Source: Rudaea sp. (GTDB taxonomy: Bacteria > Pseudomonadota > Gammaproteobacteria > Xanthomonadales > Rhodanobacteraceae). Taken from it: a DNA stretch of 64,000 nucleotides. The notes beneath the pieces were generated by a model. It saw only the letters and a program-made list of their open reading frames with translations, was not told where the DNA came from and made no database searches. The translations under genes were made by a program, and so were the position numbers. The stretch covers positions 19,741 to 83,740 of the forward strand of contig JANWJJ010000041.1 of the NCBI GenBank assembly GCA_025451955.1, read 5' to 3'. Positions 1 through 64,000 of the stretch are shown here, piece by piece; position 1 is the first letter of the stretch; the number at the start of each line of letters is the position of its first letter.

Positions 1-321
1 CGGCGCCGGCAGCGGCCGGTGATCGTCGATCCAGCCGACCAATGCGATCAACGTAATCGCACACATCAGCCGCAATGGCGAAACCATTCCCGGCAGGAAA
101 TGTGCGCATGCCGCCAGCCCGACGATCACTGCGACCACGATGCCAATACCACCGCCACGCGGCGTCGGCACGGAATGCGAGCGACGCTGGCCTGGAAGGT
201 CGAGCAGGTTCTTGCGCTGCGCGTAGCGGATGCTGGCCGCGGTGACGAGCGCGGAAACCAGAAAACTGGCGAGCAGATAAGCCCATCCATGCGCCGCGGC
301 AAGATTGGACCACCCGTTCAT
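1..321 (-). CDS. Glycosyltransferase family 4 / WecA-MraY-like undecaprenyl-phosphate sugar transferase (partial, runs off window start)
   Basis: Reverse-strand reading MNGWSNLAAAHGWAYLLASFLVSALVTAASIRYAQRKNLLDLPGQRRSHSVPTPRGGGIGIVVAVIVGL...WIDDHRPLP; the 'D.P..R..H..PTPRGGG' motif and a 'DD' motif are typical of this family. Confidence 0.8.
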   Translation of the reverse strand, partial: MNGWSNLAAAHGWAYLLASFLVSALVTAASIRYAQRKNLLDLPGQRRSHSVPTPRGGGIGIVVAVIVGLAACAHFLPGMVSPLRLMCAITLIALVGWIDDHRPLPAP

Positions 322-421
322 GCGACCTCCCGCAGGATAAACCGGAAACTCGTACAGTGTACTCAAACGCGCTCGATCAAGATCGCCGCCACGATTGCAT
401 CGCCTTGCCGCTTTGGCGGCA

Positions 422-1609
422 TCACTCGCCGGCCACACCATGAATCGGCCGCACCGATCCCCAGGTCTTGCAGCTTGGACACTGCCAATGATGTGCCTTG
501 GCGCCGAAGCCGCATTTGTTGCAGCGATACATGGCCTGGCCTTCGATCAATTTGCGCGTGAGATCCTGCAAGATCAACAGGTTCTCACGTGCCTCGCCCT
601 GCGAGTTATGCAGGGTTGCGCCGATCAAGGTCATCAGTCCGCGTACCGACGGGCGTTGGCGCAACTGGCGCGTCAGGAATTCGACCGCCGCACTTTCACC
701 GCGAGTGCTGGCATAGAGTTTCGCCAGGGCGATGACCGGTGACACACCTTGCGAGCGATCGATGATCTCGGCAAGAAATTTTTCCGCGCGTTGCATTTGC
801 TGCAGGCGCGCATAGCAATCGAGCAACGGCGGCAGCGCTTCGGGCACGAAATCCACATCCAGGGTGGCGACGCGTTCGAATGCCTGTGCGGCGGCTTCGA
901 AATTTCCCTGCTGGGCTTCGATATGGCCTAACACGATATAGGCGCGCACGCACTCTGGTTGGCTCTCAAAAGCCTGATCCAGATGCGCCTGTGCTTCGGC
1001 GAAATTTCTTGCCGCGCGTGCTTGCTCGGCCTGCTCACAATGAAATTGTGCAATCACCGGACCTTCGGACTCGCCGCTGATCCGCTGCAACCGGCGTGCA
1101 TGATCGATGGCTTTGTCCCAATCCTTCTCGTGCTGATAAATGCTGATGAGATGGCGCAAGGCCGAGGGCACGTGCGCATCCATCGCCACCAGGTCGGTGA
1201 ACAGGGTTTCGGCGCGGTCGAGCAAACCGGCGCGCATATAGTCTTCGCCCAGTTCCAGCAGGGCGATGGTTTTTTCGTCGTTGCTCAGATTCGGCCGCGC
1301 GATCAGGTGTTGATGCACGCGGATGGCGCGATCGACTTCGCCGCGACGGCGAAAAAGATTGCCCAGGGCAAGATGCGTTTCCACCGTGTCGCGGTTGAAT
1401 TCGGCCAGCTTGAGGAACACCTCGATGGCCTTGTCCGGCTGCTCGTTGAGCAGGTAATTCAGGCCACGAAAATAACTCGACGACAATTCACTGACGCCGA
1501 CGCGGCGTGATCGCTCGCTGCTGCGGCGACCGATGTACCAGCCGGAAAACGCGGCCAGCGGCAGCAGCAAGGCCAGCAGCGGCAGGAAAAAATGTGCCAG
1601 TGCGGTCAT
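422..1609 (-). CDS. lapB: Lipopolysaccharide assembly protein LapB (TPR repeats, C-terminal CxxC...CxxC zinc motif)
   Basis: MTALAHFFLPLLALLLPLAAFSGWYIGRR... TPRs, ending RCNKCGFGAKAHHWQCPSCKTWGSVRP; adjacent to lapA. Start trimmed to the internal ATG. Confidence 0.92.
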   Translation of the reverse strand: MTALAHFFLPLLALLLPLAAFSGWYIGRRSSERSRRVGVSELSSSYFRGLNYLLNEQPDKAIEVFLKLAEFNRDTVETHLALGNLFRRRGEVDRAIRVHQHLIARPNLSNDEKTIALLELGEDYMRAGLLDRAETLFTDLVAMDAHVPSALRHLISIYQHEKDWDKAIDHARRLQRISGESEGPVIAQFHCEQAEQARAARNFAEAQAHLDQAFESQPECVRAYIVLGHIEAQQGNFEAAAQAFERVATLDVDFVPEALPPLLDCYARLQQMQRAEKFLAEIIDRSQGVSPVIALAKLYASTRGESAAVEFLTRQLRQRPSVRGLMTLIGATLHNSQGEARENLLILQDLTRKLIEGQAMYRCNKCGFGAKAHHWQCPSCKTWGSVRPIHGVAGE

Positions 1610-1926
1610 GCGCGGCGGCGTTCGGAATTCACGGATGCGGCGGTTTCGGTTTGATCGCCACTGTCGCGCCGTTTCAGATCGTCGGCGAGCTTGCGCACAC
1701 GCTGACGCAGACGCAGCACCAGGCCAAGATAAACCGCCAGTCCGCCGATCAACCAGCCCAGCAAAAGCGCGCACAGGAACGCCGCGCCTTTTGGCGCGTG
1801 CACAACCTCAAAATAGAAATCGAAGGCGATGCGCTCGCTGTTCAACGCGCCGAATACTGCGCCGGCAACGGCGAAGATCAACGCCAGCAGGATCAGTCCG
1901 AAACGCATGCGTCTATCCAGGTCCAA
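1606..1926 (-). CDS. lapA: LapA family (DUF1049) inner membrane protein
   Basis: Small two-TM protein directly upstream of lapB, overlapping it. Confidence 0.85.
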   Translation of the reverse strand: MDLDRRMRFGLILLALIFAVAGAVFGALNSERIAFDFYFEVVHAPKGAAFLCALLLGWLIGGLAVYLGLVLRLRQRVRKLADDLKRRDSGDQTETAASVNSERRRA

Positions 1927-1997
1927 GTGTAAAAACGTGCTGATGATGTGACCGGCACGGCCAGTCTCGGGAGCGAAAATATCACCGCGATGAGGCG

Positions 1998-2303
1998 CTA
2001 GCCCGCCTTGACGCGATTCGCCACAAGCAGATTCACCCGTTCGCGCAATTCCTTGCCGGGCTTGAAATGCGGCACATGCTTGCCGGGCAGCGCGACGGCG
2101 GTGCCGGTCTTGGGATTGCGGCCCATGCGTGGCGGGCGGAAATGCAGGGAAAAACTGCCGAAGCCGCGGATTTCGATACGCTCGCCATTCGCCAGTGCGT
2201 GACTCAATTGTTCCATCACGCTTTTGACGGATAGTTCCACATCGTTGAAGGCCAGATGGCTTTGGCGCAACGCCAAGGCTTGGATCAACTCCGATTTGGT
2301 CAT
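1998..2303 (-). CDS. ihfB: Integration host factor subunit beta
   Basis: [90 protein letters not shown]. Confidence 0.96.
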
Positions 2304-2438
2304 GGGCGCAGAATCCGCGATTTTCAGGTTGAGGCAGGTAGCATAAGCTGAAGCAAAATACGACGTTCGGCTTGTGCCGGTAGTACCGTCATGAAGCGTA
2401 AGCACGGCCCGCGGCAATAAACCGCGGGCCGGCCGACA

Positions 2439-4109
2439 TCATTCAGACTTGTTCATCTGTTCCTTGAGCAAGGCACCGAGTTTTGTGGTGCCGCCGGAAC
2501 CCGACTGGTACTCTTCAAGCACCTGCTGCATTTCATCGTCGTCCTTGGCGCGGATCGACAACTGCAACACTCGGCCCTTGCGGTCCATGCCGGTGAACTT
2601 GGCCTCGACCTTGTCGCCCACTTTCAGATGCAGGGTGGCGTCTTCGACACGCTCCTTGGCGATGTCATTGGCGCGCAGATAACCTTCCACGCCCTCGCCC
2701 ATATCGATCGTGGCGCCCTTGGCGTCGACTTCCTTGACCGTGCCGTTGATGATGCTGCCACGCGGATGCGCCGCCATGAACTGGCCGAACGGATCCTGCT
2801 CGAGCTGCTTGATGCCCAGGCTGATGCGTTCGCGTTCCGGATCGACCGCCAGCACGACGGCTTCAACCGTGTCGCCCTTCTTGAAATTGCGCACGAGGTC
2901 TTCGCCCGTGCTCTGCCAGGAAATATCCGACAGATGCACCAAGCCGTCGATGCCGCCATCCAGGCCGACGAAGATGCCGAAATCGGTGATCGACTTGATC
3001 TGGCCCGAGACGCGATCGTTCTTCTTGTGAATCGCGGCGAAGGTTTCCCACGGATTGGCCTGGGTTTGCTTGATGCCGAGCGAAATGCGACGGCGCTCTT
3101 CGTCCACGTCGAGCACCATGACTTCCACTTCGTCGCCGACCTGGACCATCTTGGCCGGGTTGACGTTCTTGTTGGTCCAGTCCATCTCGGAAACGTGGAC
3201 CAGACCCTCGACGCCGGGTTCCAGCTCCACGAAGCAGCCGTAATCGGTGACGTTGGAAATCTTGCCGAACAGGCGCGTATTGGTCGGATAACGGCGTGCG
3301 ATCGCGACCCAGGGATCTTCGCCCAACTGCTTCAGACCAAGGCTGACGCGGTTGCGCTCGCGGTCGAAACGCAGCACGCGCACTTCGAGTTCATCGCCGA
3401 CATTGACCACTTCGGACGGATGACGCACGCGCTTCCACGCCATGTCGGTGATGTGCAGCAGGCCATCGATGCCGCCCAGATCCACGAACGCACCGTAATC
3501 GGTGAGGTTCTTGACCACGCCCTTGACCACCGCGTTTTCCTGCAGGCGATCGAGCAACTGTTCGCGTTCTTCGGAATGCTCGCTCTCGACCACAGCGCGG
3601 CGACTGACCACGACGTTATTGCGCTTGCGATCGAGCTTGATGATCTTGAATTCGAGTTCTTTGCCTTCCAGGAACACCGGATCGCGCACCGGACGCACAT
3701 CCACCAGCGAACCTGGCAGGAAGGCGCGGACATCCTTGATATCCACGGTAAAACCGCCCTTGACCTTGCCGGAAATCTTGCCGGTCACGGTGGCATTGGC
3801 CTGCTGCGCTTCTTCCAGTTCGTCCCATACCAGCGAACGCTTGGCCTTTTCGCGCGACAGGCGAGTTTCGCCGAAGCCGTCTTCGATGGCGTCGAGGGCA
3901 ACTTTCACCTCGTCGCCGAGCTTCACTTCGAGCTCGCCCTGCTCGTTGTGGAATTGCTCGATGGGGACAATGCCCTCGGATTTGAGCCCGGCGTTGATCA
4001 CGACAACGTCGTTGCGGATTTCGACAACGATGCCGGAAACGATGGTGCCCGGCTTCAATTTGGCCAGGGCCTGGCTCTGTTCAAACAGTTCGGCAAAACT
4101 CTCAGTCAT
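2439..4109 (-). CDS. rpsA: 30S ribosomal protein S1
   Basis: Repeated S1 RNA-binding domains, [14 protein letters not shown]... start. Confidence 0.97.
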
Positions 4110-4285
4110 GTTGGGTTCCAAGTGATCTCAAGACCTTTATCCAAGTGGTTGTTTACACTTCGATTCCGGTCCACCGGTTATGGTACGAATCAATCCGCAC
4201 CGTTGCTGTTCCCTGCCGCTTGAGCGACAGGACCTTGAAGCGCAGCCTTGCGGCCCGCTCCGAATTCTTGCCCGTTTGCGTGTGC

Positions 4286-4978
4286 TCAACGATCCGCGCG
4301 CGGCGGCCGCACCAGGACGAGTACCGCCGCGACGACCGCATCGATCGGCATCCCGGTCGAATCGATCAAAACGGCATCGGCAGCCGGCTTGAGCGGGGCC
4401 ACCGGACGCTCGGCATCGCGTAGGTCGCGCGCCTGAATCTCGCGCAAAAGGGCGGCAAGTGTAACGCCTAACCCCTTTTCCTTCAACTGCTTATATCGCC
4501 GGCGTGCACGCTCCTCAGCGCTGGCGGTGAGAAAGACCTTGTGCCCGGCATCGGGAAAAATGACGGTGCCCATATCGCGCCCATCGGCGACTAGTCCCGG
4601 CGCCTTGCGGAAACTGCGCTGCTTGTCGAACAAGGCCGCGCGCACCGAGGGAATAGCCGCGATCGCCGACGCCGCCGCACCGCAGGTTTCGGTGCGGATA
4701 TCGTCAGTAGCATCAAGGCCATTGATGATGACGCGCGTCTCACCGCCATCCTTGGGATCACGAAAACTGATCCTGGTCGTCTGCGCGCAGCGAGTCACCG
4801 CGTCGGCATCCGACAAGTCCAACCCTTCCATACCGGCCGCAAAACCGACAGCCCGGTACAACGCTCCCGAATCCAGCAGATGCCAGCCCAGCGCATCGGC
4901 AACCCGGCTCGCGATCGTGCCCTTGCCGGAACCGGAAGGGCCGTCGATGGTAAGGACAGGGATGAGGTTTGGGCTCAT
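4286..4978 (-). CDS. cmk: Cytidylate kinase
   Basis: [40 protein letters not shown]; upstream of rpsA. Confidence 0.96.
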
Positions 4979-5005
4979 GGACAGCGCGGATGACAGCGTG
5001 CCATT

Positions 5006-5917
5006 CTAACCAGTGGCCGCGGCGACATGATCGATGGCTCGGCATCTGCGCCAGAACGGTGCAACGATGAGGCCCTTGCGGATCGTCAGCACAATGAATA
5101 CTACGGCCGCAGCCAAGCACACCAGCACCGCGATGATCGAAGCTTCCGGACCAAAGAGGCCGCCGGTCAGAAGTTCTGGGCCGTGAAAATGGCTCGCCAG
5201 CCCACTCGGCGAGGCGTGTCCGGAATTGTTGGCACCGAATACTCCGCCCTCTGTGAAATCCCAAGCGGCATGCAGCCCGATCGCCATCCACAACCGACGA
5301 GTATAGGCGTACACCGCCGCCAACAACACGCCCGCTTCCAACGCAATCGCCACGCTGCTGAGCAAGGACGCGCCCGGATTGAACCCATGCAACGCGCCGA
5401 ACACGATCGCGGAAATCGCCAGCGCAATCCAAGCACCCAAACTTTCTTCAACGATCCGGAACAGAACGCCGCGGAAAAGAAGTTCCACCAGGGCCGCCCC
5501 TTCAAACGCACCGCACAACGCAATGCCAAGCACGCCCGGGCCAGCACCGTCTCCCACCGAGACGACGCCCCGCTGCCAGAGGATCAGCATCACAAGCGAA
5601 AACAGCAACCCGCCGATCACGAAACCTGTCGCGAGTTCGGGCACCGCGTAACGCGCACCGAACTCGGTGGCGGCGCGACGCTCGATTACGTGTACGTAAA
5701 CAATATAAGTTCCGATCAACGCCGCGATCGTGATCAGCACGGCAACCAGCGCGCCCAGCATCGAATGCGGCTTGAAATGCGTCAAAGCGGCGATGCCCTG
5801 TAAGAGCACAACGACCAAGATCAACGCGATCAGTGCAATCACGATCCGCGTCAGCGGAAATTGTACGAGTCGCCAAAACTTGCCGCGATCAGCGCGAACA
5901 GATGTGGCGTTACCCAT
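5006..5917 (-). CDS. CPBP family (CAAX-protease/bacteriocin-processing-like) intramembrane metalloprotease
   Basis: Multi-TM protein with VELLFRG...FGALHGFNPG...HAAWDF motifs. Confidence 0.75.
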   Translation of the reverse strand: MGNATSVRADRGKFWRLVQFPLTRIVIALIALILVVVLLQGIAALTHFKPHSMLGALVAVLITIAALIGTYIVYVHVIERRAATEFGARYAVPELATGFVIGGLLFSLVMLILWQRGVVSVGDGAGPGVLGIALCGAFEGAALVELLFRGVLFRIVEESLGAWIALAISAIVFGALHGFNPGASLLSSVAIALEAGVLLAAVYAYTRRLWMAIGLHAAWDFTEGGVFGANNSGHASPSGLASHFHGPELLTGGLFGPEASIIAVLVCLAAAVVFIVLTIRKGLIVAPFWRRCRAIDHVAAATG

Positions 5918-5980
5918 ATCTTCAATCTCCTGTAGTCAAACAGCTGCGCATGGAATACGCCATGATGGCACACTTCAAAC

Positions 5981-6106
5981 CTAATCCAGCACGATCGACC
6001 TCACATCAAACCAACAGGCATTCGCGGTGTAGATGAAGCTCAGAAAGGAGGTCGCCACATAGGCGCAATCGCGAATGCGCACCAGCGCTTGCGCGAGCGT
6101 CCCGCT
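5981..6106 (-). pseudogene. Remnant/duplicate of the aroA 3' end
   Basis: Immediately after the toxin stop codon the minus strand reads SGTLAQALVRIRDCAYVATSFLSFIYTANACWFDVRSIVLD*, alignable to the AroA C-terminus AGLLARAEVRIRDCANVATSFPGFVELANGAGFAIAA*. Confidence 0.75.
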
Positions 6107-6481
6107 TCAGCTCATCGCAAGCCGATAGTGCTTTTGAATACGCTCGTCGAACGTCACCAGCGGTGCCTTGAGCAGCGCCGCGTGCGCAACGATCAGGCGA
6201 TCGAACGGATCGCGGGTGAACGCGAGCGCAAGCGCTTCCTTGACCACAGCCGCGAACGGCTCGGTTGCGGTTTGGATATCCAGTTCCTGGGTCAGGTACC
6301 GCGCAACTTCGAGGCCACCAAATCGGGTTCGCCCGATCTCGTGGAGAATTTCCAGTTCAAACAAGACGGCAGGTGAGATATACGCAGGCTGACTGTTGAG
6401 CAAACCTCTGGTGCGCGTCGACAAGCGCGTGCCGCGACCCTCGTACAGGTTCGCCGCCACGTGCGTATCCAGCATGATCAT
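6107..6481 (-). CDS. PIN-domain toxin (VapC-like)
   Basis: MIMLDTHVAANLYEG...ELEILHEIG...FTRDPFDRLIVAHA...LVTFDERIQ; acidic PIN residues present; overlaps upstream antitoxin. Confidence 0.87.
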   Translation of the reverse strand: MIMLDTHVAANLYEGRGTRLSTRTRGLLNSQPAYISPAVLFELEILHEIGRTRFGGLEVARYLTQELDIQTATEPFAAVVKEALALAFTRDPFDRLIVAHAALLKAPLVTFDERIQKHYRLAMS

Positions 6482-6780
6482 TTGCGTTTGCGCTTCGCCT
6501 TGCGCGACGGCAAATAAGCTGGCGCTGGCGGCTCCATCACACCCACCAACGGTTCACCGCTCCACTCCGCAGGCGAAAAATGTGGATCAAGCGGCGGACC
6601 GATCACCAAGTCCTGCTTTTTCAGCCGCGACAGCCGTCCGCCCGGCGGCGCAGTGTATTCGTCGCGCACCAGACGCAGACGTACGCCCTTGCGTGTGATC
6701 GTCAACGGCTCGCCGGTCTCGGCGACGCGGTCGGCAAGTGCAAACAGCTTCTGGCGCAATTCGGTAAGGGAAATGTTCAT
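6478..6780 (-). CDS. Antitoxin, Phd/YefM-like
   Basis: MNISLTELRQKLFALADRVAETGEPLTITRKGVRLRLVRDE; ATGA-type overlap with the PIN toxin. Confidence 0.75.
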   Translation of the reverse strand: MNISLTELRQKLFALADRVAETGEPLTITRKGVRLRLVRDEYTAPPGGRLSRLKKQDLVIGPPLDPHFSPAEWSGEPLVGVMEPPAPAYLPSRKAKRKRK

Positions 6781-6842
6781 GAGACTACGCAACCTGTACG
6801 TACGTACATTACCAAATCGCGCTGCTCCGGGCAACTGCGGGG

Positions 6843-8141
6843 TCAGGCAGCAATCGCGAAGCCAGCACCGTTGGCCAATTCCACAAACCCCGGAAACGAT
6901 GTCGCCACGTTCGCGCAATCGCGAATGCGTACCTCGGCGCGCGCAAGCAGGCCGGCAACGGCAAAACTCATCGCACAGCGGTGATCGCCGGCAGAATCCA
7001 CCTCTCCACTTGTAAACTTGCCGCCTTCGATGATCGCGCCGTCCGGTGTTTCTTCGACGGCAATGCCCAACGCTTGCAGACCTTTGGCCATCACGGCGAT
7101 GCGGTCGGATTCCTTGACGCGCAGCTCCGCCACGCCGCGAATGCGCGTCGTGCCTCGCGCTGACGCCGCGGCCACAAACAGAATTGGGAATTCATCGATC
7201 ATGTCCGGTACGAGTTCGATCGGCACATCGATACCTCGCAGCGGCGCATGGTGCACGACGAGATCGGCAACCGGTTCGCCGCCCAGCGAGCGCGGGTTCG
7301 ATTCGCAGATGTCCGCGCCCATCAGCCGCAACGCGGACAGCAAACCGGTGCGGCGCGGGTTGATTCCAACGGCTTGCAGAGTCAGCTCCGAACCGGGCAC
7401 AAGACTCGCCGCGACCAGAAAAAATGCAGCAGAGGAAAAATCCGCTGGAACATCGATGTCCGTCGCACGCAGACGATGTCCCCCACTCAACCGCGCGCGA
7501 CCCGGCGTGAACTCGATCGGCCACCCAAATGCGGTGAGCATGCGTTCGGTGTAGTCGCGCGTCGGATAGACCTCCTCGACAATAGTTTCGCCTTCGGCGT
7601 AGAAGCCGGCGAGCAGAATCGCGGACTTGACCTGAGCGCTTGCCACTGGCGGTGTGTATCGAATGCCCCAAAGACCGCTGGTGCGTCGGATGTGCAACGG
7701 CGGACGCCCACCTTCGGCCGATTCGATCCGCGCACCCATTGCGTTCAACGGGCCGGTTACGCGAAACATCGGCCGACGCGACAGGGAATCATCGCCAATC
7801 AAAGTGGAATCGAAACTTTGGCCGGCGAGCAACCCAGCCAAAAGGCGCATGCCAGTACCAGCGTTGCCGCAATCAATCGATTGTATTGGCGCTTGCAGGC
7901 CATGCAGACCAGCGCCGTGGACGATGCGCTCGCTCGCCCGCGGCGCCTCAATGCGCACACCCATATCCGTGAATGCACGCGCCGTGGCGCGCGTGTCTTC
8001 GCCTTCGAGAAAGCCGCTGATGTGCGACGTGCCTTCCGCGACCGCTGCCAACATGATCGCGCGATGCGAGATCGATTTGTCGCCGGGAACACTAATCTCG
8101 CCACGCAAGGGGCCCGCGGGTGAGCTGATCCAGTCGGTCAT
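6843..8141 (-). CDS. aroA: 3-phosphoshikimate 1-carboxyvinyltransferase (EPSP synthase)
   Basis: MTDWISSPAGPLRGEISVPGDKSISHRAIMLAAVAEG...GNAGTGMRLLAG. Confidence 0.96.
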   Translation of the reverse strand: MTDWISSPAGPLRGEISVPGDKSISHRAIMLAAVAEGTSHISGFLEGEDTRATARAFTDMGVRIEAPRASERIVHGAGLHGLQAPIQSIDCGNAGTGMRLLAGLLAGQSFDSTLIGDDSLSRRPMFRVTGPLNAMGARIESAEGGRPPLHIRRTSGLWGIRYTPPVASAQVKSAILLAGFYAEGETIVEEVYPTRDYTERMLTAFGWPIEFTPGRARLSGGHRLRATDIDVPADFSSAAFFLVAASLVPGSELTLQAVGINPRRTGLLSALRLMGADICESNPRSLGGEPVADLVVHHAPLRGIDVPIELVPDMIDEFPILFVAAASARGTTRIRGVAELRVKESDRIAVMAKGLQALGIAVEETPDGAIIEGGKFTSGEVDSAGDHRCAMSFAVAGLLARAEVRIRDCANVATSFPGFVELANGAGFAIAA

Positions 8142-9244
8142 GGCAACGCATCCAGCAAGCGTTCGTTCTCGGCGCGCGAGCCCACGCTGATGCGCAGGCA
8201 ATCCGGCAAACCATAGCCGCTCATTAGTCGCACGATCACGCCATGCTCAAACAATGCAGCCTCAACGGGTGCGGCATCACGGCCGAAATCGACCAGCACG
8301 AAATTCGTTTGCGAAGGCAGCGTGCGCAAACCCTGTGCGTGCAGGCGTTTGGCAAGATATTCACGCTCGCTAAAATTCCAGTCGCGACATTTGACGATAT
8401 GCCCTTGATCATTCAACGCCGCTTCGGTGGAAGCAAGCGCGAGACTGTTGACGTTGAACGATTCGCGCAGACGTTCCAGCACGGCGGCGACCGACGGCGA
8501 ACTCACCGCGTAGCCGATACGCAACCCCGCAAGTGCATAGGCTTTGGAAAAAGTGCGCGTCACGATCAGGTTTGGATAACGCGGCAGAAGACGCAACGCA
8601 CTCGACAAGCCGGCCGCCGTGACGAATTCGTGATACGCCTCATCGATCACAACCAGGGTTGTCGCTGGCACGCACGCGAGAAAACCCTCGAGCGCTGCGT
8701 CGTCGAACCAGGTGCCGGTCGGGTTGTTTGGATTGGCGAGATAAACGATGCGAGTGTCCGCGCGTATCGCTCGCACCATCGCATTGAGATCATGGCCGAG
8801 CGGCATCGTCGCGTGATCGCGTGGCAGGGCTGGAACTCGGATCGGCTGCGCGCCAGCCGCGGCGGTCGCAATCGGAAATACCGCGAAACCGAATTCGGAG
8901 AAAGCGATCGATGTGTCCGCATCGGCGAAGCACTGCGCGATCAGCATCAGCAATTCGTGCGAGCCATTGCCGAGCGTGATCTGTGCAGTATCGGCGCCAA
9001 GATGCTTTGCCAGCGCCGCCTTGAGTGACCCGCCTTGCGGGTCGGGGTAACGGAAAATTTCTGGCAGCGCCGCTTCGATGGCGACGATGGCGTGCGGGCT
9101 TGGGCCAAGCGGATTTTCGTTCGATCCCAGTTCAGCCAGCACTTTACCAAATCGTTTGCGCAACGCCGGCAGATCGTGGCCCGGATCGTAAGCGCGCAGC
9201 TTGCGCGTCGCGGCATTCGCGAGCGCAGCCGCATCGAAGGTCAC
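8138..9244 (-). CDS. hisC: Histidinol-phosphate/aromatic aminotransferase (HisC-like)
   Basis: LGSNENPLGPSPHA...YLANPNNPTGTWF...VIDEAYHEF...TRTFSKAYALAGLRIGY; probable GTG start overlapping the pheA stop; stop overlaps aroA ATG. Confidence 0.85.
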   Translation of the reverse strand: MTFDAAALANAATRKLRAYDPGHDLPALRKRFGKVLAELGSNENPLGPSPHAIVAIEAALPEIFRYPDPQGGSLKAALAKHLGADTAQITLGNGSHELLMLIAQCFADADTSIAFSEFGFAVFPIATAAAGAQPIRVPALPRDHATMPLGHDLNAMVRAIRADTRIVYLANPNNPTGTWFDDAALEGFLACVPATTLVVIDEAYHEFVTAAGLSSALRLLPRYPNLIVTRTFSKAYALAGLRIGYAVSSPSVAAVLERLRESFNVNSLALASTEAALNDQGHIVKCRDWNFSEREYLAKRLHAQGLRTLPSQTNFVLVDFGRDAAPVEAALFEHGVIVRLMSGYGLPDCLRISVGSRAENERLLDALP

Positions 9245-10344
9245 AGCACCGCCACCGGATACGAGCCGAGAATCTTGATCTGCGCGGCATGCGCCTTGAG
9301 TTCGGCCAGTGCCTTCTTCATCGGCGGGTCTTCGACATGGCCATCCAGGTCGATGAAAAATGCGTATTCCCACTTGGCGTGGTGCGAAGGCCGCGACTCG
9401 ATGCGGTTCATGCTGATGCCGTGGTGCGCGAACGGACTGAGCACGTTGAACAGCGCTCCGGGCCGATCGCGGATCGATACCAACACCGAGGTGCGATCGT
9501 GTCCGCACGAAGGAAAAATCTGCCGGCCAAGCACGAGAAAGCGCGTGGTGTTGTCGTCACGATCCTCGATCGGACTGGTTATGACCTTCTTCAGACCATA
9601 GACGTGACCCGCCGCTTCGCCGGCGATTGCAGCGGCGTCGTCGGCATTGCGCGCGCGCCGCGCGGCTTCAGCGTTACTCGACACCGGAATCTTCTCCGCC
9701 TTCGGCAGGTTCGTCCGCAGCCACGCCTTGGTCTGTGCGAATGACTGCGGATGCGAGTAGATGCGCTCGATATCCTCGATGTGGCCAGAGCGCGACAGCA
9801 GATACTGCTTCACGCGTAATTCCACTTCTCCACAAATCTTCAAATTGGATGTCAGGAACATATCCAGCGTAATTTGGATCGTGCCCTGCCCCGAGTTCTC
9901 CACCGGCACCACGCCGAAATCCGCATTGCCGCTTTCGACTTCCTGGAACACTTCCTCGATGCTGGCCAGCGGCAAGCCATGCGCGGAATGGCCGAAATGC
10001 TTGCGCGCCGCCTGCTCGCTGAAGGTGCCTTCCGGGCCGAGATAGCCGACCTTGAGCGGTTCCTGCTGCGCGAGACATGCCGACATGATTTCGCGAAACA
10101 GCCGCACCAGCACTTCATCGGCCAGCGGACCATCGTTGCGATCGATGACCATGCGCAGCACTTGTGACTCGCGCTCGGGCCGGTAGTAATCGACCGCCGC
10201 CTTGAGCAGTCCCTTGGCCTTGCCGACCTTGTGCGCCCAGCCGGCGCGCTCGGCGATCAGTTCCTGGATGTTGCGATCGATGGAATCGATGCGCTGGCGT
10301 GCGTCGCTCAGCGACAACGGTGCGGCAGCTTTCTTCCTGGTCAT
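9241..10344 (-). CDS. pheA: Bifunctional chorismate mutase / prephenate dehydratase
   Basis: Chorismate mutase N-terminus, then VGYLGPEGTFSEQAARKHFG and ACT domain (ESRPSHHAKWEYAFFIDLDGH). Confidence 0.95.
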   Translation of the reverse strand: MTRKKAAAPLSLSDARQRIDSIDRNIQELIAERAGWAHKVGKAKGLLKAAVDYYRPERESQVLRMVIDRNDGPLADEVLVRLFREIMSACLAQQEPLKVGYLGPEGTFSEQAARKHFGHSAHGLPLASIEEVFQEVESGNADFGVVPVENSGQGTIQITLDMFLTSNLKICGEVELRVKQYLLSRSGHIEDIERIYSHPQSFAQTKAWLRTNLPKAEKIPVSSNAEAARRARNADDAAAIAGEAAGHVYGLKKVITSPIEDRDDNTTRFLVLGRQIFPSCGHDRTSVLVSIRDRPGALFNVLSPFAHHGISMNRIESRPSHHAKWEYAFFIDLDGHVEDPPMKKALAELKAHAAQIKILGSYPVAVL

Positions 10345-10355
10345 CGCAAAGCCCG

Positions 10356-11537
10356 TCAGTGTGCGATCGCGCGTACCGAGAGGATGCCCTCGATCTTGCC
10401 GATGGATTCGACCAGCGCCGACGTGGCCGCGGAATCCAGGTCGATCAGGGTGTAAGCAAGGTCGCCGCGCGAGGCGTTGTGCATCTGCGCGATGTTGACC
10501 CCGGCCTCGCCGAGTACCTGCGAAAGCCGCCCGATCATGTTTGGGCGATTCTGGTTGGCGATGCACAACCGCGCCGCGCCGGTGCGGCTCATGCGCGTGT
10601 TCGGAAAATTTACCGCATTGTGTACATTTCCATTTTCGAGAAAATCGCGCAATTGATCGACCACCATCATGGCGCAATTTTCCTCGGCTTCGCCGGTGGA
10701 TGCGCCCAAGTGCGGCAGGCCGATCACGCGCGCATTGCCAAGCAGATCGGCGCTGGGAAAATCGGTGACGTAACGGCCGATGCGACCGCTGTCCATGCCA
10801 TTCTTCAATGCCGGTTGATCGACGATTCCTTCGCGCGCAAAATTGAGCAGCACCGCACCCGGACGCACAAGATCAAGCGCAGCAGGGCCAAAAATGCCGC
10901 GCGTGGCATCATTGAGCGGAACGTGAAACGTGATGTAATCCGAAGCCGCATACAACTCATTCAGCGACCCGGCCTTGGCAACGTCGGACGACAGCGCCCA
11001 GGCACCGTCGATCGTCATGTGCGGATCGAAACCGAGCACGCGCATGCCGAGCGCATGGGCCGCGTTCGCCACCTTGACACCGATCGCGCCGAGGCCGACC
11101 ACGCCAAGAGTTTTGCCGGAAAGTTCGGAACCGACGAAGCGTTTCTTCTCGGCTTCGACGCGCTGATGCAGATCATTGTGATGCAAGTCGTCACCTGCGC
11201 CCAAGCCGCCGATGAAAGCCAAGGCGCTGTCGAGATTGCGCGCGGCGATCAACATGCCGGCCACGACTAATTCCTTCACGGCATTCGCATTCGCGCCCGG
11301 TGCATTGAACACCGGCACACCGCGTTGGCTGAAATCCGCAACCGGGATATTGTTCACGCCCGCGCCGGCGCGCGCGACCACCTTGATCGAAGCGGCCAGC
11401 GGCTTGCCGTGCATATCGGCCGAACGTAGCAGGATCGCATCGGGCTCGGCAATATCGTTGGCGACGCTGTACAGCGCGGTCGGCAGACGGTCGAGTCCGT
11501 TGCGCGAAATGTTGTTGAGAGTTTGAATCTGGAACAT
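10356..11537 (-). CDS. serA: D-3-phosphoglycerate dehydrogenase-like NAD-dependent oxidoreductase with ACT domain
   Basis: GKTLGVVGLGAIGVKVANAAHALGM...; C-terminal ACT domain NRPNMIGRLSQVLGEAGVNIAQMHN; adjacent to serC. Confidence 0.85.
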   Translation of the reverse strand: MFQIQTLNNISRNGLDRLPTALYSVANDIAEPDAILLRSADMHGKPLAASIKVVARAGAGVNNIPVADFSQRGVPVFNAPGANANAVKELVVAGMLIAARNLDSALAFIGGLGAGDDLHHNDLHQRVEAEKKRFVGSELSGKTLGVVGLGAIGVKVANAAHALGMRVLGFDPHMTIDGAWALSSDVAKAGSLNELYAASDYITFHVPLNDATRGIFGPAALDLVRPGAVLLNFAREGIVDQPALKNGMDSGRIGRYVTDFPSADLLGNARVIGLPHLGASTGEAEENCAMMVVDQLRDFLENGNVHNAVNFPNTRMSRTGAARLCIANQNRPNMIGRLSQVLGEAGVNIAQMHNASRGDLAYTLIDLDSAATSALVESIGKIEGILSVRAIAH

Positions 11538-11567
11538 GTTCCGCATCTCCGGTAACCGATTCTGCTC

Positions 11568-11652
11568 GTCATTCCGACGAAAGCCGGAATCAGTGTTTTT
11601 ACTGGTGGCATCCTGCCCCCTGGATTCCGGCCAATCCCTGGCCGGAATGACA
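11568..11652. repeat. Imperfect long inverted repeat (GTCATTCCG-type intergenic palindrome)
   Basis: gtcattccgacgaaagccggaatcag ... ctggattccggccaatccctggccggaatgac; arms are reverse complements apart from a few mismatches; sits between serC and serA. Confidence 0.75.
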
Positions 11653-11654
11653 AG

Positions 11655-12737
11655 CTAGTTATTTCTCCGCGCGAAGTCGCGCATGAAATCGACCAGTGCC
11701 TGCACGCCTTCCAGCGGCATAGCGTTGTACAGCGACGCGCGCATGCCGCCGACGGCACGATGGCCCTTGAGCGCCAGCAATCCGGTGGCTTCGGCCTCCT
11801 TTAGAAATGTCGCGTCGAGTTCGGCGCGCGGCAGCGTGAACGGCACATTCATCCACGAACGCGCGGATTTCTCGACCGGGTTTTTATAGAAGCCTGAGCC
11901 GTCGATATAGCCGTACAGCAATTCAGCCTTGGCGCGATTGCGCGCACCGATCGCCGCCATGCCGCCTTCGGCAAGCAGCCATTTGAACACGAGGCTGGCC
12001 AGATACCAGCCGAACGTGTTCGGCGTATTGAGCATCGATTCCGCCGCCGCGTGTTCGGCATAGTTGAAGATTTTCGGGATGTCTTTCGGGCAGCGCGCGA
12101 GCAGACCTTCGCGCACGATCATCACGACCAGACCCGAGGCGCCGATATTTTTCTGTGCGCCGGCGTAGACGCAGCCGAACTTCGATACGTCTATGGCGCG
12201 CGACAGGATGTCCGACGACATATCCGCAATCAGCGGCACCTCGCCGACATCGGGAATATTCTGGAACTCGACCCCGTGAATGGTTTCATTCGGAGTGTAA
12301 TGCACGTAGGCAGCTTGCGGATCGAGCTGCCATTCTGCGCGCGGCGGTATCGCAGTGAACTTGCCCTCGGCGCCAGTGGCGGCGATGCGTATCTGGGCAA
12401 GCGATTTGGCCTCCTTCGCCGCCTTCTCGCCCCAGTATCCGGTAACGACGTAATCGGCAGCCTGATCGTGACGCGCGAAATTCATCGGAATCTGGGCGAA
12501 GTGCTGGGTCGCACCACCCTGCAAAAACAGTACTTTGTAGCTTTGTGGAATTTGCAGCAAGGTGCGCAGGTCGCGTTCGGATTCCTGCGCCAAGGCGATG
12601 AAATCCTTGCCGCGATGGCTGATTTCCATCACCGAGGCACGCGCCCCGCCCCATTCGAGCAGTTCGGTTTGGGCCTTGCGCAAAACGGATTCGGGTAACG
12701 CCGCCGGACCGGCGCTGAAATTGTAGGCACGACTCAT
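11655..12737 (-). CDS. serC: Phosphoserine aminotransferase
   Basis: MSRAYNFSAGPAALPESVLRKAQTELLEW...GWYLASLVFKWL. Confidence 0.97.
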   Translation of the reverse strand: MSRAYNFSAGPAALPESVLRKAQTELLEWGGARASVMEISHRGKDFIALAQESERDLRTLLQIPQSYKVLFLQGGATQHFAQIPMNFARHDQAADYVVTGYWGEKAAKEAKSLAQIRIAATGAEGKFTAIPPRAEWQLDPQAAYVHYTPNETIHGVEFQNIPDVGEVPLIADMSSDILSRAIDVSKFGCVYAGAQKNIGASGLVVMIVREGLLARCPKDIPKIFNYAEHAAAESMLNTPNTFGWYLASLVFKWLLAEGGMAAIGARNRAKAELLYGYIDGSGFYKNPVEKSARSWMNVPFTLPRAELDATFLKEAEATGLLALKGHRAVGGMRASLYNAMPLEGVQALVDFMRDFARRNN

Positions 12738-12777
12738 GGGTGGCTCCGCAATGATCCGCCATTATGCCGCGCCGCAG

Positions 12778-12941
12778 CAATTAGGGAAACTCCGCTGCAA
12801 CCGTAGCGAGCGAAGGCCTGATTCCATATGGGATCAGGCCCGAACACGGAGCGCAGAAACCGCAGCATACGTGAATGTATGTGAGGATTTCGAGCACCGG
12901 ATTCGCGCGAGATGCCGAGCGCAGCAGGTTATTCAGGTTCC
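12778..12941. repeat. Structured intergenic element with palindromes
   Basis: ggcctgattccatatgggatcaggcc near-perfect palindrome, then catacgtgaatgtatg inverted repeat, in an unusually long non-coding gap. Confidence 0.5.
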
Positions 12942-15900
12942 CTAGGCAACAGCGCCGGTTTTCGGCCCGCTGCCGCTGACCAACCCGAGATCGAGCAGCT
13001 TCTCCAGCGCCTCTTGCTCCAAAGCCGGGGCATACAGGAATCCCTGGCCGGTCGCGCAACCGAGTTCGAGCAGCAATTCGGCTTGTTCAGCGGTTTCCAC
13101 ACCTTCGGCGATCAAACCCAGCCCGAGATCCTCAGCGAATCGCGCAATGGTGCGCACGATTGCGCGATGACGGAAGTTCGATGCCATGTCGCGAACGAAA
13201 CTGCGATCGATCTTCAACGCATCGAACGGCGATGTGGCGAACGAATCGAGCGACGAATAACCGGTACCGAAATCGTCCACCACCAGCGAGACGCCCAGCG
13301 CCTTCAGACCGCTCAGCGTGGCCTCGGCTTCGCCGCGACCGCGGCGAAACACGGTTTCGGTGACTTCAAGCACCAGGGTGGAAGGATCGACGCCGGTGCG
13401 CTTGAGCAAGGCGCTCATGGTTTCGATCAAATATGGATCCGCGAACTGACGTTCGTCCATGTTGACGCTGGCGCGCAACTTCGCATGCGCCGGAAAACGC
13501 CGCTGCCAGCGCAATAGATTGCGGCAGGTCTGCTCCAGCACCCACCAGTCGAGTGCAACGATCATCCCGGCCTCTTCAGCGACGCCGAGAAAGTCCGCCG
13601 GCAGCAGCAAGCCGCGCTCCGGGTGCTGCCAGCGCATCAACGATTCGCAACCTTGCAGCGCGCCGCTGCGCAGATCGACGATGGGCTGATGGAACACGCG
13701 AAATTCGCCACGCTCCAGGGCGAAGCGCAAATCCGTCTCGATCTGCAGCCGCGCGCGTGCAGCGGCATGCATGGCGTCGTCGAAAATCACGTAGGCCGAT
13801 TTGCCGCTGGCCTTGGCGCGATACATCGCCGTATCGGCATCGCGCAGGATCTGGTCTGGAGTCTGGTAATCCGCCCGACCGAGGACCACACCCAGGCTTG
13901 CGCCGGAAAAAACACGATGGCCGTTGACCTCGAACGAACCCGCCAGCAAGGCCAGCACGCGTTGCGCCAGTTGTTCGGCGCGGACGCGCGGACACGGACC
14001 ATGCGGAAGCAAGGTGAACTCGTCACCGCCATAACGCGCGACCAGCGAATGTCCGCCCAGATTCGCGCGCAAACTGTCGGCAATCTGCACCAGCAGAAGA
14101 TCTCCGCTGGCATGGCCCAGACTGTCGTTGATCAGTTTGAATCCGTCCAGATCCAGAAACAAAACCGCGTAGTCGCTGCGTCCATCCGCATGTGCTGCGG
14201 CGATTGCCTGCGCCAATTCCTGCTCGAAGAATAGTCGGTTGGGCAATCCGGTCAGCAAGTCATGGCTGGCGTTGTGTTCGAGCTCGCGCTGTACGCGATA
14301 CTGTTCGGTGACGTCGCGCACCGTGCCGCAGGTGTATCGACGTCCGCTCATCTCGATATTGCCAGCGCTGACCACGACTTCGATGCGTGCGCCATCCTTG
14401 CGTGCCAGGGCAATGCAATAGTCGCCATTGGCCGGCTCGCCGGAACGGCGTTTCTGGTAACGATTTTCCTGATGCTCGCGCGATTCTGCCGGCACCAGCA
14501 GACGGAAATCCGCGCCGGTCAGTTCGGCTTCGGTATAGCCGAACATCATCGCGAAAGCGTGGTTGACATAGGTATAGCGGTCTTCCAGCATCATGTACAC
14601 GCCGACCTGGCTGTGTTCGACCAAGGTGCGATAGCGTGCTTCGGAATGCTGCAATGCGCGCTCGGCGGTGATGCGTGACGTGATGTTCTGGGCCGAGCCT
14701 TCGATGTAGATCGGCGTGCCATCGTCGCCGAATACCGTTCGCGCCGACATCTCGACGATGATTTCGCTGCCATCACGATGGCGAGCGGAGAATATGACGT
14801 CGTCGACACGCCCATCACGCACCAGTCGCGCAATCATCCTGTCGCGCTCGTCGGCGTGTGCGTAGATATTGCGCATGTGACCAAGGCCGGCCTTGAGCGC
14901 GTCCGCGTCGGCGTAACCGATGATCCGCGCCAGCGCGTCGTTGGCCTCGAGCAAACGGCCGTCCGGATGGCTCTGGAACATGCCCATCACCGAATGCTGA
15001 AATAACTCGCGGTAGTTGCGTTCGGCATTGCGCAAGGCCAGTTGCTGCGCGTTTTCGTCGGTGACATCACGCGCCGTGCCGGTACTGGCGATATCGCCTT
15101 CATAATCGACCGCGCCGGCGATGAGATGCAAGACGCGCCGGGAGCCATCCTTGCGCACCATCAGCACATCGTAGTTCTGCACATTGTACGAGCCGCCCGC
15201 GCGCTCGCTGCGCCGTTCCTTTTGCGCCATCAATTCCTCCGGCGCGACCAGACGCATGTAATCCGTGCCGATGAGTTCGTCCGTGCGGTAGCCAAGAATC
15301 GCCGCCATCGCCTCGTTGACGAAACCGATCGTGCCATCGCGCTTGATCAGGAACACGCCATCGTGACTGTTGTCGACCAGGGTCCGATACATCGATTCCG
15401 ACAGGCGCAGTTTTTCCTCGGCCTGGATCTGCCGGGAAATATCGGTGACCGAGCCCTCGTAAAACAGGGTGCGGCCGTCGGCGCCGCACACGCGGCGCGA
15501 GTTCTCCACGATCCACGTTAATGAGCCATCACGGCGACGGATCTGTGCGCGCTGGTTCTCGAATTGCCCGTGTTTGTCCAACAGGACATACAAATCGGCG
15601 GCCCGCTCCGGGTCGACATACAGCGTGCTGGCTTGGGCGGCGGCAGTTTCGGTGAGCATCTGTGCAGGTGACGCGTAGCCGAAGATCCGCGCCATTGCAG
15701 GATTGACATCGATCCAACCACCATCCGGCAAACTCCGGTACAGACCTTCAGCCGCAGCCAGAAACAGGGCGCGATAGCTTCCCGGATCAACGACGGCTTG
15801 AAGATCACGCGAGTCGGCGGAACCGACCTGCTGGAATATCGAGAACACGTAGCTTGCGCCATCCTGTTCGAACACTTCGCTGTACAGCAACGCTGCGCGC

Positions 15901-16157
15901 TCGGCACCATCCCGGGTGTGGAATACAACGCGTTCGCCGCAGACACGCCGTTCGCTGCGCAAGTGCGCCCAGATCGTCGCGCGGGTTTCCGGATTCGGCC
16001 ACAGTCCGAAATCGACGGTGCGCTTGCCGATCACGTCGGCGCGCGTATAGCCCAGTTCGCGCTCGAATGCCGGATTGACATCCACGACGCGGCCATCGCC
16101 GGCATCGAGAATAGCGACAAGGCTGGAAGAAAAGCGGAAAGCGCTGGCGAGATTCAT
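12942..16157 (-). CDS. Multi-PAS diguanylate cyclase/phosphodiesterase (GGDEF + EAL)
   Basis: Several tandem PAS/PAC repeats, ARYGGDEF, and an EAL domain reading [13 protein letters not shown] ... [11 protein letters not shown]. Confidence 0.93.
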
Positions 16158-16283
16158 GCCCCCGTACCATCACCCGCTGTAGACTTTCTACAAGCGAGTA
16201 TAGCTCCGCAAAATGCAATCTGCCTCGATTTGGAAGTTTGTCCGGCGCGCGCCGGTCTGATCGGAAGAATCCGGAGACAACGA

Positions 16284-17276
16284 ATGCGCATTCCGTTCCG
16301 CGACAACCTGCCCGCCTCGGCGATCACGCCCGAACCGCTGTATCGTCGCCGGCGCGATGTGCTCAAACTGCTGGGTCTCGGTGCCGTTGCGCTCGGCAGC
16401 GGTTGCAGCCCCGAAGCCACGCCGCAAGCTGCCGCGCCGGCAGCACCGGAATCCATCCCGGGAAAATCGCTCACGATCGCACGCAAGCTCGATACCACCA
16501 TGGGCGAAACCGGAACCCGTTACAAGGACGCAACGCATTACAACAATTTCTACGAATTCGGCACCGGCAAATCCGATCCGGCGGCGAACTCGGGCGGGTT
16601 TCATCCGCAACCGTGGAATGTGGAAATCGCCGGCCATGCGGAGGTCACCGGACATTTCACTCTCGAAGACATCCTCAAGCCGCATCCGCTGGAAGAACGC
16701 ATTTACCGCCTGCGTTGCGTCGAAGCCTGGTCGATGGTAATTCCGTGGGTGGGATTTCCGCTCGGCGATTTACTCAAGCGCTTCAAGCCGACATCGCAGG
16801 CGAAATACGTTGCCTTCACGACCGTGCAGCGGCCGGCGGAAATGCCGGGGCTGAATTATCCCGTGCTCAACTGGCCATACCGCGAAGGTCTGCGCATGGA
16901 TGAGGCAATGCACCCGCTGACCCTGCTCGTCGTCGGCATGTACGGTCATGCCCTGCCCAACCAGAACGGCGCGCCCTTGCGTCTGGTGGTGCCGTGGAAA
17001 TATGGCTTCAAGGGCATCAAGTCCATCGTGAAAATCGAGTTCACCGAATCGCAACCGACGACGACCTGGAACGAATCCGCGCCCGACGAGTACGGTTTCT
17101 TTTCCAACGTCAATCCAGCCGTGGATCACCCGCGCTGGAGCCAGAAAACCGAACGCCGCATCGCCGGCGACGGCTTCAATTTATTCGGCAACCGCATCGC
17201 CACCAAGCCGTTCAACGGCTATGCCGATCAAGTCGCCAGCCTGTACGCCGGCATGGATATGCGGAAGAACTTCTGA
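16284..17276 (+). CDS. msrP: Protein-methionine-sulfoxide reductase catalytic subunit MsrP (YedY)
   Basis: Tat-like [57 protein letters not shown]. Confidence 0.95.
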
Positions 17277-17911
17277 TGGGAATGTTTCGCGACCGCATCG
17301 CCGCCATCAAGCCACTGTTCTTTCTGCTTTGCTTGCTGCCCCTGGCGCACTTGGTGTGGGACACCCTGCACGATGCACTCGGCACCGATCCCGTTGCGCA
17401 GCTCGAGCATCGCAGTGGCGACTGGGCGCTGCGGCTGTTGCTGGCGACGCTGGCAATCACGCCGCTGCGCCGCGTCACTGGCTGGCACAAGGCGATCCGC
17501 TTTCGCCGCATGCTCGGCTTGTTCGCATTCTTCTATGCCACGGTGCACCTGACAATCTATGCTGCGATCGATCTCGGCGGATTCTGGTCGCAATTGCTCG
17601 GCGAAATCGCCAAGCGCCCGTACATCACGCTGGGATTCAGCGCCTGGCTGCTGCTGATTCCACTCGCGATCACCTCGACCCAAGGCATGATGCGGCGACT
17701 CGGCCGGCGCTGGCAGCGCCTGCATCGGCTGGTATACATTGCCGCACTGCTCGGCGTGCTGCATTTTCTGTGGCTGGTCAAGGCCGATCACCGCGAACCG
17801 GTAATCTATCTCGGCGTGCTGCTCGGACTGATGCTCTGGCGTGTGCCGTGGCGCACACTCGGGCGCACGCTGGCATCGGGCAAATCCGGACAATTGCCTG
17901 TCAGAACCTGA
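17276..17911 (+). CDS. msrQ: Protein-methionine-sulfoxide reductase heme-binding subunit MsrQ (YedZ)
   Basis: Multi-TM, start overlaps msrP stop; FATVHLTIY / HRLVYIAALLGVLHF pattern. Confidence 0.94.
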   Translation: MGMFRDRIAAIKPLFFLLCLLPLAHLVWDTLHDALGTDPVAQLEHRSGDWALRLLLATLAITPLRRVTGWHKAIRFRRMLGLFAFFYATVHLTIYAAIDLGGFWSQLLGEIAKRPYITLGFSAWLLLIPLAITSTQGMMRRLGRRWQRLHRLVYIAALLGVLHFLWLVKADHREPVIYLGVLLGLMLWRVPWRTLGRTLASGKSGQLPVRT

Positions 17912-18773
17912 CGAACAGCAACACGGCAATACCCAGCCCGATCAAGGCCGCCGCGCCGATCAGCCACCAGATATCGTTGCGATTGCGCTCGACGGCCGTC
18001 GCCACAGGCGATGCTCCGGCCGATTGCGGAATCGCGCGCATGGTCTGGGTGATGTTCGGCGAATCCTGTGCCGCCGCCGCAGCATTATCCGAGCGCGTAG
18101 GCAAACTGGGCGCCTCGAGCAGAAACCGGTTGCTGCCGAAGGCGATCTGATCGTCGGGAAACAGCACCGCATCGCGCACCGGCACGCCATTGACGCTGGC
18201 GCCGGTCGAAGATCCCAGATCACGCAGATAAATTGCGTCGCCAATGTTTTCTATCGCCGCGTGCCGCGGAGACATCGCGGCATCATCAAGGACCAGATCG
18301 CTCTCGCTACCACGCCCGATCACGAGACGACCACGCACCGGCACGATCTTGCCGAAGTAGCTTCCGGATACACCGCGCAACACCAGTTTCGGCGGCGCAA
18401 TATGGGCGCGCGCATCTCCGGTTTCCGCTGCAGGCGCGGGGCTGACCGGCATCGGTTTCGATGCAGGAATGTCGGTACGGACACTGTCGTCACGGTCGGG
18501 CCGGAGCACGAACTGGACCGTATCCAGACTGACCGTATCGCCGAGATGCAAAATTGCTTTCTCGCGCACCGGCCGGGCGTTGACGTGAGTGCTCGCCTGC
18601 GCGTCGCGTACGCTGAGCACATAACTGCGCTCGGTCACAGTGAGATTGACGTGATGCGCCGCGACGCCGGGACGGTCGAGCACGATCGTGTTGTCCGCAG
18701 CGGCGCCGATGGAAGTCTCGCCGGAGGCGATCAGGACGTCGTCGTTATCTTTGTTCGTGAAACAAAGGCGCAT
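17901..18773 (-). CDS. Tandem FHA-domain protein with C-terminal transmembrane anchor
   Basis: Two FHA-like modules (SIGAAADNTIVLDRPGVAAHHVNL; VIGRGSESDLVLDDAAMSPRHAAIE...LGSSTGASVNG) and terminal TM DIWWLIGAAALIGLGIAVLLFVRF. Confidence 0.88.
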   Translation of the reverse strand: MRLCFTNKDNDDVLIASGETSIGAAADNTIVLDRPGVAAHHVNLTVTERSYVLSVRDAQASTHVNARPVREKAILHLGDTVSLDTVQFVLRPDRDDSVRTDIPASKPMPVSPAPAAETGDARAHIAPPKLVLRGVSGSYFGKIVPVRGRLVIGRGSESDLVLDDAAMSPRHAAIENIGDAIYLRDLGSSTGASVNGVPVRDAVLFPDDQIAFGSNRFLLEAPSLPTRSDNAAAAAQDSPNITQTMRAIPQSAGASPVATAVERNRNDIWWLIGAAALIGLGIAVLLFVRF

Positions 18774-18844
18774 GGGAAATGCCGAACTTCGCGATCACCA
18801 GAATGTATCACAGCGACGCCGCGGCGCCGCGCCCGTAGCCGACT

Positions 18845-19975
18845 TTACCATTGTGCGTACACGTCGAGCAGCACGCGATTCGTGTAACGCGTGGCATCGT
18901 CGCGAATTTCGTGAAATTCTGCCAGACGCAGGCTCCAAGTCGCATCGAGTCCATAACCAATCCAGGGCATTACGCCGCGCGCCCAACTGTGAAACCACCA
19001 GTCATCGGAATTGAACGCCGCCATTGCTGCATCACGCTGAATGCGCTGATCGGCGATACCGAACTCCCAGCCATGCGGCTGACGGCGATCGCCAAGCACC
19101 AGGCTGAAGCGCGCGCCGTCGCGGTCGCTGTCGGCGCCGAGATTGCGCAGCAGATCCAGACGCGCTTCCAGCGGCCAGCCGCCGGGGTGCAGGCGTCCGA
19201 CGAACTGCAGATCAAGCAGATGGTAATCGCTGGCCAATTGATCGCCGACATGCACATTGGTGCGCGCCAGACCCTGCAAGGTGAGTTGGCGCAGACTGGA
19301 AAAATCCAGATACGACAGCAGTACATCGGCACTGGTCGGCTCGCCTTCGTGCCAGCGATAAGCCGCCTGAATCGCACCGATGCGCGAATTGTCGCCATAC
19401 GGCAGATTGCCGGTGAAATAGCCCGCGACCAGGGCAAGACGATCAAATTGACCGGTTTGTATCGACGCGGTGCTGCTGATGCCGATCGGCCGCAGATCCT
19501 GATCCCACAACATCGGCGACAATTCCAGTGGAAATACGGTCTTGCCGGCCAGCAGCGCAGTGTTGTCGTTCGGATGCCAGCGCACGAACAACTGATCCAG
19601 CGCGACATCGTTACTGCGCTCGTTGTCGTTGTAGAGGCGGTCGTCACTGTTGGCGCTGCTGGCCGCGGCCAGCTTGAGCGCACCGCCGAATTCCAGGGTC
19701 GGGATTGGATCGTAGAGCACGCCGGCACGTACGCGCCCCAGCGTGCGCTGGATGTTGCCGACACTCGGCGGCAAGCCGGTGACGTGGTCTTCGCGCAGCA
19801 GCAAATCGCCGAACCACGACCACGGCGACGTCGCAGCTTCATCCACAGGCGCAAGCACCGGGTCGTCAGTGGCCAAGGCAGGAGCAGCCAGCGCCAGCAG
19901 CAGCAAGGCAATGAATCCGATCTTCAAGAAGATTCCCCCGGATGCGCGCGGCGCAACCCCGCTAATACGGATCAA
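18845..19975 (-). CDS. Secreted beta-barrel (porin-like) outer membrane protein; start uncertain
   Basis: N-terminal signal sequence LKIGFIALLLLALAAPALA; alternating amphipathic strands and C-terminal ...LLDVYAQW. Confidence 0.6.
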   Translation of the reverse strand: MIRISGVAPRASGGIFLKIGFIALLLLALAAPALATDDPVLAPVDEAATSPWSWFGDLLLREDHVTGLPPSVGNIQRTLGRVRAGVLYDPIPTLEFGGALKLAAASSANSDDRLYNDNERSNDVALDQLFVRWHPNDNTALLAGKTVFPLELSPMLWDQDLRPIGISSTASIQTGQFDRLALVAGYFTGNLPYGDNSRIGAIQAAYRWHEGEPTSADVLLSYLDFSSLRQLTLQGLARTNVHVGDQLASDYHLLDLQFVGRLHPGGWPLEARLDLLRNLGADSDRDGARFSLVLGDRRQPHGWEFGIADQRIQRDAAMAAFNSDDWWFHSWARGVMPWIGYGLDATWSLRLAEFHEIRDDATRYTNRVLLDVYAQW

Positions 19976-20000
19976 GAATGCGCCATAACTCTATGAAAAA

Positions 20001-22694
20001 TCAAGCTCTCAACTGCGCCAATGCCTGTATCAATTCCGCCGCCGACGAAAAACGATCCTGCGGCAGACGCTGCAGGCAACGCAAAATGATGGCCTCCAGG
20101 GGCGGCGGGATTTCCGGCCAGTAGTCGGATGGCTTGATCGGCGCCGCCTGCGTCTGGGCGATGTAGATTTCCAGCGTATTGCTGCCACTGAACGGCAATC
20201 TGCCACAGAACATTTCGCACATCAGCACGCCGCAGGAATAAATGTCGGCACGCTGATCAAGTTCCTCGCCAGCAAGCTGCTCGGGCGCGGAATAGTTGGG
20301 CGTGCCAAGAAACGTGCCTTGCTGGGTGTGACCCGGCGCACTGCGACGAATCGGCCGGGCAATGCCGAAATCCATCAGCTTGGCATTGCCGGTCTGTTCC
20401 AGGATCAGGTTTTCCGGTTTGATGTCACGGTGCAGCACGCCGACTTCGTGCGCCGCGCCAAGGCCGGCACACAACTGGCGCGCAATGCGCAAACCGGCGG
20501 AATACGGAATCCTCCGGGTTTCCTTGAGCAAATAGCGCAGGGTCAGGCCTCGCACGTATTCCATCGAAATATAGGGATGGCCGTCCACTTCGCCGAAATC
20601 AAAAGTGCGCAGTACATTCGGATGCGTGATCTTGCGTGCCAGCTTGATTTCGCTCTTGAGGCGATCGAGTTGTTCCGCATCGATCAGCGCACTCGGCTTG
20701 AGCATTTTCAGCGCGACGACATCGTCCAGATCCAGATCATGGGCCTTGTAGACCACGCCCATGCCACCGGATCCGAGCAGGGACAGGATGCGATAACGCC
20801 CGCCGAAGACCGTGCCGGTTTCAAACGTGACCGCACGCGGAGTCAGGCTGCGCACCGCCGCGGTGGCAGCAGGCACGATCGTGGCCGCCTCGGCCGATGC
20901 CGCGACCGGCGCTGGTGTAGGCAATTCATGCAAAGCCGCTTCGGACAGTGCGTAAAAACGCTTGCCGCTGACTGCTCCGGTAACGACTACCAGACGTGAT
21001 TCACCGAGCGTCGCCTTGATTTCGTCGCCGCTTTGCCGAGTCAGCAAGGTCTGGCCGCCGGCCGCTTCCGGCAACAATCGGTCCAGATGCAGAATCGCCG
21101 TGCCGAACAGCACATCATCCGCATACACAACTGCCCCGGACACCAACGCCGCCGCCGGCGCCGCGAATCCTTCGGCTTGCGCACGCGTGCGAATCTGCGC
21201 CAGCGCACGCAAGGCTTCGACCCCGCGCTGTTCGCCACCGAAACCCAATATGAAGCGCGCACCGCTCGACTGATGCACCGCAGCCCGCATCGCGCTGATG
21301 ACACCGGCCGCACGATCAAATCGCGCGAGTACTTGTGCAGGAACAGTGTCGGCGCCCACGGCCGCGAGATCGCGAAACTCGATGCCAAGCACGCTCAGGC
21401 TTTCATTTCGTGCAGGCTTCGAAGCGGCGGCACCCGATGGTTTCGGTGTCGGCGTGAACGCCTGTTCGCGCGCCGGGTCCGGCAAAAAGCGTGAAAGGTT
21501 GCCGACGTAACCTTCGATATCACTTTTCTCGCGCAAATCCGACAATAGCGAATCGAACGCTCGCGACAGTCGCGCCAATTCGTCGCTGCCCTGCAAGCCG
21601 ATTCGCGTCTGGTAATTGCCGGCGGCGGCCTGTTCTGCGCCCTGCGCCATCGCACGCACCGGCCGCAAAATCCCCTTAGCCAACAAATACGACAGCAGCA
21701 GCGCAAACAGCATCGAACTCAAGCCGCCGATCGCCACCCAGTTCAGGATATCGCGATAACTGGCGACGATCTTGTCGCTTGAAGTCAGCGCGAGCACCGC
21801 GCCGAGACTGCCGACGCCTTCGCTCGCCGTCGGCGTCAACTGCGCACCCCATTCCTGCCCGCTGAAGCGCAACGGCACCCGCGAGACCGAATGCCCGGCG
21901 GCGACGGCAGCGGCGACATCCGCCGGTTGCGCTGCCATCGCGTCACGCAGCGCCTTGCTGCCGACATCATCGAACGAACTGGCGACCAGTTGCAGGTGGT
22001 TGTCTACCGGCAACCAGAACGCGATTTGGGCACCGCTGACCTTCGCCACCTGGCGACACAATTCATCGTTGACGCTTTGCGCAAGCAGCAGGAACCCCAC
22101 CAGGTCCTGATCCTGCGCCAAGGGCATGATCGCAGCCTGATAGAGCTTGTCGCCTTGCCGCCAATAGCCACCGTAGGGCGCTGCATTCGCGATCGCCGGA
22201 CGCACCAGCGGATCGTCGGCCAGCGAGTCCTGAAATGCATCGGTCTGATCGCTGCGGCCAAGCACACTGCCCTTGGCGTCGAGCACGATGCCGAGATCGA
22301 AGCCGTACTGGCCCTGACGTTCCTTGAGCAGATCGGGGATGGATTTCGTGTCCGCATCGCCGCTGTCGTTCAAGCCCGGCAAATTGCTGGAGGTTCCGCC
22401 GGCTTGCGCAACGTAGCGGGCCGTGCCGGGATCGGCCGCGATCAGTTGCACCTTGAGCTGCAACTCCTGCAAACGACTTTGCTCGAATTCCTTTTGCACC
22501 GCGCTGCTGGTCGACAAGGCGTCGTGCACGGCGCCCTGCGCGATGCGGTCGCCTTCGATGTAGGTGACCACGACGGCGGCGCCGACGGCCAGCGCAATCA
22601 GGAACGCCGAGCCGAGAAAAAACTTGATTGCCAGCGGCACGCCGAAACGGGCGCGCGGCACGGCCTCAATAGCCGCCATCGGAACCTCGATCAT
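20001..22694 (-). CDS. Membrane sensor Ser/Thr protein kinase: periplasmic sensor domain, HAMP, middle cyclase-like domain, C-terminal kinase
   Basis: N-terminal TM, extracytoplasmic region, second TM + HAMP (RPVRAMAQGAEQAAAGNY), kinase GGRYRILSLLGSGGMGVVYKAHD...VALKML...HRDIKPENLIL...DFGIARP. Confidence 0.9.
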   Translation of the reverse strand: MIEVPMAAIEAVPRARFGVPLAIKFFLGSAFLIALAVGAAVVVTYIEGDRIAQGAVHDALSTSSAVQKEFEQSRLQELQLKVQLIAADPGTARYVAQAGGTSSNLPGLNDSGDADTKSIPDLLKERQGQYGFDLGIVLDAKGSVLGRSDQTDAFQDSLADDPLVRPAIANAAPYGGYWRQGDKLYQAAIMPLAQDQDLVGFLLLAQSVNDELCRQVAKVSGAQIAFWLPVDNHLQLVASSFDDVGSKALRDAMAAQPADVAAAVAAGHSVSRVPLRFSGQEWGAQLTPTASEGVGSLGAVLALTSSDKIVASYRDILNWVAIGGLSSMLFALLLSYLLAKGILRPVRAMAQGAEQAAAGNYQTRIGLQGSDELARLSRAFDSLLSDLREKSDIEGYVGNLSRFLPDPAREQAFTPTPKPSGAAASKPARNESLSVLGIEFRDLAAVGADTVPAQVLARFDRAAGVISAMRAAVHQSSGARFILGFGGEQRGVEALRALAQIRTRAQAEGFAAPAAALVSGAVVYADDVLFGTAILHLDRLLPEAAGGQTLLTRQSGDEIKATLGESRLVVVTGAVSGKRFYALSEAALHELPTPAPVAASAEAATIVPAATAAVRSLTPRAVTFETGTVFGGRYRILSLLGSGGMGVVYKAHDLDLDDVVALKMLKPSALIDAEQLDRLKSEIKLARKITHPNVLRTFDFGEVDGHPYISMEYVRGLTLRYLLKETRRIPYSAGLRIARQLCAGLGAAHEVGVLHRDIKPENLILEQTGNAKLMDFGIARPIRRSAPGHTQQGTFLGTPNYSAPEQLAGEELDQRADIYSCGVLMCEMFCGRLPFSGSNTLEIYIAQTQAAPIKPSDYWPEIPPPLEAIILRCLQRLPQDRFSSAAELIQALAQLRA

Positions 22695-23358
22695 ACGGCT
22701 TGCCGAACTTGTTCATGTGCGGCGGAATGCGACGCTGACTCAAGTCCAAAAGCACCATGACGGGTTTGTCGCCGGCTTTGGGGGTGGTCACGACATGCCA
22801 CGGCGTCGCGCGCTCGTGCCAGACGACCAAGTCGCCCGCGACAGCGGGCAAACCGGTCAGGTGAAAATTGCCATCGCCATCCGGATGGGTGAAGTACGGC
22901 GTGTCGAGCACCAAAATGTGCCCGGTCATGGAATGGTGGACATTGCAGTAAACGCGCACATAGCCGGCATGCAAAAAAGTGACCGTCTGGCCTTCGCCCT
23001 CGCCATACAGACCGACATCGAAGGCATTATCCTTCGAGGTGGAAAATGCGTTGTGCAGAATCGGATCCGAATTCGGAAAACGTACCTTGCTGCCCACCGT
23101 GATTGCCAACACGCGCGGGACGAATTGCTTGCGCAGCGTGCTCATCACGAAAGGTTCGTGCGGCGGCGACACGGCCAGCGGAGTTTTTGGCCGGAAATAG
23201 ATGATCGCTTCCTGTGCCTGATCGGCGCGCAGCGGCTTGCCTTCGGCGCTCAGGGCCACGTGACCGTCGATGCTTGCGGCAAATCCATAAACCGGCGCCA
23301 GAATCAATACCGCGATCGACAACAACGCACGCACTGGATTCTCCCCCGTCTCGGCCAT
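22666..23358 (-). CDS. Secreted cupredoxin-like (type 1 copper) protein
   Basis: Signal peptide; FVPRVLAITVGSKVRFPNSDPILHNAF ... VYCNVHHSMTGHILV (H...C-x2-H-x2-M type 1 Cu ligands). Confidence 0.82.
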   Translation of the reverse strand: MAETGENPVRALLSIAVLILAPVYGFAASIDGHVALSAEGKPLRADQAQEAIIYFRPKTPLAVSPPHEPFVMSTLRKQFVPRVLAITVGSKVRFPNSDPILHNAFSTSKDNAFDVGLYGEGEGQTVTFLHAGYVRVYCNVHHSMTGHILVLDTPYFTHPDGDGNFHLTGLPAVAGDLVVWHERATPWHVVTTPKAGDKPVMVLLDLSQRRIPPHMNKFGKPYDRGSDGGY

Positions 23359-23487
23359 TGCCTGCCTGTTTTCGCCTGCCGGAATTGCCGCCGACGTGCA
23401 TGACATCAGGTATTTGCGGCATCATAGCAAGCCCGGGCGACTCCCGCTCAACGCCGAAATTGCACTCCCGGCCATACAGGAATCCAC

Positions 23488-23763
23488 ATGTCCAGAATCG
23501 ACATCCGCCGCAAACACGGACGTTCGCTGAAAGCGGCGAAAACCGCCGTCGACAAGACCGCCGCCGTGATCGCCAAGAAGTTTGCGCTGAGCAGCGCATG
23601 GGATGGCGACACCCTGAATTTCAGCCGCATGGGCGTGAACGGGCAGATTCACGTAAGCAAGACCGAAGTGCACGTCCAGGCCGAACTGGGATTCCTGTTC
23701 AGCGCGCTCAAACCGATGATCGAAACCGAGGTCGAAAACCAGCTCGACAAGAATTTCGGCTGA
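23488..23763 (+). CDS. Polyhydroxyalkanoic acid system family protein (PHA granule region small protein)
   Basis: MSRIDIRRKHGRSLKAAKTAVDKTAAVIAKKFALSSAWDGDTLNFSRMGVNGQIHV. Confidence 0.8.
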   Translation: MSRIDIRRKHGRSLKAAKTAVDKTAAVIAKKFALSSAWDGDTLNFSRMGVNGQIHVSKTEVHVQAELGFLFSALKPMIETEVENQLDKNFG

Positions 23764-23908
23764 CAACCGCAAAAACCGAATGCAGCAGATTCCACATTGC
23801 GACTTTTTCTAGTGTGTATATTCTAGCCAGCGCGCCTAGATTGCGCGCATTCTGCGCCGGCTGCGGATTTTGCGTCCAGCGCTCCACATCTCTCCGGGAG
23901 GCAACAGC

Positions 23909-24625
23909 ATGAGCAAGCCGAAACTGAAATCCAAAACCGCACCGTCCAAACCGGCAAAGAAGCCTGCGGCGGCGGCAAAGCCGGCGAAACTCGCCAAATC
24001 GGCCAAGCCGGCCAAATTGGCAAAGCCGGCAAGCCCTGCGAAACCGGCAAAACTGGCCAAGTCGTCAAAGCCGGCAGCCTCTTCCAAACCGGCCACCAAC
24101 AAGACCATCATGGAATCGGCCCAGCACATCTGGCTGGCCGGTCTCGGCGCCTTCGCCAAGGCCCAAGAAGAAGGCGGCAAGCTGTTCGAGAACCTGATCA
24201 AGGAAGGTTCCAGTCTGGAACAAAAAACCCGCCATCTCGCCAGCGGCAAGGTCGGCGATGTGCGTGGCGCAGTCGAGAACAGCGTGAGCCAGGTGCGCGA
24301 ACGCACTCAGGAAACCTGGGATCGGCTCGAACAGGTTTTTGAAAACCGCGTATCGCGCGCGCTGACCAAGCTCGGCATTCCCGGACGCAAGGAACTCGAC
24401 GAACTGCTCGCGCGGGTCGATGAACTCAATCGCGACGTGCACAAACTCACCGGCAATACGCCCAAGAGCACCCTCAGCCGGGTGATGGGCAATACCGTGC
24501 GCCGCGCCCGCGACGACCTGAGCGATCTGGCTCGCGAACTCGAAGAAGCCCAATTGGCGGCGAAGAAATCGGTGACGCGCACGGTTGCCAAGGTCAAGAA
24601 GACAATCAAGTCCGCCGCGCGCTGA
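23909..24625 (+). CDS. Phasin family protein with Lys/Pro/Ala-rich N-terminal tail
   Basis: MSKPKLKSKTAPSKPAKKPAAAAKPAKLAKSAKPAKLAKPASPAKPAKL... followed by a phasin-like coiled region (HIWLAGLGAFAKAQEEGGKLFENLIKEG). Confidence 0.85.
   Translation: MSKPKLKSKTAPSKPAKKPAAAAKPAKLAKSAKPAKLAKPASPAKPAKLAKSSKPAASSKPATNKTIMESAQHIWLAGLGAFAKAQEEGGKLFENLIKEGSSLEQKTRHLASGKVGDVRGAVENSVSQVRERTQETWDRLEQVFENRVSRALTKLGIPGRKELDELLARVDELNRDVHKLTGNTPKSTLSRVMGNTVRRARDDLSDLARELEEAQLAAKKSVTRTVAKVKKTIKSAAR
23930..24100 (+). repeat. Imperfect tandem AKPAKL-coding repeats
   Basis: Recurrent (gcc/aaa/ccg/gcc/aaa)-type units encoding AKPAK(L/S). Confidence 0.8.
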
Positions 24626-24641
24626 GCGGACTGCGCTTAAC

Positions 24642-24706
24642 GCCCGCCAGCCGCCAACGAACGCCGAAGGATCCCTCCCCCCAAGGCTTCGGCTGGCGGG
24701 CTTTTC
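24642..24706 (+). terminator. Rho-independent-like terminator after the phasin gene
   Basis: cccgccagcc ... ggctggcggg followed by cttttcgttt. Confidence 0.7.
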
Positions 24707-24731
24707 GTTTGACTATCCGCTTCAATTACGC

Positions 24732-25305
24732 GTTAGGCTCTATGGCTAGGTTGTTTCTTTATCTACTTGTCTTTGGGCTATTAGCCGTCAACAGCAATGC
24801 TGCCGACGAAGCAACCAACTCTGAAGACGCCGCTGTCCTTTCAGTCATAGCTCAGTCCATGTGTGCGAGCCTTGCTTCGCGCGGGGAAACGCGATACTTG
24901 GTCCTTTCGGATGAATCGGAACAAATCAAAAGCGACGGGGGTAAGAAAAGCTTGGGGCGAGACGCCGTAGCGTCGCTTGTCAGCCGCAATTCTGCTCACT
25001 ATCCGCTACCAAAAATTACCCTCTGTCCGGGTATTAGGCTTTTCAAAGCCGAAGTTATCCGGTCGGCAGAGCAGAAATTTATAGAGAACGACGACTATAT
25101 TTCTGGCTTTCGGCAGGCATTCCCGGGGGCCTTTGGACCGACAGATATGAGCCTTCCTGGCTATACGGAGAATGCCACAAGAGCTTTGGTGGTTGTGTCG
25201 AACGCTGGCGGCAGCTTCTACTATGTGCTTTTCAAAAAGAATGGAAAGTGGCACATCGAGAAGACAGTTTTCCGGTCTATAGCCTAACTACTCGCTCAAG
25301 CGCCA
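24732..25305 (+). mobile_element. Solo integron-type gene cassette / cassette-array fragment
   Basis: GTTAGGC at 24732-24738 preceded by ccgcttcaattacgc; GCCTAAC at 25282-25288 containing the TAA stop of the ORF, followed by tactcgctcaagcg, as in an attC R''-L'' half-site; composition shift. Confidence 0.65.
24742..25287 (+). CDS. Secreted hypothetical protein carried by the cassette
   Basis: MARLFLYLLVFGLLAVNSNAADEA signal peptide; no recognised domain; AT-richer than surroundings. Confidence 0.75.
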   Translation: MARLFLYLLVFGLLAVNSNAADEATNSEDAAVLSVIAQSMCASLASRGETRYLVLSDESEQIKSDGGKKSLGRDAVASLVSRNSAHYPLPKITLCPGIRLFKAEVIRSAEQKFIENDDYISGFRQAFPGAFGPTDMSLPGYTENATRALVVVSNAGGSFYYVLFKKNGKWHIEKTVFRSIA

Positions 25306-25327
25306 CAACACGCAAGCGCATGCTGCG

Positions 25328-27319
25328 CTACCAGTGAATCCCGCGCATGACTGAAGCGAACGCCACCTGTTCGCTGGTCGGTTCCTTCTGGATTTCGCCC
25401 CTGCCCTTCATGCCTTTTGCTGCGGTGGAATCCGGGAACAGGCGGAACGCGGTGTTCATCAGGATTTCGTAGGCGCGCGGCGCGAGCGCATAAAAAATCT
25501 GCGCGAACGTGCCCATGCGCGTGGCCAGACGAACCGGGCGTTCGACGATGGCCTCGACGACAAAATCTGCCGCTTCTTCCGGTGTCCAGGTCGGCACCGA
25601 ATCGTACATCTTGGTCGGCGCGATCATCGGCGTTTTCACGAGCGGCATGTTGACCGTGGTGAAGTTGATGCCGTTGTCGGAAAACTCGGCTTGCGCGCAA
25701 CGCGAGAACGCATCCAGCGCCGCTTTCGATGCGACGTAGGCGGAAAACCGCGGCGCATTGGTCAACACGCCGATCGACGAGATATTGATGATGTGACCGC
25801 GATGGCGCTGCGCCATGCCCGGCAACAGGCCCATGATCAGGCGCAGCGAACCGAAATAGTTGAGCTGCATGGTGCGCTCGAAATCGTGGAAACGATCGTA
25901 GCTGGCCGCGATCGCGCGCCGGATCGAGCGCCCAGCATTGTTGATCAGGATATCAACGCCACCATGCTCGGCCAGCACTTTCTTGACCAGATCGTCGCAC
26001 ACCTTCAGGTCGGCCAGATCGGCGACGTAGGTGTGGCAAGTACCACCGGCATCGACAATCTGCTTGCGCGTCGCCGCCAGTTCGTCCTCGCCGCGTGCGC
26101 AGATCAGCACCTTGGCGCCGGCTGCAGCAACCTTTTCCGCCACCGCCTTGCCGATACCCGACGAACCGCCCGTAATCAGCACGGTGCGACCGCGCACCTT
26201 TCCTGCCAGCGAATGATCGACAAACAAATCCGGGTCAAGATGACGTTCCCAGTAATCCCACAATCGCCAGGCGTATTCAGGCAGATCCGGCACACGGATT
26301 TTCGTGCCCTTGAGCGCGCGCTCGGTTTCGCGGCAATCGAAACGGGTCGGATAATTGATCAGCTTGATCGCTTCAGCCGGAATGCCCAAATCGCGCAAAA
26401 GTACATTGGTAAACCTTTTCACCGGCGGCAATCCGGCCAGCGCCTGCTTGATCGCTGCCGGCACGAACCCGAACATGCGCGCATCCAGGCGCATGGTCAT
26501 TTCCGGCGCGTGACCGGCACGGGCGAAAAGGTTCAGCACCTCGCCGATGCGGCGCGGCGCGGGATCGGTGAGATGGAAGCAGCCGCCGTCGAGACCAGGT
26601 TTGTGCGCAATGTGATCCATCGCCGCGACGACGAAATCCACCGGCACCATATTCACCCGGCCGCCTTCCAGGCCGATGACCGGCATCCACGGCGGCAAGC
26701 TCTGGCGCAGTTTTTTCAGGGTGCGGAAAAAGTAATACGGCCCGTCGATCTTGTCGATTTCACCCGTGCGCGAATGCCCGATCACCACCGCCGGGCGATA
26801 GATGCGATACGGCCGCGCGTAGTCCTTGCGCACCAGCGCTTCGGCTTCGTGCTTGGTCTTGAAATAGGGGTGATCGAGATCTTCGGCTTCACCGAACATG
26901 TCCTCGCGAAACACGCCCGGATACAAACCGGCAACCGCAATCGAACTGGTGTGATGAAAACATCCTGCCTTGATCGCATCGGCCAGTTGCAAGGCATGTC
27001 GGGTGCCATCGACGTTCGCCGTTGCCTGACTCGTGGCGTCAGCCGCCAGGTTGTAGATCGCAGCCAGATGGAAAAAATGTTTGACCTTGCCGGCAAGCGC
27101 TTTGCGCTGCGCTGGGGTCAACCCGAGTTGCGGTTTCGCCAGATCGCCGGTTACCGCGATCAGACGCTTGCCGTCGGCACCAAAGTTGTCGCGCAGTTCG
27201 TCGAACTTTTTCTGCGAACCCTTGCGTACCAGACAGTACACGTCGCCCTTGCGCGCGAGCAAATGCGCCAGCAGGTGCCGGCCGATGAAGCCGGTCGCCC
27301 CGGTCACGAAGTACGTCAT
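25328..27319 (-). CDS. Two-domain SDR protein, probable fatty acyl-CoA reductase (extended SDR + classical SDR)
   Basis: MTYFVTGATGFIGRHLLAHLLARKGDVYCLVRKGS...; second domain GRTVLITGGSSGIGKAVAEK...SAYVASKAALDAFS. Confidence 0.8.
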   Translation of the reverse strand: MTYFVTGATGFIGRHLLAHLLARKGDVYCLVRKGSQKKFDELRDNFGADGKRLIAVTGDLAKPQLGLTPAQRKALAGKVKHFFHLAAIYNLAADATSQATANVDGTRHALQLADAIKAGCFHHTSSIAVAGLYPGVFREDMFGEAEDLDHPYFKTKHEAEALVRKDYARPYRIYRPAVVIGHSRTGEIDKIDGPYYFFRTLKKLRQSLPPWMPVIGLEGGRVNMVPVDFVVAAMDHIAHKPGLDGGCFHLTDPAPRRIGEVLNLFARAGHAPEMTMRLDARMFGFVPAAIKQALAGLPPVKRFTNVLLRDLGIPAEAIKLINYPTRFDCRETERALKGTKIRVPDLPEYAWRLWDYWERHLDPDLFVDHSLAGKVRGRTVLITGGSSGIGKAVAEKVAAAGAKVLICARGEDELAATRKQIVDAGGTCHTYVADLADLKVCDDLVKKVLAEHGGVDILINNAGRSIRRAIAASYDRFHDFERTMQLNYFGSLRLIMGLLPGMAQRHRGHIINISSIGVLTNAPRFSAYVASKAALDAFSRCAQAEFSDNGINFTTVNMPLVKTPMIAPTKMYDSVPTWTPEEAADFVVEAIVERPVRLATRMGTFAQIFYALAPRAYEILMNTAFRLFPDSTAAKGMKGRGEIQKEPTSEQVAFASVMRGIHW

Positions 27320-27519
27320 GTCGTTTTCCTTGGTTCGTTGCGCAGCCGTGCTGCCTAAGATAGCGTGCGATCGTCGCCAAACAAAGCACCCTCGCGTTGA
27401 CAGGTAGTTTTGCCATCATCCATGATGGATGTATTGCCGCCATCGCTCTCGATGGCGAGAATCAAAAAGCGGCCATCCTTGGCCGCGCATTTCAAAATTG
27501 AGCCCATCCGGGGAACGCA

Positions 27520-27777
27520 ATGGCCGACCTGAAAGCGAAATTCGAACAAGCCTCCGACGACGTCAAGAAACTCAGCGATCGTCCTGACAACGACACCCTG
27601 CTGAAGCTCTACGCCCTGTACAAACAGGGCTCGGATGGCGACGTTGCCGGCCCCAAGCCCGGCTTCTTCGACTTCGTCGGCACTGCAAAATACGAAGCCT
27701 GGACCAAGCTCAAAGGCATGAAAAGCGACGACGCCATGCAGAAATACATCGATCTGGTGAAGAAGCTGCGCGGCTGA
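27520..27777 (+). CDS. Acyl-CoA-binding protein
   Basis: MADLKAKFEQASDDVKKLSDRPDNDTLLKLYALYKQGSDGDVAGPKPGFFDFVGTAKYEAWTKLKGMKSDDAMQKYI. Confidence 0.96.
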   Translation: MADLKAKFEQASDDVKKLSDRPDNDTLLKLYALYKQGSDGDVAGPKPGFFDFVGTAKYEAWTKLKGMKSDDAMQKYIDLVKKLRG

Positions 27778-27802
27778 TCGCGCCCGGCTGCGCGCCTCCG
27801 GC

Positions 27803-28435
27803 ATGAGCAAGCAAACGCGAGAAAGGATTCTGGAAACCAGCCTGGCGATGTTCAATGCGCAGGGCGAACCCAACGTCACCACCAACCACATCGCTGACGA
27901 ACTCGGCATCAGTCCGGGAAATCTCTACTACCACTATCGCAACAAGGACGACATCGTCGAGCAGTTGTTTGCGCGCTACGAAGCGCAGATCGATCAGGCT
28001 CTGCTCGTACCCGACGACCGCCTGCCGAATCTCGAAGATGTCTGGATGCAGCTGCATCTGGTGTTCGAATGCATGTGGACGTTCCGGTTTCTGTATCGCG
28101 ATCTGGTCGATATCGTCTCGCGCAATCGCAAGCTCAAGCAACGCTTCGCGCGCATCCTCACCCGCGCAGCCACCAGCGCGGCCGACGTGCTCAAAGGCCT
28201 AGCGCATGCGGAAATCCTGCGCGCCACACCGGACGAAATCCACGCCACATCCGAGAACGTACTGCTGGTCACCACGTTCTGGTTGAACTACAACGCCGTC
28301 CGCGGCGCTCGCCCCGACCCGAGCCAGGAAGACCTGACCCACGGCATCTACCAGGTGATGTTGCTGATCGCGCCCTTCCTGCGCGATGCAGAGCGGGTGC
28401 ATTTGAATACCTTGGCGCAAGCGTATCGGCGCTGA
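27803..28435 (+). CDS. TetR/AcrR family transcriptional regulator
   Basis: TRERILETSLAMFNAQGEPNVTTNHIADELGISPGNLYYHYRNKDDIVEQLF. Confidence 0.95.
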   Translation: MSKQTRERILETSLAMFNAQGEPNVTTNHIADELGISPGNLYYHYRNKDDIVEQLFARYEAQIDQALLVPDDRLPNLEDVWMQLHLVFECMWTFRFLYRDLVDIVSRNRKLKQRFARILTRAATSAADVLKGLAHAEILRATPDEIHATSENVLLVTTFWLNYNAVRGARPDPSQEDLTHGIYQVMLLIAPFLRDAERVHLNTLAQAYRR

Positions 28436-28439
28436 GGGC

Positions 28440-28468
28440 AAAAAAACGGCCGCACAAGGCGGCCGCAA
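28440..28468 (-). terminator. Hairpin terminator, T-tract on minus strand
   Basis: aaaaaaacggccgcacaaggcggccgc: stem GGCCGC/GCGGCC with poly-T on the minus strand, downstream of the minus-strand phasin gene. Confidence 0.75.
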
Positions 28469-28492
28469 GTTCGACGTTGAAGCGGGTAAGAT

Positions 28493-28885
28493 TTATTTCA
28501 CGGTCTTGAGCTGACGGCTGAGCGCGGTCATGCGCTGAGTCAGTTCTTCGATGTCGGCCTTGGACGGAATACCCAGATGCGCGAGTACCGCGGCGACGGC
28601 GCCTTCGATTACCACGCCGAACTTCTTCGCATTATCCTTCGCCTGCATGCGCAGCGGTGCGAAAGCGCCCTTGATCTGCGCTTGGGCGTCGGTACCGACT
28701 TCCTGCACGAGCTGCTGCGCGCGCGCCTGGAAATCCTTGCCTTCGGCAATCAGGTTGGCGCCAAGTTCACCACCGCGCTTTTGCGCGATCGACACCGCGC
28801 CCAGACCCGCCAGCCACAACGCACGCGCCTTGTCGGCGGGAGTCTCGACTGCGGTCATCTTTTGCTTGATTCGTTTGCTTGCCAT
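28493..28885 (-). CDS. Phasin family protein
   Basis: MASKRIKQKMTAVETPADKARALWLAGLGAVSIAQKRGGELGANLIAEGKDFQARAQQLV. Confidence 0.82.
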   Translation of the reverse strand: MASKRIKQKMTAVETPADKARALWLAGLGAVSIAQKRGGELGANLIAEGKDFQARAQQLVQEVGTDAQAQIKGAFAPLRMQAKDNAKKFGVVIEGAVAAVLAHLGIPSKADIEELTQRMTALSRQLKTVK

Positions 28886-28980
28886 TGCTTTGCCTCTTGT
28901 GTCGGAGTTCTCGCCGCAGATGTGCAGCGTCGAGGCAAAGATAGTCGGCTGCGCTAGAACATTCACACTAGACGCGCGGC

Positions 28981-29748
28981 TCAGCGCAAGCGAATCTGGC
29001 TGCGTTCCTGCTTGCGATCCCACGCACGCAATTCGTCGCGGATATGCGCCACGCGCTGGCGGCCGAGCGCGTTGCGCTCTTCGTCGAGCACGTTCGCATC
29101 GAGCAGTTCGGCCAGACGCTGCGCGGTCGGCAGCATCGCATCCCAGGCATCGAGTGCGGACAACGGCCCGGGCAGCGCCATGAAGAAACTCACGCCCGGC
29201 GTTTGCAGATCGTCGATCCCGCGCATATCGAAACTGCCGGGCTTGACCATGTTGGCCATGCTGAAAATCGGTCCGGCTTCGGCTTTGCCGGAAACCAGGC
29301 GGTGGAAAATGCCCATGTCGCCGAAAGCCAGACCGGCTTTCTCGGCGGCGACGACCAGATCGGTGCCGTGGATCAAATCGCCCGAGCGCGCGGCAACGAA
29401 CAGGGTGACGATGCGTTCGATTGGCTGCGGCGGACGCGCTCCGGGCGCCGGGCCTTTCGCTGCCGCAGCGGCATTCGCGGCGTCGCCGCGTTTGGCGACG
29501 ATGGCCGAACCCAGGCGTTCGAGTTCCTCGTGCAGACCGACATCGAGATCGCCCTGCGCGGATTCGCCTGATGCGCCGATAGCAGGTTCACCGAACGTCG
29601 GCTCGATGCGCTCGCCGCCGCCTTCGCGCAGGATCGGCATGCGCCGGCCCTGACCCGGCTTTTTCGGCCGGCCGAGAAAATAAATCAGCGCCAGTGCGAT
29701 CGCACCGAAAATCGCGAGTGGAATGCCGATGGACGGGTTCCAATCCAT
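28981..29748 (-). CDS. zipA: Cell division protein ZipA
   Basis: N-terminal TM, variable linker, C-terminal ZipA domain (GDLIHGTDLVVAAEKAGLAFGDMGIFHRL); downstream of smc. Confidence 0.9.
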   Translation of the reverse strand: MDWNPSIGIPLAIFGAIALALIYFLGRPKKPGQGRRMPILREGGGERIEPTFGEPAIGASGESAQGDLDVGLHEELERLGSAIVAKRGDAANAAAAAKGPAPGARPPQPIERIVTLFVAARSGDLIHGTDLVVAAEKAGLAFGDMGIFHRLVSGKAEAGPIFSMANMVKPGSFDMRGIDDLQTPGVSFFMALPGPLSALDAWDAMLPTAQRLAELLDANVLDEERNALGRQRVAHIRDELRAWDRKQERSQIRLR

Positions 29749-29765
29749 GTTGGGTACCTCGACGG

Positions 29766-32700
29766 TTATGCCGCTCCGGCCAGTTTAGCTGCTTCCGCCA
29801 AGTCTACTTGCACCAGCCGAGACACGCCCGGTTCGCGCATAGTCACGCCGCAAAGCTGGCGCGCGGCTTCCATCGTCGCCTTGTTGTGGGTGACGAACAG
29901 AAACTGGACGCGCTCGCTCATCTCGGTGACGAGTTGCGAAAAGCGACCAACGTTGGCTTCGTCGAGCGGCGCATCGACTTCGTCGAGCAGACAGAACGGA
30001 GCCGGATTCAGGCGGAAGATCGAGAACACCAGGGCGACCGCACTGAGCGCTTTCTCGCCGCCGGAAAGCAGCGAGATATTCGAGACGCGCTTGCCCGGCG
30101 GGCGCGCCATGATGGATACGCCGGAATCGAGCAGATCTTCGCCGGTCAATTCCAGATAGGCGTGACCGCCGCCGAACAGGCGCGGAAACAATTCCTGCAA
30201 ACCGGTGTTGACGCGGTCGAAGGTTTCCTTGAAACGCTGGCGGGTTTCGCGATCGATTTTCTTGATCGCGCCTTCCAGCGTTTCCAGCGCGGTGTTCAAA
30301 TCCGCGAGTTGCGCGTCGAGATAGGTCTTGCGTTGCGATTGCTCGTCGTACTCGGAAATCGCGGCAAGATTCACCGGCTCCAGACGCTTGATCTTGGCGT
30401 CAAGCGTCTCGAGCTGCTGTTGCCATTCCGTCGGATCGGCACCGGCGGGCAGCGCTTCCAGCACCGAGGCCAGCTCGTGGCCGGCGGCGGTGATCGATTC
30501 ATGCAACTGTTGCGCACGCATCTGCAACCCCTGATGCGCGAGACGGCGTTCGGCATGTGCCTGACGCTGTTCGCCAAGCAGATGCTCGACGCGATGGCGC
30601 TCTGTTTCGTAGCCGCGGAATTCGTTGTCACGTTCTTCCACCGACTTGCGCGCCTCGACCAGTTGCTTGTCCACCAGCAAACGCTGATTGAGGTAAGTCT
30701 GACGCTCGGCTTCCAGATCGACCTGCGGGTTGTGGCCGGATTCCAGTTGCTGCGCGATCTCGGCCTTGCGCGATTCCAGTTGCGCAAGCTGACTGTGCAT
30801 GCGCAACAGCGCCTGTTCGAGCGAGGCAACAGCCGAGCGTTTGGATTCGAGTCCGAGCGCAAGCTGATGCGCTTGTTCGCCGGCTTCGCGCGCGTTCATG
30901 CGCGCTTCCTCACGAGCTTCGAGCAGGCGCCGGCGTTCGCCGTCCAGGTGCTGACGCTGTTGTTCCAGATCGCCCATGCGGGTCACGGATTGTCCTAGGC
31001 GCGCGCGCGCCTCGCGCGTCTGGGTTTGATCGGTGGTCAGCCGTGTTTCGATCTCGGCGATTTCCTGATCGACCTTGACCAGACGCGCCTGCGCCGTTTC
31101 CATCCGGCCGCGATGACTTTGCAGTTGTCCGGCAAGCTCGGCGACACGACGGTGCGTGGTATAGAGTTCGCGTTGCGCATCGTCGCGCGCACGTTCGGCC
31201 TCGGTCTTCTGGGTTTTGTATTCGTCGAGCTTCGTGCACAGATCCGCGCTGCGATCTTGCAGCGTTGCGATCTGCGCCTTGAGCGTCTGGATTTCGCGTT
31301 CGCGCGCAAGCGATCCGGCCTGCGCCGCGCGCCGCAGCACGCGCGCATACCCGGCGCCGAACCATTCGCCATTCGACGTGATCACGGATTCGTGCGCGGC
31401 CAGCGTCGCTGCCAGACTTTGCGCCTGCACGATCGAATCGGCAACGCGCACTTGCGCAAGCAAGGCCAGCGCCGCGGCCGGACCACGCGCGTGCGCAGCC
31501 AGCGTACCAGCGCGTCCGCTTGCGCCGACATCTGCCGCAATCAGCGCCAGATCGGCTTCGCGCAAGCTGGCCAGTTCGGCTGCATGCGCGTGCGGCGACT
31601 CGACCAGCACGCCTTCGAGCAAACCGGCGAGCACGGTTTCGACCGCGGTTTCCCAGCCGGCATCGACATCGAGCATTTCGCCAAGACGCCGCGATTTGTC
31701 CAGCCCCAGGCGCGCAAGCCAATCGCCGGCCGCGGATTTTTCCTGACCCAGTGCGGCGTGCTGCAAGGCTTCGAGCGAAGCCAGACGTCCGCGCAATCCT
31801 TGCAATTCGGTGCGCGCCTCGTTAAGCCATGCAGCGCCCTGACGCTCGGATTCGAGCACCTGCTCGTGCGCCTGTTTGCGCTGATCGAGCAAGCTTGTAT
31901 ACGTTTCCACTTTTTCGCGATGCGCATCGTGTTCGGCACTCAGGCGCGACGCGGCTTCATCCAGCGCGTTGAAATCGGCCGCGCGTTTTTCCTCGCGCAG
32001 CGCTTCCAGTCGGCGCCCGCTTTCCAGCGTTTGCTTGTCCAGGTAATCCAGACGCGTGCGCTCGACTTCCGCGGCCTGCGCCGCCTCAGCGCCGGCTTTC
32101 GCGTAGGCATCCCACTGATTCTGCCATTCGGCCAGTTTCGCTTCGGCATCGCGCAGGACTTCCGCCGTGTGCACGCCGGCGGCGTTCAAACTTGCCAGTT
32201 TTGGCTCGCCATCGGCGAGCGCTGTGTGCAGGGTTTGGATTTGTTCGCGATCGGCGCCGATGTGTTCGCCGAGTTCCGCGAACGCACGCTCGGTTTCGGC
32301 ACGCGCGCGTTCCAGACGTTCGCCGAGTTCGCGGTTATGCTGAATTTGCTGTTCGACGCGCGCGATCTCGCCACCGACGCGATAGACCTCGGCTTGCACG
32401 CGATTGAGATGTTCGCCCGCGCTCTGGTGCTGTTCGCGATGCGTTTCAATCTGGGTCTCGACCTGGCGCTGATCGGCGACCAGGGCTTCGATGCCGATTT
32501 CGGCCTGACGGATTTCCGCGTCGTGGCCGTCGATCTCGGTCGCCAGCGCACGATAATGCAGGCCGCGCATTTCCGCCTCGCGCCGGGTCTGTTCGTCCTT
32601 GAGTTCCTGCCAGCGTTTGGCCGCCTTGGCCTGACGATTCAAGTGTTCGAGCTGCTTGTCGACTTCCTCGCGCACATCGTTCAGGCGTTCGAGATTCTCG

Positions 32701-33263
32701 CGCGTGGCCTTGATCCGGCTCTCGGTTTCCTTGCGGCGTTCCTTGTATTTGGAAATTCCCGCGGCTTCTTCCAGATGGCCACGCAATTCGTCCGGATGCG
32801 CCGAGATGATCTCGGAGATCATGCCTTGTTCGATGATCGAATAACTGCGCGCGCCCAGACCGGTGCCGAGGAACAGATCGGTAATGTCGCGGCGACGGCA
32901 GCGTCCACCGTTGAGGAAATATTGCGACTGACCATCGCGGCTGGCGGTACGTTTGACCGAAATTTCGTTGTACTTGGCATACTCGCCGACAACGAGGCCA
33001 TCGGAATTGTCGAAGATCAGCTCGACGACGGCGCTGCCGACCGGCTTGCGTCCGGTCGAACCGGAGAAGATGACGTCGGTGAGCGCGTCGCCGCGCAGGC
33101 GGCTGGCGGCGCTTTCGCCCATCACCCAGCGAATCGCGTCGATGATATTGGATTTGCCGCAACCGTTCGGGCCGACCACGCCGGTCATATTGGTCGGCAA
33201 ATGCAGCACGGTCGGATCGACGAAGGATTTGAATCCGGACAGCTTTATCGTGGTCAGGCGCAT
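29766..33263 (-). CDS. smc: Chromosome segregation protein SMC
   Basis: MRLTTIKLSGFKSFVDPTVL...GPNGCGKSNIIDAIRWVMGE; coiled coils, hinge, C-terminal LSGGEKALSAVALVFSIF. Confidence 0.97.
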   Translation of the reverse strand: MRLTTIKLSGFKSFVDPTVLHLPTNMTGVVGPNGCGKSNIIDAIRWVMGESAASRLRGDALTDVIFSGSTGRKPVGSAVVELIFDNSDGLVVGEYAKYNEISVKRTASRDGQSQYFLNGGRCRRRDITDLFLGTGLGARSYSIIEQGMISEIISAHPDELRGHLEEAAGISKYKERRKETESRIKATRENLERLNDVREEVDKQLEHLNRQAKAAKRWQELKDEQTRREAEMRGLHYRALATEIDGHDAEIRQAEIGIEALVADQRQVETQIETHREQHQSAGEHLNRVQAEVYRVGGEIARVEQQIQHNRELGERLERARAETERAFAELGEHIGADREQIQTLHTALADGEPKLASLNAAGVHTAEVLRDAEAKLAEWQNQWDAYAKAGAEAAQAAEVERTRLDYLDKQTLESGRRLEALREEKRAADFNALDEAASRLSAEHDAHREKVETYTSLLDQRKQAHEQVLESERQGAAWLNEARTELQGLRGRLASLEALQHAALGQEKSAAGDWLARLGLDKSRRLGEMLDVDAGWETAVETVLAGLLEGVLVESPHAHAAELASLREADLALIAADVGASGRAGTLAAHARGPAAALALLAQVRVADSIVQAQSLAATLAAHESVITSNGEWFGAGYARVLRRAAQAGSLAREREIQTLKAQIATLQDRSADLCTKLDEYKTQKTEAERARDDAQRELYTTHRRVAELAGQLQSHRGRMETAQARLVKVDQEIAEIETRLTTDQTQTREARARLGQSVTRMGDLEQQRQHLDGERRRLLEAREEARMNAREAGEQAHQLALGLESKRSAVASLEQALLRMHSQLAQLESRKAEIAQQLESGHNPQVDLEAERQTYLNQRLLVDKQLVEARKSVEERDNEFRGYETERHRVEHLLGEQRQAHAERRLAHQGLQMRAQQLHESITAAGHELASVLEALPAGADPTEWQQQLETLDAKIKRLEPVNLAAISEYDEQSQRKTYLDAQLADLNTALETLEGAIKKIDRETRQRFKETFDRVNTGLQELFPRLFGGGHAYLELTGEDLLDSGVSIMARPPGKRVSNISLLSGGEKALSAVALVFSIFRLNPAPFCLLDEVDAPLDEANVGRFSQLVTEMSERVQFLFVTHNKATMEAARQLCGVTMREPGVSRLVQVDLAEAAKLAGAA

Positions 33264-33392
33264 TAGTGACGTATCTCGGGCAGTCCGTGTGGACCGCGTG
33301 GGAAAATCAAGGGAGTTGTCGACAGCGAAGGCTTTAAGCTACCGTGGCGCCCCGCCATCGCGGGTCAGCAACTTCGCAGGAGCCCTTCGGCC

Positions 33393-33797
33393 ATGTCTAC
33401 CGCGTCAAGCCAAACAGTTCCCGCCAAAAACCTGGAGACGTTTCCGAATCCGCAGCCGGAGCGGCAGTATACCATCCGCATGCGCATTCCCGAATTCACT
33501 TGCCTGTGTCCGAAAACGGGGCAGCCGGACTTCGCCGTGCTGCATCTGGACTACGTACCGGATAAAACCTGCGTCGAGCTGAAATCGCTCAAGCTCTACA
33601 TCTGGAGTTTCCGCAACGAAGGCGCGTTTCACGAAGCGGTAACCAATCGCATCCTCGACGATCTCGTCAGTGCCACCGCACCGCGCTTTATGCGCCTGAC
33701 CGCCGAATTCGGCGTGCGCGGCGGCATCTACACCACGGTGATTGCCGAACATCGCGCGCCGGGATGGGTTGCGCCGGCTCGGGTGGAACTGCCCTAG
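33393..33797 (+). CDS. queF: NADPH-dependent 7-cyano-7-deazaguanine reductase (unimodular)
   Basis: [50 protein letters not shown]. Confidence 0.95.
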
Positions 33798-34663
33798 CCT
33801 TTCTTCGGCGCAGGGACTTGCGTTGCCGCCGCCTTGGCCGCGGCGGGTTCCGCTCCCGGCGGATATTCAATCTTGGCTTGCTCGCGTAGCTTGTCCAGCT
33901 GCTGCTGGCCGATCTTCACCTGCATGCTGCGACGAATACCTTCCTTGATGCGGTCGAACGGCGGCGGTGTGAACGGATTGGCAATATCCAGATGCACCAC
34001 GTGCCAGCCGAATTCGGTCTTGACCGGCGTTTTCGTGGTTTCGCCGGTTTTCATGCCGGCGAGCACCTTGCCCAGCGCTCCGGGCACCTGATCCAGACGC
34101 ACGCGGCTGAATGCCTTGGCCTGTTTGGCCTTGCCGCGCCAGGCATCGAATACCGCCTGGAAAGGTTTTCCGGACAAAATTTCGCCTTCCGCCTGGATTG
34201 CGTCGTCCTGGTTGGCAAACAGCAACTGGCTGAAGTCGTATTCAAACTTGCCCGAGCGCGCGATTTCAGCATCATATTCCGCCTTGAGTACGCTATCGTC
34301 GATCGGGGTCTGCTTCTGCAGTTGGCCAATCGTCGCCGCAGCCACGCCATTCAACCGCGCAATTTCGACCTGCGCCCGGAATTGCGCTTGGGCGGCAAAA
34401 TTCTCGCGTTGAGCAGCCTGCGCCAGCAACACGAAATCCGTCACCAGCTTGAGTACTTGATCGCGCTGCTCGGGCTTGTCCAGACTCAGGTTGCGCTCGT
34501 ACGCCACGGCGTCGAGCAAATCCTGCGGCACCGGCGTGCCATTGACGGTTTCGGCAATCTGGGCGCCCGCCGGTATCTGGATGATACGCGTGTCCGGCGT
34601 ATTGCCGGCCTGCGAACAACCGGCGAGCACGACGACACAAACTGGAAAAATATACTTGTACAT
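33794..34663 (-). CDS. Peptidylprolyl isomerase lipoprotein (SurA/PpiC-like)
   Basis: Lipobox VVLAGCSQ; C-terminal parvulin-like region [29 protein letters not shown]. Confidence 0.85.
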
Positions 34664-34694
34664 GACAATCCTCGTGGAATAGTGCCGGCTGAAA

Positions 34695-34988
34695 TTATGC
34701 CGAATGAAATTCTTCCGGAGCGCGCGCATCCAGCGCCAGCGCATGAATATCGGTTTGCATCAGCTCACCCAGCGCCGCATAAATACGCCGATGCCGCGCG
34801 ACCAGCGGCACCCCGGAGAATGCGGTCGCGACGATGCGTACACGAAAATGTCCGCGCCCGTCGCGCGCACCGGCGTGGCCGATATGCAAATGACCTTCGT
34901 CCTCGATCGCCAGCTCGCTCGGCGCAAACGCAGCGGCCAGGCAAGCACGGATGCGTTCGCTGCGTGTGCCCACGACCGCTGCGCTCAT
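34695..34988 (-). CDS. BolA family protein
   Basis: [45 protein letters not shown]...[13 protein letters not shown]. Confidence 0.92.
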
Positions 34989-35284
34989 GGCAACACCTTG
35001 CGGAATGGTCGCACGCTGACTTCGCGGTACACATTTGCGGCGCGATAAGGATCCGCTTCCGCCCAGGCCTGCGCTGCGGCCAGATCGGGAAACTCGGCAA
35101 CAATCAGACTGCCGCTGAATCCGGCCGGCCCAGGGTCATCCGCGTCGATCGCCGGAAACGGCCCCGCCAGCAACAAGCGACCGGCATCGCGTAACTGATT
35201 CAGGCGTGCCAAATGCGCCGGTCGCGCCGTCGTGCGCGCGGCCAGACTGCCGGCGTTATCGAGTGCATAAATCGCGTACCACAC
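34985..35284 (-). CDS. YciI family protein (probable GTG start)
   Basis: [46 protein letters not shown]...[19 protein letters not shown]. Confidence 0.88.
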
Positions 35285-35397
35285 GGCAGCCTCGGACGTG
35301 AGATCGGAATTGGCAATGATAAACGATGCCTGTGCCCGTTGCCGCGTCTTGGCACTGCATGCTAGCTTGCGCACGCACTTATCATTGCGTGTCGCAC

Positions 35398-37071
35398 ATG
35401 CTGGAAACCCTTTTCGTCAAGGATTTTGCGATCGTCGGCGCCGCCGAAATCAGCTTCGGTACGGGGCTGACCGTCGTCACCGGAGCAACCGGCGCCGGTA
35501 AGTCATTGCTGGTCGACGCACTATTACTGCTCGCGGGCAATCGTGCCGATGCCGGCGTGGTACGGCATGGCTGCGAGCGTGCGGAACTGATCGCCGGCTT
35601 CCGCCTTGCCGATGCCTCCGCCGCGCGCGACTGGCTCGTCGCGGAGGAGTTCGACGATGGCGACGCCTGCCAATTACGCCGCGTGATTCGCAGTGAAGGC
35701 ACATCGCGTGCCTGGATCAATGGACGCCCAGCGACCTTGACCCAACTCAAGTCACTGGCCGAGCGGTTGCTCGAAATCCACGGCCAGCACGAGCATCAGG
35801 CGCTGCTCGACAAGACGAGTCAACTCGCTTTACTCGATGCCTACGGCAATCACGGCGAACTGCTTGACCAGGTTGCCGAACTGGCGCAACGCTGGCGCGA
35901 GCTCGATGCGCAACTGCACGCACTCGGCGGCGAACACGATCACGCCGAACGTATCGCCTTGCTCGAGCATCAGGTCGGCGAACTCGATCGTCACGCGCTG
36001 ACGCCGCAGGAACTCAACGCGCTGGATGAAACCCACAAGCGTCTCGCCAACGCCGGGCAACTGCTGCAAGGCAGCGGCGGCGTTGCCGAGTTGCTTGATG
36101 GCGACAGCGAATTCGCAGCGCTGCGCAGCATCGGCCGCGCGCAAACCGAGCTGGTGCGACTGGCCGAACTCGATCCACGGTTGAGCTCGGCGCGCGAACT
36201 GCTCGATGCCGCCAGGATCACCCTGGGCGAAGCCAACGATCTGATCGCACGTTATCGCGACACACTCGATCTGGACCCCGAACGTCTGGCCGAAACCGAG
36301 GCGCAGATTGCGCGTCTGCACGAACTCGGGCGCAAGCATCGTCTGCCGGTAGCGGAACTGAAAACCCGTGCGGAATCGCAGCGCGCTGAGCTCGAATCGC
36401 TTCGTGGCGCGGGCGCGCGCTTGATCGAACTCGACCGCAAACGCAAGCGGATCGAGCGCGATTACGCCGTGGCCGCCACGGCCTTGAGCGCAGCGCGCAG
36501 CGCCACGGCACGGCGCATGAACGCGGATGTCAGCGCACTGATGGGCGAACTCGGCATGTCTGGCGGCCGCTTCGAGGCGCAAATCGAAAAAATGGAGAAA
36601 TCCACTCCGGACGCGCAAGGCCTGGAACGCGTCGAATTCATGGTTTCCGCCAATCCCGGCCAGCCGCTGCGCGCGCTGCGCAAGGTCGCTTCCGGCGGCG
36701 AGCTGTCGCGCATCAGCCTGGCCATCGAAGTCGCGGCGCTGGGTCTCGACGAAATCGGCACAATGGTATTCGACGAAGTCGATTCCGGCATTGGCGGCGC
36801 GGTGGCCGAAGTCGTCGGCCAGAAACTGCGCCGGCTCGGCGACCGGCGTCAGGTATTGTGCGTGACTCATCTTGCGCAAGTTGCCGCACAGGGGCATGCG
36901 CACCTGCGCGTGGCGAAATCCAGCGATGGCGCAAGTACCGAGGTGGGCATTGCATCACTCGGCGGAACATCACGCCGCGACGAAATCGCGCGCATGCTCG
37001 GCGGCCTGGAAATCACGCGCGAAACGCTGGCGCACGCCAAACAAATGCTTGAGCGTGCGCAGCCGGACTGA
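35398..37071 (+). CDS. recN: DNA repair protein RecN
   Basis: [42 protein letters not shown]...[16 protein letters not shown]. Confidence 0.96.
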
Positions 37072-37079
37072 GCGGCCGC

Positions 37080-37487
37080 CTATTTTTTCTTCTTCGCACG
37101 CACGTACAGCACCAGGCTGTGATCGGCGATCTGAAAACCGTGGCGCTCGGCGATCTCGTGTTGCAGACGTTCGATTTCTTCGCTGGTGAATTCGACGACA
37201 CGGCCGGTATCGATATCGACCATGTGATCGTGATGCTTACCGCGGTCGATTTCGTAGACTGCCTGACCACCCTCGAAATTGTGCTTGAGCACCAGCCCCG
37301 CGGCTTCGAACTGGGTCAGTACGCGGTAGACGGTGGCCAGGCCGATATCGTCGTGATGCTCCAACAGACGCCGATAAATATCTTCGGCGGTCATATGCTT
37401 GCCGTCTGAAGCTGCAAGGATTTCGAGGATGCGCATGCGCGGGTGCGTGACCTTCAGACCCGCCTTGCGCAATTCCTGGGTTTCCAT
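37080..37487 (-). CDS. fur: Ferric uptake regulator Fur
   Basis: METQELRKAGLKVTHPRMRILEILAASDGKHMTAEDIYRRLLEHHDDIGLATVYRVLTQFEAAGLV; diverges from bamE. Confidence 0.95.
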   Translation of the reverse strand: METQELRKAGLKVTHPRMRILEILAASDGKHMTAEDIYRRLLEHHDDIGLATVYRVLTQFEAAGLVLKHNFEGGQAVYEIDRGKHHDHMVDIDTGRVVEFTSEEIERLQHEIAERHGFQIADHSLVLYVRAKKKK

Positions 37488-37579
37488 GTCCGCCTCCTTA
37501 ACCGCCGCGTGAATACGCTAACGCGCATGAAAGGACAGCTAGTGTATCATCGCCCGCTTTCCGCTCGACGCTATCGCAC

Positions 37580-38056
37580 ATGATCAAGGTAGGCACGATT
37601 AAGGCACACATGACCAAGACTCGCATGACCAAGACTTTGCAGCTCCTCGGATTCGCACTGTGTGGCTTGGCCGTTGCCGCGTGCAGTCCGATCTACAAAC
37701 TCGATATCCAGCAGGGCAACCTGTTCAGCAAGGACACCGTGGACTCACTCAAGCCCGGAATGACCAAGCGCCAGGTAACCTTGGTGATGGGGTCGCCAGC
37801 AGTGGTCAGTCCGTTCGACCAGAATCGCTGGGACTACGTATCGACCTTGCGCAAGGGCAACGGCCGCATGGCGACCAAGGATCTAACCCTGTATTTCGAG
37901 GGCGATGCCCTGGCTCGCATCGAAGGCGACTATTTCGCCGAAAACCCGCAGGAACTGATCAAGGAAGCTACCAAATACAAGCGTCAATATCCCGACGACA
38001 AACGCCCAGACGAGGACAAAGACAAGAAACCGCAGGGCGGCGGCGATCAGAGCTGA
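37580..38056 (+). CDS. bamE: Outer membrane protein assembly factor BamE (true start may be 37625)
   Basis: Lipobox LAVAACSP; DTVDSLKPGMTKRQVTLVMGSPAVVSPFDQNRWDYV. Confidence 0.94.
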   Translation: MIKVGTIKAHMTKTRMTKTLQLLGFALCGLAVAACSPIYKLDIQQGNLFSKDTVDSLKPGMTKRQVTLVMGSPAVVSPFDQNRWDYVSTLRKGNGRMATKDLTLYFEGDALARIEGDYFAENPQELIKEATKYKRQYPDDKRPDEDKDKKPQGGGDQS

Positions 38057-38352
38057 GGCGGCCTGGAGCGGGCTCGTTTTCGGCGCGAATCCTTCGGATC
38101 GGCCAGCAGCGGACGGTACAACTCAACGCGATCGCCATCGCGCAGCAGCGTAGCCGGCGTCACCAGCCGCCCGAAAATGCCGATGCCCGCGGGCTGGAAA
38201 CCCGCCGGCAATTCGTCGCCGATGGCGCTGGCAAGGATTGCGGCAGTCACACTGGAATTTGCCGCAATTTCCACTTTGCGCAGAATCTGCCGCTGCGGAT
38301 CGGCGTAGACGACTTCGACGCAGATCGAGTCAGGTGTGGTCGGATCATTCAT
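38047..38352 (-). CDS. RnfH family ubiquitin-like protein
   Basis: VEVVYADPQRQILRKVEIAANSSVTAAILAS...GIFGRLVTPATLLRDGDRVELYRPLLADPK. Confidence 0.92.
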   Translation of the reverse strand: MNDPTTPDSICVEVVYADPQRQILRKVEIAANSSVTAAILASAIGDELPAGFQPAGIGIFGRLVTPATLLRDGDRVELYRPLLADPKDSRRKRARSRPPQL

Positions 38353-38809
38353 GATTGCGGCTGGCTTCGCGGCAGAATTCATCGACCATGCGATCGGCAA
38401 GTTTCTCGAATCCGGCACGCATGACTGGCGCCATCATCCGCCCGGCGTAGTCGAAGTCCAGCGCCAGCGACACCTTGCAACCATCGTCGCCCAGCGCCAT
38501 GAACTCCCAGGCGCCGTGCAACTGGCGGAACGGGCCGGCGGCAAGCTGCATGGCAATGCGCTGCGGCGGATCGAGCGTGTTGCGCGTGGTGAAATCCTGA
38601 TTCATGCCGGCGATGCGCAATTCGAGTTTCGCGACCAGGGCGCCGGGTTCGCGGTCGAGTACCTGCGCAGCGCTGCACCAGGAAAACCGGCGCGGATAGG
38701 CTTCGACATCGTTGACCAGATCGAACATCTGCTGTGCGGTCTGGCGCACAATGGCACTGCGTCGAATTTGAATCACCGGCGGTTTCCGCGAAAATAGGTT
38801 GTAAAGCAC
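38345..38809 (-). CDS. RatA-like START/Coq10-domain protein (start uncertain)
   Basis: IRRSAIVRQTAQQMFDLVNDVEAYPRRFSWCSAAQVL; next to rnfH and smpB as in many proteobacteria. Confidence 0.9.
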   Translation of the reverse strand: MLYNLFSRKPPVIQIRRSAIVRQTAQQMFDLVNDVEAYPRRFSWCSAAQVLDREPGALVAKLELRIAGMNQDFTTRNTLDPPQRIAMQLAAGPFRQLHGAWEFMALGDDGCKVSLALDFDYAGRMMAPVMRAGFEKLADRMVDEFCREASRNHE

Positions 38810-38857
38810 GGCATGGCATTCATGTCACCGTCAGTTTAAATCCAAATCGGCGACCCG

Positions 38858-39346
38858 ATGGCGAACAAGAAGGAAAAAGGCAAAAACGACTCGACGATCG
38901 CGCTGAACAAGCGCGCGCGCCACGAGTATCACATCGACGAACGCTATGAGGCGGGTCTGTCGCTGCAGGGATGGGAAGTCAAAAGCCTGCGCGCGGGACG
39001 GATCAATTTCGGCGACTGCTACGCCACCGTGAAGAATGGCGAACTGTACCTTTTCGGCGCCTCAATCCCACCGCTGATTTCTGCGTCAACGCACGTCGTC
39101 GCCGATGATCGCCGCACGCGCAAGCTGCTCCTGCATCGCGAGGAGATCGACAAACTGATCGGCGCCGTCGAGCGCAAGGGCTACACCATCATCCCCACCG
39201 CGATGTACTGGAAACACAATCGCGTGAAGGTCGAAATCGGTCTGGCCAAGGGCAAGCAGGATCACGACAAGCGTGCTGCCGAAAAGGAGCGCGACTGGAG
39301 TCGCGAGAAACAGCAGACGATGCGGGCGAAGAACCGGTTGGGGTGA
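38858..39346 (+). CDS. smpB: SsrA-binding protein
   Basis: [55 protein letters not shown]. Confidence 0.97.
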
Positions 39347-39400
39347 TGCTTGAACCGCACCGCTTCACACCCATATACTGACTCAAGCGTTTTCACTTCC

Positions 39401-39753
39401 GGGGGCGATCGGCTTCGACGGAGGTCACGAAATCGCCTGGTGCATGCCGAGGGGGCAGCTTTCCTCGTTAATCCAGCAGCAAACTTTTAGTTGCCAACGA
39501 CGACAACTACGCTCTAGCCGCTTAAGGCTGAGTCCCGAACCCACTTGTGCTTGTGCTCGTGGATGTAGGGTCACTATCACAAGATCGCTGCTGATCGCCG
39601 CCAGTCGATCATCGGCTAACTCCTAACCGGCTGGTCTTGCGGTGCGCCTTGCGCGTTGTGTTGCCGCGGGATGAGATCAAACAGCGCGCTAAGCATGTAG
39701 ATCCGGGGACGTAGGACTTTCGGACGCGGGTTCGATTCCCGCCGCCTCCACCA
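39401..39753 (+). ncRNA. ssrA: Transfer-messenger RNA
   Basis: 5' gggggcgatcggcttcgacg, internal tag reading frame GCCAACGACGACAACTACGCTCTAGCCGCTTAA = ANDDNYALAA*, 3' ggttcgattcccgccgcctccacca; downstream of smpB. Confidence 0.96.
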
Positions 39754-39764
39754 AGCAACAAAAG

Positions 39765-39787
39765 AGCCGCCTTGTGCGGCTTTTTTG
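39765..39787 (+). terminator. Rho-independent terminator after ssrA
   Basis: agccgccttgtgcggcttttttg. Confidence 0.88.
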
Positions 39788-39788
39788 T

Positions 39789-39855
39789 TGGTTGCAGCAG
39801 CGGAATCGAACTCGCATTCAATGCAGGCGCTGCACGTCCGCTCGGTAACACGGCC
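39789..39855 (-). pseudogene. Degenerate tRNA-Ser-like relic
   Basis: Minus strand GGCCGTGTTACCGAGCGGACGTGCAGCGCCTGCATTGAATGCGAGTTCGATTCCGCTGCTGCAACCA: D-arm-like CCGAGCGG, anticodon-loop-like ATTGAAT (TGA), T-loop-like GTTCGATTC, terminal CCA; stems and variable arm broken. Confidence 0.35.
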
Positions 39856-39909
39856 TCACACAAGTGTTGCCGAATCGCACTGCTTCCACTACACTTCCGC
39901 GCCTTTCCT

Positions 39910-39985
<76 letters not shown>

Positions 39986-40023
39986 TCTTCACCAACAAAT
40001 TGTCCGGGCATTGGGTTACTCGC

Positions 40024-40099
40024 GTCCCCATCGTCTAGAGGCCTAGGACATCGCCCTTTCACGGCGGTAACGGGGGTTCGAATCCCCCTGGGGACGCCA
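40024..40099 (+). tRNA. tRNA-Glu (TTC)
   Basis: gtccccatcgtctagaggcctaggacatcgccctttcacggcggtaacgggggttcgaatccccctggggacgcca. Confidence 0.97.
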
Positions 40100-40134
40100 A
40101 ATCTAATAACGGCAACATGCCGCAACATCCTTCA

Positions 40135-40159
40135 AACCGCGCTCTGACGCGGTTTTTTT
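40135..40159 (+). terminator. Rho-independent terminator after tRNA-Glu
   Basis: aaccgcgctctgacgcggttttttt. Confidence 0.88.
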
Positions 40160-40276
40160 CTTGCCTGCTTTACGGCGAAACTTTCGCAATGAAGCCATGA
40201 CTATCGGCAGGGCTTTCGCCAGAATTTGATACGATATATCATCGCGCAAAGATTGCTTCTTCGAAGACGCGTTTGC

Positions 40277-41869
40277 ATGAACAAGACGTGGGCCGATTCG
40301 TTCGCCAAGGCGCCACCGTCGTGTGTTCAACACAGCTTCGCGATCCTGGTCTGCATGCTGATGGTCAGTTGCACGGTGGGGCCTGATTTCAGGAAACCCG
40401 CTGCACCGGATGTCAGCAACTACACCACTACTCCGCTCGCAACTACAGTCTCTGCCACGAATGTCATCGGTGGCGATGCGCAACGCTTCGCCACGGGCGA
40501 CAATATTCCCGGCGATTGGTGGGCGCTGTTTCACTCGAAGCCGCTCAACGATCTGATTGAACAATCGCTGAAAAACAATCCCGACCTCAAGGCGGCGCAG
40601 GCGGCATTGTCGGTGGTCAGGGAAAATGTGCTGGCGCAACGAGGTGCTTACTATCCTAGCGTCACCGGCAGCGTTTCGGCCAATCGTCAGATGCAGTCGA
40701 CCTTGCTCGCACCTGTGCCCAACTACCCGGTGGTGGCCAACGAGTTTCTCTTCAGCCTGTTCACCCCACAGGTCAGCATTTCATATGCGCCCGATCTGTT
40801 CGGCCTGAACCGCCGGACGATGGAGTCGGTGAAGGCGCAGGAGCAGGCCGTACGCTTCCAGATGATCGCGGCGCAGGTCACGCTGAGCACCAATGTGGTG
40901 GCCGCCGCGGTGCAGGAGGCATCGCTGCAGGCGCAGGTCGACGCGACGCGCCAGTTGATCGACATCAACTCGAAGATGCTGCAAGTCCTGCGCTACCAGT
41001 TCGCCAAGGGTTATGCAGGCCGGCTGGATGTCGCCGCGCAGGAATCGCAGCTCGCGCAGGTCACCGCCACGCTGCCGCCGCTGCTCAAGCAACAGGCCCA
41101 GCAACAGCACCTGCTGGCCGTGCTGGCCGGCCGCTTTCCGAGCCAGGCACCGCCTGAAAAATTCGAGCTTTCGAGTCTGCAGTTGCCGCAGGAGCTACCG
41201 GTGAGCCTTCCTTCGGAACTCGTGGCGCAGCGTCCGGATGTACTCCAGGCCGAGGCGAATCTGCACGTCGCCAGCGCCCAGATCGGCATTGCCACCGCGA
41301 ACCGGCTGCCGAATATTGTATTGACTGCGGATGCCGGCAGCACGGCGCTGGCGATCGGCCAGGTGTTCAAGGCTGGCACGGGTTTCTGGGATCTGGGCAC
41401 GGCCATTACCGCGCCGATTTTCCAGGGCGGGACCCTGCTCCATCAGGAGCGCGCCGCGAAGGCCGCATACGTTCAAGCATCCGAACAATATCGCAGCACG
41501 GTGTTGACAGCGTTCCAGAATGTTGCCGACACCCTGGTGGCTCTCGAACAGGATGCCGAAGGTCTGAGGGCGGCGGCAAAGGCCGCGGACGCCGCGAAGC
41601 TGACACTGGATTTGTCGCAACGGCAATGGAAAGACGGCTACGCGAATTATCTGACGCTGCTGAGCGCCGAACAGGCTGACCAACAAATGCGCATCGCCCT
41701 GATACAGGCGCAGGCCAATCGCTACGCCGACACGGCGGCGTTGTTCCAGGCGCTTGGCGGCGGCTGGTGGCGGCGCGCAGATTTGAATCCGGCAGAACTG
41801 AATCCGGCAGATTTGAGCCAAACGGGTTCGGGCAGGACGAAATCGACTCGGGAAGAAAATGAAAACTAG
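40277..41869 (+). CDS. Efflux transporter outer membrane lipoprotein, NodT family
   Basis: Lipobox MVSCTVGPDFRKP; WWALFHSKPLNDLIEQSLKNNPDLKAAQAAL. Confidence 0.94.
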   Translation: MNKTWADSFAKAPPSCVQHSFAILVCMLMVSCTVGPDFRKPAAPDVSNYTTTPLATTVSATNVIGGDAQRFATGDNIPGDWWALFHSKPLNDLIEQSLKNNPDLKAAQAALSVVRENVLAQRGAYYPSVTGSVSANRQMQSTLLAPVPNYPVVANEFLFSLFTPQVSISYAPDLFGLNRRTMESVKAQEQAVRFQMIAAQVTLSTNVVAAAVQEASLQAQVDATRQLIDINSKMLQVLRYQFAKGYAGRLDVAAQESQLAQVTATLPPLLKQQAQQQHLLAVLAGRFPSQAPPEKFELSSLQLPQELPVSLPSELVAQRPDVLQAEANLHVASAQIGIATANRLPNIVLTADAGSTALAIGQVFKAGTGFWDLGTAITAPIFQGGTLLHQERAAKAAYVQASEQYRSTVLTAFQNVADTLVALEQDAEGLRAAAKAADAAKLTLDLSQRQWKDGYANYLTLLSAEQADQQMRIALIQAQANRYADTAALFQALGGGWWRRADLNPAELNPADLSQTGSGRTKSTREENEN

Positions 41870-43046
41870 TTTCTCTTGCGGAAATCAGATTACGGGACGA
41901 CCGGATAAACCGCCGCGCGTATTTGCGCTTGCCTTCGTCACGATCGTGGCAGCGGTCGCCGGTTGCTCATCCGAACCCGACAGCAACGTGCAGACAGCAT
42001 CGACTACGCCGAGTAATGTGACGCTGACGACGGCGCAACAGCAGAACATCCGCACCTACATCGTCGCGGCAGCGAAATACCGCAAGACGGTCGAAACAAC
42101 CGGCGCCGTCGACTTCGACAACGACCAGGCCACCAGTGTGCTGGCGCCGTTCTCCGGTCCAGTGTCACGGCTGCTGGTTTCTGCGGGGCAGAAAGTGAAG
42201 AAAGGTGATGCGCTGGCGCTGGTGGATTCGCCCGACTTCGCCGCGGCCATCGGCGCGTACAGCAAGGCGCTGGTCGCCGCGAAAAACACCCGCCGTATCG
42301 CCGATGTGGACAAGGATCTGAGTCAGCACAATGGAGTTTCCCAGCGCGAAAACGAACAGGCACAAACCGACGCCGCCAGCGCGGAAGCCGACCGCGATGC
42401 AGCACTGCAAGCGCTGGTTGCGCTGGATGTCGATCCGCAAACCATCAAAAGCATCCAGGCCGGCCATGCGGTTGCGCACGTCGGCGGCGTCATTCGTTCT
42501 CCGATCGCGGGAACCGTGGCCGAAAAACTGATCACGCCCGGACAATTGCTGCAGGCAGGCACAACACCCTGCTTCACTGTGGCCGATCTTTCCCGCGTCT
42601 GGGTGATGGCGCAAATTTCCGGTTCCGATCTTGCTTCGGTCAACGTCGGCGACACGGTCGATGTGCTGACCCGCGCCGATGCAAAAACCCTTTCCGGAAC
42701 TGTCGGCAATATTTCGGCCGTGGTCGATCCCGACACGCGTGCGATCATCGCGCGTGTGGTCGTGGCAAATCCAGGGGATGTGCTGAAGAAGCAGATGTAT
42801 GTTCGCGTGCAAATTCATTCGCGTCAGGAATACGACGGCATTCTGGTTCCGGTTTCCGCGATCCTGCGCGACGACGAGAACTTGCCCTTCGTCTACGTGC
42901 AGCAACAAGATCATAGCTTCGCGCGCCGGCATGTGACCTTGGGCGACCGGGTTGACGATCAATACGTGATTCCGGAAGGCCTCAAGTCCGGCGACCAGAT
43001 CGTCGTCGATGGCGCGCTGTTCATGCAGTTCATGCAAAGCCAATGA
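41859..43046 (+). CDS. Efflux RND transporter periplasmic adaptor subunit
   Basis: Lipobox VAGCSSEP; VLAPFSGPVSRLLVSAGQKVKKGDALALVDSPDF; between the OMF and RND genes. Confidence 0.94.
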   Translation: MKTSFSCGNQITGRPDKPPRVFALAFVTIVAAVAGCSSEPDSNVQTASTTPSNVTLTTAQQQNIRTYIVAAAKYRKTVETTGAVDFDNDQATSVLAPFSGPVSRLLVSAGQKVKKGDALALVDSPDFAAAIGAYSKALVAAKNTRRIADVDKDLSQHNGVSQRENEQAQTDAASAEADRDAALQALVALDVDPQTIKSIQAGHAVAHVGGVIRSPIAGTVAEKLITPGQLLQAGTTPCFTVADLSRVWVMAQISGSDLASVNVGDTVDVLTRADAKTLSGTVGNISAVVDPDTRAIIARVVVANPGDVLKKQMYVRVQIHSRQEYDGILVPVSAILRDDENLPFVYVQQQDHSFARRHVTLGDRVDDQYVIPEGLKSGDQIVVDGALFMQFMQSQ

Positions 43047-46000
43047 GCGATCATCCGCTGACCGGTTCGCCGTCGCGAACGGCTTCGATGATGAACCGGA
43101 TCGTTGCCTCGTCACTTCGGCAACGCTTCATCGTCATCTTGATGATGTTCGTGCTGATCGGCGCCGGATGGTGGGCGCTGGATCGTCTGCCGATGGACGC
43201 CTATCCGGACCTTTCGCCGCCAATCGTCGAGATCGTTACCCAGTGGCCGGGCCACACCGCCGAGGAAGTCGAGCGGCTGATCACGGTGCCGGTCGAATTG
43301 GGAATGACGGGTATTCCGAAGACGGCCACCACCCGATCGGTCTCGCTGTACGGCTTGTCCGACGTGAAAATCACTTTCCGCGATGGCACCGACAACAACT
43401 TCGCCCGCCAGGAAGTCTTCAACCGCATGGGCGGTCTGAGTCTGCCTGGCGGCGTAACGCCTTCGGTGTCGCCGCTATTCTCCCCTTCCGGACTGATCTA
43501 TCGCTATGTGCTGCAGAGTTCCGACCGCTCGCCGATGGAACTCAAGACCATCGAGAACTGGACGATCGAGCCGCAGTTCCGATCCGTTCCGGGCGTGGCG
43601 GATGATTCGGGATTCGGCGGTGGCACCATGCAGTATCAGGTGCTTCTCGATCAAGCCAAGATCGCCGGGGTCGGTCTGTCGGCGGTGCAGGTCGAGGCCG
43701 CGTTGGCGGCCAACAACAGCAACGCCGGCGGCGGGTTCTATTCGCAGGGCGGCCAGTTCTATTACGTGCACAGCGAAGGGCGGCTGACCACGCTGGAAGA
43801 CATCGGCAACGTGGTGCTGGCGGTACACAATGGCACGCCGGTGCTGGTCAAGGATGTCGGCCACGTGATTATCGGCATCGCACCGCGTCTGGGCGAATTC
43901 GGCTACGAAAAACACGACGACGCCGTCGAAGGCGTCATCCTGATGCGCACCGGCGAGAAAACCCAGGACGTACTCAAGCGCGTCGAGGCAAAGACCGCGG
44001 AACTCAACAACGGAGTCTTGCCCAAGGATGTCAAAATCCATCCGTTCTACGACCTGAGCAATCTGATCGCGCAGACGACGCAGATCGTCGAGCGCAACCT
44101 GCTGCAAGGCATGCTCCTGGTCATCGTGGTGCTGGTGTTCTTTCTCTACGATTTGCGCGCGGGATTGATCGTCGCCATCACCATACCGCTGGCGCTGCTG
44201 TTCGCGTTCTTCTGCCTCGGTATGCAAGGCGCTTCGGCCAACCTTCTTTCCATCGGTGCGGTGGATTTCGGCATTCTCGTGGATGGCGCGATCTTCATGG
44301 TCGAAAATATTTTCCGCCAGATCGCGCTGCACGAAGGATCGCCGCTCAACATCAGGCAAGTCATCGCCGATGCCGCGGCAGAAGTGGATCGACCCTTGTT
44401 CTATGCAGTCGCGGTGATCGTCGCGAGCTTCCTGCCGATCTATGTGTTGTCCGGACCTTCCGGAACATTGTTCAAGCCGATGGCCGACACGATGATCTTT
44501 GCGCTGATCGGTTCGCTCATCGTCACTCTGACATTGTTGCCCGTGTTGTGTGCGCTGCTCATGCGCAAGGGTGTGCGCGAACGCCGCAACGCCGCGTTCG
44601 AAGCGATCAAGTCAACGTACACGAAAGGACTGGATTTCTGCCTGGCGCGCCCGAAAGGCACGGCGATCGCATCGGCCATCCTGCTCGGTCTTTCGCTGCT
44701 GCTGGTTCCCGGCATCGGCGCCGAGTTCATGCCCAAGCTCGACGAAGGCGCGCTGTGGGTGCGCGCAACGATGCCGTACACGATTTCGTTCGACGAGTCA
44801 GCGAAGATCGCGCCCAAAGTGCGGACGATCCTTCGATCGTTCCCGCAGGTCACCACGGTTTCGTCGGAACTGGGTCGGCCCGACGACGGCACCGATTCGA
44901 CCGGTTTTTTCAATGTCGAATTTTTCGTCGGCCTCAAACCCTACTCGCAATGGACTGGCCCCTATCGCACCAAGACTGCATTGACCGCGGCCATCGACAA
45001 GAAGCTGGCGGCCTTCCCCGGCATCAGTTTCAACTACACCCAGCCGGCGGAAGATGCGGTGGACGAGGCAGAAACCGGCCTGAAGAGCGCGCTTGCGGTG
45101 AAGGTGTTCGGCTCCGATCTGGATACATTGCAAAGGAAGGGCAAGGCCATCAAACAGGTGCTGGAACACGTGCGTGGAATCAGCGCCGTAACCCTGGTGC
45201 AGGAACTCGGCCAGCCCAGCCTCGCCATCAAGATCAACCGCGCCGCGATTGCGCGTTACGGTTTGAATGTCGCTGACATCAACAGCCTGATCACGACCGC
45301 CATCGGCGGTGACGTGGCGACGCAGGTCGTGCAGGGAGAAAAGCAATTCGATCTCGTCGTCCGCCTCGATCGGCAATATCGCGACAATCCCGGGGAAATC
45401 GGAAATATCCTGGTGGCGACGCCCGGCGGACAACAAATCCCGCTGAAACAATTCGCCGACATCCAGGTGACCAACGGCGCGTCCTTCATATATCGCGAAA
45501 ACAATTCGCGCTACATCGGCGTGCAGTTCTCGGTGGAGGGGCGCGATCTGGCCGGCGCGGTCAGCGATGCCATCGCGCAGGTCAACAAGAAAGTCGTGAT
45601 GCCGCAGGGTTACCACATGGATTGGGGCGGCGAATACAGCGAGTACACAGCGTCGCGCGGACAACTTCGCGTGATCCTGCCACTGACCCTGTTCATGATT
45701 TTCCTGCTGCTGTTCTCGCTGTACAGCAATTTCAAATTTCCCTTCATCACCGTGCTCGGCGTGGTGTTGTCGGCACCGATCGGCGGCATCATTGCCCTAT
45801 GGTTCACTGGCACGCCGTTCTCGGTTTCGTCCGGCATCGGCTTCCTCGCCTTGTTCGGAGTCTCGGTACTGACCGCGGTCGTCTACATTTCCTACGTCAA
45901 CGAGCTTCGCCTCGGCGGCACACCGCTGGCCGAAGCGATCCGCGAAGCCGCAATCCTGCGCCTGCGCCCGATCATGATGACCGCACTCGTCGCGGCACTC

Positions 46001-46165
46001 GGATTGTTGCCCGCCGCGCTCGCCACGGGCGTTGGCACGGATACGCAAAGGCCGTTCGCCATCGTCATCGTCTGGGGCATGCTCTCGCGATTGTTGATCA
46101 GCATCTTCCTGATGCCGGCGCTGTACGCGCTCGTGGCGCGACCGGACGATCGGCTGGAAGTGTGA
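43043..46165 (+). CDS. Efflux RND transporter permease subunit (CusA/CzcA-like)
   Basis: 1040 aa, MDAYPDLSPPIVEIVTQWPGHTAEEVERLITVPVELGMTGIP; inner-membrane RND pump motifs; overlaps the adaptor stop. Confidence 0.95.
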   Translation: MSDHPLTGSPSRTASMMNRIVASSLRQRFIVILMMFVLIGAGWWALDRLPMDAYPDLSPPIVEIVTQWPGHTAEEVERLITVPVELGMTGIPKTATTRSVSLYGLSDVKITFRDGTDNNFARQEVFNRMGGLSLPGGVTPSVSPLFSPSGLIYRYVLQSSDRSPMELKTIENWTIEPQFRSVPGVADDSGFGGGTMQYQVLLDQAKIAGVGLSAVQVEAALAANNSNAGGGFYSQGGQFYYVHSEGRLTTLEDIGNVVLAVHNGTPVLVKDVGHVIIGIAPRLGEFGYEKHDDAVEGVILMRTGEKTQDVLKRVEAKTAELNNGVLPKDVKIHPFYDLSNLIAQTTQIVERNLLQGMLLVIVVLVFFLYDLRAGLIVAITIPLALLFAFFCLGMQGASANLLSIGAVDFGILVDGAIFMVENIFRQIALHEGSPLNIRQVIADAAAEVDRPLFYAVAVIVASFLPIYVLSGPSGTLFKPMADTMIFALIGSLIVTLTLLPVLCALLMRKGVRERRNAAFEAIKSTYTKGLDFCLARPKGTAIASAILLGLSLLLVPGIGAEFMPKLDEGALWVRATMPYTISFDESAKIAPKVRTILRSFPQVTTVSSELGRPDDGTDSTGFFNVEFFVGLKPYSQWTGPYRTKTALTAAIDKKLAAFPGISFNYTQPAEDAVDEAETGLKSALAVKVFGSDLDTLQRKGKAIKQVLEHVRGISAVTLVQELGQPSLAIKINRAAIARYGLNVADINSLITTAIGGDVATQVVQGEKQFDLVVRLDRQYRDNPGEIGNILVATPGGQQIPLKQFADIQVTNGASFIYRENNSRYIGVQFSVEGRDLAGAVSDAIAQVNKKVVMPQGYHMDWGGEYSEYTASRGQLRVILPLTLFMIFLLLFSLYSNFKFPFITVLGVVLSAPIGGIIALWFTGTPFSVSSGIGFLALFGVSVLTAVVYISYVNELRLGGTPLAEAIREAAILRLRPIMMTALVAALGLLPAALATGVGTDTQRPFAIVIVWGMLSRLLISIFLMPALYALVARPDDRLEV

Positions 46166-46208
46166 TGAGGTTTCGGCAAGCGTGAATTGCGGCTATGCGT
46201 CGCGACGA

Positions 46209-46952
46209 TCAAACCGCGAGTAATGCCGCGATGATCGGCGGCACTTGCGAAGTTGTGGCTTCGAGGTTGGCGAAGATTTCCGGCAGACTGATAGTGGTCG
46301 CGTCGCCGCAACCCGCAGCCCAGTTTGCAACCAGGGCCAGGCAGGCGTAATTGATGCCCAGTTCACGCGCGAGCGCGGCCTCGGGCATGCCAGTCATGCC
46401 GACCAGATCGCAGCCGTCATGGCGCATACGCGCAATTTCTGCACGCGTTTCCAAACGCGGACCCTGCGTGGCGCCATAGCAGCCGCCATCGACCGCCACG
46501 ATTCCGGCACGCCTCGCGGCGGCGAGCAGCGCCGCACGCAAATCCGCGCTGTATGGCTCGCTGAAATCGACATGCTCGACTTTTGCACCCGCGACATCGC
46601 AAAAACTGTCGAAGCGGCCATGGGTGTAGTCGATGATCTGATCCGGTACCGCGAGGACGCGCGGACCCATGTCAGCGCGGATACCGCCGACGGCATTGAC
46701 GCCGACGATGCGGCGCGCGCCAAGATGATGCAGCGCCCAGAGGTTAGCGCGGTAATTCACCCGATGCGGCGCCAGGCTGTGATTCTCGCCGTGCCGCGCA
46801 AGAAACGCCACACGCTTGTCGCCCAGCTTGCCAAGCACGACTGCACCGGACGGCGCACCGAACGGCGTATCGACTGCGCGCTTTTCCACATTTTCCAATC
46901 CGGGAAAATTGTACAACCCGGTGCCGCCGATGATCGCCAGATCCAGGCTCAT
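46209..46952 (-). CDS. mtnP: S-methyl-5'-thioadenosine/thioinosine phosphorylase
   Basis: MSLDLAIIGGTGLYNFPGLENVEKRAVDTPFGAPSGAVVLGKLGDKRVAFLARHGENHSLAPHRVNYRAN. Confidence 0.92.
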   Translation of the reverse strand: MSLDLAIIGGTGLYNFPGLENVEKRAVDTPFGAPSGAVVLGKLGDKRVAFLARHGENHSLAPHRVNYRANLWALHHLGARRIVGVNAVGGIRADMGPRVLAVPDQIIDYTHGRFDSFCDVAGAKVEHVDFSEPYSADLRAALLAAARRAGIVAVDGGCYGATQGPRLETRAEIARMRHDGCDLVGMTGMPEAALARELGINYACLALVANWAAGCGDATTISLPEIFANLEATTSQVPPIIAALLAV

Positions 46953-46963
46953 GCCCTGCCCCG

Positions 46964-47503
46964 CTAGATGGCGTAGATCGCGGGCAGGTTTCTGCCCTGT
47001 TCGTGGTAATCCATGCCGAAGCCGAACACGTAGCGGTCCGGCACCTCGACGCCGACAAAATCCGTATGAATGCCGGGCACGGTGCGACTGTGACGTTTTT
47101 CGCACAACACCGCGATCAGCACCCGGCGCGCGCCCTGCTCCAGGCAAAAATCACGGATTGCGCGCAGCGTGTAGCCTTCGTCCAAGATATCATCGGCGAT
47201 CAACACCGTGCGCCCATGCAGGCTCGCATTCGGCCGCTTGATCCACTGCAACTCCTCGCCACGAGTGCCACCGCGGTAACGTGTCGCATGCACGTAATCG
47301 AATTCCAGATCGGTGGCGATCGCCAGCGCCAGCGCGCCGGCAAAAACCAGCCCGCCGTTCATCACCGTCAGAAACAGCGGCGTCTCGCCGGCAAGTGCCG
47401 CATCGATCCTCGTGCCCATCGCGACGATGGCTGCATTCAGGTGTGCGCGATCGTGGATCAGCTCGGCGGTTTTCAGCGCTTCGGTCAGCGATGCCTGGGT
47501 CAT
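46964..47503 (-). CDS. Hypoxanthine-guanine phosphoribosyltransferase
   Basis: TPLFLTVMNGGLVFAGALALAI...GRTVLIADDILDEGYTLRAI. Confidence 0.93.
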   Translation of the reverse strand: MTQASLTEALKTAELIHDRAHLNAAIVAMGTRIDAALAGETPLFLTVMNGGLVFAGALALAIATDLEFDYVHATRYRGGTRGEELQWIKRPNASLHGRTVLIADDILDEGYTLRAIRDFCLEQGARRVLIAVLCEKRHSRTVPGIHTDFVGVEVPDRYVFGFGMDYHEQGRNLPAIYAI

Positions 47504-48516
47504 ATGGCGGTCCGATTATTTTCGAGAGCAGTCACGCGCGCGACGAAACGATTACGCTGCGGATTATCCCGCAACGATTGCCAACTCGACGCCAGGGTTC
47601 CGCGCAGTGTTGCGACACGTGCCGGATCGCAGGGCACAACGCCCACCTGCGTCGCCAGCGCCTCGGCAACTACATCGGGTTTGCATACCAGCACCAGATC
47701 GCAGCCTGCTTCGCGATGGGCCTTGATGCGCGCACCGATGCCACCCGCGCTCTCCGCCGCGGCCATGCTGATATCGTCGCTGAACACGACACCACGAAAA
47801 CCGAATTCGCCGCGCAGGATTTCCTGAATCCAGACCCGCGAATAACCTGCCGGCAACGCATCCACAGCGGGATAGGCGACGTGCCCCATCATCACCGCCT
47901 CGGCTCCGGCGGCAAGCGCATCGGCGAACGGAATCAGATCGCTGGCGCGCAACTCGGCCAGCGTGCGCAAGTCGACCGCGCTTTCGACATGCGTATCTTC
48001 GCGCACCGAACCATGCCCGGGAAAATGCTTGATCGTCGCGGCCATACCGGCCAGACGCATGCTGCGCACATAGGCCAGACCCAGCGCCGACACAATCGCC
48101 GGATCCGCGGCGAACGCGCGTTCGCCGATAATGACGTTGCCACGCGCAAGATCGAGCACCGGCGCAAAGCTCAAATCGATATCGAGCGCGCGCATTTCGC
48201 TCGCCATCAACCATGCGTGTTCTTCGGCGAGGGCCACCGCGCGCTGCGGATCGCGTTCGTATCCCTCGCCGATCCGCGCCAGCGCGGGCAGGCGCGTGAA
48301 GCCGCCGCGGAATCGCTGCACCGGGCCGCCTTCCTGATCGACGCAAAGCAGTAACGGGTCGGGCCGCAGAGAGCGTATCTCGGCGACCAGACCAGTCACC
48401 TGTTCGCGCGAGGCAAAATTGCGCGCAAACAAAATCACGCCACTGACCGCCGATGCGCGAATCCAGTCGCGCTCGTGTGCCTGCAATTGTGTGCTTTGTA
48501 TACCGATGATCAGCAT
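47500..48516 (-). CDS. nagZ: Beta-N-acetylhexosaminidase
   Basis: LLCVDQEGGPVQRFRGGFTRLP...IKHFPGHGSVREDTHVE. Confidence 0.96.
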   Translation of the reverse strand: MLIIGIQSTQLQAHERDWIRASAVSGVILFARNFASREQVTGLVAEIRSLRPDPLLLCVDQEGGPVQRFRGGFTRLPALARIGEGYERDPQRAVALAEEHAWLMASEMRALDIDLSFAPVLDLARGNVIIGERAFAADPAIVSALGLAYVRSMRLAGMAATIKHFPGHGSVREDTHVESAVDLRTLAELRASDLIPFADALAAGAEAVMMGHVAYPAVDALPAGYSRVWIQEILRGEFGFRGVVFSDDISMAAAESAGGIGARIKAHREAGCDLVLVCKPDVVAEALATQVGVVPCDPARVATLRGTLASSWQSLRDNPQRNRFVARVTALENNRTAI

Positions 48517-48565
48517 CGCAGCCTGCAACCGTGGAATTCAACGCATTCTAGCAAGGATGCAGCGC

Positions 48566-49864
48566 TCACTCGCGCTCGAACAGCGCAATGGATTCAACAT
48601 GCGCGGTATGCGGGAACATGTCCATCGCGCCCGCGCTCTTGAGCGCGAAGCCGTGTTTGTTGACCAGCGTTCCAGCATCGCGCGCCAGCGACGCCGGATG
48701 ACAGGACACATAGACGATACGGCGTACCCCGCGGCGCGGCAGGTATTCCAGGATTTCGGCGGCGCCGCTGCGCGGCGGATCGAGCAGCAGCAGATCGTAG
48801 TCGGCCTTCGCCCACGGTGTGCTGCGTTGATCGGCAGCAAGATCCGCCGCAAAAAACTCCGCGTTGACGATGCCGTTGCGGCGCGCGTTTTCGCCGGCGC
48901 GCCGCACCAGTCCGGCCTCGCCTTCCACTCCGGCGACCTGCGCGGCACGGCGCGCCAGCGGCAAGGTAAAGTTGCCGAGACCGCAGAACAGATCGAGCAC
49001 GCGATCTGCCGGCGCCGGATCGAGCAGGCCCAGGGCATGATCGATCATGCGTCGATTCATGCCGGCGTTGACCTGGATAAAATCCAACGGACGGAATTCC
49101 AGTTCGACATCGTAGGCAGGCAAGCGGAAGCTCAGGCGCGCATCCGGCGGCCACAACGGTGCGACGCTGTCGATGCCGCCGGATTGCAGATAAATTCCCA
49201 AATTATACTTTTTGCCAAATTCCGCCAATGCGTCTGCGTCATGCGCCGACAACGGTTGCAGATGGCGAAAAACCAGAGCGACCAGATCGTCGCCAGCAGC
49301 GACTTCGATTTGTGGAATATCGCGTTTCGCATCCAGTGTTTCGATCAGCGCCGCGATATCGGCAATGCGTTCGCCAACCGCTGGATGCAACACTTCGCAA
49401 CGTTGAATATCCGCGACGTAGCGGCCTTTGCTTTCGCGGAAGCCGACCAGCACACGACCTTTTTTGTCGACGAATTTCACGCTCAGCCGCGCCTTGCGCC
49501 GATAACCCCAGGGCACGTCGGTCAGTGGCGCGAGCACGTTTGCCGGTTGCACCTTGCCGATGCGTTCGAGATTTTCCAGCAGCGCACGTTGCTTGGCCGC
49601 AATCTGCGCAGCCGGATCCAGATGCTGCAGCGCGCAGCCGCCACAGATTCCGAAATGCGGACAGCGCGGCGTCACCCGGTCGGGCGAGGCGCGCAGGATT
49701 TCTTCGACCTTGGCCTCGTCGTAATGCCGATGCTTGCCGCTGAAGCGTAAACGCACGCGTTCCCCAGCCAACGCGCCAGCAACGAACACCGCCTTGCCAT
49801 CGATGTGCGTCACTCCGCGGCCATCGTGGATAAGATCGGTGATGTCGGCTTCGAGAACAGTCAT
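48566..49864 (-). CDS. rlmD: 23S rRNA (uracil(1939)-C(5))-methyltransferase
   Basis: TRAM-like N-terminus, CPHFGICGGCALQHLD (Fe-S cysteines), LDLFCGLGNFTLPLAR, VSCHPASLARD. Confidence 0.94.
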   Translation of the reverse strand: MTVLEADITDLIHDGRGVTHIDGKAVFVAGALAGERVRLRFSGKHRHYDEAKVEEILRASPDRVTPRCPHFGICGGCALQHLDPAAQIAAKQRALLENLERIGKVQPANVLAPLTDVPWGYRRKARLSVKFVDKKGRVLVGFRESKGRYVADIQRCEVLHPAVGERIADIAALIETLDAKRDIPQIEVAAGDDLVALVFRHLQPLSAHDADALAEFGKKYNLGIYLQSGGIDSVAPLWPPDARLSFRLPAYDVELEFRPLDFIQVNAGMNRRMIDHALGLLDPAPADRVLDLFCGLGNFTLPLARRAAQVAGVEGEAGLVRRAGENARRNGIVNAEFFAADLAADQRSTPWAKADYDLLLLDPPRSGAAEILEYLPRRGVRRIVYVSCHPASLARDAGTLVNKHGFALKSAGAMDMFPHTAHVESIALFERE

Positions 49865-50018
49865 GCGCAGCGATCCACCCGCAAAAAATGCGCGGGCATG
49901 CAGTGAAACGTCAGGGAATGCGCAATTCAACGCATCGCATACGCAATGATACCAGCCAATGGATTGACCGCGCCCGCGCCGCGCGCCATTCTCCCGACAT
50001 GCACCGGACTCCCAAGAC

Positions 50019-50735
50019 ATGCCGCGCATCCTGATCGCCGACGATGACCCGATAAGCCTGCGCTTCCTGCAGGGCGTGCTGACGCAATCCGGCTGCGATG
50101 CCGTCGCCGTTGCCGATGGCACGAGCACGCTCGCCGCGGCGGCGATCCAGCCATTCGATCTGCTCTTGCTGGATCGGCGCATGCCGGATATCGGCGGTGC
50201 CGAATTACTGGCGGCGCTGCGCCAACAGGGCGTATCCGCGCCCGCCATAGCCACCAGCGCTGAAATCGATGCAGCGACTGCGGCGCAACTGCGCTCCACA
50301 GGATTCAGCGACATCATCGAAAAGCCGGTGAGTTCGGCGCGACTGCTGCGCGTCGTCGGCGCGCATGTCCACGTTTCGAGCCCACCTGCGACAGCGGGTG
50401 GGCCAACAAGCCACGTTCTGCTGGACGATCAGGCGGCACTCGCGGCAACTGCCGGCGACGCCGAAACCTTGCGCGCGTTACGCAGCCTGCTGGCTCAGGA
50501 ACTGGCGGCGCTCGAAACCGAATTGCACGACAGCGACCCACTCACCCAACCCGAACGCTGGGGTGAGCGCCTGCACCGCCTGCGGGCCTCGTGCGGATTC
50601 TGCGGCGCGGCGAACCTGGCCGATGCTGCGCAAAAACTCGATCATGCGCTACGCAAAGATGCCGTATCGGCACAAAGTACATTTGTGGAATTCTCCAGAA
50701 TTCTGCGCACTACTGCAGCAGCGCTGCACAACTGA
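50019..50735 (+). CDS. Response regulator receiver + Hpt-like C-terminal domain
   Basis: ILIADDDPISLRFLQG...LLLLDRRMPDIGG...IEKPVSSARLL; C-terminal helical region with RLHRLRASCGFCGA resembling an Hpt phosphohistidine motif. Confidence 0.82.
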   Translation: MPRILIADDDPISLRFLQGVLTQSGCDAVAVADGTSTLAAAAIQPFDLLLLDRRMPDIGGAELLAALRQQGVSAPAIATSAEIDAATAAQLRSTGFSDIIEKPVSSARLLRVVGAHVHVSSPPATAGGPTSHVLLDDQAALAATAGDAETLRALRSLLAQELAALETELHDSDPLTQPERWGERLHRLRASCGFCGAANLADAAQKLDHALRKDAVSAQSTFVEFSRILRTTAAALHN

Positions 50736-50742
50736 CCCCGTT

Positions 50743-51450
50743 TCACGCTATCGGGCTGGCAAGCATTCCCCAGGCGCGCAGGCTCGCGCCGCCAAGATGA
50801 TGCGCAATCAGCGCCCGCATCAAGCGACGCAAGGCGGCCAAATCCACGACATCCGGGGTCATGTCCCGCATCAATGCCAACAAGGCGCTGCCGCGCAGCT
50901 TGAGACCATCGTCTGTATTGCGCCAAGGCACCGGGCCGGTGTCGAAGCGATAGGCATAGATGCCCTCGGCCTCGATCGCCACGCCGCTTTCGGCTTCGGA
51001 TTCGAGCAACAGGCCGTAACCCAGATGTGCAAGCAGGTCACGCTCGAAACGGCGCAGCGTCCACGCCGGCGACTCGCCCTGCGCCATGCGCGCAAGGGTA
51101 GCGGCATAAGCGGCGAATACTTCGGGTTGCGGATCGTCTCGCGCCGTCAGCCGTGCGACCAATTCATTGAGATACAACGCACAAAGCAAGGCTTCGCCAT
51201 CAAACGTGAATGTCGTACCGACAGCCTCGATGGTGGTCAAGGTCGCCAATTCGCCGCGCCCGCTCCAACTCAGCCACACCGGCGTCAATGGTTGCAGCAA
51301 GGCACGCGGCGTGCGTGTACGTTCGCGACGGACGCCACGCGCGACCAGCCCGACCCGGCCGTGATCGCGACTCAGGACTTCCAGCAGCAGCGAAGTTTCG
51401 CGCCATGGTCGCGCATGCAGGATGTAGCCCGGTTGCCGCTCGACACGCAT
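50743..51450 (-). CDS. recO: DNA repair protein RecO
   Basis: VERQPGYILHARPWRETSLLLEVLSRDHGRVGLVARGVRRERT; downstream of era. Confidence 0.95.
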   Translation of the reverse strand: MRVERQPGYILHARPWRETSLLLEVLSRDHGRVGLVARGVRRERTRTPRALLQPLTPVWLSWSGRGELATLTTIEAVGTTFTFDGEALLCALYLNELVARLTARDDPQPEVFAAYAATLARMAQGESPAWTLRRFERDLLAHLGYGLLLESEAESGVAIEAEGIYAYRFDTGPVPWRNTDDGLKLRGSALLALMRDMTPDVVDLAALRRLMRALIAHHLGGASLRAWGMLASPIA

Positions 51451-52373
51451 CAGTCGCTGTAGCCGAATCGCCGCAACGCGGCTTCGTCGTCAGACCAATT
51501 CTCGCGTACCTTGACCCACAGGCGCAGGTAGACGCGACGTTCAAACACCTGCTCCATCGCCCGCCGCGCGGCGCTGCCGATGGCCTTGAGTTGGGCGCCG
51601 CCGGCACCGATCACGATGGCTTTCTGGCCTTCGCGCTCGACCCAGATGCTGGCCTCGATCTCCGCGCGCTTGTCGCCGTCGCGGAATTCGTCGATCTCGA
51701 CCGTCGCCGCGTAGGGCAACTCCTGGCCCAGACGCAGCATGACTTGCTCGCGCACCAGTTCGGCGGCGAAAAAACGCTCGCTGCGATCGGTAATTTCGTC
51801 CTCGGGAAACATCGCCGACGCTTCCGGCAGGTGTTGCAAAATGCCGCTTTCGAGTTCGGCCAGTCCATCGCGGCGGCGCGCGGAGACGAGATAAACTCCG
51901 TCGAAGATATGGGTTTCGCAAACTTTCGCGATAAATGGCAAAAGTTGCTTTTTATCTTTTTTTGCATCGACCTTGTTCAGCACCAGCAGCCGCGACGACG
52001 GCGGCGACATCTCCAATGCCTCCCAAACCAGTTGATCTTCGCCCGCCCAACGCCCCGCTTCGATCACTTGCATCACCACATCGGCCTCGGCAATGGCCTG
52101 GCGCGCGGCGCGGTTGAGCTGGCGATTGATCGCCCGGCCGCCATCACGATGCAGACCGGGCGTATCGAGAAATCCAATCTGGCCTTGCGGTCGCGTGAGT
52201 ACGCCGAGAATCCGGTGGCGCGTGGTCTGCGGCTTGGGCCCTGCGATACTCAACCGCCAGCCGATCAGTGCGTTGAGCAAGGTCGATTTGCCGACATTCG
52301 GCCGCCCGACCAGGGCCACCGTGCCGCAACGGTGCGTCGGCGCTATCGCGGGATCAGATGAGCGGCTCTGCAT
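51450..52373 (-). CDS. era: GTPase Era
   Basis: GTVALVGRPNVGKSTLLNALIGWRLSIAGPKPQTTRHRILGV; C-terminal KH domain. Confidence 0.97.
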   Translation of the reverse strand: MQSRSSDPAIAPTHRCGTVALVGRPNVGKSTLLNALIGWRLSIAGPKPQTTRHRILGVLTRPQGQIGFLDTPGLHRDGGRAINRQLNRAARQAIAEADVVMQVIEAGRWAGEDQLVWEALEMSPPSSRLLVLNKVDAKKDKKQLLPFIAKVCETHIFDGVYLVSARRRDGLAELESGILQHLPEASAMFPEDEITDRSERFFAAELVREQVMLRLGQELPYAATVEIDEFRDGDKRAEIEASIWVEREGQKAIVIGAGGAQLKAIGSAARRAMEQVFERRVYLRLWVKVRENWSDDEAALRRFGYSD

Positions 52374-53073
52374 GGTCCGATCCGGAATGGTCCAGTCGCA
52401 TTTGCACTTGCGGAATAGCCGCCGCGGCAGCGACTTGTTCGGCGGCGCGACGGCTGCTGCCCCGACCCTGTGCGCACAAATCCAGCGCGGCGATCTGACA
52501 ATCGACCTCGAATATCCTGGCATGATCAGCGCCGCTCGCCGCCACCAGTTCATAGTTCGGCAACGCCAGTCCGTGCGCCTGCAACAGTTCCTGAAGACGG
52601 GTCTTGGCGTCCTTGTCATCGGCATTTGCTGCCGCGGCAATGCGGCCACCGAAAAGATCGCGCACACAGTTGCGGCAGGCTTCCCAGCCACCATCGAGAT
52701 AAATCGCCGCGATCAGTGCTTCGAACGCGTCGGCGAGGATGGAATCACGGCGGAAGCCGCCACTCTTGAGTTCACCGGGCCCAAGCAGCAACTGATCGCC
52801 CAGTTCAAGTTCGCGCGCCACGGCAGCCAGCGCCGGCTCGCTGACCAGGCGCGAGCGCAGCCGAGTCAATTCGCCTTCATCGGCCCGCGGGAAATGTTCG
52901 TAAAGCAGTTCGGCGACAAGCAGGTTTAACAGTGCGTCGCCGAAGAACTCCAGGCGTTCGTTGTTGCGCGCACCAATACTGCGATGGCTCAGCGCGCGTT
53001 CGCGCAGAGCGTCATCGCGAAAAACATGGGTGAGCTTTGCCAACTCAGTAGGTTGCGCCGTGCGACAGATCAA
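52354..53073 (-). CDS. rnc: Ribonuclease III (non-ATG start in ORF track)
   Basis: ALSHRSIGARNNERLEFFGDALLNLLVAELLYEHFP; C-terminal dsRBD. Confidence 0.96.
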   Translation of the reverse strand: MICRTAQPTELAKLTHVFRDDALRERALSHRSIGARNNERLEFFGDALLNLLVAELLYEHFPRADEGELTRLRSRLVSEPALAAVARELELGDQLLLGPGELKSGGFRRDSILADAFEALIAAIYLDGGWEACRNCVRDLFGGRIAAAANADDKDAKTRLQELLQAHGLALPNYELVAASGADHARIFEVDCQIAALDLCAQGRGSSRRAAEQVAAAAAIPQVQMRLDHSGSDHAEPLI

Positions 53074-53434
53074 CAGTCTTGTCGAAGTGAATCAGCAGGT
53101 CGATGTTGTAGACGAAAGGAATATCTCTGTCGTACGCAACTCGCAGACTGTGCTGTCCGTTGGCCGTGATCAAACTAACGCTGGTTAATGGGACGTCTTG
53201 TTCATCCACGTACTGCACTTCGAAGACCAGGCTCAATTTGCGTCGAATTTCGTCAATCGACATGTTCTCGATGCCCGCCTCGGTCTGCAACGACCTGACC
53301 GATTTAACGACGCCAAAGTATTCCATATAGGTCGGGAGCAATTTCATCGCCGCGTAAGCGAAGAATCCGACGACGCATAGAACAATTGCGAAGCCGATTA
53401 GGGTAATGCCTTTTTGCGTAGCGTGCGTGCGCAT
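53045..53434 (-). CDS. DUF4845 family protein
   Basis: MRTHATQKGITLIGFAIVLCVVGFFAYAAMKLLPTYMEYFGVVKSVRSL; between lepB and rnc. Confidence 0.85.
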   Translation of the reverse strand: MRTHATQKGITLIGFAIVLCVVGFFAYAAMKLLPTYMEYFGVVKSVRSLQTEAGIENMSIDEIRRKLSLVFEVQYVDEQDVPLTSVSLITANGQHSLRVAYDRDIPFVYNIDLLIHFDKTVDLSHGATY

Positions 53435-53442
53435 AGTCGCCC

Positions 53443-54291
53443 CTATTTGATCAGAGTACCGATACGGGAAAATTCGATGCCATTATCCCAGTTCATCCAG
53501 ATAACGAAGGCCCGGCCGATCAGGTTCTGCTCCGGCACGAAGCCCCAATAGCGGCTGTCCTCGCTATTGTCGCGATTATCCCCCATTGCGAAATAGTGTC
53601 CAGCAGGCACGCGCCAAGTGCCTTCGCGGCCAGGCATCAACAGGCTGGATTCGAGAATCTGGTGCTCGACGCCAGGCAGCATTTCCTTGTGGATTTCTGC
53701 GCCAGCCATACGTTGCCCCTCATCGCCCGAGCCCACGAACGGGCCGACGTCGGTCTGCGCGATTTCCGTGCCGTTCACGTACAGGGTCTTGTTGCGATAG
53801 GTGATCTCGTCGCCCGGAAGCCCGATGACACGCTTGATGTAATCGAGTCCTTCCTTCTTCGGATCATGCTCCGGATTGGGATAGCGGAATACAAACACAT
53901 CGCCGCGCTGGGGCTCGCCGATCGGCACGATTTTCGTACCCAGCACCGGCAGGCGCAGGCCGTAGGTGAACTTGTTCACCAGGATGAAATCACCGACCAG
54001 CAAGGTCGGCATCATCGATCCTGATGGAATCTTGAATGGCTCGGCGATGAACGAACGAAACAACAGCACGATCAGGATGACCGGGAAAAATGAGCGCGCG
54101 TATTCCACGATCAGCGGCTCGCGCAAGGCCTCGTTCGCGCGCTGCTGGCGCTCGGGTTCGCTGCCTTCGGATTTCTCCAGTGCCGATGCACGTGCCTGAC
54201 GACCGCTCTGCAGAAACACGCGGTCGAGCAGCCAGATAATGCCGGTGACGGCCGTCAATACGACCAGCAATAATGCAAAATCGAAATCCAT
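53443..54291 (-). CDS. lepB: Signal peptidase I
   Basis: FKIPSGSMMPTLLVGDFILVNKFTYGLRLP...YIKRVIGLPGDEI...MGDNRDNSEDSRYWGFVPE. Confidence 0.97.
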   Translation of the reverse strand: MDFDFALLLVVLTAVTGIIWLLDRVFLQSGRQARASALEKSEGSEPERQQRANEALREPLIVEYARSFFPVILIVLLFRSFIAEPFKIPSGSMMPTLLVGDFILVNKFTYGLRLPVLGTKIVPIGEPQRGDVFVFRYPNPEHDPKKEGLDYIKRVIGLPGDEITYRNKTLYVNGTEIAQTDVGPFVGSGDEGQRMAGAEIHKEMLPGVEHQILESSLLMPGREGTWRVPAGHYFAMGDNRDNSEDSRYWGFVPEQNLIGRAFVIWMNWDNGIEFSRIGTLIK

Positions 54292-54330
54292 CCGCGGTTT
54301 CCTCGATAATCGGGAGCGCACTACGCGCCG

Positions 54331-56121
54331 TTATTTGTCCACTTGCAGCACGGCCAGGAAGGCTTCCTGCGGAATCTCCACACGGCCGACCTGTTTCATG
54401 CGTTTCTTGCCTGCTTTTTGCTTCTCCAGCAACTTGCGCTTGCGCGTGGCGTCGCCGCCGTAACATTTCGCCAGCACGTTTTTGCGTAGCGCCTTTACCG
54501 TGGTGCGCCCGATGATCTGTGCGCCGACCGCAGCCTGGATAGCGACATCGAACATCTGCCGCGGAATCAGTTCCTTCATGCGCTCGGTCAATTCGCGCCC
54601 ACGCCGCTCGGCATGACTGCGGTGCGTGATCATGCTCAGCGCATCGACGCGGTCGCCGTTGATCAACACATCCAGGCGCACAAAGGGTCCGGCCTGGAAG
54701 CGTTCGAAATGGTAATCCATCGAGGCATAGCCGCGCGACACCGATTTGAGCTTGTCGAAGAAATCCATCACCACTTCGGCCAGTGGCAGTTCGTAGCTGA
54801 TCTGCACCTGGCTGGCCAGATAGTGGATCGACTTCTGCGATCCGCGCTTTTCCTCGCACAGAGTGATGATGTTACCGACATAAGCCGGCGGCGTGAGGAT
54901 ATTGGCGACAATGACCGGTTCGCGAATTTCCTCGATGTAATTGGCGGCCGGCAATTTGGCCGGATTGTCGAGCTGGATCGTGCTGCCATCGGTTTGCAGG
55001 ATCTCGTAAACGACGGTCGGCGCGGTCGAAATAAGGTCGAGGTCGTATTCGCGCTCCAGACGTTCCTGCACGATATCCATATGCAGCAGGCCGAGAAAAC
55101 CGCAGCGGAAACCAAAGCCCATCGCTTCGGAGCTTTCCGGTTCGAAATGCATGGCCGCGTCGTTGAGCTTAAGCTTTTCCAGCGCCTCACGCAGCGCGGG
55201 ATAATCCTCGGCGACCAGCGGAAACAGGCCCGCGAATACGCGTGGCTGCATTTTCTGGAAACCCGGCAGCGGCGCGGGCGCAGGCTTGGCCGCGAGCGTA
55301 AGCGTATCGCCGACCGGCGCGCCGTGCACGTCCTTGATCGAGGCCGTGACCCAGCCAACTTCGCCAGCGCGTAATGCATCGCGATTCTTGCGTTTGGGCG
55401 TAAAGACGCCTACTTGATCGACCTCGTGCGCGCGTCCGGTCGACATCACCAATAATTTGTCGCGCGGCTTGATCTCGCCTTGCATGACGCGCACCAAGGA
55501 CACCACGCCCAGATAATTGTCGAACCAGGAATCGATGATCAGCGCCTGCAAACGATCGGTATCGCGTGGCTTGGGCGGCGGGATGCGCGCGACGATGGCT
55601 TCGAGCACCTCCGGCACGTTGACGCCGGTCTTGGCGCTGATCGCGATGGCTTCGTCGGCATGAATGCCAATCACCGCTTCGATTTCCGCCTTCACCTTTT
55701 CGATATCGGCTGTCGGTAGATCGATCTTGTTCAGCACCGGCACGACTTCCAAGCCCATCTCGACCGCGGTGTAGCAGTTGGCAACGGACTGGGCTTCCAC
55801 GCCTTGCGCCGCGTCCACGACCAGCAAGGCGCCTTCGCAAGCGGCCAGCGAACGGCTGACTTCGTAGGAAAAATCGACGTGTCCGGGCGTGTCGATGAAA
55901 TTGAGCTGGTAGGTTTTGCCGTCGCGCGCGGTGTACGGCAACGACACCGACTGCGCCTTGATCGTGATGCCGCGTTCGCGCTCGATCGGATTGGAATCGA
56001 GCACTTGCGCTTCCATCTCGCGCGCTTCCAGCCCGCCGCATAACTGGATGATGCGGTCGGCGAGCGTGGATTTGCCGTGATCGACGTGGGCGATAATGGA
56101 AAAATTGCGGATCAGATTCAT
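54331..56121 (-). CDS. lepA: Elongation factor 4
   Basis: [30 protein letters not shown]... full-length EF4. Confidence 0.98.
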
Positions 56122-56200
56122 GCGACAGGAGTACCGCCGCCAACCTTATGCCGCGGCAAAGCGCGCATTATCGCAGAAAGCCCGGCGCCGCGCGCATAAA

Positions 56201-56226
56201 CGAAGAGGCCCGATCGGGCCTCTTCG
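56201..56226 (-). terminator. 26-nt perfect palindrome, probable terminator of degP
   Basis: cgaagaggcccgatcgggcctcttcg, followed on the minus strand by tttatg. Confidence 0.65.
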
Positions 56227-56247
56227 AGAACGCTCCGGCAATCCTGA

Positions 56248-57678
56248 TCACCCTTTGTCCTTGACCTTCGGCACCGTTACGGCCACAAACTGGGTGGCGT
56301 CATCGCGCCGAACGAGCAGCATCACCGAGTCACCGGATTTGACGTTCTTGACCGAGTTGTTGAACTCGACTGCGGATTTAACCGGCTTGCGCCCGACCAT
56401 CAGCACCACATCGCCAGGTTGCAACGGCGTGCGGCGTGCGGCTGCGCCCTTGATGTCGGTAATGACCACGCCCTGATCTTTCAAACCCAACTGCTTGCGC
56501 TGATCGGCATTCAGATCGTCGACGACGATGCCCAGCGAATTGGCAGATTTCGCTTCGCCACCGCCGAGACTGGCCAACTCACCCTTGGACTGCGGCAATT
56601 CGCCGACAACGACCGGCACGGTCAGGGTCTTGCCGTCGCGGAACAGCTTTACCTCGGCCTTGGTGCCCGGCTTGGTATTGCCCACCAGCGGCGGCAGGTC
56701 AGACGACTGATCGATCGCGTGACCATTGAAGGCCAGGATCACGTCCTGCACCTGCACGCCGGCTTTGTCGGCGCCGCTGCCCGGCGTTATCTGCGCAACC
56801 AGAGCGCCACCCGTGCTCGGCAGGCCGAGTGTCTGCGCCATCGCCCGGTTCACGTTCTGGATTTGCACGCCCAGCATGCCTCGCTCCACATGCCCGGTAG
56901 TTTTGAGTTGTTCGACAGTGTTCATCGCCACATTGATCGGAATTGCGAACGAGATGCCGACCGAGCTGCCGGTGTTGCTGTAGATCTGCGAATTGATGCC
57001 GACGACCTGCCCATCGAGATTGAACAGCGGGCCGCCGGAATTGCCGCGATTAATCGGCACGTCGGTCTGGATGAACGGCACATACTGCTGATCGGCGGAA
57101 CCGAAACCGCGGCCGACGTAACTGATGATGCCGTGGGTCACGGTGTGATCGAAATCGAACGGCGAGCCAATCGCGACCACCCACTGGCCCGGTTTGAGTT
57201 TGCTCGAATCGCCCAGCGTCACCGTCGGCAGGCCCGTTGCCTTGACCTTGAGCAAGGCGATATCGGATTGCGGATCGGTGCCGATGACTTTTGCATCGAG
57301 CTCGCGGCGATCGGACAGGCGCACGACGACTTGATCGGCGCCCTCGACGACATGGTTGTTGGTCAGCACATAGCCATCGCCGGAAATGATGAAGCCGGAA
57401 CCGAGCGAGATGCGCGTGCCGTCGATGCGCGGATGTCCGCCTGGGCCTCCCGGGCCGCCGGGGCCGAAGAAGCGGCGGAAGATTTCGGGTACATCCTGTG
57501 GATCGACGTCGTTGTCCTGCGCGCTGGAATCGCCATTGTGCGTGGCCTGCACGTTGACTACCGCCGGCGCGTTCTGCTGCACCAGTTGGGTGAAGTCGGG
57601 CAGGTCAGCCCAGGCGCCGGTAGCGACGAAGGTCAAAGTTATAAAAAGCAGCATTCTGTGCAAAGTACTTTTGTACAT
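56248..57678 (-). CDS. Do family periplasmic serine endopeptidase (DegP/MucD)
   Basis: Signal peptide; NNHVVEGADQVVVRLSD, DIALLKVKA, NRGNSGGPLFNLDG; two PDZ domains; downstream of rpoE-rseA. Confidence 0.95.
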   Translation of the reverse strand: MYKSTLHRMLLFITLTFVATGAWADLPDFTQLVQQNAPAVVNVQATHNGDSSAQDNDVDPQDVPEIFRRFFGPGGPGGPGGHPRIDGTRISLGSGFIISGDGYVLTNNHVVEGADQVVVRLSDRRELDAKVIGTDPQSDIALLKVKATGLPTVTLGDSSKLKPGQWVVAIGSPFDFDHTVTHGIISYVGRGFGSADQQYVPFIQTDVPINRGNSGGPLFNLDGQVVGINSQIYSNTGSSVGISFAIPINVAMNTVEQLKTTGHVERGMLGVQIQNVNRAMAQTLGLPSTGGALVAQITPGSGADKAGVQVQDVILAFNGHAIDQSSDLPPLVGNTKPGTKAEVKLFRDGKTLTVPVVVGELPQSKGELASLGGGEAKSANSLGIVVDDLNADQRKQLGLKDQGVVITDIKGAAARRTPLQPGDVVLMVGRKPVKSAVEFNNSVKNVKSGDSVMLLVRRDDATQFVAVTVPKVKDKG

Positions 57679-57828
57679 GGGAGCATGCCTCGTTGGAGAT
57701 TCGGATAAAAACCGTCGGCTAAAAACTGTCAGCGCTTCGATTGCGCGCGCGAAAAAAAGTTTCGCGACCACCTGCACCATGTTGCGCCGCGCCGCATTGA
57801 CGGCACAGCAGCACAAGCCTTGCTGCGG

Positions 57829-58509
57829 TCAGGGTTGCGGCTGGTGTGCTGGCCGTTGCTGTAGTTGCTGCGCAGGCACGGCCGTCTGTGGCGCGCGCTC
57901 CGGTGCGGTCAGCAACACATACGGCGCGAAGCCGTTGACGTTGTCGACGCCGGCATCGTAACGGCGGCGCAGATCGTAACGCGGCAGCGGGATCACATTG
58001 TCGAAAGCGGCATTGTCGAAAGTTGTGCTATCGAAACTCGCCGGTTGTGCATAATTGAAATTCGCCAGCATCGGCGACGGCGCAGAAAACTGACGCGCAA
58101 CCTGCGACGCAGACGACGGTGTTGCCGGCAATCCGGCAATCGCCGGCATGCTGGCCGGCATGCTGTTTGCGGGATTCTCACCAGCCGGCCGCGTCGCCAC
58201 CAACGCCACTACGGCGACCGTCGCGGCGATCGCGCCGCCAACTACCCGGCGCAGCAAAATGCCACGGCGGCGGCCAGCGACTGCTGGCGGCGTGTCGGCG
58301 GCGATGCGCAGCATCACGGTTGCGGAGAAATCCAGAGGCACCGGCACGCCAGTCTGCCGACGCAGTGCGCCGGAAACGATGTGATAGCGCGACCAGACTT
58401 GCACCGCACCGGCGTCGGCATCGAGCCGGCGCAGCAGGAAGCGCAATTCGTCGCGCGGCAGTTCGCCATCCATCAAGGCGGAGAGTTGTTCGTGGAGTTG
58501 TTCGCTCAT
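57829..58509 (-). CDS. rseA: Sigma-E factor negative regulatory protein (RseA/MucA-like)
   Basis: MSEQLHEQLSALMDGELPRDELRFLLRRLDADAGAVQVWSRYHIVSGALR; overlaps rpoE. Confidence 0.92.
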   Translation of the reverse strand: MSEQLHEQLSALMDGELPRDELRFLLRRLDADAGAVQVWSRYHIVSGALRRQTGVPVPLDFSATVMLRIAADTPPAVAGRRRGILLRRVVGGAIAATVAVVALVATRPAGENPANSMPASMPAIAGLPATPSSASQVARQFSAPSPMLANFNYAQPASFDSTTFDNAAFDNVIPLPRYDLRRRYDAGVDNVNGFAPYVLLTAPERAPQTAVPAQQLQQRPAHQPQP

Positions 58510-59102
58510 GAGTCGGATACCTTGGCGTCGGACAGCAGCGGACGCAGTTTCTGGTCGATCGCGTCGCGCGCCCGGAAGATGCGGGAACGCACGGTGCCGA
58601 TCGGACAATTCATGGTTTCGGCGATCTCTTCATAACTCAAGCCGTCGACCTCGCGCAGGGTAATCGCGGTCTTCAGGTCTTCCGGTAATTGTTCGACTGT
58701 GTCGAAAACGGTTTGTTCAATTTCCTGACGCAATAATTCGTGTTCGGGTGTGGCGCGGTCTTTCAACCGGGCGCCGCCATCGAGTTGCACCGCATCGTCG
58801 ATGGAAACGTCATCAGTCGGCGGACGGCGGCCCTGCGAGACGAGGTAATTCTTGGCGGTGTTGGTCGCAATCTTGTACATCCACGTATAAAACTGGCTGT
58901 CGCCGCGAAAAGCGGCAATGGCGCGATACGCCCGGATAAACGCTTCCTGCGCAATATCCTGACATTCGCTCCAGTCGGAAACGTAACGCGAAATCACTCC
59001 GATCACCTTGTGCTGATACTTGCGCACGAGCAGATCGAAAGCGCGCTTGTCTCCTTGCTGCACCCTTTCCACCAGGGCACGATCCACGTCTTGTTCATCC
59101 AT
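58506..59102 (-). CDS. rpoE: RNA polymerase sigma-E factor
   Basis: DRALVERVQQGDKRAFDLLVRKYQHKVIGVISRYV...DLKTAITLREVDGLSYEEIAETMNCPIGTVRSRIFRARDAI. Confidence 0.97.
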   Translation of the reverse strand: MDEQDVDRALVERVQQGDKRAFDLLVRKYQHKVIGVISRYVSDWSECQDIAQEAFIRAYRAIAAFRGDSQFYTWMYKIATNTAKNYLVSQGRRPPTDDVSIDDAVQLDGGARLKDRATPEHELLRQEIEQTVFDTVEQLPEDLKTAITLREVDGLSYEEIAETMNCPIGTVRSRIFRARDAIDQKLRPLLSDAKVSDS

Positions 59103-59205
59103 CCGGGCTGCACTCCGTTAGCTGGCAGTCCGGTCATGCCGCAAGGTAGACCGGGGTCGCCGCCATTAGTTCAATGATTGTCGCCGATCGCAACCGGCGC
59201 CGACT

Positions 59206-61803
59206 TCACGATGCCGAATCAGCCGCCGGCACAGCATGAAACAGACGCTCGCGCTCCGCCAGCAGGTTCTCGAATCCGGCCGCTGGCAGCGGCCTGCAAA
59301 ACAGGTAGCCCTGGAGTTCCTCGCAGCCTTCCGCACGCAGAAAATCCAGATGCTCCTCGATTTCCACACCCTCGGCGACCACCGCACGACCGAGATTGTG
59401 CGCCATGCCGATCGTGGCGCGCACGATCGCCTCGTCGTCTGGATCGACGCCGATGTTGCGCACGAAGGTCTGGTCGATCTTGATGCGATCGGCGGGAAAA
59501 CGCTTGATGTAGTCGAGCGACGATTGTCCGGTGCCGAAATCGTCGATCGAAATATGGCAACCGAGATCGCGCAATCCCTGCAAGGTTTCCAGCAGGTTCG
59601 GGATGTTCTTGACGTCGATGCTTTCGGTGACTTCCAGATCGAGCAGGTTCGCCTCCAGCCCGGTGTCGTGTAGCACGCCGGCAACCAGATCGACCAGATT
59701 GGGCTGACGCAATTGCAAGGCGGAAAGGTTCACGCCGATGCGTAAATTCATGCTGAAGCGCGTCTGCCAGCGCTTGGCATCGGCGCAGGCAGTGCGCAGG
59801 ACCCATTCGCCGATCGAAATGATCAGGCCATTTTCCTCGGCCAGCGGAATGAAGAATCCCGGGCTGATCATGCCCAGTTCCGGATGCTCCCAGCGAATCA
59901 GCGCTTCCATGCCGGCGATGTCCTCGCTTTCGGCTTCGACCTGCGGTTGATAGAAAACGCGCAATTCGCCGTTTTTCTCGGCCATGCGCAGCTTGGCTTC
60001 CAGCGCCAGGCGCTGCTGATGCGCTTCTTCAGGCACGGCGACATAGGTCTGGAAATTGTTGCGCCCCATGCCCTTGGCGCTGTACATCGCCACGTCGGCA
60101 TGTTTGAGCAGACGCTCTGCGCTGGCGGCGTCGTCCGGATAAAAACTGACGCCGATACTGGCGGTGATGTGCAATTCCGCGCCATCGTCCAGGGTCAGCG
60201 GTACTTCCATCACGCGCACAATTTTCTCGGCAATGCGCATCACATCATCGCGCTGGACAATGTGACGCAGAATCATGGTGAACTCGTCGCCGGCGTAGCG
60301 CGCCACCGTGTCGGATGCACGCACGCTCGCGCGCAGGCGCGCGGACACCGCGATCAGCACCTGATCGCCGACACTGTGGCCGAGCGAATCGTTGATGTTC
60401 TTGAAACGATCCAGATCGACGAACAGCACCGCGAACATCTCGCCGGTGCGATGCGCTTCCTTAATCGTGGTTTCCAGACGATCGTTGAACAGCAGGCGAT
60501 TCGGCAATGCGGTCAATGCATCTTGCAAGCCCTTGGCTCTGCCTTGCTCACGCGCGCGCCGAAGCTCCAGGTCCAGCGCCAGGCGCGCGGCGATCACGCG
60601 CAAGGTGTCGACCACCAGCGTGCCGGCCGGCAAGGCCGCGCGGCGCGCAAGCAGGATCGCGCCAAGGGTGTTCTTGCGCTCGTCGCACAAGGGCAGGCCG
60701 ACGAACATTTCGAGATGGGAAAATGCGAGGAACTGATCCTGATCGAGTGCGCTCCAGGCATGCTCGCCGTGAATCACCGCATCGCCATCCAGCACGCGCT
60801 TGAGCGTCGGTTGCTTTAGCGGATCCGGCGCTTCCGGCGGCAGGCTGGCGCGATGAAAAGTCAGCAACGGCTGCGCCTCGCTGTTGTCTTCCAGGCGCGC
60901 CGATACCAGCATGAGGAAATCCAGATCGAGCCAGTCACACAGCAGCTTGGCCACCCGACCCTGGCCTTCATCGCCGCCGCCGTACTCCGCCACCGTGGCG
61001 ACCAGCTTGAGCGCTGCTTCGTAGCGGGCGCTGTCGGCCGGTTCGCGGAAGGTAGTCACATGGACGAGCTGACCCTGGCGTACCGCCAGACGCATCTGCG
61101 CATCGGCCACGTACGAACCGCCGTCGCCGCGCGGCTTGCGGCAGCGATAGCGCACGCTGCCTTCGCGCCCCAGTTGGGCGATCAACGCGGCGCGCTGTTC
61201 GCGATTGTGAGTCAAGTCCAGCGAATTCAGCGATTGCCCGATCACCTGTGCTCGCGAACAACCGGAGCGTTGTTCAAACGTCGCATTGGCATCGACGATA
61301 TTGCCGTTTTTCGGATCGGAGACAACAATTTCGTCGAGGTTGCCATCAAAGGCAAACTGATAGCGGTCGGCCGCGCCCGTTGCCGCGACTGCACCGCCGT
61401 GTGGTTGCGCGATCAGCACGCCACGCACTCGCGCCAGGGCTTCACCCGCATCGACCGGACTGCGCATCCACTCGACCACGCCCGGCGGCGACCGATTCCA
61501 GTCCCACTCGCGCTGCGCCGGATCCGCCGCCGCAATGCCGATCACCGGCACCTTGGCCAGACGCGCATCGCCCTTGAGCTGGGTGCAGAACGCGACTGCT
61601 TCCTGCGCGGCGCCGGCAAATTCCATGACGACGACATCGATCTGCGGATCCTGCTCCAGGAACGACAGCGCCTGCGGCAAATCCTTGGCGGTGTAGACCG
61701 CCTCGAAATTCTGCGCGTCGAGGGTGTCAAAAAGCACGCGGCGATCGTCGCGCTGAGTAGTGACGATCAGAACCGAGCCATGGCCGATATCTTGGCTTGT
61801 CAT
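59206..61803 (-). CDS. Receiver-like + PAS + GAF-like + GGDEF + EAL signalling protein
   Basis: N-terminal CheY-like fold; ARYAGDEFTMIL; MEALIRWEHPELG; DDFGTGQSSLDYIKRF. Confidence 0.93.
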   Translation of the reverse strand: MTSQDIGHGSVLIVTTQRDDRRVLFDTLDAQNFEAVYTAKDLPQALSFLEQDPQIDVVVMEFAGAAQEAVAFCTQLKGDARLAKVPVIGIAAADPAQREWDWNRSPPGVVEWMRSPVDAGEALARVRGVLIAQPHGGAVAATGAADRYQFAFDGNLDEIVVSDPKNGNIVDANATFEQRSGCSRAQVIGQSLNSLDLTHNREQRAALIAQLGREGSVRYRCRKPRGDGGSYVADAQMRLAVRQGQLVHVTTFREPADSARYEAALKLVATVAEYGGGDEGQGRVAKLLCDWLDLDFLMLVSARLEDNSEAQPLLTFHRASLPPEAPDPLKQPTLKRVLDGDAVIHGEHAWSALDQDQFLAFSHLEMFVGLPLCDERKNTLGAILLARRAALPAGTLVVDTLRVIAARLALDLELRRAREQGRAKGLQDALTALPNRLLFNDRLETTIKEAHRTGEMFAVLFVDLDRFKNINDSLGHSVGDQVLIAVSARLRASVRASDTVARYAGDEFTMILRHIVQRDDVMRIAEKIVRVMEVPLTLDDGAELHITASIGVSFYPDDAASAERLLKHADVAMYSAKGMGRNNFQTYVAVPEEAHQQRLALEAKLRMAEKNGELRVFYQPQVEAESEDIAGMEALIRWEHPELGMISPGFFIPLAEENGLIISIGEWVLRTACADAKRWQTRFSMNLRIGVNLSALQLRQPNLVDLVAGVLHDTGLEANLLDLEVTESIDVKNIPNLLETLQGLRDLGCHISIDDFGTGQSSLDYIKRFPADRIKIDQTFVRNIGVDPDDEAIVRATIGMAHNLGRAVVAEGVEIEEHLDFLRAEGCEELQGYLFCRPLPAAGFENLLAERERLFHAVPAADSAS

Positions 61804-62291
61804 CAGGTCACCCAGCGCCCGTCGCGCAGGCGCGGCCGGCCACTGCCCGAGGGTTGATGTGCGATGCGTTCGACCAAGGCATCGAGACCTTCAGGCAGAC
61901 GCACTTCTTCGCCAACGAAAACCACCTTGCGGCCGTTGCCGGTACGAATGCGCGAGATCTGCCGCAACAGACCGATATTCGGCGCGCGCAGATGCTCGGC
62001 ATATTCGGTAAACAGATACACGCCGAACTGCATGCTTTGCAGGATGTAGCGCAAGGCGTCGGTCACGCGTTTGGAACCCGGCACGCGCAAGTCGCGCTCG
62101 CGCAAGGACGTGATGCCGGCCTCCTCCTGCCAGTAATACACCGACTGGCCGGAACGCAGCGCGAGCAGGCGGAACTGTGCAAGCACGTCCGCCGTATTCG
62201 CCGTCTCGATCACAATCAGATTCTGCGGCGATTGCACGATGCGCTCGAACAGCTTGGGCGTGACGAATACTTCGGCGACGTCGTTGGCCAC
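61803..62291 (-). CDS. Uncharacterised protein resembling the N-terminal half of Ycf46-like AAA proteins (no P-loop); probable GTG start
   Basis: VANDVAEVFVTPKLFERIVQSPQNLIVIETANTADVLAQFRLLALRSGQSVYYWQEEAGI...DALRYILQSMQFGVYLFTEYAEHLRAPNIGLLRQISRIRTGNGRKVVFVGEEVRLPEGLDALV; stop overlaps the ATG of the GGDEF/EAL gene. Confidence 0.6.
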   Translation of the reverse strand: MANDVAEVFVTPKLFERIVQSPQNLIVIETANTADVLAQFRLLALRSGQSVYYWQEEAGITSLRERDLRVPGSKRVTDALRYILQSMQFGVYLFTEYAEHLRAPNIGLLRQISRIRTGNGRKVVFVGEEVRLPEGLDALVERIAHQPSGSGRPRLRDGRWVT

Positions 62292-62399
62292 GTTGCAATT
62301 TTTCCTGTTGCGTACAAACCACGCCGATCGGTGGATTGACCGCAGGCGCGGGTTGCGCGGATTATAGCCGTCCCGCCCGCTGCACGCTTGAGGCCCAAA

Positions 62400-64000
62400 A
62401 TGTTTGAAGGACTGCGCTTTTCCCACTGGAAGGCCGATATCGATACGGACGGTATCGTCGTTCTGACGCTCGACCGCGCCGGCGCCTCGGTCAATGCGAT
62501 CAACCGCGAAGTGCTGGACGAACTGGCCCAGATCGTCGAACGCCTGTCGTTCGAGCCGCCCAAGGGCGTGGTGATCCGCTCCGGCAAGGCCTCGGGTTTT
62601 ATTGCCGGGGCCGATATCCACGAATTCGAAAGTTTCGAGAAACAGCCTGGTGGCGTGCTGGGCAGCATCGAAAACGGACAACGCGTGTTCCAGAATCTGG
62701 CGCGGCTGCGCTGTCCGACCGTGGCCGCAATCCACGGCTTTTGCATGGGCGGCGGCACGGAATTGTCGCTGGCTTGCCGCTACCGCGTCGCCACGCGCGA
62801 TCCGAAAACCAAGATCGGCTTTCCCGAAGTTCTGCTCGGCATCATTCCCGGCTGGGGCGGCACCGCGCGGCTACCGCGTCTGATCGGCGCGCCGGAAGCT
62901 CTGCCGATCATGCTGACCGGACGCGCCGTCGGCGCCGAAGCGGCGAAGGCGCTGGGCATGGTCGATGCGCTGACTACGCCGGAGCTATTGCTGGAAAGCG
63001 CCAAGGATCAACTGCGCCATCCACACGCACGTCCGTTCGCGCAACGCGCGAAAGCCTGGGCGACGAATATCTGGCCGGTGCGACAAATCCTCGCGCCGAT
63101 CGTGCGCAAGCAAACCGCGACCAAGGTACGTCCCGATCAATATCCGGCGCCGTTTGCGCTGATCGAAGTCTGGCGCCGCGGTGGTTCAAACATCAGCCAG
63201 CGCCTGAAAATCGAAGCGCGTGCCGTGGCCAAACTCGCCGACACGCCAACCTGCCACAATCTGGTCCGCGTATACTTTTTGCAGGAACGCCTGAAGGGCT
63301 TGGGCGCAGGCAGCGACGCGGCAATCAATAACGTGCATGTCGTCGGCGCCGGCGTCATGGGCGGCGATATCGCAGCCTGGTGCGCGCTGCGCGGCTTCAA
63401 CGTGACCTTGCAGGATCGCGAGATGAAATTCATCCAGCCCGCGCTGGATCGCGCGCAGGATCTGTTCGCGAAGAAACTCAAGACCTCCGACCGCATCGGC
63501 CCAGTCACCGCCCGCCTGAAAGCCGACGTCGACGGCAAGGGCATCGCCAATGCCGATCTGGTCATCGAGGCAATCTTTGAGAACCTTGAAGCCAAGCAAG
63601 AGCTGTATCGCAAGACCGAACCGACGATGAAAGCTGACGCCCTGCTCGCCAGCAACACCTCGAGCATTCCGCTGGACGAACTACGCACAGCCGTCGCCAA
63701 GCCCGCGCGCTTCCTCGGCCTGCACTATTTCAATCCGGTAGCGCAAATGCCGTTGGTCGAAATCGTTCAGCAGGATCAACTCGACGCCGGCAATGAAAAG
63801 CGCGCGCTTGCGTTCTGCAAGGCCATCGACAAACTGCCAGTGCCGGTCAAGGGTACGCCAGGTTTCCTGGTCAATCGCATCCTCATGCCCTACCTGCTCG
63901 AAGCCTTGCGCATGTTCAAGGAAGGTGTTCCCGGTCCGGTGCTGGACAAGGCAGCGAAGAAATTTGGCATGCCGATGGGGCCGATCGAACTGGCCGACAC
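62400..64000 (+). CDS. Fatty acid oxidation complex alpha-like: enoyl-CoA hydratase + 3-hydroxyacyl-CoA dehydrogenase (partial, runs off window end; missing as a whole from the ORF track)
   Basis: MFEGLRFSHWKADIDTDGIVVLTLDRAGASVNAIN...SGFIAGADIHEFE...GFCMGGGTELSLACRYRVA...VHVVGAGVMGGDIAAWCALRG...SNTSSIPLDEL. Confidence 0.95.
   Translation, partial: MFEGLRFSHWKADIDTDGIVVLTLDRAGASVNAINREVLDELAQIVERLSFEPPKGVVIRSGKASGFIAGADIHEFESFEKQPGGVLGSIENGQRVFQNLARLRCPTVAAIHGFCMGGGTELSLACRYRVATRDPKTKIGFPEVLLGIIPGWGGTARLPRLIGAPEALPIMLTGRAVGAEAAKALGMVDALTTPELLLESAKDQLRHPHARPFAQRAKAWATNIWPVRQILAPIVRKQTATKVRPDQYPAPFALIEVWRRGGSNISQRLKIEARAVAKLADTPTCHNLVRVYFLQERLKGLGAGSDAAINNVHVVGAGVMGGDIAAWCALRGFNVTLQDREMKFIQPALDRAQDLFAKKLKTSDRIGPVTARLKADVDGKGIANADLVIEAIFENLEAKQELYRKTEPTMKADALLASNTSSIPLDELRTAVAKPARFLGLHYFNPVAQMPLVEIVQQDQLDAGNEKRALAFCKAIDKLPVPVKGTPGFLVNRILMPYLLEALRMFKEGVPGPVLDKAAKKFGMPMGPIELAD

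Follow-up and report, generated by a model that had tools for sequence, protein, structure and literature searches.

Clusters of attC sites, or single attC sites, without an integrase gene (intI) are described as CALIN or SALIN elements; for Xanthomonas, roughly half of the genomes are reported to have CALINs away from the integrase locus (PMC12444791), and elements with a single attC site are recognised (PMC9024848, PMC12690207). Cassette insertion outside integrons, at attG-type chromosomal sites, is established (Loot et al., 2024, as cited in PMC11023631 and PMC12901181), and truncated attC sites are known from class 1 integrons (PMC4670013; the Partridge types as summarised in PMC12901181), where the truncated attC of a fused cassette was reported to be no integrase substrate (PMC4670013). 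The loss of very stable attC hairpins through slippage or SbcCD is anticipated in a passage of PMC8946536.

The locus described here, found in a 64-kb stretch of DNA (the window), resembles each of these cases and differs from each. Like CALIN and SALIN elements, it is a cassette with genus-type attC sequence, without a nearby integrase, in a lineage that has integrons. Unlike them, it lacks even one recognisable full attC, both boundaries being stemless, and a structure-based attC finder would probably miss it (covariance model E of about 1). As in attG-inserted cassettes, the cassette lies outside an integron and starts after a G crossover, whereas its left boundary resembles a decayed attC and makes an array remnant at least as likely, in a comparison based on the citing papers. 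Its downstream attC is reduced to the R''-side part, as in class 1 truncated-attC or fused cassettes such as blaGES-1/aacA4 (PMC4670013); in contrast to these, the cassette stands alone in a chromosome, and a direct repeat of the genus attC marks the exact end of the remnant. Finally, it shares the loss of the attC hairpin with the general expectation voiced in that passage of PMC8946536, to which it adds natural sites with the expected product. We propose, with a probability of about 0.72, that window positions 24732-25302 are the remnant of a cassette or short array that was placed by a genus-type integrase and whose attC hairpin was lost later. Dispersed cassettes and truncated-attC cassettes are already known, and the locus is a well-documented new case; its collapse scar is the part of specialist interest.

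Table 1. Features of the cassette locus and its chromosomal neighbours (window coordinates).
Feature	Positions	Strand	Basis
Phasin gene, left chromosomal neighbour	23909..24625	+	Pfam PF05597 (8e-45); orthologues in 14 of 15 other genus genomes
Terminator hairpin of the phasin gene with its T-rich tail; conserved flanking chromosome	24643..24706	+	Alignment in relatives L109-L116
Left boundary GTTTGACTATCCGCTTCAATTACGCGTTAGGC, probable decayed stemless attC, upstream cassette lost	24707..24738	+	Stemless profile, control sites, covariance model
GTTAGGC (R' box) at the start of the cassette; crossover follows G 24732	24732..24738	+	Sequence
Cassette ORF, 181 aa, signal-like N-terminal segment, no known family	24742..25287	+	
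R'' box GCCTAAC over the stop codon, reverse complement of R'	25282..25288	+	Sequence
attC spacer and L'' (TACTCGCTCAAGCG), ending at the GCTCAAGCG repeat; without hairpin, L' or R'	25289..25302	+	R''-to-L'' identity with intact G011:C94:1909; top left half in window
Reductase 3' flank, conserved chromosome from the last base of the attC remnant or within a few bases	25303..25327	-	Identity to relatives
Fatty-acyl reductase / short-chain dehydrogenase gene, right chromosomal neighbour	25328..27319	-	Pfam PF07993 and PF00106; orthologues of 80-87% identity in 14 genomes of the genus

The cassette ORF lies between convergent phasin and fatty-acyl reductase genes (Table 1), and the positions that the first-pass annotation gave for GTTAGGC, GCCTAAC and the ORF agree with the sequence. 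The ATG follows three bases after GTTAGGC, as expected of a cassette, whose 5' end opens with (G)TTRRRY a short way ahead of the start codon, and the TAA stop (25285-25287) is contained in GCCTAAC. This RYYYAAC box, which closes the ORF, is directly followed by tactcgctcaagcg (25289-25302), a spacer and L'' of the genus type. The low GC content noted in the first pass is also evident, at 50.4% in the ORF (GC3 54%); both neighbours are higher, the phasin gene at 60.8% (73%) and the reductase gene at 60.5% (74%).

Integrons are common in the genus. Among 16 genomes, which include the source assembly (G000), 11 encode an integron integrase above the TIGR02249 curated cut-off, and the attC pattern RYYYAACTAYTCGNTCAAGYG was found with at most one mismatch in 11, its reversed control in none. 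Around these matches, 71 distinct putative attC sequences were collected, mostly of about 90 bases and of the form RYYYAAC-TATTCGCTCAAGCGGAC...GCCGCTTAGCTCAAGC-GTTRRRY. The source assembly (2.55 Mb) contains no integrase over the cut-off, in line with the remark in the first pass that none was in view; this absence counts against our reading, in an assembly that is only 81% complete. The genome does carry other attC sites, which the first-pass annotation had proposed to look for: an array on contig C39 (L090:316-3100) with three clear attCs, one stemless and one weak, a second array on C132 (L147:68-1463), both with no integrase in view, and a lone cassette on C87. Cassette genes of the C39 array include aspartyl-protease-like, LprI-like, CaMKII_AD-like and Polyketide_cyc2-type genes. 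The C87 cassette (L148:4243-4803, C87 about 18242-18802) starts with GTTAGGG, has a degenerate attC, and contains a HicB-like ORF (just below the Pfam cut-off) and possibly a broken HicA-like frame. It sits between a DUF2461 gene and a putative EpmA-like gene, and these two genes are directly adjacent, leaving a clean empty site, in G007, G008, G010, G011 and G013. Because of this empty site in five relatives, dispersed lone cassettes in the lineage are real.

On sequence grounds, the right boundary is attC-derived, because GCCTAACTACTCGCTCAAGCG (25282-25302) is identical to an intact attC of the same genus (G011:C94:1909) over the first 21 bases of that site and is the best attC left half in the 64 kb by a wide margin. 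With profiles built on the genus attCs it scores 21.3 bits, and the next scores are -0.4 on the same strand and 2.5 on the other. The bottom strand of the intact G011 attC folds with R and L paired at -20.4 kcal/mol (single-stranded DNA), unlike the right boundary, which yields no R/L pairing. The 3' end has no L', no R' (GTTRRRY) and no foldable bottom-strand hairpin, so the locus is filed as a cassette remnant and not as an intact cassette. GTGAATC at 25334 was considered as the R' of this site and rejected, as it lies within the reductase coding sequence. In a covariance model of intact attCs the right boundary reaches E 1.7 and the left boundary ranks second in the scan with E 0.83; values of about 1 at both ends count against our reading, and arise because neither boundary has a stem. 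The first-pass annotation would have taken a lack of attC-like folding at either boundary as evidence against a cassette. Such folding is indeed lacking, and comparison with intact attCs of the genus and with a collapsed attC in the same genome explains why.

How the hairpin may have been lost is suggested by the architecture of the genus sites. Among direct repeats shared by the two attC arms, GCTCAAGCG is the most frequent, and in 17 of the attCs analysed it is the longest; its copies flank the attC hairpin on both sides, and the right copy stops at the crossover G. A deletion between the two copies would leave RYYYAACTATTCGCTCAAGCG and, immediately behind it, either R' or the sequence that happened to lie there. 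At the right boundary, a single GCTCAAGCG copy joins the R'' side to the chromosome: the attC sequence stops at the last base of the repeat, at the crossover G, and conserved chromosomal sequence resumes immediately or a few bases later. A precedent is found in the same genome, where the stemless GCATAACTATTCGCTCAAGCGTTAGAC at C39:2558-2584 (L090) lies between two cassettes and, read as sequence, is an unambiguous collapsed attC and the clearest example of hairpin loss. We hypothesize that a genus-type integron integrase put a cassette or short array between the phasin and reductase genes by recombination at G^TTRRRY, and that the attC stem was subsequently deleted between its flanking GCTCAAGCG repeats, for example by replication slippage, which would leave the crossover G as the junction between R''-spacer-L'' and the chromosome. 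Since a cassette without a single-stranded hairpin should no longer be excised, the loss has probably locked this one in place.

The downstream attC had been described in the first pass as truncated; the damage is evident, and simple truncation gives way to a probable collapse between direct repeats. An ordinary deletion that removed the right half of the same attC, with an end point unrelated to the repeat, is unlikely in our view. The class 1 truncated attCs are a precedent for it, and several array-end sites of the genus lack their right half from other points (e.g., L093 9104 and L099 4390). Against it, the final base of GCTCAAGCG, the crossover G, is precisely where the attC stops and conserved chromosome takes over, an end point that a random truncation would reach only by coincidence; moreover, the same collapsed product is unambiguous at C39:2558.

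The left boundary is less well preserved. It is the best attC right half in the window (10.5; next 5.6), but as an ungapped right half it drops to 74th of 63,984 once the 7-base R box is left out of the score. When small insertions are allowed and it is scored as a collapsed attC (GTTTGACTATCCGCTTCAATTACGCGTTAGGC), it reaches 17.8, a value that in the window is exceeded only at the right boundary and is followed by 15.6 at the next site; none of 153 control GTTRRRY sites and 0.125% of random windows reach this stemless score. A point against this site is that its proposed R'' box shares bases that may be chromosomal. An alternative R'' of a full left attC, GCTTAAC at 24634, was ruled out, as it lies in the conserved phasin terminator region (to ~24711). 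The first-pass annotation had read the left boundary as an attC right half, of which the attC likeness stands; as an intact right half it has little in its favour beyond GTTAGGC, and a decayed, collapsed attC appears to fit better. We regard it, with moderate confidence, as probably the decayed, collapsed attC of a lost upstream cassette, and a second collapsed attC suggests an array remnant over the insertion of a single cassette. The latter would have a single cassette at a non-classical attG-type chromosomal site, with a left boundary of plain chromosome and a chance G before TTAGGC. Such a history is possible and somewhat doubtful: cassette insertion outside integrons is established, and the C87 cassette with its clean empty site is a case in the same genome, but the left boundary scores above all 153 control sites as a decayed stemless attC, and its 20 bases ahead of GTTAGGC, which align to no relative, occur in none of the relatives' empty sites.

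Comparison across the genus sets the cassette apart from its surroundings. None of the other 15 genomes of the genus has the ORF, and a sporadic presence of this kind is expected of an integron cassette. Phasin and reductase genes lie tail to tail without it in two relatives, G003 (gap ~155 bp) and G015 (gap ~515 bp), an adjacency that the first pass had proposed to look for, and the synteny expected of an ordinary chromosomal gene is not seen in these genomes. The gap (window 24626-25327) is variable, with a ~3-kb gene in several relatives and repeats in G015, and no base-exact empty site was found among the relatives, which counts against our reading. Conservation runs on the phasin side through the terminator to ~24711 and on the reductase side from the stop codon out to ~25303, where 12-15 of 25 bases are identical in G003, G008, G013 and G015; identity over the 25 bases beyond is at background. 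These observations bear on the most conservative explanation, an ordinary gene that happens to be flanked by GTTAGGC and GCCTAAC, which we consider very improbable. A 7-base inverted repeat is weak evidence by itself and the covariance model is not significant; opposed to chance are the 21-base identity to a genus attC, its first rank in the window, the lack of any reversed-control match in 16 genomes, and the absence of the ORF from every relative. The attC-type 3' end, the low GC content and this absence together support the stranded cassette or array fragment that the first-pass annotation had proposed.

The product of the cassette ORF is a 181-aa protein with a hydrophobic, signal-like segment at its N terminus, seen by inspection only; it is probably exported or secreted, and its sequence points no further than to an accessory protein outside the cytoplasm. 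No family was found above chance in Pfam, NCBIfam or PADLOC, no relatives in plasmids or viral contigs, and no close relatives among 85,462 genome species. Within 300 genomes of the order, the protein occurs in six, its own included; the other five belong to the same family and hold distant relatives. An AlphaFold2 model (pLDDT 84) has no match in the PDB at E <= 0.001. Its weak matches, which we do not count as evidence, are to NTF2/cystatin-like and phospholipid-binding proteins, and a small NTF2/cystatin-like domain is a weak guess. A search for a sigma-70-like promoter near the ORF found none.

Stabilisation of integron cassettes as chromosomal genes is usually inferred from absent integrases. 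Here, immobilisation of a cassette would have left a scar that is concrete and can be tested, and with it a sequence signature for further cassette-derived genes that structure-based attC searches would not report. We tentatively suggest, at a little under even odds, that attC hairpins are recurrently deleted in nature between the direct repeats of the site, and that mobile cassettes turn into permanent genes of the chromosome by this route. The scar would then be a short R''-TATTCGCTCAAGCG, sometimes with R', invisible to attC finders; as finders miss such scars, cassette-derived genes would be under-counted in these bacteria and the integron contribution to their chromosomes under-estimated. 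A literature search for domesticated attC sites with a lost stem-loop found none among the papers covered, which is weak evidence of absence.

Further candidate stemless sites occur in G003, G188 and G455. The search at two mismatches gave five matches compared with two in the reversed control, and because the control also matches at this level, only the cases with zero or one mismatch (G000 and G003) carry weight. The two-mismatch candidates L154 (G455) and L150 (G188), near position 1500, come from two other genera of the family. A separate peculiarity of attC ends was seen in G015, where the right end reads GCTTAGCTCAGCAACTGTCTTGGTG instead of CTCAAGCGTTRRRY at L030:14615 and L100:3974, the same replacement at two array ends.
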